Source: Saprospiraceae bacterium
GTDB taxonomy: Bacteria; Bacteroidota; Bacteroidia; Chitinophagales; Saprospiraceae
Direction: 5' to 3'
Assembly (NCBI GenBank): GCA_027080725.1
Contig: JALWRC010000100.1
Span: forward strand, 1 to 36,706
Length of the DNA: 36,706 nucleotides
Shown here one piece after another: positions 1 through 36,706 of this stretch. The translations under genes were made by a program, and so were the position numbers. The notes beneath the pieces were generated by a model, which saw nothing but the letters and a program-made list of their open reading frames with translations, was not told the DNA's origin and made no database searches. How positions within the stretch are numbered: position 1 is the first letter of the stretch; each line of letters begins with the position of its first letter.

Positions 1-225
1 GGTCGCCGCATTGTCCGGACATAAAGTCCAAACTATGTTCTCACCATTGGCATAGTTGCTCGCTGTTCCTCCCGTATCCGTAAACAAACCGTCACATCCC
101 GTGTACGTTCCGCCCGGGTCGCCTGGAGCGATTTGAGCCACAGCAAGCTGTGCGCCCATAAATAAAAGGAGAGCAACAACCAAACGCGCCGCTATCCCAT
201 TGTTCTGTAATACTTTTCTTTTCAT
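1..225 (-). CDS. Secreted protein with CUB-like N-terminus (partial)
   Basis: The reading frame is open from an ATG at 225 down to the window edge, giving 75 residues; the C-terminal part lies outside. It begins with a basic stretch (MKRKVLQ), then a hydrophobic segment ending in AVAQ, a typical Sec signal peptide. The mature part contains Cys...DTGG...NYANGE...CPDN, which resembles the start of the CUB-like or adhesion modules of large Bacteroidota surface proteins; that assignment rests on pattern recognition only. It starts 50 bp after the stop of the neighbouring secreted protein and shares with it the start context AATCTCATGAAAA, so the two are probably co-transcribed. The full length and any C-terminal sorting signal cannot be judged here. 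Confidence 0.7.
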   Translation of the reverse strand, partial: MKRKVLQNNGIAARLVVALLLFMGAQLAVAQIAPGDPGGTYTGCDGLFTDTGGTASNYANGENIVWTLCPDNAAT

Positions 226-275
226 GAGATTATAAATTTATTAATAATGAATTTAGGATTCAAAACTGTGGCTGC

Positions 276-815
276 TTAGTTAGCTGCCAAAAAAGGAATG
301 ATATCTTGTGACATAATTTCATCACGCATACCTTCCTGCTTTGGGTCAATGTTGTAACTAACCGGCGCTCCTTTAGGATAGATATTCTTCGCAGACATCA
401 CGTGTCGAACAGCGTCTTCAGTAGACAAATTGGGGTCATGACCAAGAGCCTTCAGAATAGCTAGATGCAACTGATAGCTCATCTCAACTTGCTGAGTACC
501 CGCGTCTTTTGCTTTATTCGTAAAGCCATATAGCTTTGTGAACTTCGCTTCATAGCGGTCAGCTAATTTTCTGAGTTGAGCATCTTTAATCTCGTCCTTG
601 GAAGAAATCATATCATGCAGGTACTGCTCATAATGGTCAACAAGCGTCTGCAGCTTAGTAATCGCAACATCGCGATCTACCAACTTAGGAACACTCTGAC
701 CAAAAGAAGGAACGCTAATAGTAAAAATTAAAAGCAAAAGTGTGTATTTTAGCGCAGTATACACACTCGCTCTCATCCCGGTGGCCCGAGATAAAACAAA
801 ATTCGTCTTTTTCAT
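276..815 (-). CDS. Secreted protein of unknown function, 179 aa
   Basis: I do not recognise a family. The N-terminus has a long basic region (MKKTNFVLSRATGMRAS) followed by a hydrophobic helix and a likely signal peptidase site after SVPSFGQ near residue 40. If the N-region is too long, the in-frame Met14 (MRASVYTALKY) is an alternative start. The mature part, about 140 residues, is predicted mostly helical and rich in Lys, Asp and Gln, with no Cys and no obvious catalytic motif. It lies upstream of the CUB-like secreted gene on the same strand (50-bp gap), so the pair probably forms a small operon of exported proteins. A 638-bp AT-rich region precedes it. Confidence 0.65.
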   Translation of the reverse strand: MKKTNFVLSRATGMRASVYTALKYTLLLLIFTISVPSFGQSVPKLVDRDVAITKLQTLVDHYEQYLHDMISSKDEIKDAQLRKLADRYEAKFTKLYGFTNKAKDAGTQQVEMSYQLHLAILKALGHDPNLSTEDAVRHVMSAKNIYPKGAPVSYNIDPKQEGMRDEIMSQDIIPFLAAN

Positions 816-1453
816 GAGATTAAGTTTTGGTTATTAATGTAAAAGTTCGTTCGTCATTTTAGAAATCACTCCATACTTTTATGAAGCGTATAAAATCGAT
901 GCCAACACATACCCTACGCACATGTAAGACACCATTGATTAATGGCATTTAGATTACCCCGTATGATGTGTTAATGTAGAAATACGGGATACCAACCTTG
1001 AATAATACACTGAATTGTTCGTCTTCCTGTGTATTAATGTAATTGTTCTACGTGACATCTTCCACACTCGAGTTAGCAAAACATCACGTATATCAGCGCA
1101 AATATAAGGTATGTTTAACTATATCCTATACCACAATATTGGTATTTTTTAAATATATGTAAACTTAATATGTAACACGTACATTCCCCTTTACTTATAA
1201 AAGGTTATTGTATCCAACATAAATACCTTATCCTCGCAACGGATATCAATATTGGGCACAAAGTTATTCTAAAAATTAATATATGCATAAAATCTGTATA
1301 TATTTTTTTTATTTACGTTAGATTTCTACCGCTTTCTCCCCCTTTATGGTTCCCTCCAATGAATAACGGTTTGCTCCGTTTTGACATTCCGCTGAATACA
1401 ATGATACAAGAAAACCTCTTAACTTTGCCACCCACTAAAATGTCAGTTCTATT
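816..1453. other. AT-rich divergent intergenic region with small hairpins
   Basis: This region separates the minus-strand secreted genes from cfa. I see no convincing gene. It holds several short perfect inverted repeats: CCATT/AATGG (932-945), CCCGTAT/ATACGGG (958-964 and 982-988) and TACGTGA/TCACGTA (1049-1055 and 1084-1090). The right end carries the cfa promoter. Two similar TGTTAATGTAG / TATTAATGTAA words lie near 968 and 1032. The hairpins could belong to the leader of the secreted-protein transcript, but no poly-T tract marks a clear terminator. Confidence 0.4.
1420..1427 (+). promoter_or_regulatory. -7 box of the cfa promoter (TAACTTTG)
   Basis: TAACTTTG fits the Bacteroidota -7 consensus TAnnTTTG exactly. 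It lies 26 nt before the cfa start codon, so the leader would be about 20 nt. No good TTTG -33 element is seen at normal spacing; the nearest TTTTG is at 1379-1383, too far upstream. Confidence 0.6.
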
Positions 1454-2569
1454 ATGTCAAAAGCCAAAAAAGTCGTCCAATCCTTTTTAGTCAATACTGA
1501 TATTCGCATAAATGGCGATCGACCGTGGGATGTTCAGGTACTGAATGAACGATTTTATAAGCAAGTTGTCAATAATGGAGATCTGGGATTGGGGGAGTCC
1601 TACATGGCAAAAATGTGGGATGCAAAATCACTTGATCAATTTTTCACTAAACTCCTCCGGGCGGGGTTACAACACAAGTATAAATACAATTGGAGCTTAA
1701 TTCTCTATATCGCATTGTCCAAACTCTTTAATATTCAGTCCAAAAACCGGGCTTTCGAAGTAGGCGAAAAACACTATGATTCCGGCAACAAACTATTCTC
1801 TGCCATGTTGGATAGACGGATGAACTACAGCTGCGCTTATTGGAGAGAAGGAGATAGCTTGGACCAAGCGCAGGAGCGTAAATTGGATCTGATTTGCCGC
1901 AAACTCCAATTAAAACCGGGGATGAAGGTCTTGGATATCGGCTGCGGTTGGGGCGCTTTTGGAAAATTTGCTGCGGAGAAATATGGCGTTGAAACCCTTG
2001 GGATTACTATTTCAAAAAAACAACTGGAACTCGGAGAAGAGCTTTGCAAGGGACTTCCCGTACAATTTAGATTAATGGATTACCGCGATTTAGATGAAAA
2101 ATTTGATCGAATCGTAAGCATCGGAATGATTGAGCACGTCGGCTATAAAAACTATAAAACGTATTTCGAAATCGCCCGAAAGAATCTGGAGGATGACGGC
2201 CTTTTTCTGCTCCACACCATCGGGAGCCTCAAATCTTATACGACGACATCTCCCTGGCTTAACAAATATATCTTCCCAAATGGCATGATTCCCTCCCTGG
2301 CACAATTGAGCAAAGCGCACGAATTGACACTCGTACTGGAGGATCTTCACAATATCGGTATCCATTATGACAAAACGCTCATGGCGTGGTTTGAGCGATT
2401 TGATGCTGCGTGGCCACAGCTTAAAGACAAGTACAATGAAGATTTTTACTTGATGTGGAAGTACTACCTTCTCTCTTGTGCAGGTATCTTCAGGTCCAGA
2501 TATATGCAGGTTTGGCAAATGGTGTTTTCTAAAAATGGAATCCCGGGAGGATATCAATCCATAAGATAG
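1454..2569 (+). CDS. cfa: Cyclopropane-fatty-acyl-phospholipid synthase
   Basis: This is a cytosolic, membrane-associated SAM-dependent methyltransferase that adds a methylene bridge to cis double bonds of phospholipid acyl chains. It has 371 residues, against about 380 for E. coli Cfa. The N-terminal lipid-binding part is followed by HYDSGNKLF near residue 107, YSCAYW near 125, the SAM-binding glycine motif LDIGCGWGAFG near 160, and the bicarbonate-site region MIEHVG near 226. The C-terminal RSRYMQVWQMVFSK is typical of the family. The start at 1454 was chosen because it lies about 20 nt after the expected transcription start from the TAACTTTG box; an upstream ATG at 1440 is out of frame. 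The gene stands alone, convergent with the ACT-domain gene. Confidence in the family is high; the exact lipid substrate is not shown by sequence. Confidence 0.93.
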   Translation: MSKAKKVVQSFLVNTDIRINGDRPWDVQVLNERFYKQVVNNGDLGLGESYMAKMWDAKSLDQFFTKLLRAGLQHKYKYNWSLILYIALSKLFNIQSKNRAFEVGEKHYDSGNKLFSAMLDRRMNYSCAYWREGDSLDQAQERKLDLICRKLQLKPGMKVLDIGCGWGAFGKFAAEKYGVETLGITISKKQLELGEELCKGLPVQFRLMDYRDLDEKFDRIVSIGMIEHVGYKNYKTYFEIARKNLEDDGLFLLHTIGSLKSYTTTSPWLNKYIFPNGMIPSLAQLSKAHELTLVLEDLHNIGIHYDKTLMAWFERFDAAWPQLKDKYNEDFYLMWKYYLLSCAGIFRSRYMQVWQMVFSKNGIPGGYQSIR

Positions 2570-2823
2570 GGTTTGTGCTTGGAGATTAAAATAACATCCA
2601 AATAAACGTGCTTTTGTATCTGTCGTTTCAGTCCAGAACGAAAAGTGATGTACGATTGAACGGTTAAAGCCATAATAAAAATGGACTTGTCCCCTAACAC
2701 CAAATAAACACTGACCAATATCCTGAGTGGATTGGTGCTGATAGGCACCCTTAATTCCTTTTAATATTCTGTATCGGACGACAATATTTACTTTGGTGCA
2801 TTTCTATTGACGCCCACTTTCAA

Positions 2824-3447
2824 TTACATGAAATTAGAGTGCAAGGTATCAAATGCCAATTTCATATCTTCCCGTTCGAGAAAACAGGTGAGCTCCGTAC
2901 AAGTAGAAGCTATCTCAATCAGATTAATGTTCTGAAAGCTCAAACGCTGTAATATAGCCGCCACCGCTCCGGATTGCTCCAGCATCGAGCGCTCAAATTG
3001 GATGGTAATGGCAGACAAGTCGTAATGCTCATATTTGGGTTCCGGCATTTTGGCTCTTTTCAGAAAGTCCTGTTTCGAAATGATGGTTATCTCACTATTA
3101 CTCTCTGAAATGGTAAAGTACTCCTGCTCCTCCATAGCTTTATTGAATAAGGCTTGAATCTTTTCATGAACTTCATGATCCTTATTAAAACTCATGGTGG
3201 CCAACTCCGTGTGAATCTCCAGTTCGGATATTTTCAACTTCGGGCGATATGTGACATCGACCTTTCTTTGATAACGGGATAGAGCCATGATGATAGCACT
3301 ATCGCGATAAAACTTGCCCGTCAAGGACTCCAATGTGGGTTTGATGTAACTGGCAAACCTGGAGAGATTAATCAGACGGTTGGATATGAAATACCCCAAC
3401 TGCTGATCATCTCCTACAACTTTGTGAATGGCTTCTGATAATCTCAT
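2824..3447 (-). CDS. ACT-domain protein, possible amino acid sensor
   Basis: A soluble 207-residue protein without signal peptide or membrane segment. The C-terminal third (about residues 140-207) reads as an ACT fold: ITIQFERSMLEQSGAVAAIL, then INLIEIASTCTELTCFLE and a final helix. This is the beta-alpha-beta-beta-alpha order of ACT modules in aspartokinases. The first 60 residues are helical (MRLSEAIHKVVGDDQQLGYF) and could be DNA-binding or a dimerisation part, but no helix-turn-helix can be assigned. The gene is divergent from dapA, separated by 331 bp. Since ACT domains often bind lysine, threonine or other amino acids, a role in sensing the product of the neighbouring operon is a reasonable inference, not a demonstrated one. 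Confidence 0.6.
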   Translation of the reverse strand: MRLSEAIHKVVGDDQQLGYFISNRLINLSRFASYIKPTLESLTGKFYRDSAIIMALSRYQRKVDVTYRPKLKISELEIHTELATMSFNKDHEVHEKIQALFNKAMEEQEYFTISESNSEITIISKQDFLKRAKMPEPKYEHYDLSAITIQFERSMLEQSGAVAAILQRLSFQNINLIEIASTCTELTCFLEREDMKLAFDTLHSNFM

Positions 3448-3778
3448 TGTAATACTATTTTAGTGTAAGAATTATAAATCTTCATAGGTCGCCTTCTAAA
3501 TCTCCATAGACTATTGGTATCTATTATATTATGCTGAAAAGGCTGTAAAAGGTCGCTTTAATAAATAGTATATGCAAGAAAACTCTACAAAATCCCTCAT
3601 TCCATAAGATTTGATAGTTTTCTGGCAGACATTAAATAGATATTTCTTTCCTGTCCCCTTTTTTTATGCATACTTGGCACTCGTTAACGTTTGAATTCAA
3701 ACACAAATATACAATTTATAACGAAACCTCAAGTATTTTTTATACCTTTGCCACATAAAAACAATAAAATTAGTGTAG
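3448..3778. other. Divergent regulatory region of ACT gene and lysine operon
   Basis: An AT-rich stretch between two divergent genes. I looked for a lysine riboswitch or T-box and found no matching conserved cores. The dapA promoter sits at the right end. Nothing else can be named with confidence. Confidence 0.4.
3743..3750 (+). promoter_or_regulatory. -7 box of the lysine operon promoter (TACCTTTG)
   Basis: TACCTTTG matches TAnnTTTG and lies 28 nt before the dapA ATG, giving a leader of roughly 20 nt. It is the only good promoter in front of the eight-gene operon. The short leader leaves no room for a riboswitch. Confidence 0.65.
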
Positions 3779-4648
3779 ATGTTTACCGGGTTATTGACCG
3801 CTTTAGTCACTCCTTTTAGCTCTGATGCTTCGTTATTAGACGAAAAAGCACTGGAAGTGTTAATTGATTTTCAATTAACCGGAGGGGTATCCGGCCTAGT
3901 GATATTAGGGACGACAGGTGAAGCGCCCACCATTTCATACCATGAAAAGAAGCTCTTAATCCAATCTGTTGTCTCTAATGTCGCCGGCCGGACAAAAATA
4001 GTAGTTGGTACCGGTACGAATTGTACAAAGACCTCCATCCGGCTTTCTCAGGAAGCACAATCCCTCGGTGCCGATGGCTTGCTGGTCGTCTGCCCCTATT
4101 ACAACAAACCTACACAACAGGGGCTTTACGAACACTTCACAACCATCGCCCAATCCGTAGATATCCCCATCATCCTCTACAATGTACCCGGCAGGACGGG
4201 CGTCAACTTAGAAACAGAGACGGTCATCCGGCTGAGCCGGCATCCCAATATACGAAGTGTCAAAGAAGCCTCCGGAAATATCAATCAAATCAGGTATCTC
4301 TGTGAATATTTTAAGGACAATCCGGAATTTACCGTTCTCTCCGGTGACGATGGCATTACCGACCAGGTAATCCGCATGGGAGGCGATGGGGTCATCTCAG
4401 TAGTGTCAAATATTTTGCCTGCTGAAATGAGCCAATGGGTCGAAGCGCTTCGATCGTCCCATCAAACAGAAGCATCCCGGCTACGCAAAATCTTAGAACC
4501 CTATTTCACCGCATGCTTTGTTCAAACCAACCCCATTCCCATCAAAACAATGCTCTCGGCCAAAGGACTTTGCAAAGACACATTTCGCTTGCCTCTGACT
4601 CCTATGACACCCCTTGACAAACAACAGCTGTTGCAATCTGTATCTTAA
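3779..4648 (+). CDS. dapA: 4-hydroxy-tetrahydrodipicolinate synthase
   Basis: Condenses pyruvate with aspartate semialdehyde, the first committed step of the DAP/lysine route, in the cytosol. The 289-residue length is normal for this (beta/alpha)8 aldolase. Visible signatures are GTTGEAPT (about 45-51), YYNKPTQQGL (about 108), the catalytic Tyr134 in YNVPGRTG and the Schiff-base Lys162 in VKEASG. It is first of an eight-gene operon, 30 bp before dapD. Residues 51-54 (TISY) are encoded by a copy of the window's repeated 13-mer at 3929-3941; the family usually has a His or polar residue where Tyr54 stands. Lysine feedback may act on the enzyme but cannot be read from sequence. Confidence 0.96.
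   Translation: MFTGLLTALVTPFSSDASLLDEKALEVLIDFQLTGGVSGLVILGTTGEAPTISYHEKKLLIQSVVSNVAGRTKIVVGTGTNCTKTSIRLSQEAQSLGADGLLVVCPYYNKPTQQGLYEHFTTIAQSVDIPIILYNVPGRTGVNLETETVIRLSRHPNIRSVKEASGNINQIRYLCEYFKDNPEFTVLSGDDGITDQVIRMGGDGVISVVSNILPAEMSQWVEALRSSHQTEASRLRKILEPYFTACFVQTNPIPIKTMLSAKGLCKDTFRLPLTPMTPLDKQQLLQSVS
3929..3941 (-). repeat. 13-mer GGTATGAAATGGT, exact, in dapA
   Basis: The plus strand reads ACCATTTCATACC, encoding TISY of DapA (51-54). It is followed by ATG. Confidence 0.85.
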
Positions 4649-4678
4649 TCTTCCATTCCTTTCCAAAAGAATCTTAAT

Positions 4679-5470
4679 ATGTCTGTCCTTCCAAAAAAAT
4701 TCGACCAATTCAAATCCGCCATAGAAACGGGAAATGCCGATACTGCGATAATAACCAATATCATTGAGGCATTGGACGAAGGAAAGTTAAGGGTCGCCGA
4801 AAAGAAACAGGGCAAATGGGTAGTTAACGAGTGGATTAAAGAAGCCATTGTGCGATATTTCGGTGTCACCCATATGGAGTCCATCGACTGTCTTCCCTTT
4901 CATTTCAGAGACAAGATCCCCCTCAAAGAAGACATCGGCCAACTTCGTATTGTCCCGGGAGGTAACAGCATACGTTTTGGTGCTCACCTCGAGCCACAAG
5001 TGGTTATGATGCCTCCCAGCTTTGTCAATATAGGGGCCAGGGTGGGACGTGGATCCATGATAGACTCCAATGTCCTGGTAGGCTCCTGTGCTCAAATTGG
5101 CTCCGATGTCCACCTCTCTGCAGGCGTCCAAATCGGAGGCGTCCTCGAACCCGCTAATGCCCGTCCGGTCATCCTCGAAGACCGGGTTTTTGCCGGAGCC
5201 GGGGCTATCATCGTAGAGGGAATTCTCATTCGTGCATCGGCCATTATTGCTCCGGGAGTGGTACTCTCCGCGGGAACCCGCATCCTCGAAGTGGACGCAC
5301 AGGGAAAAATCACCCGCACCCATCAAGGGGAAATCCCCTCAGGGGCCATCGTAGTGCCCGGCGCACGCATGCGTGGAGAGGTGATGCTTCAAACCCCGGT
5401 TATCATCGGCTACCGGGAAGAAAAAACAGATGCAAAAGTCGCTTTGAGCCAATTTCTCAGACAATTCTGA
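4679..5470 (+). CDS. dapD: Tetrahydrodipicolinate N-succinyltransferase
   Basis: Transfers succinyl from succinyl-CoA to tetrahydrodipicolinate in the succinylase branch of DAP synthesis. The 263 residues show an N-terminal helical part (1-95), then the left-handed beta-helix hexapeptide repeats from about 95 to 220, with RFGAHLEPQVVMMPPSFVNIGA, GSCAQIGSDVHLSAGVQIGGVLEPANARPV and a C-terminal strand region. The GGVLEP loop and long N-terminal domain match DapD rather than the acetyltransferase DapH. E. coli DapD is 274 residues. The gene lies 30 bp after dapA and 5 bp before the aminotransferase. The presence of dapE in the same operon supports succinylated intermediates. Confidence 0.92.
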   Translation: MSVLPKKFDQFKSAIETGNADTAIITNIIEALDEGKLRVAEKKQGKWVVNEWIKEAIVRYFGVTHMESIDCLPFHFRDKIPLKEDIGQLRIVPGGNSIRFGAHLEPQVVMMPPSFVNIGARVGRGSMIDSNVLVGSCAQIGSDVHLSAGVQIGGVLEPANARPVILEDRVFAGAGAIIVEGILIRASAIIAPGVVLSAGTRILEVDAQGKITRTHQGEIPSGAIVVPGARMRGEVMLQTPVIIGYREEKTDAKVALSQFLRQF

Positions 5471-5475
5471 TTCCC

Positions 5476-6585
5476 ATGCCTCAAGCAGTAGAAAATATAC
5501 GAGCGCTCAACTTTGATTTGCGCGAGATTGCAGAAATGGCCGCGGCTACCCCAAATTGCATCCGGGCAGATCTCGGACGAATCAACTATCCGGTAGACCA
5601 CCGGTTTCAACAGATGATGCAACGCCAAATCAAAAGGGAGACCTTTGATTATGCTCCGACCTACGGAATTCCCGAACTCATCGAAACGCTCCATGCGTTT
5701 GACCGGCCTCAACTCAGACGCTACCACACTCCCGCAACCTTGATTACTTCGGGAGGACAAGCGGCATTGTACGCTACCTTCAAAACCTGGTTGAACCCCG
5801 GAGATGCCATCTTGACCGATGTTGCTGCGTATCCGCCCTATGGGCGCATCGCCCGGTTATTGGATGCCACCCTCGAGCAACGCCATCTCCGGAAGATCCA
5901 ATCCTCAGATTTACCTCCCAAAATCAAAATACTCCTCATCAATCACCCCAACAACCCCACCGGTCAAATATATCCCCCTTCCACTCTACAGCATTGGGCG
6001 ACCATGGCCCGCCAAAACGATTGGTTGGTGGTTGAAGATGCTGTTTACGACCGGATGTACTACGACGATACCCCGCCGGAATCCATGGCGAGTTTTTGCC
6101 CCGAGCGCACCCTCATCATCCAATCCGCCTCCAAAAATCTCGCCCTCCCGGGCATACGCATCGGATGGATACACGGAGAGGAGTCCCATATCCGGCAAGT
6201 GGCCAAAGTGCATCGAAATATGAACTCTTGTCCCAACACCTTCTTTCAAAATACCCTGGCAATATATCTTCCACAGGCAGAAGAATACATCCGCACTCTG
6301 CGCAGGGAAATGAAGCGCAGAAGAGATGCGCTTCACGATGTTTTGGTGCGACAGGGTTGGCCGGTCACTCCTCCTGAAGGGGCCATTTACCTGTGGGCAG
6401 ACATCCCCGGCAAAGTCCCAAGTGCGTCATTTGTACAATCGATGATTCGGGAAGCGGGCATCTCGGCTATGCCGGGGTCTTTATTTGGCGACTTTGAGCA
6501 CAAAGTGCGGTTTTGCTTCGGTGCACTCACCTTGAAGGATATACACCTTTTTGAAGAACGGCTCAAATCTTTTGTCTATGTATGA
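5476..6585 (+). CDS. dapC: Class I/II PLP aminotransferase, likely N-succinyl-DAP aminotransferase
   Basis: A fold-type I PLP aminotransferase of 369 residues. Visible features are TSGGQAALYATF (cofactor phosphate side), NHPNNPTG near residue 157, VVEDAVYDRMY with the PLP-ring Asp, the Schiff-base Lys220 in SASKNLALPG, and the C-terminal VRFCFG with the carboxylate-binding Arg. Its place between dapD and dapE makes it the best candidate for the missing step from N-succinyl-2-amino-6-oxopimelate to N-succinyl-LL-DAP. The sequence alone cannot separate DapC from other class I enzymes, so the symbol is an inference from context. Its stop codon TGA lies inside a 12/13 copy of the repeated 13-mer and overlaps the next gene by 8 bases. 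Confidence 0.8.
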   Translation: MPQAVENIRALNFDLREIAEMAAATPNCIRADLGRINYPVDHRFQQMMQRQIKRETFDYAPTYGIPELIETLHAFDRPQLRRYHTPATLITSGGQAALYATFKTWLNPGDAILTDVAAYPPYGRIARLLDATLEQRHLRKIQSSDLPPKIKILLINHPNNPTGQIYPPSTLQHWATMARQNDWLVVEDAVYDRMYYDDTPPESMASFCPERTLIIQSASKNLALPGIRIGWIHGEESHIRQVAKVHRNMNSCPNTFFQNTLAIYLPQAEEYIRTLRREMKRRRDALHDVLVRQGWPVTPPEGAIYLWADIPGKVPSASFVQSMIREAGISAMPGSLFGDFEHKVRFCFGALTLKDIHLFEERLKSFVYV

Positions 6586-7789
6586 AATGGTACACCATAT
6601 GGCACAAGAAGTGGGCACGCCCTTCTACCTCTACGACAAAGCCGTCATCCGAAGGCAGTGGGAAGCACTACATGAAAATAAACCCGCACAGCTCCGCGTA
6701 TTTTACGCCGTCAAAGGCAACCCAACCCTGGCCATTCTCCGGATATTTCGCGCCTTGGGGGCAGGGGTGGAAATCGCTTCGGGTGGAGAGCTCTTCCTGG
6801 CGCTCAAGGCCGGTTTTTCTCCGGAAGACATCATTTTTACCGGCCCCGCAAAGACGGATGCCGAACTCGAATTTGCAGTCCAAACCGGTATCCGGACCAT
6901 ACACTTAGAATCCCTCCGGGAAGCAGAGAGATTACACTTGATTTGCACGCGGCTGGAAAAGCGCCAGGCCGTCTTAGTCCGAATCAACTCCAGTATGGAG
7001 GTAAAGACCCAAGTGCAGCTGTCCGGGTGCCCAAGTCCGTTTGGCATCAGTGAAGAGGACGTTGAGGATATTCTTCCTGCCATCCTGCAACTCTCCAAGC
7101 TGGACTTCAAGGGAATCCACGTTTACAACGCCTCCGGAATATTGGACTACCGGCTGTTGCTAAAAAATGTCGAGCATGTATTCGAGTTGGTCACATCTCT
7201 CGAAAAGACACTCGAAATTGATATTCCGGTCATCGATTTCGGAGGAGGATTAGGAGTGGACTATTCCGACAGGGACCAACACGTAGATGTCCCTTCCTTT
7301 TACCGGGGCTTCGACGCTCTCATGCATGAGTACGGATTTCAAAACCGGCATTTTATTCTGGAAATTGCCCGGTATTTGATGGCCTCATCGGGCAGCTATA
7401 TCACCAAGGTCTTAGACAAAAAGATGTCCAGAGGTACCCTCTTTTTGATCACCGATGGAGGCATCCATCACTTTATGCGAAAGGCTCTATTTGATAGTAA
7501 TCATTCTGCAGAAGTCCTGCAGTCCACCATTTCATACCAAAAAGAAACCGTCCATGTGACCGGATGCCTCTGTACCAGTATCGATAGATTGCTTACAGAA
7601 GTGGCCCTTCCCAAAGCTTCCATAGGGGATTATATCCGCATAAAAAAGGCCGGGTGTTACAGCCTCAGTGCGGCCATCAATCACTTCCTCTCCCACGAAA
7701 TGCCGGCTGAAATACTCCTGGAGGGCAAGGACTGGAAAATCATCCGCTCCCGGGGAAAACACGGAGATCTACTAATAAATCAACCCTAA
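6578..7789 (+). CDS. lysA: Type III PLP decarboxylase in the lysA position (atypical)
   Basis: A 403-residue fold-type III (alanine racemase-like) PLP decarboxylase. The N-terminal barrel has the Schiff-base Lys46 in YAVKGNP, then GVEIASGGEL and FTGPAKTDAEL; the C-terminal beta domain has CTSIDRL, the GDYIRI motif and AGCYSLSA. Position in the operon argues for DAP decarboxylase, the final step to lysine. However, the usual LysA Glu after the active-site Cys (CES/CE) is Thr333 here, the EPGR loop is EIAR (262-265), and CTSIDRL...SLSAAINHFLSH resembles BtrK and exosortase-associated decarboxylases. The start at 6578 (MYEMVHH) overlaps the upstream stop; an in-frame TTG at 6551 would overlap further and is less likely. 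Substrate assignment is moderate. Confidence 0.75.
   Translation: MYEMVHHMAQEVGTPFYLYDKAVIRRQWEALHENKPAQLRVFYAVKGNPTLAILRIFRALGAGVEIASGGELFLALKAGFSPEDIIFTGPAKTDAELEFAVQTGIRTIHLESLREAERLHLICTRLEKRQAVLVRINSSMEVKTQVQLSGCPSPFGISEEDVEDILPAILQLSKLDFKGIHVYNASGILDYRLLLKNVEHVFELVTSLEKTLEIDIPVIDFGGGLGVDYSDRDQHVDVPSFYRGFDALMHEYGFQNRHFILEIARYLMASSGSYITKVLDKKMSRGTLFLITDGGIHHFMRKALFDSNHSAEVLQSTISYQKETVHVTGCLCTSIDRLLTEVALPKASIGDYIRIKKAGCYSLSAAINHFLSHEMPAEILLEGKDWKIIRSRGKHGDLLINQP
6579..6591 (+). repeat. 13-mer, 12/13 copy at the aminotransferase/lysA junction
   Basis: TGTATGAAATGGT. It contains the TGA stop of the aminotransferase and codons 2-5 (YEMV) of the decarboxylase. Confidence 0.7.
7526..7538 (-). 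repeat. 13-mer, exact, in lysA-like gene
   Basis: The plus strand reads ACCATTTCATACC, in frame as TISY from residue 317. Confidence 0.85.
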
Positions 7790-7790
7790 T

Positions 7791-8834
7791 ATGATAGCAC
7801 TCATCCAACAGCTCATACGCATCTCAAGCACCAGTGGTAACGAAAGGGCTATTGCTGATTTTGTGTTTCAAAAAACCCGGCAGATCGGCGCCAAACGCCT
7901 GGGAAACAATATCATATGGCAAGGGGATTCTCGCCCCCAACGACCGACCATCGCTCTGGGGGGACATCTCGACACCGTACCTTTTACAGCGGACAAATGG
8001 AGTATCACCCATCCCTTACAGCCCCTGATCAAGGGTGACAGGCTCTACGGAAGAGGAGCCTGCGATATGAAATCCGGATCCGGAATTCTACTCGACATGC
8101 TACTCCAACAAGACTTTGGTGAGCGTTATAACCTGCGTTTTTTTTGGTATGAAAAGGAAGAATTAGGAGTGCCCAACGGGGTGACCACCCTTATCAAAGA
8201 GGGATTTTTTGAAGGGGTCGATCTTTGTATTATTCCGGAGCCTACGGAGGGGTTGGTGGTCAACGGGGTATTTGGCAACTTGGATGCCCGAGTCACTGCC
8301 TATGGCAAATCCGTCCATAGTGCTTACCCGCTACTCGGGGACAATGCCATCTACCGCTTGATTCCGGTGATCGAAAAAATCAGGGATTATCACTGTACAG
8401 AAGTCGAAGGGGTGCGGGAAGCCCTTTCTGCCAATACCATTCGCGGAGGAAAGGCCATCAATGTGGTCCCCGATCATGTCGAATTGGAGTTGGACTACCG
8501 GTTTCATCCCGAAAAAAGCGAAGGAGAAGTGCTGGATTTGCTCCAGAGTCTAGAAGACGACCATATCACGACAGAGGTCATCGGGTTATTTCCGGGGGTA
8601 TTTCATCCGGTAGAGAAGCATCCCCTGATCCAACGGCTTGCCAAGCTTGCAGGAGGGAATAAAGTAGTCCCCTTCTGGAGCGATATCGGCCAACTCGGAG
8701 CCCATGGCATCACAGCCATCAACTTTGGCCCCGGTTCTATCCGGCAAGCCCACACCATAGATGAATTTGTGAAGCTCGAACAGATACAAACCGTAAGGGA
8801 AGTTTTACATCAATTTTTAAATGAAGTAATCTGA
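7791..8834 (+). CDS. dapE: Succinyl-diaminopimelate desuccinylase (M20 family)
   Basis: A zinc-dependent M20 peptidase-family hydrolase of 347 residues, expected to release succinate from N-succinyl-LL-DAP. Metal and catalytic positions are visible: His59 and Asp61 in GGHLDT, Asp92 in CDMKSG, the general base Glu123 with Glu124 in EKEELG, the Glu in IPEPT near 151, and a His in the C-terminal AHTIDEF near 320. The dimerisation domain lies between about 165 and 280. The sequence (CIIPEPT, GNLDARVTAYGKSVHSAYP) looks more like the actinobacterial type of DapE than the proteobacterial one. ArgE or LysK activity is an alternative, but the operon context with dapD favours DapE. It starts 1 bp after the decarboxylase stop. 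Confidence 0.88.
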   Translation: MIALIQQLIRISSTSGNERAIADFVFQKTRQIGAKRLGNNIIWQGDSRPQRPTIALGGHLDTVPFTADKWSITHPLQPLIKGDRLYGRGACDMKSGSGILLDMLLQQDFGERYNLRFFWYEKEELGVPNGVTTLIKEGFFEGVDLCIIPEPTEGLVVNGVFGNLDARVTAYGKSVHSAYPLLGDNAIYRLIPVIEKIRDYHCTEVEGVREALSANTIRGGKAINVVPDHVELELDYRFHPEKSEGEVLDLLQSLEDDHITTEVIGLFPGVFHPVEKHPLIQRLAKLAGGNKVVPFWSDIGQLGAHGITAINFGPGSIRQAHTIDEFVKLEQIQTVREVLHQFLNEVI

Positions 8835-8837
8835 CGT

Positions 8838-10196
8838 ATGAAGGTATTAAAATTTGGAGGAACTTCGATGGGAAACGCCGGGGCACTTCGGCAGATTGAA
8901 GCTATTTTCAGGACAAATATCGGGCTTGGTGGGCAGCCGGTCCTCGTCTGCTCTGCTATGGGCGGGGTGACGGATCAACTCATCGAGATCGGAACCCTTG
9001 CAGAGCGGAGGAGGCTTGCCCGGGCCATGGAACTCTATGAGCAACTCAAAGACCGGCATCTTCAGACGGCCGAAGAACTACATGTCCGCCCGGCGTTTGA
9101 AGCGCTGACAGAAAGCTTGTTTTCCGACCTCAAAAACTTAATCCGGGGAATCGGGTTGATACTCGAATTTTCGGAACGCAGCCGGGCATATCTCACCAGT
9201 TTCGGAGAGCGCCTTTCGACGAGACTTTTGACTGCATTTCTCAAAAAGCAGGGGCATCCTGTCCAACAGTTTGATGCTACTTTTATCAAAACCTCCGGTA
9301 AAAACTTCCTCCGGGATGAGGTCAATTATCACGAGACAAAAAAGCAGGTGCAAGCCGTTCTCAGCACTCCTTTACAACAGGGCATATCTCCCGTTATTAC
9401 CGGATTTTTCGGGACCAATGCCGATAGTGTCATCAGTTTGCTCGGAAGAGGAGGCTCGGATTATAGTGGAGCCGTCCTCGCGGTAAGTCTCGGGGTCAAA
9501 CAGCTGGAGATCTGGACCGACGTCGATGGCTTTTTGACTGCTGATCCCCGCATCGTATCCGAAGCGAGCATCATCGGACAAATCGGCTTTCAAGAAGCGG
9601 CTGAACTCTGTTTTTACGGTGCTAAGGTCTTACATCCCAAAACCATCCGGCCCGTCATCGAACGAGGTGGAGAAGTGCGGATTCGCAATACCTTCAAGCC
9701 TAAAAATAAGGGCACGCTCATCACCCAGCACCCCTCCCCCAGCCGGGTTCCTGTCATCTCCATCTCTTCAAAAGGAGTCCACATGATCACCCTGGATTTA
9801 TTTGCCATCCGGCAAAACAAACGAGAAGTGATGTCTGCGCTTTTCGGTTTGTCTTCAAACCTGGAAATCAATATCGACATGATTGCGGCAAGCGAAGCCC
9901 AAGTGTCCTTCTGCGTAGAGAGCAATCAAGACCATTTAGATACATTTTTGCAGCAACTGCACGAGATATGCCCTATTGACATCAAGAAGGACCGGTCAGT
10001 GGTTTGTATTGTTTCTCCCGGAGATGTCCAGGGACAAATCGGGGTGGCGGGACGCATCTTCACTACCATCGCTGAGAGTGGTGTAAGTGTCGAAATGTAT
10101 TCTCAAAATGCCTCGGAAATTGCCCAATTAATCGTCGTGCCATCTGCAGTAGCGCATAAAGTAATCGCCAATATCCATAAAAACCTTGTCCAATGA
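8838..10196 (+). CDS. lysC: Aspartate kinase
   Basis: Phosphorylates aspartate, feeding lysine, threonine and methionine synthesis. The 452-residue monofunctional enzyme begins with MKVLKFGGTS (nucleotide site), has SERSRAYLTSFGERLS (substrate region, about 110-125), GRGGSDYSGAVLA and WTDVDGFLTADPR (about 210-240), then two ACT regions after about residue 300, with GRIFTTIAESGVSVEMYSQN in the second. ACT modules of this kind usually mediate feedback by lysine or threonine; which one cannot be told here. It starts 3 bp after dapE and its TGA overlaps the asd ATG by 4 bases (ATGA), which suggests translational coupling. Confidence 0.95.
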   Translation: MKVLKFGGTSMGNAGALRQIEAIFRTNIGLGGQPVLVCSAMGGVTDQLIEIGTLAERRRLARAMELYEQLKDRHLQTAEELHVRPAFEALTESLFSDLKNLIRGIGLILEFSERSRAYLTSFGERLSTRLLTAFLKKQGHPVQQFDATFIKTSGKNFLRDEVNYHETKKQVQAVLSTPLQQGISPVITGFFGTNADSVISLLGRGGSDYSGAVLAVSLGVKQLEIWTDVDGFLTADPRIVSEASIIGQIGFQEAAELCFYGAKVLHPKTIRPVIERGGEVRIRNTFKPKNKGTLITQHPSPSRVPVISISSKGVHMITLDLFAIRQNKREVMSALFGLSSNLEINIDMIAASEAQVSFCVESNQDHLDTFLQQLHEICPIDIKKDRSVVCIVSPGDVQGQIGVAGRIFTTIAESGVSVEMYSQNASEIAQLIVVPSAVAHKVIANIHKNLVQ

Positions 10197-11206
10197 AAAA
10201 GATTGCCGTGTGTGGAGTGACCGGTGCGGTCGGCAAAGAAGTCTTGAGATGCCTTGGCCATCTCCCCTTCGGAGAGTTGAGCCTGACGTGCTACGCCTCG
10301 GAGCGCTCTGCCGGAAAAGAGGTACAAACACCTTTCGGAACACAAACCATCGAGAGATTTTCGATGGAAGAATGCCGGGGATTTGACGTGGTATTCCTCT
10401 GTGTATCAGGTAGCTTTTCTTCCAAATACGGCAAGCAATTGTCCATACAAAATGAAGTAGTCATCGACAATTCTTCTTATTTTAGATTGGACGATGACGT
10501 CCCCTTGATCATTCCTGAGATCAATCTGAGCAGATGTAAGGGACACCGGCTCATCTCCAACCCCAATTGCACCACGGCCATACTGGCTGTAGCATTGTAC
10601 CCCATATACCGGCAATTTAGTCTGAAACGCGTAATCGTATCCACCTATCAAGCGACTTCGGGAAGTGGACAAGCGGCTATGGACGAACTGGCATCCCAAA
10701 CAGCTAATTACCTCAAATCCGGCAAAGCCGGCCATCGACAATTTGCGCATCCGATACCATTCAATCTCCTGCCGGCCATCGACCGGTTTGAAGCCAATGG
10801 ATACACCAGAGAAGAGATGAAAGTAGTACACGAAACCCGCAAAATCTTTGATGATGATAGCATTCTCTTGTCCACTACCGCAGTAAGGGTACCTACCTTT
10901 CGCGCACATGCCGAAAGCGTAACCATACAAACCCAACATCCTGTAACCCCTGATGCCGTAAGGGAGATACTCCAAAACGCTCCGGGCGTGGTGGTCAAAG
11001 ACGACCCACAAGAACAAGTGTATCCGATGCCCTTGACATCCACGGGGCAATACGACGTCGAAGTGGGTAGAATACGGGCCAACCCCATCTTCGGTGAGTG
11101 TGGCCTTGATTTTTTTGTCTGTGGAGATCAACTGCTCAAAGGAGCGGCCCTCAATGCCACACAAATCGCCTTGCAGCTATTTGATGCCAACCATTTCAAG
11201 CAATAA
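10193..11206 (+). CDS. asd: Aspartate-semialdehyde dehydrogenase
   Basis: Reduces aspartyl phosphate to aspartate semialdehyde with NADPH, directly after LysC. The 337 residues start with a Rossmann motif (VCGVTGAVGKEVLRCL, about 5-20). The catalytic Cys126 lies in SNPNCTT, followed by ATSGSGQAAMDEL and later VRVPTFRAHAESV with the substrate-side Arg and His. The 4-base overlap with lysC suggests that the two enzymes are made in equal amounts, which suits an unstable intermediate. The gene ends 13 bp before dapB. Confidence 0.95.
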   Translation: MKKIAVCGVTGAVGKEVLRCLGHLPFGELSLTCYASERSAGKEVQTPFGTQTIERFSMEECRGFDVVFLCVSGSFSSKYGKQLSIQNEVVIDNSSYFRLDDDVPLIIPEINLSRCKGHRLISNPNCTTAILAVALYPIYRQFSLKRVIVSTYQATSGSGQAAMDELASQTANYLKSGKAGHRQFAHPIPFNLLPAIDRFEANGYTREEMKVVHETRKIFDDDSILLSTTAVRVPTFRAHAESVTIQTQHPVTPDAVREILQNAPGVVVKDDPQEQVYPMPLTSTGQYDVEVGRIRANPIFGECGLDFFVCGDQLLKGAALNATQIALQLFDANHFKQ

Positions 11207-11219
11207 AATTACTTCCCTT

Positions 11220-11966
11220 ATGAGTTATGAAAAAATACTTCAACTTGGATTCGTAGGAGACGGCCAAATGAGTCGTGCTATCCAAACTGCCGCCCAATCT
11301 GCAGGTCATACGGTATCTTCCATCATCCGTAGAAATGATTCCACAGAAAACATCGACGGGTCGCTCATATACGAGTGTGCCCTGCCCGAAGGTGTCCTCG
11401 AAAGGATAAAAACCCTGTGCGACCTATCCAAAGACGTGGTCATCGTAACGACCGGATGGTACGACAGGTTGGAAGAAGTGAGACAATGGGTCGAGGTGGC
11501 CGGAAACCGGGTGGTTTGGTCATCCAATTATTCGATAGGGGTGCAGCTATTCTTCAAAATCGTGAATTATTCCTCCCAGTTGTTCAATCATATGATAGAG
11601 TACGACATCTGGGGTACTGAGCTGCATCACCGTAACAAAACGGACTCCCCATCGGGGACTGCCAAGACTTTGGGGGAGATTATCATCAACAATATCGACC
11701 GAAAAGAATCTTTGGTCACCGAAACCCTCCACCGAAAAATCAAACCGGAGGAAATCCATTTTAGCTCTACTCGCGGGGGTGAAAACAATTTCTCGCATAC
11801 GATTTCTTTCGGTGGCGCTTCGGATTGTATCACACTCCAACACAGCGCCACCAACCGCAATGAATACGCCATCGGTGCGATAAAAGCCGGGGAATGGCTT
11901 AAAAGGCAGCCCCCCGGATTCTATTCAATGGAGGACTTCCTCAGTGATTTACTCCCCCGGATTTGA
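11220..11966 (+). CDS. dapB: 4-hydroxy-tetrahydrodipicolinate reductase
   Basis: Reduces the DapA product to tetrahydrodipicolinate with NAD(P)H. The protein is 248 residues when started at the ATG at 11220 (MSYEKILQLGFVGDGQMSRAI), which puts the Rossmann glycine motif at residues 9-16 and lies 13 bp after the asd stop. A longer frame opening at 11094 lies inside asd and is not used. The substrate-binding and catalytic signature ELHHRNKTDSPSGTAKT lies near residues 130-147, with the catalytic His pair and Lys. Length is slightly under the 270 of E. coli DapB. It is last in the operon and convergent with secA, with only 8 bp between the stops. Confidence 0.93.
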   Translation: MSYEKILQLGFVGDGQMSRAIQTAAQSAGHTVSSIIRRNDSTENIDGSLIYECALPEGVLERIKTLCDLSKDVVIVTTGWYDRLEEVRQWVEVAGNRVVWSSNYSIGVQLFFKIVNYSSQLFNHMIEYDIWGTELHHRNKTDSPSGTAKTLGEIIINNIDRKESLVTETLHRKIKPEEIHFSSTRGGENNFSHTISFGGASDCITLQHSATNRNEYAIGAIKAGEWLKRQPPGFYSMEDFLSDLLPRI

Positions 11967-11974
11967 GACGCCGG

Positions 11975-14900
11975 TCAACGTCCGTGACAGTGCTTGAACT
12001 TCTTACCACTGCCACATGGACAGGGATCATTCCGGCCGATTTTCTTCTCGACTCGCTTAAACGTCTCCGGCTTTTCTTGGGCTTGTGCACGGCCGGCAGC
12101 AGCTGCCGCCCGTTTTTGTGCTGCTTCGGCCTTGCTCATTCTTCCCTCTCTCAATTTTCTAAAATCGGTACGCTGGATGTTAACCTGCTTTAGCTGGGGT
12201 TCTTGTCCTTCGATGAGCAATTTACTTTTGACGAGATAGGAAGTAACTTCCGAGTTGATCTTATGAATCAAGGATTCAAACATATTGTACGCTTCCATCT
12301 TGTAGATGACCAGCGGGTCTTTTTGCTCAAATGAAGCCGCCTGGACACTATCTTTCAACTCATCCATCGCACGGAGATGCTCCTTCCAGTTCTCATCGAT
12401 GAGTATCAATGACACCGCTTGTTCGATATCCTCAAAAATGGACTCCCCGTTGGTATCGACCCCCTTCTGAATATCCGCCGCGATATTGAGCTGACGAATA
12501 CCATCCGTATAGGGCACAGATATTCGTTTGTAATGACTCTCATTTTGATGGACGTTTTGGACATAGGGCAACAAAAACCGGTTGACCTGTTGCTTTTTCT
12601 CCTCGTAGTGCTCAAAAAAGCGCGCTTGAAATTGTTGGACCAGATCATCCTCCTTCGTCTCATCAAACTCCTCTTGTGTCATCCCGGGCTCCATACCCAA
12701 ACTCTGATAGCAGGCCATCTGAAAAGACTCAAAGTCCCCTCTCTGCTTGTGATCCCTTACCAAAAGCTCAGTAAAAGTGCTAAACATCGTGTGCAGATCC
12801 AAACTCAGCCGCTCTCCACTCAGTGCATTATAGCGCTTCTTGTATATTGCTTCGCGCTGAATATTCATCACATCATCGTATTCGAGCAATCGCTTCCGGA
12901 TGCCAAAGTTATTCTCCTCCACTTTCTTTTGGGCGCGCTCGATAGATTTGGTGACCATCGAGTGCTGGATGACATCGCCCTCCTTGTGTCCCATCCGGTC
13001 CATCACCTTGGCAATGCGCTCGGAGTGAAACATTCGCATCAAATTGTCTTCCAAAGAGACAAAGAACTGCGAAGAACCCGGATCTCCTTGCCTTCCTGCC
13101 CGTCCTCTAAGCTGCCGGTCTACCCGCCTGGAATCGTGCCGCTCCGTACCGACGATGGCCAAACCTCCGGCTTGCTTTACCTCCTCTGAAATCTTGATAT
13201 CCGTTCCCCTTCCCGCCATGTTGGTCGCAATGGTGACTGCACTCTTCTGCCCTGCTTGAGCGACAATCTCCGCTTCCCTTTTGTGTTGTTTGGCATTGAG
13301 GACATTGTGTTTGATGCCTCTTAGGTTGAGCATTCTGCTGAGCTTCTCAGAGACCTCTACCGAAGTCGTACCTACCAGAACCGGACGGCCGGCTTTGGTG
13401 AGTCGATCGACCTCTTCGATGACGGCATTAAACTTCTCCTTGACGGTCTTGTACACCAGGTCTTCCCTGTCATCCCGGATAATCGGGCGATTGGTAGGGA
13501 TAACCATCACATCCAGCTTGTATATTTCCCATAGCTCTTGTGCCTCTGTCTCGGCAGTACCGGTCATTCCGGCGAGCTTATGATACATCCTAAAATAATT
13601 CTGTAAGGTCACGGTGGCATAGGTCTGGGTCAGCTCACCTATCTTCACATTCTCTTTAGCCTCCAAAGCCTGGTGCAATCCATCCGAGTACCGTCGTCCT
13701 TCCATCATTCGGCCGGTTTGTTCGTCGACGATTTTGACCTGTCCTTCGATGACGACATAGTCCACGTCCCGTTCGAATAGCGCATAAGCCTTAAGCAATT
13801 GATTGACGGCATGCAATCTACGGGATTTTACCGCAAAGTCTTGTATCACTTCCTCTTTTGCCTGCAGGCGTTCTTTGTCCGAAAGCGATTCATTGAGATC
13901 TATCTCATGCAGTTCCGAACCGATGTCCGGCATAATAAAAAACTTCGAATCATTCTCCCATTTGGACAGGTATTCCGCCCCCTTGTCCAAAAGCTCTACT
14001 TGTCTGTTTTTTTCATCAATGGTAAAAAACAACGGAGCATCCACGAGGTGCATATTTTTGGATTGCTCCTGCATATAAAAATTCTCCGTCTGCTGTAAAG
14101 TCACCTTTATCCCTTCCTCACTTAGGTACTTGATGAGTGGTCTAAACTTGGGCAATGCCCGGTGGGCTCTCAACAGGGATAGTCCGCCCTCCCCTTCTTT
14201 TACACCGGCATTTCCCGCTGCAATTTTCTTTTTTGCATCGTTGAGGTATTGGATCGCCAACTTCTTCTGTTCGGCGATGAGCCGCTCGACTTTGCCTTTC
14301 AACTCTTGGTACTCTTGCTCTTCCGAGCCTTCAGGTATGGGGCCGGATATAATCAGAGGAGTACGTGCATCATCAATCAGTACACTATCGACCTCATCGA
14401 TGATGGCGTAGTGATGCTTGCGTTGGACGACCTCATCCAATGCCCGGACCATGTTGTCCCGGAGGTAATCAAATCCAAACTCGTTATTGGTACCGTAAGT
14501 GATGTCACAGTTGTATGCATTGACCCGTTCGGGTGAATGGGGCTGGTAGTTGTCGATACAATCGATATTGAGGAGAAGGAACTGAAAAATGGGCCCGACC
14601 CATTGCGCATCCCGTTTGGCCAAATAGTCGTTGACGGTCACCACATGCACTCCTTGTCCGGCAAGGCCATTGAGATAGACCGGCAGGGTAGCGACCAATG
14701 TCTTTCCCTCTCCGGTAGCCATCTCTGCAATCTTTCCCTCATGCAGCACCATTCCCCCAATCAATTGGACATCGTAAGGGATCATATCCCATGTGATGAC
14801 ATTCCCCCCGGCTTTCCAGCTGTTCTTCCAAATGGCTTTCTCTCCTTCTATGGTGACAAAATCATTTTTAGCGGCCAGGTTCCGGTCGTGCTCGGTGGCG

Positions 14901-15286
14901 GTCACTTCCAGGGTTTCATTCTCTTTAAACCTGCGCTCTGTTTCCTTCACTACGGCAAATGCCTCCGGTAGCAACTGCTTGAGAACTCCTTCGAGTTCTT
15001 TGTTGCGGGTCTTCTCCATTTCGTCGATGCGGTGAAACAGTGCATCCTTATCGTCAAAATCCTTGGTCTTCTCTGCCTCCTTTTTCAATTGCTGTATTTC
15101 GGCATCTATTTCCCGGAGTTCCTCGCTGATAATTTGCCGGAACTCGAGGGTTTTATTTCGCAATTCATCATTTGACAAACCGTGTAGGGATTCGTAAATC
15201 TCATTGATTTTATCCACGATAGGGAGCATGTTCTTGACTTCCCTTTCGTATTTGGTCCCAAACAACTTTTTTATTATTCCTAACAT
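11975..15286 (-). CDS. secA: Preprotein translocase ATPase SecA
   Basis: The motor ATPase that drives unfolded proteins through SecYEG at the inner membrane. At 1103 residues it is of the long type common in Bacteroidota (E. coli: 901). Visible parts in order: N-terminal MLGIIKKLFGTKYERE; Walker A MATGEGKTLVA near 192; DEVDSVLIDDARTPLIISGP near 297; the preprotein cross-linking region; the second ATPase domain with TNMAGRGTDIKI and QLRGRAGRQGDPGSSQF; the helical scaffold; and a C-terminal zinc-binding CPCGSGKKFKHCH that also contacts SecB or the ribosome. An insertion with a heptad-like Lys/Glu-rich stretch follows the DEVD region (about 320-400). A TATCTTTG -7 box lies 70 bp upstream. Confidence 0.97.
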   Translation of the reverse strand: MLGIIKKLFGTKYEREVKNMLPIVDKINEIYESLHGLSNDELRNKTLEFRQIISEELREIDAEIQQLKKEAEKTKDFDDKDALFHRIDEMEKTRNKELEGVLKQLLPEAFAVVKETERRFKENETLEVTATEHDRNLAAKNDFVTIEGEKAIWKNSWKAGGNVITWDMIPYDVQLIGGMVLHEGKIAEMATGEGKTLVATLPVYLNGLAGQGVHVVTVNDYLAKRDAQWVGPIFQFLLLNIDCIDNYQPHSPERVNAYNCDITYGTNNEFGFDYLRDNMVRALDEVVQRKHHYAIIDEVDSVLIDDARTPLIISGPIPEGSEEQEYQELKGKVERLIAEQKKLAIQYLNDAKKKIAAGNAGVKEGEGGLSLLRAHRALPKFRPLIKYLSEEGIKVTLQQTENFYMQEQSKNMHLVDAPLFFTIDEKNRQVELLDKGAEYLSKWENDSKFFIMPDIGSELHEIDLNESLSDKERLQAKEEVIQDFAVKSRRLHAVNQLLKAYALFERDVDYVVIEGQVKIVDEQTGRMMEGRRYSDGLHQALEAKENVKIGELTQTYATVTLQNYFRMYHKLAGMTGTAETEAQELWEIYKLDVMVIPTNRPIIRDDREDLVYKTVKEKFNAVIEEVDRLTKAGRPVLVGTTSVEVSEKLSRMLNLRGIKHNVLNAKQHKREAEIVAQAGQKSAVTIATNMAGRGTDIKISEEVKQAGGLAIVGTERHDSRRVDRQLRGRAGRQGDPGSSQFFVSLEDNLMRMFHSERIAKVMDRMGHKEGDVIQHSMVTKSIERAQKKVEENNFGIRKRLLEYDDVMNIQREAIYKKRYNALSGERLSLDLHTMFSTFTELLVRDHKQRGDFESFQMACYQSLGMEPGMTQEEFDETKEDDLVQQFQARFFEHYEEKKQQVNRFLLPYVQNVHQNESHYKRISVPYTDGIRQLNIAADIQKGVDTNGESIFEDIEQAVSLILIDENWKEHLRAMDELKDSVQAASFEQKDPLVIYKMEAYNMFESLIHKINSEVTSYLVKSKLLIEGQEPQLKQVNIQRTDFRKLREGRMSKAEAAQKRAAAAAGRAQAQEKPETFKRVEKKIGRNDPCPCGSGKKFKHCHGR

Positions 15287-15355
15287 GTTTCTTTGATTCT
15301 ATACATTCAAATAGTAGTAACGGGAATACCCCCAATAGTGTTTAAATTGAGGCTG

Positions 15356-15363
15356 CAAAGATA
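15356..15363 (-). promoter_or_regulatory. -7 box of secA promoter (TATCTTTG)
   Basis: On the minus strand this reads TATCTTTG, a perfect TAnnTTTG match, about 70 bp before the secA ATG. No clear -33 TTTG is present; instead a degenerate copy of the 13-mer (GTATGAAATGAT, minus strand) begins 20 nt upstream of the box. Confidence 0.55.
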
Positions 15364-15641
15364 ACCATATAATCCGCGTTCGATCATTTCATACAAAGAT
15401 AGCCCAAAAAATATAGGCATACCCTCCTTGTGCTCCAACCCAAACAGGACATGGACAGTAATGAAAATGCTCAGAGTTGTATCGGTCTCACCAGTATTAC
15501 CTATTTCCGTCTGTCCTTTTTTTGTATGAAATCGTACCATATAGGCAGCGAAATGAGTTTTGGATGCGTCTTAATACCGAAATGCTTAAAAGTCACAAAT
15601 TCCTTCTAATTCCGAATAGTAAAATTGTCCGTTTTTCGTAT

Positions 15642-15649
15642 TACTTTTG
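15642..15649 (+). promoter_or_regulatory. -7 box of GloVer-protein promoter (TACTTTTG)
   Basis: TACTTTTG fits TAnnTTTG and lies 31 nt before the ATG at 15681, giving a leader of about 25 nt. Confidence 0.5.
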
Positions 15650-15680
15650 TCGCATCAATTAACGCAATAACCAAATCATT

Positions 15681-18209
15681 ATGAAAAAATATTTACTCTT
15701 TCTCGCATTATTTATAGGACTTCAGGTATCCAATGCTCAAGACCAAATGTGGTTTTACGGGATGACTTCGGAAGGTACTCCTGGTGGGCAGGGCTCCATC
15801 TTCAAATTTACTCCTTCCGACGCTACCAAGCCCGTACTTGTCAAGGCGTTTGAGGTGGTCGCTCCCGGCAACAGTTCGGACAAGGTGGCCCTTAAAGAAT
15901 TGCCGGACGGACAGATTTGGGGTACTACAGGTTATGGAGGTAAGTACAACAGAGGTGTGCTGTTTAGCTATGACCCCAAGACCAACCGCTACTCCGTACG
16001 ACATGCTTTCAACGGAGAGGACGGAAGCACCGTGCTGTCAGGCATTCTATTGGGACAAGATAAAATGATCTACGGAGGCACTTTTAGAGGGGGAAAAGGG
16101 GACAGCGGTGTCGTCTATCGCTTTGACCCGGCGACCGATACCTACACCAAGCTTTTTGACTTGGCAGATTACCAAATCGCGGGGATTACGGACCGCCTGA
16201 CATGGCACAGCAACGGTAGAATCTACGGTTGTACCTATGTCGGCAAAAGCTTCGGGTCCATCTTCAGTTTTGATCCAAGCGACCCTAAAGCCATCACCAT
16301 AGAGCACCTGTTTGTACCGGGCGACGGCCAAAGGCCGGTAGGAGGCCTCACAGAGTATAAGGGGACATTGTACGGAGTCACCCGCTTGGGTGGAAGCAAT
16401 CGCCTGGGGGTCATGTACAGCTACGATCCGGCCTCCAAAAAACTAACCGTGCTCCGCCACCTCGACAAAGCAACCGGCTCTATTGGCGTGGGCGCCATGA
16501 CCTTGTATAAAGACAAGCTATATGGTATGCTGAGCAATGGAGGAGAGTCCAATTTCGGAGTCCTTTACTCCTTTGATCCAAATTCGAATACCTACAAAAA
16601 AATCACGTATTTCCCCGGGCCGGACACCAGTTTAGGGGTAACTCCATTGGGAGAACTCCATCTCACTCAAGACAACAAATTTATCGGTGTCACTAACAAT
16701 GGTAGCAAATATCGTGGCGGCGCCCTGTTTGAATTCGATCCTGAGACAGAGCAAATAAAGCAAATTGGAGCTTTCGACCCGGCGAATGGATACCACCCCA
16801 AAGGGGCGCCTGTCAGAGCTTCGGACGGAAAGATATATACGATTACATTGGATGGCGGCATCAACAGCTTGGGGGCCATCGTCGTTCAAGAGGACGAGAC
16901 AAGAGACCATCCTCCCACTAATCTCCTCTCCCTCAATAATTCTCCCGGAGGCGGCTCCCCTTGCGGTACATTCATACAAGCTTCCGACGGCATGATGTAT
17001 GGACTCGCGCGTTTTGGCGGCTCTCTTGGCCTTGGAGTGGCACTACAACTCGACCCCAAAACAGATAAGGTCAAGGTAATGGATGAATTCGATTGGATAA
17101 ATGGTGCTCGCCCCCTCAACGATTTTACGGAATACAACGGAAGGCTCTATTGTACCACCTCACTGGGGGGACCGGACGACAGATTGGGCAATGATCCGGC
17201 CGTCGGAGCGGTCAGCTCCCTGGATATGAAAACCTTCAAACTGCGCAAAGAAGCCCGGTTTGAAGTCGTATCCGGCAAGGCACCCGATGGGGGATTTCCC
17301 TATTCTAAACTCGTGCTGGCACCCAACAACAAGCTGTACGGGACCACCCAGCGTGGTGGTAAAAACGACTTGGGAGTCATCTTCGAATTTGATCCGGCTT
17401 CCCGAAAGATCAAAGCGGTTTACCACTTCGACCCCAATAGCGGATACCGCCCCATCGGAAGTATGGCACTGGGTGAAGACGGGTGGATGTACGGCATGGC
17501 CCAAAAAGGGGGTAAAAACCGAAAAGGGACCATATATAAGTTTAATTACAATACCAAGGAATTTGGAGTTATTGCTTCATTTGGAGGGCGTATTTCGGGC
17601 AAAAACGTACAGTCAGCTCTCCTCTACAACAACGGCATCCTGTATGGCACCTCTTTCGAAGGGGGCCGGTACCGAATGGGAACCATCTTCTATTACGACC
17701 TGAAGGAAGATAAGTTTAATCTCATCGCCAATATGGATGGCAAAATCGGTGCCTTCCCTTACGGTGGGATGAGTATGGGACCGGACGGCAAAATTTACAC
17801 TTTCATTTCATATGGCGGAAACTACAATTCCGGAACCGCTTTACGCATTGACCCGAAGACCAAGGACGTCGAAAAACTTTTTGAATTCGACCGGGAACTC
17901 GGTGCTGTGCCTTACTTTACTGCTCCCGGATTGTACAACCCATCCTTAGGTTCCAGTAATCCGTTGGAGGACGAGTTCACTGCAAGAGTTTATCCCAATC
18001 CGGCTTCAAAGAAGATTCACATCGCCATGCCGGATGAGAATATCTCCGGTATAACCGTCATCAATGACGCGGGAACCCAAGTACTATCCCAAAATCGACC
18101 GGATAATACGGTAGATGTATCCGGACTAAAACCCGGTCACTACACGATGCACATTCGATTAAAGAACAGTTCTAAACAAGTGTACGCCGCCTTTATCAAA
18201 ATAAATTAA
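15681..18209 (+). CDS. Secreted GloVer tandem-repeat protein with T9SS sorting domain
   Basis: An 842-residue exported protein. A signal peptide (MKKYLLFLALFIGLQVSNAQ) is followed by about fourteen repeats of roughly 45-60 residues with the core YGxTxxGGxxxxGxxFxxDP, for example YGVTRLGGSNRLGVMYSYDP and YGTTQRGGKNDLGVIFEFDP. This is the GloVer repeat type, which probably forms a beta-propeller or solenoid. The repeats at the tenth and fourteenth positions are more divergent. The last 75 residues or so (from ARVYPNPASKK) are a type A C-terminal domain that sends proteins through the type IX secretion system to the cell surface. No catalytic site is seen, so the function is unknown; surface binding is a guess. 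The gene stands alone and is followed by a palindrome-rich noncoding stretch. Confidence 0.88.
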   Translation: MKKYLLFLALFIGLQVSNAQDQMWFYGMTSEGTPGGQGSIFKFTPSDATKPVLVKAFEVVAPGNSSDKVALKELPDGQIWGTTGYGGKYNRGVLFSYDPKTNRYSVRHAFNGEDGSTVLSGILLGQDKMIYGGTFRGGKGDSGVVYRFDPATDTYTKLFDLADYQIAGITDRLTWHSNGRIYGCTYVGKSFGSIFSFDPSDPKAITIEHLFVPGDGQRPVGGLTEYKGTLYGVTRLGGSNRLGVMYSYDPASKKLTVLRHLDKATGSIGVGAMTLYKDKLYGMLSNGGESNFGVLYSFDPNSNTYKKITYFPGPDTSLGVTPLGELHLTQDNKFIGVTNNGSKYRGGALFEFDPETEQIKQIGAFDPANGYHPKGAPVRASDGKIYTITLDGGINSLGAIVVQEDETRDHPPTNLLSLNNSPGGGSPCGTFIQASDGMMYGLARFGGSLGLGVALQLDPKTDKVKVMDEFDWINGARPLNDFTEYNGRLYCTTSLGGPDDRLGNDPAVGAVSSLDMKTFKLRKEARFEVVSGKAPDGGFPYSKLVLAPNNKLYGTTQRGGKNDLGVIFEFDPASRKIKAVYHFDPNSGYRPIGSMALGEDGWMYGMAQKGGKNRKGTIYKFNYNTKEFGVIASFGGRISGKNVQSALLYNNGILYGTSFEGGRYRMGTIFYYDLKEDKFNLIANMDGKIGAFPYGGMSMGPDGKIYTFISYGGNYNSGTALRIDPKTKDVEKLFEFDRELGAVPYFTAPGLYNPSLGSSNPLEDEFTARVYPNPASKKIHIAMPDENISGITVINDAGTQVLSQNRPDNTVDVSGLKPGHYTMHIRLKNSSKQVYAAFIKIN

Positions 18210-18211
18210 TC

Positions 18212-18357
18212 TTGAGATTACTCCGAAAAGGCCCTTTATTGCCAAACTCTTCGTTGTCAATAGTTTTTAACTCCTCATTAACATCGAGTTAACTGCGGGT
18301 TAAAAACTACCGCCGCCTCTATTTTGACAAAAATTGCACTTTTCGGAGTGAGCTCAA
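18212..18357. repeat. Nested inverted repeats after the GloVer gene
   Basis: Beginning 3 bases after the stop codon, an outer inverted repeat pairs 18212-18230 with 18339-18357 (16 of 19 positions; the core ACTCCGAAAAG / CTTTTCGGAGT is a perfect 11 bp). Inside it, TAGTTTTTAAC (18261-18271) pairs perfectly with GTTAAAAACTA (18299-18309). The whole could fold as one long hairpin in the 3' untranslated region, or be a small non-autonomous element with terminal repeats. No target duplication is evident. Confidence 0.6.
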
Positions 18358-18370
18358 TCCTGAAAATATT

Positions 18371-18414
18371 ATAATGTAAAAGGCACATACCGGAGTATGG
18401 GCCTTTTGCATTAT
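18371..18414. terminator. Hairpin, probable bidirectional terminator
   Basis: ATAATGTAAAAGGC (18371-18384) pairs with GCCTTTTGCATTAT (18401-18414), 13 of 14 positions, with a 16-base middle that extends the stem partly (ACATAC / GTATGG). There is no long T-run after it; a T4 and A4 lie inside the stem arms. It may end the GloVer transcript after the nested repeats. Confidence 0.5.
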
Positions 18415-18720
18415 AGCATAGTCTTGACCGGTATTGAAATGGGGGGTACTAAAAGAAAAATCCATCTGCAGGGAATAACGTCACGATTTGAATTAGACGT
18501 GAATTCGTTCTTTTGAATATCCAACAAGGATTAACAAACGCGGATTTCAGAAGTAATCTATCGAGCGTGCGCCTATACTACATATAGCGCGGAGCAAATT
18601 CGCAAATCTCCAATCGATTCTGCGTGATAAATCTTCTTGTAAATCTCCGATCCCAAGTCTTCCTTCGTCAGCTTTGGGATAGGAGTTTTTCCCAGCCGTT
18701 TGTCTTAGGTTATTGCTCTT

Positions 18721-18732
18721 TGTAATACACAC
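18721..18732 (+). promoter_or_regulatory. Recurrent word TGTAATACACAC, site 1
   Basis: Exact 12-mer found three times in the window, each in noncoding DNA and pointing toward the next gene. Here it ends 37 nt upstream of the MATE -7 box. Confidence 0.4.
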
Positions 18733-18769
18733 CATAGACAAGCCCCGCCCCTATAACACAAACAACTCC

Positions 18770-18777
18770 TATCTTCG
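18770..18777 (+). promoter_or_regulatory. -7-like box of MATE gene (TATCTTCG)
   Basis: TATCTTCG differs from TAnnTTTG at one place. It lies only 12 nt before the ATG at 18782, so transcripts would be nearly leaderless, or translation starts at the in-frame ATG 18797. Confidence 0.45.
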
Positions 18778-18781
18778 CGCC

Positions 18782-20086
18782 ATGAATAAAGCATCCATGG
18801 ATAAAGCTATTTTCCGGTTGACGTTGCCCAATATCATGAGCAATATATCGGTACCACTTCTCAGTTCAGTGGATACGGCATTAATGGGGACACTCACGCC
18901 ATTGCACATTGGAGCGATTGGCATCGGGAGCATGTTGTTTAATTTTCTCTACTGGAACCTCGGTTTTTTGCGCATGGGAACTACGGGTTTTACCGCTCAA
19001 GCATATGGCAAAGGGGACAATACCGAGATGAGCTCCATACTGATTCGCGCGCTCTTGTTGTCTGTAGGTTTAGCTGTACTCCTTTTGGTATTCCGGTTTT
19101 ATCTCGGGGGGTTAGCTTTCCGGTTTATGCAAATCGAAGCGGACATTCTACCGATTGCAAGCACTTATTTTTATATCCGGATGTGGGCTGCCCCTGCCAC
19201 GTTGGGATTGTATGTGCTCATGGGTTGGTATTTTGGACTCCAAAATGCGTTTATCCCCCTTGCTTTGACAATCGTAAGCAATGTGGTCAACATCGTGCTC
19301 AGCTATTATTTTGTCATCCATCTGCACATGGCCGCTGCGGGAGTGGCATGGGGGACCGTCATCGCCCAATACATCACCTTTTTCGCGGGATTGTTATTTC
19401 TCTTCAAATACAAAGACCTGTTGAACCATTTCCAAGCGAAAGCACTATTGCACCTGCGGCCTTTTGTCCACTTCCTACGGGTCAATAGGGATATATTCAT
19501 CAGAACACTGGTATTAACCGGTGTTTTTGCCTGGCTTTACCGGTATTCTGCCTCCAGGGGCGCCCTCTTCCTTGCCGTTACGGTCATCATCCTTCAATTT
19601 CTCAATTGGATGTCCTATGCTTTGGATGGATTTGCTTATGCCGCCGAAAGCCTTACCGGAAGGTTTTATGGCGCCGGAGAAACTCGGTTGACCCATCGAG
19701 TCATCCGGAGAATATTCTTTTGGTCCGGGTGGATGGCTTTAGGTATTAGCGTCATTTATGGAATCGGTTTCCATTGGATCGCCGGGATATTTACCCAAGA
19801 TGCTCCATTGCTGGAAGCCTTAAAGCCCTATCGACTTTGGATGGCTGTTTTCCCACTTATTGGCGTCGCCAGTTACATATGGGATGGGGTTTTTATCGGC
19901 CTGACCGCCTCCAAATCCATGCGCAACAGCATGGTGCTGTCGGGGATTTTTTTCTTCGTTACCCTGTATTTGAGTGAGGGGATTTGGCCTGCGTATGCAC
20001 TTTGGGTAGCATTAATGGTATTTCTTATTGCGCGCGGAGTATTCCAGACGTATATTTATCTAAACAAAGGCGTACAAATGGATTAG
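18782..20086 (+). CDS. MATE family efflux transporter
   Basis: An inner-membrane multidrug and toxin extrusion protein of 434 residues with about twelve hydrophobic helices in two bundles. It is of the DinF-like type (start MDKAIFRLTLPNIMSNISVPLLSSVDTALMG), with the Asp in SVDTALMG of helix 1 characteristic of that branch. It would exchange cations (sodium or protons) for organic compounds; the substrate is unknown. An in-frame ATG at 18713 exists but lies upstream of the promoter-like box, so 18782 is used; 18797 (MDKAIF) is also possible. The stop is 1 bp from the stop of the convergent polyprenyl synthase gene. The gene is preceded by the recurrent TGTAATACACAC word. Confidence 0.9.
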   Translation: MNKASMDKAIFRLTLPNIMSNISVPLLSSVDTALMGTLTPLHIGAIGIGSMLFNFLYWNLGFLRMGTTGFTAQAYGKGDNTEMSSILIRALLLSVGLAVLLLVFRFYLGGLAFRFMQIEADILPIASTYFYIRMWAAPATLGLYVLMGWYFGLQNAFIPLALTIVSNVVNIVLSYYFVIHLHMAAAGVAWGTVIAQYITFFAGLLFLFKYKDLLNHFQAKALLHLRPFVHFLRVNRDIFIRTLVLTGVFAWLYRYSASRGALFLAVTVIILQFLNWMSYALDGFAYAAESLTGRFYGAGETRLTHRVIRRIFFWSGWMALGISVIYGIGFHWIAGIFTQDAPLLEALKPYRLWMAVFPLIGVASYIWDGVFIGLTASKSMRNSMVLSGIFFFVTLYLSEGIWPAYALWVALMVFLIARGVFQTYIYLNKGVQMD

Positions 20087-20087
20087 C

Positions 20088-21062
20088 TCACTTCTTCCTA
20101 TCGGTCACATAATAACACAATTGGGCCAGGGCCGCTTTGCTTTCCGAATCTTCCAATGGCTCCATCTCCGACAGTGCCAATGTCCGGTAATGCAGCATCT
20201 TTTCACGCGCGTACTCCACTCCCCCTTTCTCCGCGATCCAATCAAAAAGACGGTGTAATTCCGTCCGTGTTTTTTTCTTTTTAGCGATGAGACGCTGCAT
20301 TTGCTTTCGGTCGCTCATCTCCGAATGGGACAATGCATAAATGACAGGTAGTGTTATCTTGCGATCGAGCAGGTCTTGCCCACGGGTTTTACCCGTACTT
20401 CCCTCCATATCCAACAAGTCGTCTTTAATCTGAAATGCCATCCCCAAGTACATCCCGAAAGATTCCATCCTCTTAATGGCATCTTGGGAGTCTGTCACTG
20501 ATGCAGCACCTGCAGCACATGCCGCCGCAAGCAAAGAAGCGGTCTTGCCCTTGATAATGTCCATATACACCTCTTCCGTCAAATCGGGTTTTCGCGATTT
20601 CTCCATCTGCAACAACTCCCCCTCACTCATGGATTTGACGGCACGGGAAAGTATTTCCAAAATGGTGTAATACTTATTCTCCAACGCCAGAAGCATCCCA
20701 CGGGAGAGGAGAAAATCACCCACCAAAACCGAAGCTTTATTCTTCCACAGGGCGTTAATGGTAAACCATCCCCGCCTTTTGTCGGCCTCATCGACCACAT
20801 CATCGTGTACCAGTGTCGCCGTGTGCAATAACTCGAGTAATGCCGCAGCGGTATGGGACTTTTGGACTATCGGACCGTTGGCTTTTGCAGACAGCAATAC
20901 CAGCAGAGGGCGGATTTGCTTCCCTTTGGTCTTGACCAGGTATTTCAATACCCAATTCAAAAGCCCAATCCTGCTTTGCATCACCTCCTTAAAATACCGG
21001 TCAAAAACTTTCAGCTCCGTCCGGACGGGTTCTCTAATGCTCTTAAGCGATACTGCAGTCAT
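20088..21062 (-). CDS. ispB: Polyprenyl diphosphate synthase
   Basis: A trans-isoprenyl diphosphate synthase, 324 residues, that elongates allylic diphosphates with IPP to make the quinone side chain. Both aspartate motifs are visible: HDDVVDEADKRRG from Asp87 (first DDxxD, wider spacing) and FQIKDDLLDMEG near residue 217 (second). The GKQIRP motif at about 47-52 binds IPP. Chain length cannot be read with certainty; a long-chain (octaprenyl/heptaprenyl, menaquinone) product is likely, as a single such enzyme is common in the phylum. mvaD in the same window supplies the mevalonate-derived IPP. A TATCTTTG promoter lies 28 bp upstream. Confidence 0.9.
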   Translation of the reverse strand: MTAVSLKSIREPVRTELKVFDRYFKEVMQSRIGLLNWVLKYLVKTKGKQIRPLLVLLSAKANGPIVQKSHTAAALLELLHTATLVHDDVVDEADKRRGWFTINALWKNKASVLVGDFLLSRGMLLALENKYYTILEILSRAVKSMSEGELLQMEKSRKPDLTEEVYMDIIKGKTASLLAAACAAGAASVTDSQDAIKRMESFGMYLGMAFQIKDDLLDMEGSTGKTRGQDLLDRKITLPVIYALSHSEMSDRKQMQRLIAKKKKTRTELHRLFDWIAEKGGVEYAREKMLHYRTLALSEMEPLEDSESKAALAQLCYYVTDRKK

Positions 21063-21089
21063 ATTTGGTTATTCGATAGAATAGAGCAG

Positions 21090-21097
21090 CAAAGATA
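21090..21097 (-). promoter_or_regulatory. -7 box of polyprenyl synthase promoter (TATCTTTG)
   Basis: Perfect TAnnTTTG on the minus strand, 28 bp before the ATG at 21062; leader about 20 nt. Confidence 0.6.
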
Positions 21098-21162
21098 ACC
21101 CTATTGGGTAAACTCCGCAGGGGTTCCTGCGTTCAAATAGTATAAATAGATAAACATAATCA

Positions 21163-21175
21163 ACCATTTCATACC
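21163..21175 (-). repeat. 13-mer, exact, directly before the hydrolase start codon
   Basis: ACCATTTCATACC on the plus strand, immediately followed by the ATG at 21176. With the copy in dapA it shares 18 bases (through ATGAA). Confidence 0.85.
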
Positions 21176-22012
21176 ATGAATATAAGACCCAATATCCACC
21201 TCACCGGAGCCGGCAACAGACCATTTCTGCTCGATCTGTACGTCGCCGACACCCCCAATGGTCACCTACTGATCTTTTGTCATGGATTTAAGGGCTTCAA
21301 GGACTGGGGGGGCTGGCATGAAATGGCAAAGTATTTTGCTTCGAATGGATTTCATTTCGTCAAGTTTAATTTCTCCCACAATGGGACTACACCGGATGCA
21401 CCCCTGGATTTTGACGATTTGACGGCCTTCGGCAACAACACCTTCTCCAAGGAGCTATTTGACCTGGAATGCGTACTCGATTGGGTACAACAAGAAAAAG
21501 AATCCGGACGGCTGGACTACCAACACATCCACCTCCTCGGCCATAGTCGAAGTGGCCCGATCGTACTCGTCAAAGGACAGGAGTCCCCCCGGATTGCCTC
21601 TGTTACGACCTGGGCCGGAGTCGCTGACCTCAAGGGGATGCTTACGCGGCACACGATAGAAACCTGGAAAAAAGAAGGAGTCATTTATATCGCCAACGCT
21701 CGCACCAACCAACAAATGCCCCTTTTCTTTTCCTTGTATGAAGACTACATGTCCAATGCATCCAGATTGGACCTCCGCCAACTTCCAAAGTCGCGCCCCA
21801 TCCCCACTCACATCATTCACGGAGATATCGATCAGGTCGTCCCGATAGAAGCGGCCTACCAACTCCAATCCTTCTTTTCCCGGGCCAAAGTAGACATTAT
21901 CAAGGGTGCCGGCCACACCTTTGGATGTAAGCACCCTCAAGATACGCCTTTGGCTGAAGCTGCAAGAGAGCTAATAACATTGACTTCCTCATTTATCTTG
22001 GACATGACCTAA
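21176..22012 (+). CDS. Alpha/beta hydrolase, serine type
   Basis: A cytosolic alpha/beta hydrolase of 278 residues. The oxyanion region HGFKGFKDWGGW lies near residues 36-47, the nucleophile Ser124 in LGHSRSG, the acid probably in HGDIDQVVP near 216, and the catalytic His in GAGHTFG near 244. This layout fits dipeptidyl-peptidase/BAAT-like or esterase-like hydrolases; the substrate is unknown. The ATG used directly follows an exact copy of the 13-mer (ACCATTTCATACC then ATG), so that word forms the translation-start context. No strong -7 box is visible upstream; TATAAATAG near 21141 is a weak candidate. The neighbours are unrelated in function. Confidence 0.82.
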   Translation: MNIRPNIHLTGAGNRPFLLDLYVADTPNGHLLIFCHGFKGFKDWGGWHEMAKYFASNGFHFVKFNFSHNGTTPDAPLDFDDLTAFGNNTFSKELFDLECVLDWVQQEKESGRLDYQHIHLLGHSRSGPIVLVKGQESPRIASVTTWAGVADLKGMLTRHTIETWKKEGVIYIANARTNQQMPLFFSLYEDYMSNASRLDLRQLPKSRPIPTHIIHGDIDQVVPIEAAYQLQSFFSRAKVDIIKGAGHTFGCKHPQDTPLAEAARELITLTSSFILDMT

Positions 22013-22325
22013 GTGGTGCCTGTAAGAAAACTCTTATAATTAGAAATGCATCTTCTGATGTATAGTTCGTTCCGAATACGGGGGACAGTCCCGGAGCGTT
22101 ATTAGATGAGGAGCTCTTTCTCGAAGCGAAGGTCCCGGTCATCTTCCTTCCTTCTTGAGATCGGGCAAAGCGGAAAAAACACCTCATCTGACAGACAGAA
22201 AAATGCTATTTTTCTCTGAATATACGCTCTCAATTGGGAGATATACCGTGGTACAATCACAGTTCGAACAAAGAATATGAGGTTTATTCTGAATAGGCGC
22301 TTCATTGCGCATCAAATCACAAAGG
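22013..22325. other. Intergenic region, no supported gene
   Basis: It lies downstream of both the hydrolase and metF. A minus-strand frame of 67 codons (22305-22102) has no recognisable family, no promoter and many Arg residues from out-of-frame reading, so I do not call it. No clear terminator hairpin with a T-run is seen. Confidence 0.35.
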
Positions 22326-23288
22326 TCATCCGAACACCGCGCGGATGATTTGCACGACATTACCCGGTTTTCCCATGGTATAATAATGGAGCATCGGCAC
22401 CCCTGCCTCCATGAGTTCCTTAGATTGCTCGATGGCCCAATCTATCCCGATTTGGTAGGCTTGTTTGTCGTCCTCACATGCGATCAACCGCTCAACGAGA
22501 GGATCGGGTAAGCTCACATGAAAGGTCTTAGGAATGGCTTTAATTTGCTTTCGTCTGGAGATGGGCTTTATTCCCGGGATGATGGGGACCTCTATCCCAA
22601 TCTCCCGGCATTGGTCCACAAAATCAAAGTATTTTTGGTTATCAAAGAACATTTGGGTAACGATATAATCGGCCCCGGCATCTATTTTGGCTTTCAGGTT
22701 GCGCAAATCAATGTTAAAATTAGGGGCTTCGTAATGCTTTTCGGGATAGCCGGCGACCCCAATACAAAAATCTGTCGGGTTGGGCTCGATGAGTTCATCA
22801 TCGAGATAGATACCCCGATTCATATCCGTCACCTGTTTGACCAAGTCCACGGCGTATTTATGCCCTCCCTTCTCCGGGGTAAAATGCTTCATATTGGGGG
22901 GAGGGTCTCCCCTGAGTAGAAGTAGGTTTTGGATGCCGAGATAATGCAAATCTACCAAGGCGTATTCGGTCTCTTCCCGGGTAAAACCCCCACAAATGAG
23001 ATGAGGGACCACCTCTATACCCATCTTATAACGGATAGCTGCAGAGATGCCTACCGTACCCGGACGCTTGCGCAATGTGATTTTCTCGATGGTGCCGTCC
23101 GGACGTTCGCGATAGACCTTTTCTTGTTGATGGTAAGTGACATTTATCATGGCCGGTTGACACTCGACCAAAGGGGTCAGCCGGTCAAACAGTTGCTCAA
23201 AAGACTGCCCCACCAACGGGGGCATGATCTCGATAGAGAGCAAGGTTTTATTTGATTGAGCGAGAAGGTCTGTCAGTTTCATATACAC
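22326..23288 (-). CDS. metF: 5,10-methylenetetrahydrofolate reductase
   Basis: An FAD-dependent (beta/alpha)8 enzyme that makes 5-methyl-tetrahydrofolate, the methyl donor for MetH. It has 320 residues (E. coli MetF 296). Recognisable parts are the N-terminal SIEIMPP (family SFE.FPP, catalytic Glu), MINVTYH, the VPHLICGGFTREE strand, LLLRGDPPP (FAD-binding), FCIGVAGYPEKH, and DAGADYIVTQMFFD. It starts 7 bp after the metH stop, so the two form one transcript under the SAM riboswitch upstream of metH. The order metH-metF matches substrate supply. Confidence 0.95.
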   Translation of the reverse strand: MYMKLTDLLAQSNKTLLSIEIMPPLVGQSFEQLFDRLTPLVECQPAMINVTYHQQEKVYRERPDGTIEKITLRKRPGTVGISAAIRYKMGIEVVPHLICGGFTREETEYALVDLHYLGIQNLLLLRGDPPPNMKHFTPEKGGHKYAVDLVKQVTDMNRGIYLDDELIEPNPTDFCIGVAGYPEKHYEAPNFNIDLRNLKAKIDAGADYIVTQMFFDNQKYFDFVDQCREIGIEVPIIPGIKPISRRKQIKAIPKTFHVSLPDPLVERLIACEDDKQAYQIGIDWAIEQSKELMEAGVPMLHYYTMGKPGNVVQIIRAVFG

Positions 23289-23295
23289 TATCGGT

Positions 23296-26200
23296 TTAAA
23301 AATGAATATTGTCAGGAAGTAGGTCTTTTATCTCTTCCACGGTCAGCGATTTCATACCTGCATAGGCTTCTGCCTGGTCCCGCCCGATGGCTCCCACCTT
23401 AAAGTAGCGCGCCTTGGGATGGGCAAAATAGTATCCGGAAACGGAAGCGGCCGGATGCATGGCATAACTGTCCGTCAGACTTATACCCAAGCGGGATGTC
23501 ACCTCCATCCATTCGAATATCTTTACTTTCTCCGAATGGTCAGGACAGGCGGGATATCCGGCAGCAGGGCGTATCCCCCGGTATTTTTCTTTTAGCAAAT
23601 GCGTCAAGTCGGCGCCTTCCTCCGGGCTATAGCCCCAGAATTGGGTGCGCACTTCGTAATGCAACTTCTCCGCCAAGGCTTCGGCCAGACGGTCTGCCAA
23701 CAGCTTGAGCATAATCCGCCTGTATTCGTCATTTGCAAAATACGGATCCTCAAGCGCTTCTTCCATCCCCAACCCTGCGGTAACCGCAAACAACCCGAGA
23801 TAATCCGTCACTCCACTATCCGCCGGAGCGATGTAATCACTCAGGCAAGGATTGACAGAGAGGCGTTCGGATTGATTGCGCAAAAACACCAATGGGAGGG
23901 TCTTATCCCGGTATGAAATGGTAATCCTTTCGTCTTGGCTCGATGCTTCGTACAACCCATAAACAGCAGATGCCCGCAACCATTTACGGGTTTCGATTTT
24001 CTTCAACATGTCCAGGGCATCCCGGTAGAGCTTTTGTGCTTCTTCTCCTTTCTCCGGATGCTCCAAAATGGCAGGAAACTTCCCTTTCAACTGCCAGCCA
24101 TAAAAGAAAAAAGTCCAGTCGATAAACGGAATGATAGAAGAGATAGGGATATCCACCATTTCATACCTGCCCAGCCGCGCAGGCCGCTTTATTTGCGCCT
24201 CCTGCCGGTTCCACCCAAAACGCCTGCGCCGGGCCTCGTCCAGGGGACGCAGCTTTTTGGAAGCATTTTTCAATCGATGCTTTTCGACGAGGGAGCGGTG
24301 TTGCTTCTCTGCCTCTTTCACAAAAGCGGCACTGTCCTCCCCCAATAGAGCACTCGCCATCCGGACGGCGGTAGGAGCATCCCGTACATAGAGAACAGGC
24401 GCGGAGTACTCCGGCGCAATTTTGACAGCGGTATGGATATCCGAAGTGGTCGCTCCTCCGATTAAAATCGGGATACTGAGCCCTTGTTGCTCCATTTGTC
24501 CGGCAAACAGGGCCATCTCTTTAAGGCTCGGGGTGATGAGGCCACTCAACCCGATGAGGTCCACTTTTTCTTCCAGGGCAACCCGGATAATCTCCTCTGT
24601 CGGAACCATTACCCCGAGATCGATTACCTCAAAGTTATTGCAGGACAAGACAACGCCCACGATATTCTTGCCGATGTCATGCACATCCCCTTTGACGGTA
24701 GCCAACAGGATTTTGCCCGCTTTTGTCCCCGTTCCGGATTGCTCTGCTTGAAGGATGGGAAGAAGGATCGCAACGGCTTTTTTCATAACCCGTGCGCTTT
24801 TAACCACTTGGGGTAGAAACATTTTGCCGGAGCCGAAGAGTTGGCCGACAATGTTCATGCCATCCATCAGCGGCCCTTCGATGATGGCGAGGGCAGAGGG
24901 ATAAGCAGCAATGGCTTCGGCTACATCGGATTCCAAGTACGTGGTGATTCCCTTCACCAAGGCATGCCCCAACCTCTTATCCAAAGGCAGCTGCCTCCAA
25001 TCTTCGGATACGGATTGAGTTGCGCTTTGTCCCTTGTGCTGGGCGGCATACCGGAGGAGGGCATCCGTAGCGCCGGGATTGCGATTAAAAATCAGGTCTT
25101 CGACCAAAGTGAGCAATTCCTTGGGGATATCATCATATACTTGGAGCTGGGCAGGATTGACGATGGCCATATCCAATCCCGCTTGGATGGCATGGTACAA
25201 GAAGGCGGAGTGAATGGCCTCCCGTATTTCATTTTGCCCTCGAAAAGCGAAGGAGAGATTGCTGACTCCTCCACTCACTTTGGCGTGTGGCAAATGGGCT
25301 TTAATCCACCGGCATGCCTCTATAAAATCTATCGCATAACGGGCATGCTCCTCGATTCCGGTCCCAATCGCGAGGATGTTGGGGTCGAAGATGATGTCTT
25401 CCGGCGGAAATCCGTGTCCGGTGAGCAAGTGGTAACTCTTCGAGCAAATCTCTATTTTTCGTTCCAGCGTATCCGCCTGTCCGTCTTCGTCAAAAGCCAT
25501 GACGACGACAGCGGCACCAAACTTTCTTATTTGATTGGCTTTCTCGAGCAGGACTTCTTCGCCTTCTTTTAGACTGATGGAGTTGATGATAGGCTTGCCC
25601 TGGATGCATTTTATCCCGGCGAGGATGACCTCCCAATCCGAGCTATCCACCATGAAAGGAACGCGACAGATATCGGGCTCCGAAGCGAGAAGATGGAGGA
25701 AAGTGCGCATTTCGTGTGGCGCATCGAGCATGGCATCATCCATGCAAATATCTACGATTTGAGCTCCGTTTTCAACTTGTTGAGCGGCAATTTGGACCGC
25801 CTCTGCGTACTGTTGGTTGCGGATAAGCCGGGCAAATTTTCGAGAGCCGGCGACATTGGTGCGTTCACCGATATTGACAAAGTTGATTTCCGGAGTGATG
25901 GTCAGGGACTCCAGTCCACTGAGCCGGGTAGTGCGTGGGATGGATGGAGCCTTTCGCGGGGAGTGTTCGGCGGCGCTTTGGGCAAATAGGGCTATGTGCT
26001 CCGGAGTGGTCCCACAACATCCACCGATGATATTCACCCAGCCATTGGAGAGGAAGTCGTCGATGTGTTGACGCATTTTTTCCGGGGTTTCATCGTATTC
26101 TCCAAATGCATTGGGGAGTCCGGCATTGGGGTATGAAATGGTAAAGAATCCGGTCAATGCAGACAACCGTTGGACATGTTGGCGCATTTCTGTTGCTCCC

Positions 26201-26937
26201 AGTGCACAGTTGAGCCCCACGGCGAGGAGATCGACGTGGCTAATGGAATGGAGGAATGCTTCCAAGAGTTGTCCGGACAGGGTGCGGCCGCTTTTGTCCG
26301 TAATGGTGCCGGAGACGATTACGGGGATGTGGACTCCGGTTTGTTCGCGAAGCTGTAAGATAGCGTGCAATGCCGCCTTAGCGTTGAGGGTGTCAAATAC
26401 CGTTTCAACAAGGAAAATATCGACTCCACCATCTTGTAAACCGTGAATTTGGTCCGAGTAGGCCGAGAGGAGTTGGTCGTAATCCACGGCTCGAAATCCG
26501 GGATCTTCGACATCGGGAGACATGGACGCTGTCCGGTTGGTCGGGCCGATAGAACCCGCCACAAAGCGGGGTTTAGACGGGGTTTTGGCAGTAAACTCGT
26601 CTGCGGCCCGGCGCGCAATTTGTGCAGAGGCGAGGTTGATCTCATATGCGAGAGCTTGCATCCCATAATCCGCCAACGAAATGGCTTGTGCATTGAAAGT
26701 GTTGGTCTCGATGATATCTGCCCCCACCTGCAAATATTGCTTGTGGATGGTCCGGATGATGCCAGGTTGGGTAAGGCTGAGCAAATCGTTATTGCCCATC
26801 ACATCTTGTCCCCAATCCGCAAATCGATCTCCGCGATAACCGGATTCATCGAGTCCGTAGCGCTGAATCATGGTGCCCATCGCTCCGTCCAATACCAGAA
26901 TGCGCTCCTGTAAAATAGTTTCCAATCTTTCCTTCAT
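23296..26937 (-). CDS. metH: Cobalamin-dependent methionine synthase
   Basis: Transfers the methyl group from methyl-tetrahydrofolate via cobalamin to homocysteine. At 1213 residues it is a full-length, four-module enzyme (E. coli 1227). Order: homocysteine domain (1-325; GLNCALG and GGCCGTTPEH supply the zinc Cys ligands), pterin-binding domain (about 340-620; INFVNIGERTNVAGS), B12 cap and Rossmann domain (about 640-890; GDVHDIGKNIVGVVL carries the His that replaces dimethylbenzimidazole), and the SAM reactivation domain (about 900-1213; RPAAGYPACPDHSEK). Three exact copies of the 13-mer lie inside the gene, encoding TISY at about 266 and 1006 and YEMV at about 925. It requires cobalamin; the leader carries a SAM-type riboswitch. 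Confidence 0.97.
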   Translation of the reverse strand: MKERLETILQERILVLDGAMGTMIQRYGLDESGYRGDRFADWGQDVMGNNDLLSLTQPGIIRTIHKQYLQVGADIIETNTFNAQAISLADYGMQALAYEINLASAQIARRAADEFTAKTPSKPRFVAGSIGPTNRTASMSPDVEDPGFRAVDYDQLLSAYSDQIHGLQDGGVDIFLVETVFDTLNAKAALHAILQLREQTGVHIPVIVSGTITDKSGRTLSGQLLEAFLHSISHVDLLAVGLNCALGATEMRQHVQRLSALTGFFTISYPNAGLPNAFGEYDETPEKMRQHIDDFLSNGWVNIIGGCCGTTPEHIALFAQSAAEHSPRKAPSIPRTTRLSGLESLTITPEINFVNIGERTNVAGSRKFARLIRNQQYAEAVQIAAQQVENGAQIVDICMDDAMLDAPHEMRTFLHLLASEPDICRVPFMVDSSDWEVILAGIKCIQGKPIINSISLKEGEEVLLEKANQIRKFGAAVVVMAFDEDGQADTLERKIEICSKSYHLLTGHGFPPEDIIFDPNILAIGTGIEEHARYAIDFIEACRWIKAHLPHAKVSGGVSNLSFAFRGQNEIREAIHSAFLYHAIQAGLDMAIVNPAQLQVYDDIPKELLTLVEDLIFNRNPGATDALLRYAAQHKGQSATQSVSEDWRQLPLDKRLGHALVKGITTYLESDVAEAIAAYPSALAIIEGPLMDGMNIVGQLFGSGKMFLPQVVKSARVMKKAVAILLPILQAEQSGTGTKAGKILLATVKGDVHDIGKNIVGVVLSCNNFEVIDLGVMVPTEEIIRVALEEKVDLIGLSGLITPSLKEMALFAGQMEQQGLSIPILIGGATTSDIHTAVKIAPEYSAPVLYVRDAPTAVRMASALLGEDSAAFVKEAEKQHRSLVEKHRLKNASKKLRPLDEARRRRFGWNRQEAQIKRPARLGRYEMVDIPISSIIPFIDWTFFFYGWQLKGKFPAILEHPEKGEEAQKLYRDALDMLKKIETRKWLRASAVYGLYEASSQDERITISYRDKTLPLVFLRNQSERLSVNPCLSDYIAPADSGVTDYLGLFAVTAGLGMEEALEDPYFANDEYRRIMLKLLADRLAEALAEKLHYEVRTQFWGYSPEEGADLTHLLKEKYRGIRPAAGYPACPDHSEKVKIFEWMEVTSRLGISLTDSYAMHPAASVSGYYFAHPKARYFKVGAIGRDQAEAYAGMKSLTVEEIKDLLPDNIHF
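23910..23922 (+). repeat. 13-mer, exact, in metH (SAM domain)
   Basis: Encodes TISY near residue 1006 on the minus strand. It forms an inverted pair with the copy 245 bp away. Confidence 0.85.
24155..24167 (-). repeat. 13-mer, exact, in metH, opposite orientation
   Basis: Here the coding strand carries GGTATGAAATGGT, read as YEMV near residue 925. Confidence 0.85.
26130..26142 (+). repeat. 13-mer, exact, in metH (homocysteine domain)
   Basis: Encodes TISY at residues 266-269, before PNAGLP. Confidence 0.85.
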
Positions 26938-27017
26938 ACGTCACCTATACTCTTTTGCAGGGATAGGAAGGGTACTCCTACTCCATACAAAGCCATTAAA
27001 TAAAGTATTGAATATTT

Positions 27018-27136
27018 CAATTCAATTTATCATCGTCCGCTGTAGCGAACCCGGGTATTGGCACCTTACCTTTTGAAGCAGGTTGCCAGGGATTCATGGA
27101 GCCCGGTCTCTCCTCCCTTCTAAATAAATCAAATTG
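27018..27136 (-). promoter_or_regulatory. SAM-I-type riboswitch, leader of metH-metF
   Basis: On the minus strand the leader reads, in order: a P1 5' arm (27136-27124), the kink-turn stretch GGAGAGACCGGGC, the core CCTGGCAACCTGC, then AAGGTAAGGTGCCAATACCCGGG, a small hairpin GTTCGCTACAGCGGAC and GATGATAAA closing P1 (27030-27018). The two P1 arms pair over 13 bp, two of them G-U. The GGCAACC and AAGGTGCCAAT cores and their spacing are those of the SAM-I class. Binding of S-adenosylmethionine would shut down metH and metF. Between the aptamer and the ATG at 26937, TAGGA / TCCTA around 26966-26982 may act in the expression platform; no classic terminator is seen, so control of translation is possible. 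Confidence 0.85.
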
Positions 27137-27180
27137 ACCCCGGAAGGAAAATTTGAATTACAAAGAGATTTTCAATACCA

Positions 27181-27212
27181 CAAAGATAATAGGAATATTT
27201 GAAATGGTACAA
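27181..27212 (-). promoter_or_regulatory. metH-metF promoter (TTG ... TATCTTTG)
   Basis: On the minus strand a TTG at 27212-27210 is followed after 21 nt by TATCTTTG (27188-27181), a good -33/-7 arrangement for this phylum. Transcription would start about 40 nt before the riboswitch. The insertion sequence ends only 22 bp upstream of the -33 element, leaving the promoter intact. Confidence 0.6.
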
Positions 27213-27226
27213 TTGGGGGGGTGTAT

Positions 27227-27234
27227 CATTTCAA
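27227..27234. repeat. Target site duplication, left (CATTTCAA)
   Basis: Exact 8-bp match to 28515-28522, directly outside the left inverted repeat of the insertion sequence. Confidence 0.85.
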
Positions 27235-28514
27235 GGGTGTATGACAAAATGCAGAATCATGCTGCAAGCCTTATCAAATTCTCGATAATACCCCAAGCTC
27301 CACTTTTCTCATAACATCTTAGATTAGCTATTGCTTGCGCACCAGAGATAGACCATCGTTGGCCTGAAAGTTTTAATCTTTGTTGAATAACATTTCTATG
27401 TGCAGCTTCTATGGGGCCTGAACCAATCAACAGTCCTTGTTCTTTGTATGTTTTATACAACATCCTATCTTCATGTTCTTCGTAATAACTAATGGCTTTT
27501 TGCTTGGCTTGAGCAACAACCGAGTTCTTTGATCTAAGCTTTTTCATATTCGATATTACTTGCAAAACACCATTATTAATCAGTAATTCTTTTTGCTGGT
27601 CAAGCCATTGATTTCTTTTACTCTCATCCTCGAATTGATGTTTTGCTAAGTGTTCTATCTTTTCTATTGCATGATAGTAATCTAGTATCTGAATTGATCC
27701 TGGATAATTGTCTTCTACCCAATTCCATATCCATTTGGCCCCGTCTGCGATAAATATCTTCTTACCACTTACCAAAGATATATGTCTTTCTACTTTGGGT
27801 AAAAACTTGTCGATTCCGCCTAAGTGACTAACATAGACTGTATCCATAATTTCATTTCTATTACGCTGAATCTCTGCGTTTTGACTCTCGTAAAAAATTC
27901 GGGCCAACTTGTTCTCCTTCCACTTATCTTCTCTTGTGAAAACCATCCCCCCATCTACCATTATGTACGTATTTTCATCCCTTTTCTTTGGTTTGCTAAG
28001 TTGAGGCATGTACTCTGTCTTATTGGCTTGTACCATCGGGTCTATCTGACTTCCATACCATTCACTTACTCTCTGACATTGCTTGGCACTCAAGTCAATA
28101 TTTAATAATCGTTTAAGATGTCGCGAAGCTTCATCAAAAACGCTGCTTTGTGATAACAGGCAGATCAATGACTGCATGTACATCGTAATTTGGAAGGCTT
28201 GATGTAATAGCAAATGTCCTTTATTCAGTTCAACACGCCCAAAAGTCGTTAGGACTTTTTTTTTGTGTTACGGTCTTTGGACACTTTTCCTTGGCTATTA
28301 ACCATCATGGATTTTCCTATTCGCAAGGTTCGTGCAAATAGATCTTTCTCATATTCAAATGCGTCTGTAAATGTAGGTTCTATATCCAGCCAAGCGTCTA
28401 TTTCCGCTTCAACTGCTCTCAGGATGGACTGTTTGATTTTTGACTTATCCATCACATAATAAATTTAGGTTCAATTGCAAAGTTACAGAAAAATCTGCAA
28501 TTTGTCATACACCC
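27235..28514 (-). mobile_element. Complete insertion sequence, 1280 bp, ISKra4-like
   Basis: The ends are 20-bp inverted repeats with one mismatch: GGGTGTATGACAAAATGCAGA-type sequence at 27235-27254 and its complement at 28495-28514. They are flanked by an exact 8-bp target duplication CATTTCAA (27227-27234 and 28515-28522). The element carries one transposase in two frames. The neat ends and duplication show a fairly recent insertion, into the region between metH and the DEAD-box helicase gene. Family assignment rests on the transposase motifs (UPF0236/ISKra4-like); ISLre2 is an alternative that should be checked. Confidence 0.88.
27257..28455 (-). CDS. Transposase, two frames joined by -1 frameshift at A9
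   Basis: Frame A (28455-28249, 68 aa) begins MMDKSKIKQSILRAVEAEID and ends TKKKS-stop. Frame B lies at -1 and stays open from the same point: after the run of nine A (plus-strand T9 at 28256-28264) it continues VLTTFGRVELNKGHLLLHQ to the stop at 27257. A -1 slip on A-AAA-AAG would give one protein of about 399 residues; TTFGRVEL just after the joint is the conserved start of the catalytic part. DDE residues are plausible in MVDGGMVF, FIADGAKW and GSGPIEAAHR. The slippery run suggests programmed frameshifting or transcript slippage rather than decay. A TTG at 28213 opens frame B but is not a likely start. Confidence 0.82.
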
Positions 28515-28522
28515 CATTTCAA
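28515..28522. repeat. Target site duplication, right (CATTTCAA)
   Basis: Exact 8-bp match to 27227-27234. Its last base is the first base of an exact copy of the 13-mer ACCATTTCATACC, so the element landed right beside that word. Confidence 0.85.
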
Positions 28523-28534
28523 CCATTTCATACC
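28522..28534 (-). repeat. 13-mer, exact, beside the insertion sequence
   Basis: ACCATTTCATACC on the plus strand, overlapping the last base of the target duplication and 17 bp upstream of the helicase -7 box. Confidence 0.85.
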
Positions 28535-28792
28535 ATGTTAATAAATTAATGTACCTTTGTGGTATTATTCACTGAGAATACCAAAGCGTAGCAATATCCT
28601 ACCTGATCGATTCAAAGATCTCCTGGAGTATTGCCGGTAAGTTACCACCGTCAGCTGCAGGTCACACCATTTAAAGTTTTAAGTACTTACATCTACTGAT
28701 AACCTCTTAAGTTTGTGCCAAACGGTTAATGATGGAGCAATTTATCTAAGGCGCTATTGTATCTAGTGATATCATTATTAAAAATTATATAA
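28535..28792 (+). promoter_or_regulatory. Promoter and long 5' leader of the DEAD-box gene
   Basis: TACCTTTG at 28552-28559 fits the -7 consensus and lies 17 bp after an exact 13-mer copy. Transcription from it would give a leader of about 225 nt. The leader has possible stems (GCAATA near 28590 with TATTGC near 28630; GATC repeats around a 7-nt loop). Long leaders are common for cold-induced helicase genes; I cannot match this one to a known RNA family. Confidence 0.45.
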
Positions 28793-30052
28793 ATGAAATT
28801 TAGAGAATTGGGGATTATTGACCCCATTTTAAGAGCATTGGAGGATAAAGGATATGAGACCCCTACTCCGATTCAAGAAGAAGCCATTCCGGCAGTATTG
28901 GCTGGAAGAGATATTCTGGGAGTGGCCCAAACCGGTACCGGAAAGACGGCAGCCTTTGCGATACCTGTCATACAACACATTCACGAGTTAAAGCAATCCG
29001 GAGGGCGATTAAGGGATGTTTCAGGGTTGATTATCACCCCGACGAGAGAACTGGCCATTCAAATCGATGAGAATATCAAGACGTATGCCAAATACACTAC
29101 AGTAAGGCATACTGTTATATTCGGGGGCGTCAAACAACACCATCAGGTACGGAAGTTGCAGCAAGGAGTGGACATTTTGGTCGCCACACCGGGCCGGCTA
29201 TTGGATTTGGTAAACCAGGGCATTATCGACTTGAGCCAAATAAAGTATTTTGTTTTGGATGAGGCGGACCGCATGTTGGATATGGGATTTATCAATGATA
29301 TCAAAAAGATCATCAAGATACTTCCAAGTAAGCGTCAGTCTCTATTCTTTTCGGCCACCATGCCGGATAACATCGTGCGATTGTCGAGGGATATCCTGGA
29401 CCGTCCTAAAAGGGTCGAGGTGACTCCTGCCTCTTCTACGGCCGAAACATTGGAACAAGTGATATACTACACCAATAAGGCAACCAAACGCAACCTTCTG
29501 GTGCACGTCTTAAAGAATCCGGAAATACAACAAGTTTTGGTCTTTTCCCGGACAAAACACGGAGCGGACAAGTTGGTACGCTACCTCAAACAGAAGCATT
29601 TTGCCGCTGCGGCCATTCATGGCGACAAAGCACAAAATCAAAGACAAAAGGTACTCAAACAGTTTAAAGCCGGACAATTACGCGTTTTGGTCGCTACGGA
29701 CATCGCATCGAGAGGAATCGATATCAATCAATTGGAGCATGTCATTAATTATGATATCCCCAATGAACCGGAGACCTATGTACACCGTATCGGTCGATCG
29801 GGAAGAGCCGGCAATAGCGGATTGGCTATTTCGATTAGCGAGCCTGAAGAAAACACCTATGTCAAAGATATTGAGCGATTGATTGGTAAAAGAATACCGG
29901 TTATCCAAGATCACCCCTATCCTCAGACGGATAAACCAATGACAGCTAAGGAGAAAAAAGAGTGGAATAAGGAAAAGCAACGTAGAAAGCAAGAGTTTTT
30001 TGCCAATAGAAAAAAGAGTAGAAATGCCGGAACATCCCGGAGATCCAGGTAG
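28793..30052 (+). CDS. DEAD-box ATP-dependent RNA helicase, RhlE-like
   Basis: A 419-residue cytosolic RNA helicase. Motifs in order: Q motif PTPIQEEAIP (about 23-32), AQTGTGKT (I, about 46-53), PTRELAIQ (Ia), TPGRLLD (Ib), DEAD (II, 156-159), SAT (III), the second RecA domain with VLVFSRTKHGADKL, RGIDI (V) and HRIGRSGRAG (VI). The C-terminus after about residue 375 is a basic, low-complexity tail (KEKKEWNKEKQRRKQEFFANRKKSRN) typical of RhlE-type helicases that bind RNA or the ribosome. Role: RNA remodelling, ribosome assembly or degradosome work, often at low temperature. It is preceded by a long leader and followed by a hairpin. Confidence 0.94.
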   Translation: MKFRELGIIDPILRALEDKGYETPTPIQEEAIPAVLAGRDILGVAQTGTGKTAAFAIPVIQHIHELKQSGGRLRDVSGLIITPTRELAIQIDENIKTYAKYTTVRHTVIFGGVKQHHQVRKLQQGVDILVATPGRLLDLVNQGIIDLSQIKYFVLDEADRMLDMGFINDIKKIIKILPSKRQSLFFSATMPDNIVRLSRDILDRPKRVEVTPASSTAETLEQVIYYTNKATKRNLLVHVLKNPEIQQVLVFSRTKHGADKLVRYLKQKHFAAAAIHGDKAQNQRQKVLKQFKAGQLRVLVATDIASRGIDINQLEHVINYDIPNEPETYVHRIGRSGRAGNSGLAISISEPEENTYVKDIERLIGKRIPVIQDHPYPQTDKPMTAKEKKEWNKEKQRRKQEFFANRKKSRNAGTSRRSR

Positions 30053-30093
30053 ACTCTTCATCGAGTAGTTGCGGATAATCAAGCTCTGAGATG

Positions 30094-30113
30094 AAAGAGT
30101 TTGAACACTCTTT
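30094..30113 (+). terminator. Hairpin after the DEAD-box gene
   Basis: AAAGAGT (30094-30100) pairs with ACTCTTT (30107-30113), loop of 6, followed within a few bases by a T5 run (CTATTTTTG). It may end the helicase transcript; the T-run is also the -7 box of the next gene. Confidence 0.5.
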
Positions 30114-30115
30114 AC

Positions 30116-30123
30116 TATTTTTG
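30116..30123 (+). promoter_or_regulatory. -7 box of the ABC-F gene (TATTTTTG)
   Basis: Matches TAnnTTTG; the leader to the ATG at 30200 would be about 70 nt. The box overlaps the T-run of the preceding hairpin. Confidence 0.5.
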
Positions 30124-30199
30124 CATCGTCCTATGTAAGATGAACGTCTTGGCATCTCGAATGTATTTCCTTTGGACAAGTTATGTAAAGTGATAAGAT

Positions 30200-32044
30200 A
30201 TGAATTATTTGACCATTGAGCATGCTTCCAAAACTTTTGGAGATAAGACGCTCTTTTCGGATATTACTGTACATATTAACAAGGGAGATAAGGTCGCTTT
30301 AATTGCTAAAAACGGTACCGGAAAGACGACTTTGCTACATGTGATCAGTGGCGTCGAGGAGGTCGAAGGAGAGCGATCTAAGGTGTTCATCCATCCCTCG
30401 GTGCGGATAGGTTATCTACCCCAAATGCCCAACCTCGACCCCGATCATACTGTCATGGAAGCTGTTTTTGAAGTAGATGATCCCAAAGTACAGTTGATAA
30501 GGGAGTATGAAATCGCCGTATTGAAGGGGGACGAAGAGACACAGCAGCATCTAATGATGAAGATGGATGAAATGGATGCATGGGACACAGAGGCACGCAT
30601 ACACGAAATATTGGCCGCCCTCAAAATATCGGAAACGGACAAACACATCAGTATGTTATCCGGAGGAGAAAAAAAGCGGGTAGCCTTAGCCAGAATCCTA
30701 ATCCGTGACCCGGAATTCTTCATCTTGGATGAGCCCACCAACCATCTGGATCTCGTGATGATAGAGTGGCTCGAGCGATACTTGTCGGCGAGCAACATCA
30801 CCGTATTTATGGTCACCCACGACCGGTATTTCCTTGAGAATGTATGCAATACCATCCTGGAGTTGGATAAGGGAAAGATATACAAATACAAAGGCAGCTA
30901 CGGGTATTACCTCGAGAAGAAATCCGAGCGAACAGCATTGGAAGACACGGTACACGACAAGGCCAGGAAGCTCATGAAAAAAGAATTGGAATGGGTGCGC
31001 CGAATGCCCAAAGCAAGGGGTACAAAGGCCAAGTCCCGGATAAAAAAATTTGAAGATATTCGGGAAGAAGTCTATGGCTACACCCCTGAAGAGCGAATGA
31101 GTATCCCACTCAAAACCACCAGACTGGGCAGTAAGATTATCGAAATTCACAATTTGGGGAAATCCTTTGGCGATAAGGTTCTTTTCAAGAACTTTTACTA
31201 CAAATTTAAAAGGGGGGACCGGATAGGAATCGCAGGCATCAATGGCTCGGGCAAGACCACATTGATCAAACTTCTGGCAGGAGATCTCAAACCCGATGAA
31301 GGCAAAGTGGTCATAGGGGATACCGTAGTCTTTGGACACTACAGACAAGAAGAACTGGTCTTATCACAAGATAGAAGAGTCATCGATGTAGTGCGGGAAA
31401 TAGCCGAGTACCTCCCGCTGGAGAAGGGCAAAAAACTTTCGGCAGAGCAGTTGCTGGAGAAGTTTTTATTCCCTCGCCCGCATCAACAAGTTTATGTCTC
31501 CAAGTTAAGCGGCGGAGAGAAGCGAAGATTGCACCTGTTGACCGTATTGATGAAAAACCCCAACGTGTTGATACTCGATGAGCCCACCAACGACCTCGAT
31601 ATCCTCACTCTGAATATATTAGAGGAGTATCTTATGAGTTTTGACGGTTGTTTGATTATCGTATCCCACGACCGTTATTTTATGGATAAATTAATCGATC
31701 ATCTGTTTGTTTTGGAGCCCGGAGGAACGATTCGCGATTTTCCCGGAACCTATACGGAGTATAGGGCGAGCCAATATCATAGCTCCTCTAATAAACAACC
31801 GGAAGGGGAGGAGCATACGCCCCGGGAGAAGAAGAAAAAAACACGCCCCGGCAAAGAACTCAACAAGTTGGATAAAGCCATCGCCAAACTCCAAAAGCGC
31901 AAAGAGATGATCCTCCAAAAGTTTGAGTCGGACAGTCTCTCCCTGGATGAGATACACAAATGGTCCAAAGAACTCGAAATAGTCAACAAGGAAATCGCAG
32001 AAAAGGAAGACCAATGGCTGGAATTGTCCATCTCGATGGAGTAA
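30200..32044 (+). CDS. ABC-F family ATPase (Uup-like)
   Basis: A soluble 614-residue protein with two ABC nucleotide-binding domains and no membrane helices, as in the ABC-F translation factors. First domain: Walker A NGTGKTTL near 39, signature LSGGEKKRVALARIL near 155, Walker B FILDEPTNHLDL near 174. The linker (about 235-310; PtIM-like) is rich in Lys/Arg (KKELEWVRRMPKARGTKAKSR). Second domain: Walker A INGSGKTTL near 348, signature LSGGEKRRLHLL near 434, Walker B LILDEPTNDLD near 455. The C-terminal 80 residues form a coiled coil, as in Uup. Likely role: relieving stalled ribosomes or maintaining DNA/ribosome function; drug resistance is not indicated. Confidence 0.93.
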   Translation: MNYLTIEHASKTFGDKTLFSDITVHINKGDKVALIAKNGTGKTTLLHVISGVEEVEGERSKVFIHPSVRIGYLPQMPNLDPDHTVMEAVFEVDDPKVQLIREYEIAVLKGDEETQQHLMMKMDEMDAWDTEARIHEILAALKISETDKHISMLSGGEKKRVALARILIRDPEFFILDEPTNHLDLVMIEWLERYLSASNITVFMVTHDRYFLENVCNTILELDKGKIYKYKGSYGYYLEKKSERTALEDTVHDKARKLMKKELEWVRRMPKARGTKAKSRIKKFEDIREEVYGYTPEERMSIPLKTTRLGSKIIEIHNLGKSFGDKVLFKNFYYKFKRGDRIGIAGINGSGKTTLIKLLAGDLKPDEGKVVIGDTVVFGHYRQEELVLSQDRRVIDVVREIAEYLPLEKGKKLSAEQLLEKFLFPRPHQQVYVSKLSGGEKRRLHLLTVLMKNPNVLILDEPTNDLDILTLNILEEYLMSFDGCLIIVSHDRYFMDKLIDHLFVLEPGGTIRDFPGTYTEYRASQYHSSSNKQPEGEEHTPREKKKKTRPGKELNKLDKAIAKLQKRKEMILQKFESDSLSLDEIHKWSKELEIVNKEIAEKEDQWLELSISME

Positions 32045-32061
32045 AACCCATCGGGTTTTTT
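32043..32061 (+). terminator. Rho-independent terminator of the ABC-F gene
   Basis: AAAACCC, loop ATC, GGGTTTTTT. The stem begins inside the TAA stop codon, so termination follows translation immediately. The clearest intrinsic terminator in the window. Confidence 0.8.
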
Positions 32062-32151
32062 CTGCCGATCATAGTTTGCAAAGCTTATCATATATCTACC
32101 TTCCTTGTCGGCTTGTCATACACCAACACCTCTTTTCATTCTAAAGCCTTC

Positions 32152-32163
32152 TGTAATACACAC
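32152..32163 (+). promoter_or_regulatory. Recurrent word TGTAATACACAC, site 2
   Basis: Exact copy of the 12-mer also seen at 18721 and 36307; it ends 38 nt before the TATCTTTG box at 32202. Confidence 0.4.
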
Positions 32164-32201
32164 CGCTATCCTATCGCTGCTCCATCATTGATTGGATTGT
32201 G

Positions 32202-32209
32202 TATCTTTG
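32202..32209 (+). promoter_or_regulatory. -7 box (TATCTTTG) before the HsdR remnant
   Basis: A perfect TAnnTTTG box followed by ATG at 32222, which opens only an 11-codon frame (MTYKIVTPVKI). It probably drove a gene that has since been largely deleted. Confidence 0.5.
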
Positions 32210-32232
32210 TTTTTCGACTATATGACTTATAA

Positions 32233-32658
32233 AATAGTAACACCGGTAAAGATATAACCGCAACAAAAAAAGCATTTGACGATTTAACCGATTTTATCAA
32301 CGATTTATCAGTAGAAGAAACCCGGGCAATGCGGGAAGGACTCAACGAAGAGACGCTCGCCATATTTGATTTGCTAAAAAAAGAAAACATGACAGACAAA
32401 GAAAGAGAGGAAGTCAAAAAAGTAGCAAAAGAAACATTGGAAAAATTAAAAGCCGAAAAGTTAAAAGCGGAACGTTGGCGGGAAAGCACACAGTTGAGAG
32501 CACAAGTCAAAACAACCATCTACAATGCACTGTTATGGTTACCGCAGAAGCGATATTCAGATAAAGATGTTGACAATAAAACGGATGTGGTTTATCAGCA
32601 TATTTTTACCAATTACTATGGCGGTGGCAGGAGTATTTATGATTCTAACCCTGCATAA
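32233..32658 (+). pseudogene. hsdR: Remnant of type I restriction subunit HsdR (C-terminus)
   Basis: The frame is open from 32233 to 32658 (141 residues), with its first ATG only at 32329. It reads DITATKKAFDDLTDF, then ENMTDKEREEVKKVAKETLEKL, RWRESTQLRAQVKTTIY, and ends with YQHIFTNYYGGGRSIYD. This is the far C-terminal helical domain of EcoR124-type HsdR, the DNA-translocating and cutting subunit of type I restriction systems, normally about 1000 residues. No motor or nuclease part is present, nor hsdM or hsdS. A promoter and a short ATG frame just upstream, in another frame, suggest an internal deletion. Translation from 32329 would give 109 residues with no expected activity. Confidence 0.82.
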
Positions 32659-32824
32659 AGAAGAAGCCAACAGCATTCTCTCAACCCTTCTCTTTGGGAT
32701 ATAACAGATTATAAGACCATCTCTTTTTCCCGGTATAAGTTGAATTTTATCCTTAATATTTGCAGGGGTTGAGACTATTGTTAATCCGGCACTTAAAGGG
32801 GAGATAAAACATGTTCCCACCATT
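32659..32824. other. Short intergenic stretch, HsdR remnant to mvaD
   Basis: No gene or hairpin of note; it ends in an exact 13-mer copy that overlaps the mvaD stop codon. Confidence 0.4.
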
Positions 32825-32831
32825 TCATACC
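32819..32831 (-). repeat. 13-mer, exact, across the mvaD stop codon
   Basis: On the minus strand GGTATGAAATGGT supplies the final Val codon and the TGA of mvaD. Confidence 0.85.
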
Positions 32832-33883
32832 CTAAAAGGCCCTTCCCCCACTTCATCCCTTAATATTCTACCTTTATCGAGATATACTTGCAGATGCTCT
32901 TGCATCCAGTTATCAACCTGCTCCCGGTGGGTTTGTGGATAGAGCAAATGCACGTTGGGGCCGGCATCAAGGGTAAAATACACGGGACATCCGCTTGCCG
33001 CTCTCCACCTTCTCAACTCGTGAATGACGCGCACCGTCTCCGGCAGTAGCAGCATATAGGACGGGCGGGAATTCATCATCAACCCATGCAAGGTCATCGC
33101 CTCTTCTTCGACGATCTGCCCGAATCTCTCCACATCTCCCTCTTGAAGTGCCCGGCTCAAATCCCGGATGTTGGCTCTCGCTTGGTCATATCGCACTGGT
33201 GCGTAGAGGTGATGGTTCATCAGCTCGTGCCCTGCCGAACTCGACACGGCCTTCACCTCTTCACTGACGAGGAGGATATCATCCTTCCACCGGTCAAAAA
33301 CCGGATGCACCTCGTACGGGAAGGCGATGGCATACCTGTCCGTACTGCCCTCGATATCGGAATGCGTTCCCCAAACAGCGAGATGAGGGAAGACCGACCG
33401 GGAAGCGCTACCACTGCATAGGCGTGCAATTTCAGAAATCCGGTTTCGCTCCCTTTCCGGGTCGAAAGCCTCTCCCTCTAATAAATATTCACCCTCTACC
33501 AGACACAGAGCCAATGCGCTCATGGCAGATGCTGAAGAGGCAATACCGGCCGAGTGAGGGAAGGAATTGTCCGAGGATATGGACAGTTGATACTTCTCCA
33601 AAAAAGGCACCATATCTGTAATGCTCTCGAGCAATCGCTCCATTTTCCGTGCGAATGCCTCATACGCGGCACCGGCAAATGTAAAAGACTTTAATATGGG
33701 AGCATCGCGATGGTCCTTCGGGCTAAACTCGACCAAAGTCTCGGTAAAAGCCCGGGATAGGGTAAAGCTAATGGAGGGATTGGCCGGGAGTTGCCGGCCG
33801 TGTTTTCCCCAGTACTTGACAAGAGCGATATTGGCGGGGCTGCGCCAACCCACTCGAACGGTAGTGTTGCTATGTTGCGACAT
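32825..33883 (-). CDS. mvaD: Diphosphomevalonate decarboxylase
   Basis: Makes isopentenyl diphosphate from mevalonate diphosphate with ATP, the last step of the classical mevalonate pathway. It has 352 residues from the ATG at 33883 (MSQHSNTTVRV); an in-frame TTG at 33910 overlaps the upstream stop and is less likely. GHMP-kinase-fold marks: SPANIALVKYWGKHG near residue 16, SSDNSFPHSAGIASSASAMSAL (phosphate-binding loop) near 105, LCSGSASRSVF near 155, and TLDAGPNVHLL with the catalytic Asp near 305. It lies 23 bp after the DUF4294 gene on the same strand. No other mevalonate gene is in the window. Its TGA stop lies inside an exact 13-mer copy. Confidence 0.94.
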   Translation of the reverse strand: MSQHSNTTVRVGWRSPANIALVKYWGKHGRQLPANPSISFTLSRAFTETLVEFSPKDHRDAPILKSFTFAGAAYEAFARKMERLLESITDMVPFLEKYQLSISSDNSFPHSAGIASSASAMSALALCLVEGEYLLEGEAFDPERERNRISEIARLCSGSASRSVFPHLAVWGTHSDIEGSTDRYAIAFPYEVHPVFDRWKDDILLVSEEVKAVSSSAGHELMNHHLYAPVRYDQARANIRDLSRALQEGDVERFGQIVEEEAMTLHGLMMNSRPSYMLLLPETVRVIHELRRWRAASGCPVYFTLDAGPNVHLLYPQTHREQVDNWMQEHLQVYLDKGRILRDEVGEGPFRV

Positions 33884-33906
33884 ACGAAAACGGAATACGG
33901 TATTAA

Positions 33907-34596
33907 TCAATCGTCACAATGCTCCTCTTCGTCGAGTGGCTTTGTGATATCAAAATCATCCAAAACGCTGTCGAGAATTGGATCCTGGCCGCGAATATAA
34001 CCCTTTTTGAGGTGATACCCATAGAAGCGCCCCAAACCACTGTAATAGGTTGCCGTCCATGCCCCTTTGGTTTGCCGGATGAGCTTGTAAAAAGGGATTT
34101 CGAGCTCTCGTTCGATCATCTTTACAAGGATGTAGCCCTGCGTTTTACTGAGATTCTTTAGCGGCTCTTTGTATTGTTTTTTGAGGGTTTTATTGAGCTT
34201 GTTGATATAGCGCCGTCTGCGCCACCAACCCATGTCCTTTGTGTCCGCTTCGATTTTTCGATATACCCGCATGGACTCTACCGCGTATGGGTATACGATC
34301 TTGGCATATCTCATATAACGCTTGTATTTGATATACTCATCCACATTTTTAAATATCCTTTTTCGGACCACTCTGACAGCGGGAAGGTCATACATTATCA
34401 AGGTGTCGTCTCCATTAACCATTGCCGTGACGACCTCGCCGTTGAGGTGAATCCGCTTCTCTTGAAATGTGTCCTGCGCCCGGAGTAAAACCGGGGAAGT
34501 CAGCAGGAGGATGACCGGGATGCCCAGGTATGAAATGGTCGAAACCATAACATTTAGCCGGCACCGGACTGCGTTATGTAGAGTCATTAAATTCAT
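33907..34596 (-). CDS. DUF4294 family secreted protein
   Basis: A 229-residue exported protein of unknown function found in Bacteroidota. A signal peptide is seen from Met17 (MVSTISYLGIPVILLL, cleavage near LRAQ). The in-frame ATG at 34548 gives a normal signal peptide of about 25 residues and may be the true start; the ATG at 34596 adds 16 residues. The DUF4294 core lies between about residues 75 and 205: KNVDEYIKYKRYMRYAKIVYPYA, a basic WWRRRRYINKL, KTQGYILVKMIERE and GRFYGYHLKKGY. No catalytic residues are assigned. The tail is acidic (PLDEEEHCDD). An exact 13-mer copy encodes TISY inside the signal peptide. It probably shares a transcript with mvaD. Confidence 0.85.
   Translation of the reverse strand: MNLMTLHNAVRCRLNVMVSTISYLGIPVILLLTSPVLLRAQDTFQEKRIHLNGEVVTAMVNGDDTLIMYDLPAVRVVRKRIFKNVDEYIKYKRYMRYAKIVYPYAVESMRVYRKIEADTKDMGWWRRRRYINKLNKTLKKQYKEPLKNLSKTQGYILVKMIERELEIPFYKLIRQTKGAWTATYYSGLGRFYGYHLKKGYIRGQDPILDSVLDDFDITKPLDEEEHCDD
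34527..34539 (+). repeat. 13-mer, exact, in the DUF4294 signal peptide
   Basis: Read on the minus strand as TISY at residues 20-23, just after the probable start Met17. Confidence 0.85.
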
Positions 34597-34759
34597 AAAA
34601 TTTGGCTTTCTCCAGCTTATTCGTGCTCTGCAATTGAAATACCTGACAAGGAAAATGAAAATATTTCTCGGAGCACTAACTCTTTATGGCTATAACTCTC
34701 TTAAGTCCCATTTTGTTGTAAAAGCAGTGTTAACAGATGCTTAATAGCAGGGCGTGTCG

Positions 34760-35656
34760 CTATTCTTCCACCCCATTCATAATGGCCAGGGCACAGGCGG
34801 CCTTTACTCTTTCCTCTTTTGACAAATAGGCCTTTGCGAGGTGCTGAAGCGGGAGGTCTACCGGGTTTCCTGCTTCCAAGATAGCCTTGATTTCCGGATC
34901 GTTTCGAAATGCTAGTACCTCCTCCTTACCGGGCCAGGACGGAAGACCTGCGAGCATGGCGATGTCGTTGGCGGAGAGGATATGGCTCTCACGTACGTAA
35001 GGGGGGAGGGCTTGGTAACCGATGACCATTTGGGTGACGGGCTGGACGATGGTGTGTATAGCCTCCCCGCTACAACGGACGTAATACGCCCGGCCCAACC
35101 GTCCCATCAGGTCAATCTTGTGGGGGTCGATGCGCTCGTTCTCGTCCAATATATCGTCGTCTATATGCATCCGTACCACTTCACACACAATCAAATGTCC
35201 CGCACCACCATGAGTGCCTAAGGTATGAACCTCCTTTACCTTGCACTCCATCTGTACAGGAGACTCCTTAACCCGGAATGGAGCCACCCTATCCGAAGGG
35301 ACCGGAGTCAATCCCGCCATCTCAAATTCGCTAACCCCTGCATCAAACTGCACCGAACTGATCGTCATCTGCCGGACAATCGAGTACGTGACCACATTGA
35401 TCACACATTCTTTGGTCGCCAAGATATTGTGCAGTGTGTCCTTGGTCGTATTATCCACCACTCTTCTATTGGAAGAAAAGACCAGTACCGGAGGATTAGA
35501 GCTGAAGGCATTGTAAAAACTATATGGTGCCAGATTGGGGCGGCCTGCTTCGTCCATCGTGCTGACAATAGCGATGGGACGAGGAGCAACGGCCCCTAAT
35601 AAAAACTGATGAAAATCACGGGTTGCTGTTTTCTTCGGATCGATGATGCGCATCAT
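34760..35656 (-). CDS. Flavin reductase-like (FMN-binding split barrel) protein
   Basis: A cytosolic 298-residue protein whose first 200 residues match the flavin reductase/flavoredoxin fold: GAVAPRPIAIVSTMDEAGRPNLAPYSFYNAFSSNPPVLVFS near 21-62 is the FMN-binding signature, followed by KECVINVVTY and VKEVHTLGTHGGAGHLIVCEVVRMHID. The last 90 residues form an extra helical domain not present in the shortest members. It may reduce FMN or act as a flavin-dependent electron carrier; substrate and partner are unknown. The second Met (34760-35653, MRIID) could equally be the start. A TACCTTTG box lies 86 bp upstream. The neighbours give no functional hint. Confidence 0.85.
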   Translation of the reverse strand: MMRIIDPKKTATRDFHQFLLGAVAPRPIAIVSTMDEAGRPNLAPYSFYNAFSSNPPVLVFSSNRRVVDNTTKDTLHNILATKECVINVVTYSIVRQMTISSVQFDAGVSEFEMAGLTPVPSDRVAPFRVKESPVQMECKVKEVHTLGTHGGAGHLIVCEVVRMHIDDDILDENERIDPHKIDLMGRLGRAYYVRCSGEAIHTIVQPVTQMVIGYQALPPYVRESHILSANDIAMLAGLPSWPGKEEVLAFRNDPEIKAILEAGNPVDLPLQHLAKAYLSKEERVKAACALAIMNGVEE

Positions 35657-35741
35657 TTCGGTAATATTTTGAGTAACTCTTCAGGCAAGGGACATCTTGA
35701 TGTATCAAAATGCGCTTTCCAATTCGTTGCTTTTTAGATGG

Positions 35742-35749
35742 CAAAGGTA
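35742..35749 (-). promoter_or_regulatory. -7 box of the flavin reductase gene (TACCTTTG)
   Basis: Perfect TAnnTTTG on the minus strand; leader about 80 nt. A TGCAATACACAC word (one base from the recurrent 12-mer) lies on the same strand at 35780-35769, 19 nt upstream. Confidence 0.5.
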
Positions 35750-35769
35750 CTCAATCCTGAGATTTGTAG

Positions 35770-36317
35770 TGTGTATTGCAAAATGCACATTTCAAGCCAT
35801 CCTAATACACAAAAAAGAGGAGAACTACTCTTTTTGGAAGATAACATCTTTTAGAACCAGCCATACTCAAGTGCGTCAGGAACAAAATAAATACGCTTTG
35901 CAACCGATACCAATTTTATCTGTATCTAAACGCTCCATTAGGAGCTCTGACCTTAACACAGTCTATAGTTTTAACCATTACAAAACAAACCATAGAGCCG
36001 GATAAATTTTCCTTTTCCTGAATACATGTTCTTTTCTGTTGATAATGCTTTTCTGTACCCCTAATGACGGGTATCCATTTTTATGCTATATGGATTTGAC
36101 ATAGTATGTAGATTTTAAACCGTTAAAACGGTTGGGATTAATCGATTCATTAGCCCCACGGATAAAACCGTGGGCTATTTATTAATGCTTTTTCTTTTGC
36201 CCCTGCTTGCATGCTATACTTCTCCGGTATCTAACCTGTTGGAAGTGCTACAAAGATGACATCCCTACGGGATTAATATTGCTGTTCAAGGTAGAAATGT
36301 GCACTTTGTAATACACA
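35770..36317. repeat. Palindrome cluster bounded by a 24-bp inverted repeat
   Basis: A noncoding stretch. The arms 35770-35793 and 36294-36317 are inverted copies matching at 22 of 24 positions, both with outward-pointing TGyAATACACA. Between them lie four hairpins: GCTCC/GGAGC (35932-35945), AACCGT/ACGGTT (36118-36133), AGCCCCACGG/CCGTGGGCT (36152-36176, one bulge) and ATCCC/GGGAT (36261-36273). Such short GC-rich palindromes in AT-rich spacer resemble REP-type repeats of Bacteroidota genomes. Whether the arms are element ends or two operators facing the flanking genes cannot be decided here. Confidence 0.55.
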
Positions 36318-36318
36318 C
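36307..36318 (+). promoter_or_regulatory. Recurrent word TGTAATACACAC, site 3
   Basis: Exact 12-mer, 38 nt before a -7-like TATTTTTA (36357-36364) and about 50 nt before the nuclease ATG. Confidence 0.4.
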
Positions 36319-36368
36319 AAGTTCAATTAATAATCCATCCTTACAAATCTTTTTTGTATTTTTACACC

Positions 36369-36706
36369 ATGAACATCAATAATATACACGACAAATACAT
36401 GAAGACCATCCTTGGCAACCTTTCCCTTGCCAAAGAGTTCTTAGCTTCTTTTCTGCCGGCACACGTGAAAAAGCACATTGACCTGGCTACATTAAAGTAT
36501 TCTGAAACTGATTTTGTGCTTCCGGACTTGAAAGAGGTCTTCTCGGATATTGTTTTTTCCGTATCGCGTAAAAACAATAAGGAGGCTTACATTTCCATTA
36601 TCCTGGAACACAAAAGCCAACCCGATGACTTCACCGCAGTACAAGTGTTGCTCTACGTGGCTTATGGTTACTACAAACAATACAGGAGCAAAAGGTCGCT
36701 CAATCC
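36369..36706 (+). CDS. Rpn/YhgA-like PD-(D/E)XK nuclease (partial)
   Basis: The first 112 residues of a gene cut by the window end. MNINNIHDKYMKTILGNLSLAKEFLASFLP, then DLATLKYSETDFVLPDLKEVFSDIVFSV and AYISIILEHKSQPDDF match the N-terminus of Rpn (recombination-promoting nuclease) or transposase_31 proteins. The PD-(D/E)XK active site is readable as Asp in FSDIVF and Glu-x-Lys in LEHKS. Such proteins cut DNA and are often found in many copies and near mobile elements. The start is the ATG 12 nt after a weak -7 box. The remaining length and integrity are unknown. Confidence 0.85.
   Translation, partial: MNINNIHDKYMKTILGNLSLAKEFLASFLPAHVKKHIDLATLKYSETDFVLPDLKEVFSDIVFSVSRKNNKEAYISIILEHKSQPDDFTAVQVLLYVAYGYYKQYRSKRSLN

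Follow-up and report, generated by a model that had tools for sequence, protein, structure and literature searches.

The decarboxylases on the side of BtrK, the L-glutamyl-[BtrI acyl-carrier protein] decarboxylase, have as their characterised substrates N-citryl-L-ornithine, N-citryl-L-2,3-diaminopropionate and L-glutamyl-BtrI, and SbnH and FigC are described as decarboxylases of L-amino acids that carry a conjugate at the opposite end (PMC7857480). In the LysA of Thermotoga, Arg249 and Arg285 are reported to hold the distal carboxylate, and the E315T variant loses most DAP activity, prefers 2-aminopimelate, which has no distal amine, and is still D-specific (PMC8277567). A further PLP enzyme placed in DAP metabolism is DapF2, an alanine racemase homologue predicted to serve as a DAP epimerase in the dap clusters of dapF-less Staphylococcus (PMC9026213).

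The enzyme considered here, called X, is encoded at 6578–7789 on the forward strand of the window, the whole stretch of 36,706 nucleotides of a Saprospiraceae bacterium that was analysed. Judged by sequence comparison, X is a homologue of the fold-type III PLP decarboxylases that stands on a separate branch and has a mixed active site.

The DAP/lysine operon and its distribution

X lies between two steps of an eight-gene operon, all on the forward strand, which is the sole gene set for DAP biosynthesis detected in the genome and has the order dapA-dapD-aminotransferase-X-dapE-lysC-asd-dapB. The genes for 4-hydroxy-tetrahydrodipicolinate synthase (dapA, 3779–4648; TIGR00674, 327.4 bits, cutoff 206.15) and tetrahydrodipicolinate N-succinyltransferase (dapD, 4679–5470; NF008808, 267.2 bits, cutoff 204) are followed by that of a class I/II aminotransferase (5476–6585; PF00155, 164.5 bits), presumed from its position to be the N-succinyl-DAP aminotransferase in the DapC role, with no NCBIfam cutoff reached among the matches listed (25 of 70 families). 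Downstream of X are a dapE-like gene for an M20 desuccinylase (7791–8834; TIGR01900, 231.7 bits, below the cutoff of 304.2), lysC for aspartate kinase (8838–10196; TIGR00657, 316.3 bits, cutoff 208.7), asd for aspartate-semialdehyde dehydrogenase (10193–11206; NF011456, 361.1 bits, cutoff 223) and dapB for 4-hydroxy-tetrahydrodipicolinate reductase (11220–11966, the start being taken from comparison with the sister species; TIGR00036, 131.5 bits, cutoff 122). The gene for X overlaps that of the aminotransferase by 8 bases, as it does in the sister species, and its stop is separated from the start of dapE by 1 base; the arrangement of the whole operon is also the same in that species. Gaps between operon genes are 30 bases or less, which leaves no room for an overlooked ACP gene, and the NCBIfam and Pfam matches of the operon genes include no ACP, AMP-ligase or siderophore gene; an exosortase or ligase context is likewise absent around X, and no siderophore synthetase was found nearby. 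At the gathering threshold, no lysine riboswitch was found in the window. The suggestion in the initial annotation that the operon's product might not be lysine is thus not supported, as its genes are DAP/lysine genes or fit with them, and as it holds the genome's one DapD match.

Profile searches recovered X in two genomes (G000 and G001) among 298 of the family, the next matches (G081, G131 and G232) lying beside AMP-ligases and being followed by matches at the level of LysA, and in one (G000) among 395 of the phylum. The nearest family relative outside the genus, from G081, is 39 % identical and has a score of 468 bits, which narrowly misses the TIGR03099 cutoff and marks it as being of that type. 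Of the 29 phylum loci fetched besides that of the window, 28 were alignable, and all 28 had the LysA residues. A scan of genome contigs with two narrow peptide patterns gave 42 loci, among which X was that of the sister species only; the others matched LysA better, apart from a few weak or short ones (L092, L095 and part of L093). Plasmid searches gave 272 records for X, all under 60 % identity, 27–31 % identity for the aminotransferase among the 8 matches listed, and 38–41 % for DapD among the 12 matches listed, so that no donor of the operon was found among the family, phylum and plasmid searches. Comparison of sequences suggests that the whole operon was apparently acquired and is of foreign origin. 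The DapD of the two species is only 44–50 % identical to eight DapD proteins of the same family and order, which share 69–85 % among themselves, and this outlying position fits acquisition of the whole operon. Base composition was rejected as proof of transfer, the G+C content of the operon (49.9 %, vs 39.5 % and 46.9 % in the flanks) not being decisive.

Active site and phylogenetic placement of X

The listed reading frame begins at TTG 6551, upstream of ATG 6578; the latter is the likely start, as the frame in the sister species begins at an ATG aligned with it. Counted from 6578, X has 403 amino acids; the frame is open in both species, and the two X proteins are 63 % identical. At an E value of 0.001, the Pfam domains of X are Orn_Arg_deC_N and Orn_DAP_Arg_deC (PF02784 and PF00278) alone, with no match to an alanine-racemase domain.

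Alignment with Thermotoga LysA, from which codon positions were computed using the start at 6578, pairs Lys46 of X (6713–6715) with the PLP lysine, Lys46, Cys332-Thr333 (7571–7576) with Cys314-Glu315, Glu262-Ile-Ala-Arg265 (Arg265 codon, 7370–7372) with Glu246-Ile-Gly-Arg249, and Arg301 (7478–7480) with Arg285. Lys46, Glu262, Cys332 and Tyr361 are thus all retained, as are both arginines of the distal carboxylate, Arg265 and Arg301. The initial annotation was borne out in its view that the fold-type III lysine is kept and that the Glu following the active-site Cys is missing; it was also right that X has EIAR in place of EPGR. However, lack of the Pro is not diagnostic, and the motif was rejected as a mark of a non-LysA enzyme, given that Thermotoga LysA itself has EIGR; the unusual part is Ala264, where all 134 other aligned rows have Gly. 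Ala185, Ala264 and Cys360 are changes at nearly fixed positions that occur in X alone.

Residue counts were made on 136 rows, from which the two X proteins and seven partial or off-branch rows (L092, L093, L084, L088, L056_2, L065_2 and L209) were set aside, leaving 114 rows of ordinary LysA, so labelled from alignment and score rather than assays, and 13 of the BtrK side. Position 333, Thr in X, is Glu in 114 of 114 LysA rows, a figure that partly reflects choice, since rows were grouped by hand and three of those left out lack the Glu (Tyr in L056_2 and L065_2, Asp in L209), and is Thr or Ser in 13 of 13 BtrK-side rows. Position 301 is Arg in all 114 rows of the LysA group, which contains identical pairs (L195/L078, L006/L101 and L008/L047) and one nearly identical pair (L087/L072), and in none of the 13 BtrK-side rows. 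Arg at 301 occurs with Glu at 333 in 117 of the 136 rows, and the pair of Arg301 and Thr333 in two, both of them X. Four of 132 loci (L019, L102, L171 and L196) gave no usable stretch, L196 being added to the tree by hand.

In a tree of 53 rows picked by hand, X groups with BtrK and the exosortase-type (PEP-CTERM) and siderophore decarboxylases (100/99), outside 37 LysA-side rows that include L056_2 and L209. With test groups chosen once the tree was known, nesting of X within either of two LysA groups was rejected (p-AU 0.0005 and 3e-9), the former value disposing of an origin by duplication of the resident LysA, whereas attachment to the stem next to LysA was not (p-AU 0.161). The sister of X is an 11-row ACP/PEP group, with support (94/79) that falls short of a star, and placing X outside all 14 rows of that side was not rejected either; SbnH makes up a starred branch of its own with two rows from siderophore clusters, apart from X. 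The curated LysA model (TIGR01048, cutoff 297.9 bits) is passed by a few bits by the two X proteins (302.1 and 303.8), and all five BtrK-side controls score 225–292. The model of exosortase-A-associated decarboxylases, TIGR03099, matches X with an E value of 2.2e-93, but the scores (313.5 and 295.3 bits) are far below its cutoff of 478.45, and the exosortase or ligase context is missing. Among solved relatives, BtrK is the best sequence match (5.5e-65 and 6.9e-65, two distinct PDB sequences), followed by SbnH and LysA. A structure model (pLDDT 91) fits LysA (Z 47.2) and BtrK (Z 46.8) equally, and so was rejected as arbiter between them.

X therefore shares with BtrK its side of the tree, the Cys-Thr motif, a Tyr at the PLP-stacking position and 34 % identity in structural alignment; unlike BtrK, it has Arg301, an operon without an ACP or AMP-ligase gene, and a specificity segment resembling that of LysA, without the insert of BtrK and exosortase-type sequences. 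With LysA it has in common the fold, PLP lysine, catalytic Cys, both arginines and the curated score, but it differs in the Thr after the Cys and in standing outside the LysA groups tested. From SbnH (FigC being absent from the tree) it differs in branch and in its surroundings, and from DapF2, the alanine racemase homologue (PMC9026213), in having decarboxylase domains. The resemblance to BtrK and exosortase-associated decarboxylases seen initially is upheld by tree and sequence match, and a BtrK-side enzyme inside a lysine operon appears to be the better reading, the position on the LysA stem not being rejected.

Candidate reactions of X

X is not the sole candidate for the last step of the pathway, as a search for a second lysA found a canonical LysA encoded on another contig of the same genome (70 % identical between the two species, vs 63 % for X), with no racemase or epimerase domain in eight neighbouring reading frames (Pfam, 1e-8), two of which are without any match. 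DapF was not detected in the genome or in the sister species (TIGR00652 and PF01678 at E 0.001, in drafts of 110 and 310 contigs), Ddh gave no match in the genome, and DapL gave none there over the cutoff or at 1e-60. MurE is of the DAP type (DNPR) in both species. Arg301, the second LysA, the undetected DapF, Ddh and DapL, and the place of the genome's sole DapD in the operon had not figured in the initial annotation. Several genomes of the family are without detected DapF; since four relatives (G226, G207, G159 and G045) have DapD but neither detected DapF nor X, the lack of DapF does not call for X as its explanation, and the argument from DapF is weakened. With LysA present and DapF undetected, X seems more likely to act at the stage of N-succinyl-DAP or LL-DAP than to carry out plain decarboxylation of meso-DAP, and the initial idea that a BtrK-like enzyme was recruited to decarboxylate DAP is supported in part.

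The most likely reading, with a rough probability of a little under 40 %, is that X follows the aminotransferase and precedes DapE in the pathway, where it removes CO2 from N-succinyl-LL-DAP to give N-succinyl-lysine; X would then, just as tentatively, be a PLP-dependent alpha-amino-acid decarboxylase of the BtrK/SbnH side inside a DAP/lysine operon, by putative function. Aspartate would be converted to N-succinyl-LL-DAP by the usual steps, and X would take this compound from the aminotransferase encoded just upstream, forming an aldimine with its free L-amino-acid end (C6), with the distal carboxylate held by Arg265 and Arg301 and the succinylated distal nitrogen tolerated because Glu is replaced by Thr333. 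Removal of CO2 and reprotonation by Cys332 would give N2-succinyl-L-lysine, which the DapE encoded just downstream would desuccinylate to L-lysine; the order dapD-aminotransferase-X-dapE would thus be that of the reactions, and neither DapF nor LysA would be needed for lysine. In this model we infer the substrate, stereochemistry, product and acceptance of succinyl-lysine by DapE, and our guess is that the canonical LysA is kept for salvage of meso-DAP. A little less probable is the wider proposal of a lysine route that loses its CO2 one step early and so dispenses with free DAP, epimerase and LysA, encoded by a self-contained eight-gene operon passed between lineages.

Decarboxylation of N-succinyl-LL-DAP is supported by the overlap with the aminotransferase gene and the 1-base gap to dapE, by the grouping with decarboxylases whose characterised members act on conjugated amino acids, by retention of both carboxylate arginines with the change of Glu to Thr, a combination of Arg301 and Thr333 confined to the two X rows, by the loss of most DAP activity and the preference for 2-aminopimelate in Thermotoga E315T (PMC8277567), and by the undetected DapF, Ddh and DapL. 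Against it stand the D-specificity of Thermotoga E315T, by which Thr alone does not give L-specificity, the DAP-type MurE, which still needs a DAP isomer where the model makes LL-DAP only, and the operon's DapE and aminotransferase, which pass no equivalog cutoff among the NCBIfam families listed; retention of the canonical LysA would also be surprising in a cell able to make lysine without it, and both the curated LysA score and the unrejected position on the LysA stem count on the same side. A literature phrase search found no paper naming a succinyl-DAP decarboxylase, and no precedent for the reaction. The Nalpha-acetyl-lysine of Salinicoccus was rejected as a precedent for early decarboxylation, the route as described passing through lysine (PMC4685198).

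The main rival, itself unlikely, is that X is a PLP-dependent epimerase of LL-DAP, or of N-succinyl-LL-DAP before DapE, that replaces DapF, in which case lysine would come from the canonical LysA and MurE would be supplied with meso-DAP; the two bases, on opposite faces, would be Lys46 and Cys332. This would account at once for the failure to detect DapF and Ddh, for the retention of LysA and for a MurE of the DAP type, it has a parallel in the predicted DapF2 (PMC9026213), and the changes at Ala185, Ala264 and Cys360 could mark altered chemistry. However, X keeps the decarboxylase residues, including Glu262 and Cys332, its relatives as described are decarboxylases (PMC7857480), an alanine-racemase domain gave no match, and relatives that have no X are likewise without a detected DapF.

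Less probable again is that X decarboxylates free DAP (LL or meso) for the operon in the manner of LysA, being redundant with the canonical LysA or differing from it in isomer: the arginines, the specificity segment, the curated score, the unrejected stem position and the place in a lysine operon would suit such an enzyme, but X lacks the Glu that serves the distal amine, the corresponding Thr variant of the Thermotoga enzyme is reported to have lost most DAP activity (PMC8277567), X falls outside both tested LysA groups, and a canonical LysA already exists in the genome. It is very unlikely that X lies in the operon by coincidence and decarboxylates another substrate, such as a conjugated amino acid destined for some product or polymer; the BtrK-side relatives whose surroundings were read do adjoin AMP-ligase, ACP, exosortase-type or siderophore genes, but the operon has none of these, with gaps too short for an ACP gene and an arrangement kept in the sister species, and Arg301 is LysA-like and absent from BtrK-side enzymes.

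Implications for lysine and DAP metabolism

Under the curated LysA model, X would be labelled as LysA, leaving an apparent gap at DapF. Given that a normal LysA is encoded elsewhere in the genome and that no epimerase was detected, this bacterium may form lysine or the building blocks of its cell wall by an unrecognised step. X is a natural parallel to the engineered E315T decarboxylase of Thermotoga, studied for nylon-6 precursors (PMC8277567). If X decarboxylates succinyl-DAP, it would represent a new branch of the textbook pathway; if it epimerises DAP, it would be a PLP-type replacement of DapF from another fold branch than the predicted DapF2. Either function would change calls of DAP and lysine auxotrophy in the family, several genomes of which are without detected DapF.

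Family membership and active site of the decarboxylase-like protein

Within the dap operon, the fold-type III PLP decarboxylase-like protein encoded at window positions 6578-7789 (+) (403 aa; hereafter protein X) is real and full-length. It contains the Pfam domains PF02784 and PF00278, gives a confident predicted model (mean pLDDT 91) and is 63 % identical to its counterpart in G001, the sister species of the same genus. Against the NCBIfam LysA model, X (302.1) and the G001 protein (303.8) barely exceed the cutoff of 297.9, with the resident canonical LysA scoring 361.6 and five of five BtrK or exosortase-type controls falling below the cutoff (225-292). Against the exosortase-type NCBIfam model, the two proteins score 313.5 and 295.3, far under the cutoff of 478.45. 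An annotation pipeline employing the LysA model would label X as LysA.

In a tree of 53 hand-chosen rows (two X proteins, 14 BtrK-, exosortase-, ACP- or siderophore-type decarboxylases and 37 LysA-side proteins), X is placed on the BtrK side, separated from the LysA side by a branch with 100/99 support, as sister of an 11-row ACP/PEP group (support 94/79). Placement within the Bacteroidota LysA rows was rejected (p-AU 0.0005), as was placement within a 17-row bacterial LysA group (p-AU 3e-9); placement as a stem lineage on the LysA side of that branch was not (p-AU 0.161). Phylogenetically, X is placed outside the LysA groups tested and would either belong to the BtrK side or represent a lineage intermediate between the two sides.

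When aligned to the active-site reference, Thermotoga LysA (2yxx), X retains K46 (Lys46), S186 (Ser182), E262 (Glu246), R265 (Arg249), R301 (Arg285), C332 (Cys314) and Y361 (Tyr343), and differs at E65 (Asp65), Y183 (His179), F305 (Tyr289) and T333 (Glu315). Residues were counted in 114 rows classed as ordinary LysA and in 13 BtrK-side rows, leaving out seven odd rows, three of which lack Glu at 333. Position 301 is Arg, as in X, in 114/114 LysA rows and 0/13 BtrK-side rows, making X LysA-like at this site; position 333 is Glu in 114/114 LysA rows and Thr or Ser in 13/13 BtrK-side rows, making T333 BtrK-side-like. R301 and E333 occur together in 117 of the 136 aligned rows, and R301 and T333 in two, both of them X. 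Other peculiarities of X are A264 (Gly in 134/134 other rows), C360 (Ala in 131 others, a gap in three) and A185 (Gly in 131/134 others). The R301 segment of X, which lacks the insert found in BtrK and exosortase-type sequences, is a short helix in the predicted model and is taken to correspond to the specificity helix described in PMC7857480. X is a separate lineage, its residue combination being found in no other row of the 136-row set. The view of the initial annotation that X is not a standard LysA is borne out, and the tree supports its proposal that a BtrK-like enzyme was recruited.

The operon and its origin

The operon consists, on the + strand, of dapA, dapD, a class I/II aminotransferase gene, the X gene, a dapE-like M20 desuccinylase gene, lysC, asd and dapB, with intergenic gaps of 30, 5, -8, 1, 3, -4 and 13 bases (the dapB start for the last gap being set by comparison with the sister species). 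The two genes flanking X presumably serve to make and to hydrolyse N-succinyl-DAP. The 8-base X/aminotransferase overlap recurs between ORFs 8906-10117 and 10110-11222 of the G001 locus L045, and G001 also shares the dapA-to-dapB order and the flanking cfa-type gene, ACT-domain gene and secA. The ACT-type gene (2824-3447, -), which is divergent from the operon and kept in the sister species, encodes a 207-aa protein whose C-terminal part weakly matches the aspartate kinase ACT domain; a lysine sensor is possible. Elsewhere in the window, a SAM riboswitch (RF00162, 73.9 bits) lies at 27024-27130 (-), upstream of metH (23296-26937, -).

Identity among eight other DapD from the family and order is 69-85 %, whereas the DapD of the genus reach 44-50 % with these eight. 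The regions retrieved around the eight dapD gave one further match to operon proteins at 1e-6, a lysC in genome G029 lying 1.8 kb away from dapD. The operon is therefore probably of outside origin, predating the split of the two species, as judged by the DapD comparison alone. Searches of family and phylum genomes and plasmid records found no donor. In two relatives, a BtrK-like decarboxylase (L117, 8179-9474; L118, 8152-9447) adjoins AMP-ligase-like and hydrolase-like ORFs, named from their sequences alone. Two theionarchaeal loci (L056 and L065) contain paired adjacent LysA-family genes, the more divergent copy having Tyr for the Glu after Cys.

LysA, DapF and MurE in the genus and family

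The 3.80-Mb draft genome that encodes X (110 contigs, rated 100 % complete), of which the window is contig C100, has a single further PF02784 match. This is encoded on contig C86 and is a canonical LysA of the Bacteroidota type, with the sequences CET and EPGK. This LysA is 70 % identical between the two species, and both are 56-62 % identical to eleven other family LysA, which share 56-73 % among themselves, values as would be expected of inheritance within the family. Neither species has a DapF match with TIGR00652 or PF01678; Ddh had matches in 0/23 genomes searched; and DapL matches in the X-encoding genome were all under cutoff, with none at 1e-60 in either species. The DNPR motif, a mark of DAP-type MurE, is present in 13/13 genomes aligned, the two of the genus among them; a peptidoglycan of the DAP type is therefore to be expected.

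Across the family, DapF was found in 267 of 298 genomes and is absent from 31; among the more complete genomes, it was found in 199/217. Six of 16 DapF-less genomes checked have a strong DapD match, i.e. the two of the genus plus G226, G207, G159 and G045 (the last counted from a PF01678 search). X was not found in these four: G045 has one match, which reads as LysA, the single match in G159 is at LysA level, and neither G226 nor G207 was among genomes matching the X profile at 1e-42. DapF was found in congeners of three of the four, pointing to gaps in assembly or to recent loss in those three. The other ten, with no DapD match in seven and weak ones in three (5.9e-13, 6.6e-10 and 7.2e-4), may not make DAP by the DapD route. 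That neither member of the genus has a detected DapF hints at X as its replacement, short of proof.

In G226, an assembly of about 40 contigs rated 100 % complete, DapD is present and DapF and Ddh are undetected, although DapF was found in two congeners. Eight relatives are without detected DapF or strong DapD: G027, G154, G225 and G305 of g27 (G305 being absent from the DapF matches listed), G092 and G184 of g91, and G100 and G189 of g99. Ddh and DapL are also undetected in the seven searched for them (all except G305), yet MurE is DAP-type in all six examined, and G027 carries a canonical LysA; these relatives may be DAP scavengers or users of an unknown route.

Candidate reactions

According to PMC8277567, Thermotoga LysA holds the distal carboxylate with Arg249 and Arg285 and the distal amine with Glu315; its E315T mutant lost most DAP activity, preferred 2-aminopimelate, in which the distal carboxylate is present and the amine absent, and remained D-specific. 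Since X shares this Thr and keeps both arginines, the substrate expected for it carries a carboxylate, and no free amine, at the distal end; within the operon's own pathway, N-succinyl-DAP would fit.

Our favoured reading, tentatively held (probability about 0.38), is that X would remove CO2 from N-succinyl-LL-DAP, giving N-succinyl-lysine, on which DapE would act next. It is favoured because the catalytic residues of X are those of a decarboxylase, because the characterized BtrK-side enzymes described in PMC7857480 remove CO2 from amino acids whose opposite end is conjugated, and because gene order matches reaction order. Its weak points are the retained LysA, the DAP-type MurE, the finding that the Thermotoga mutant stayed D-specific, and the lack of a precedent for succinyl-DAP decarboxylation in the papers searched. 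The retained LysA and DAP-type MurE would be better accounted for if X were an epimerase, of which DapF2 is a predicted parallel in PMC9026213; this main rival, which we hold to be somewhat less likely than the favoured reading, would require a change of reaction type with the decarboxylase residues retained. Decarboxylation of free DAP is less likely again, and action on an unrelated substrate is the least likely of the four. The earlier suggestion that the operon makes something other than lysine is not supported. The place of X in the operon predicts one specific reaction that is open to testing.
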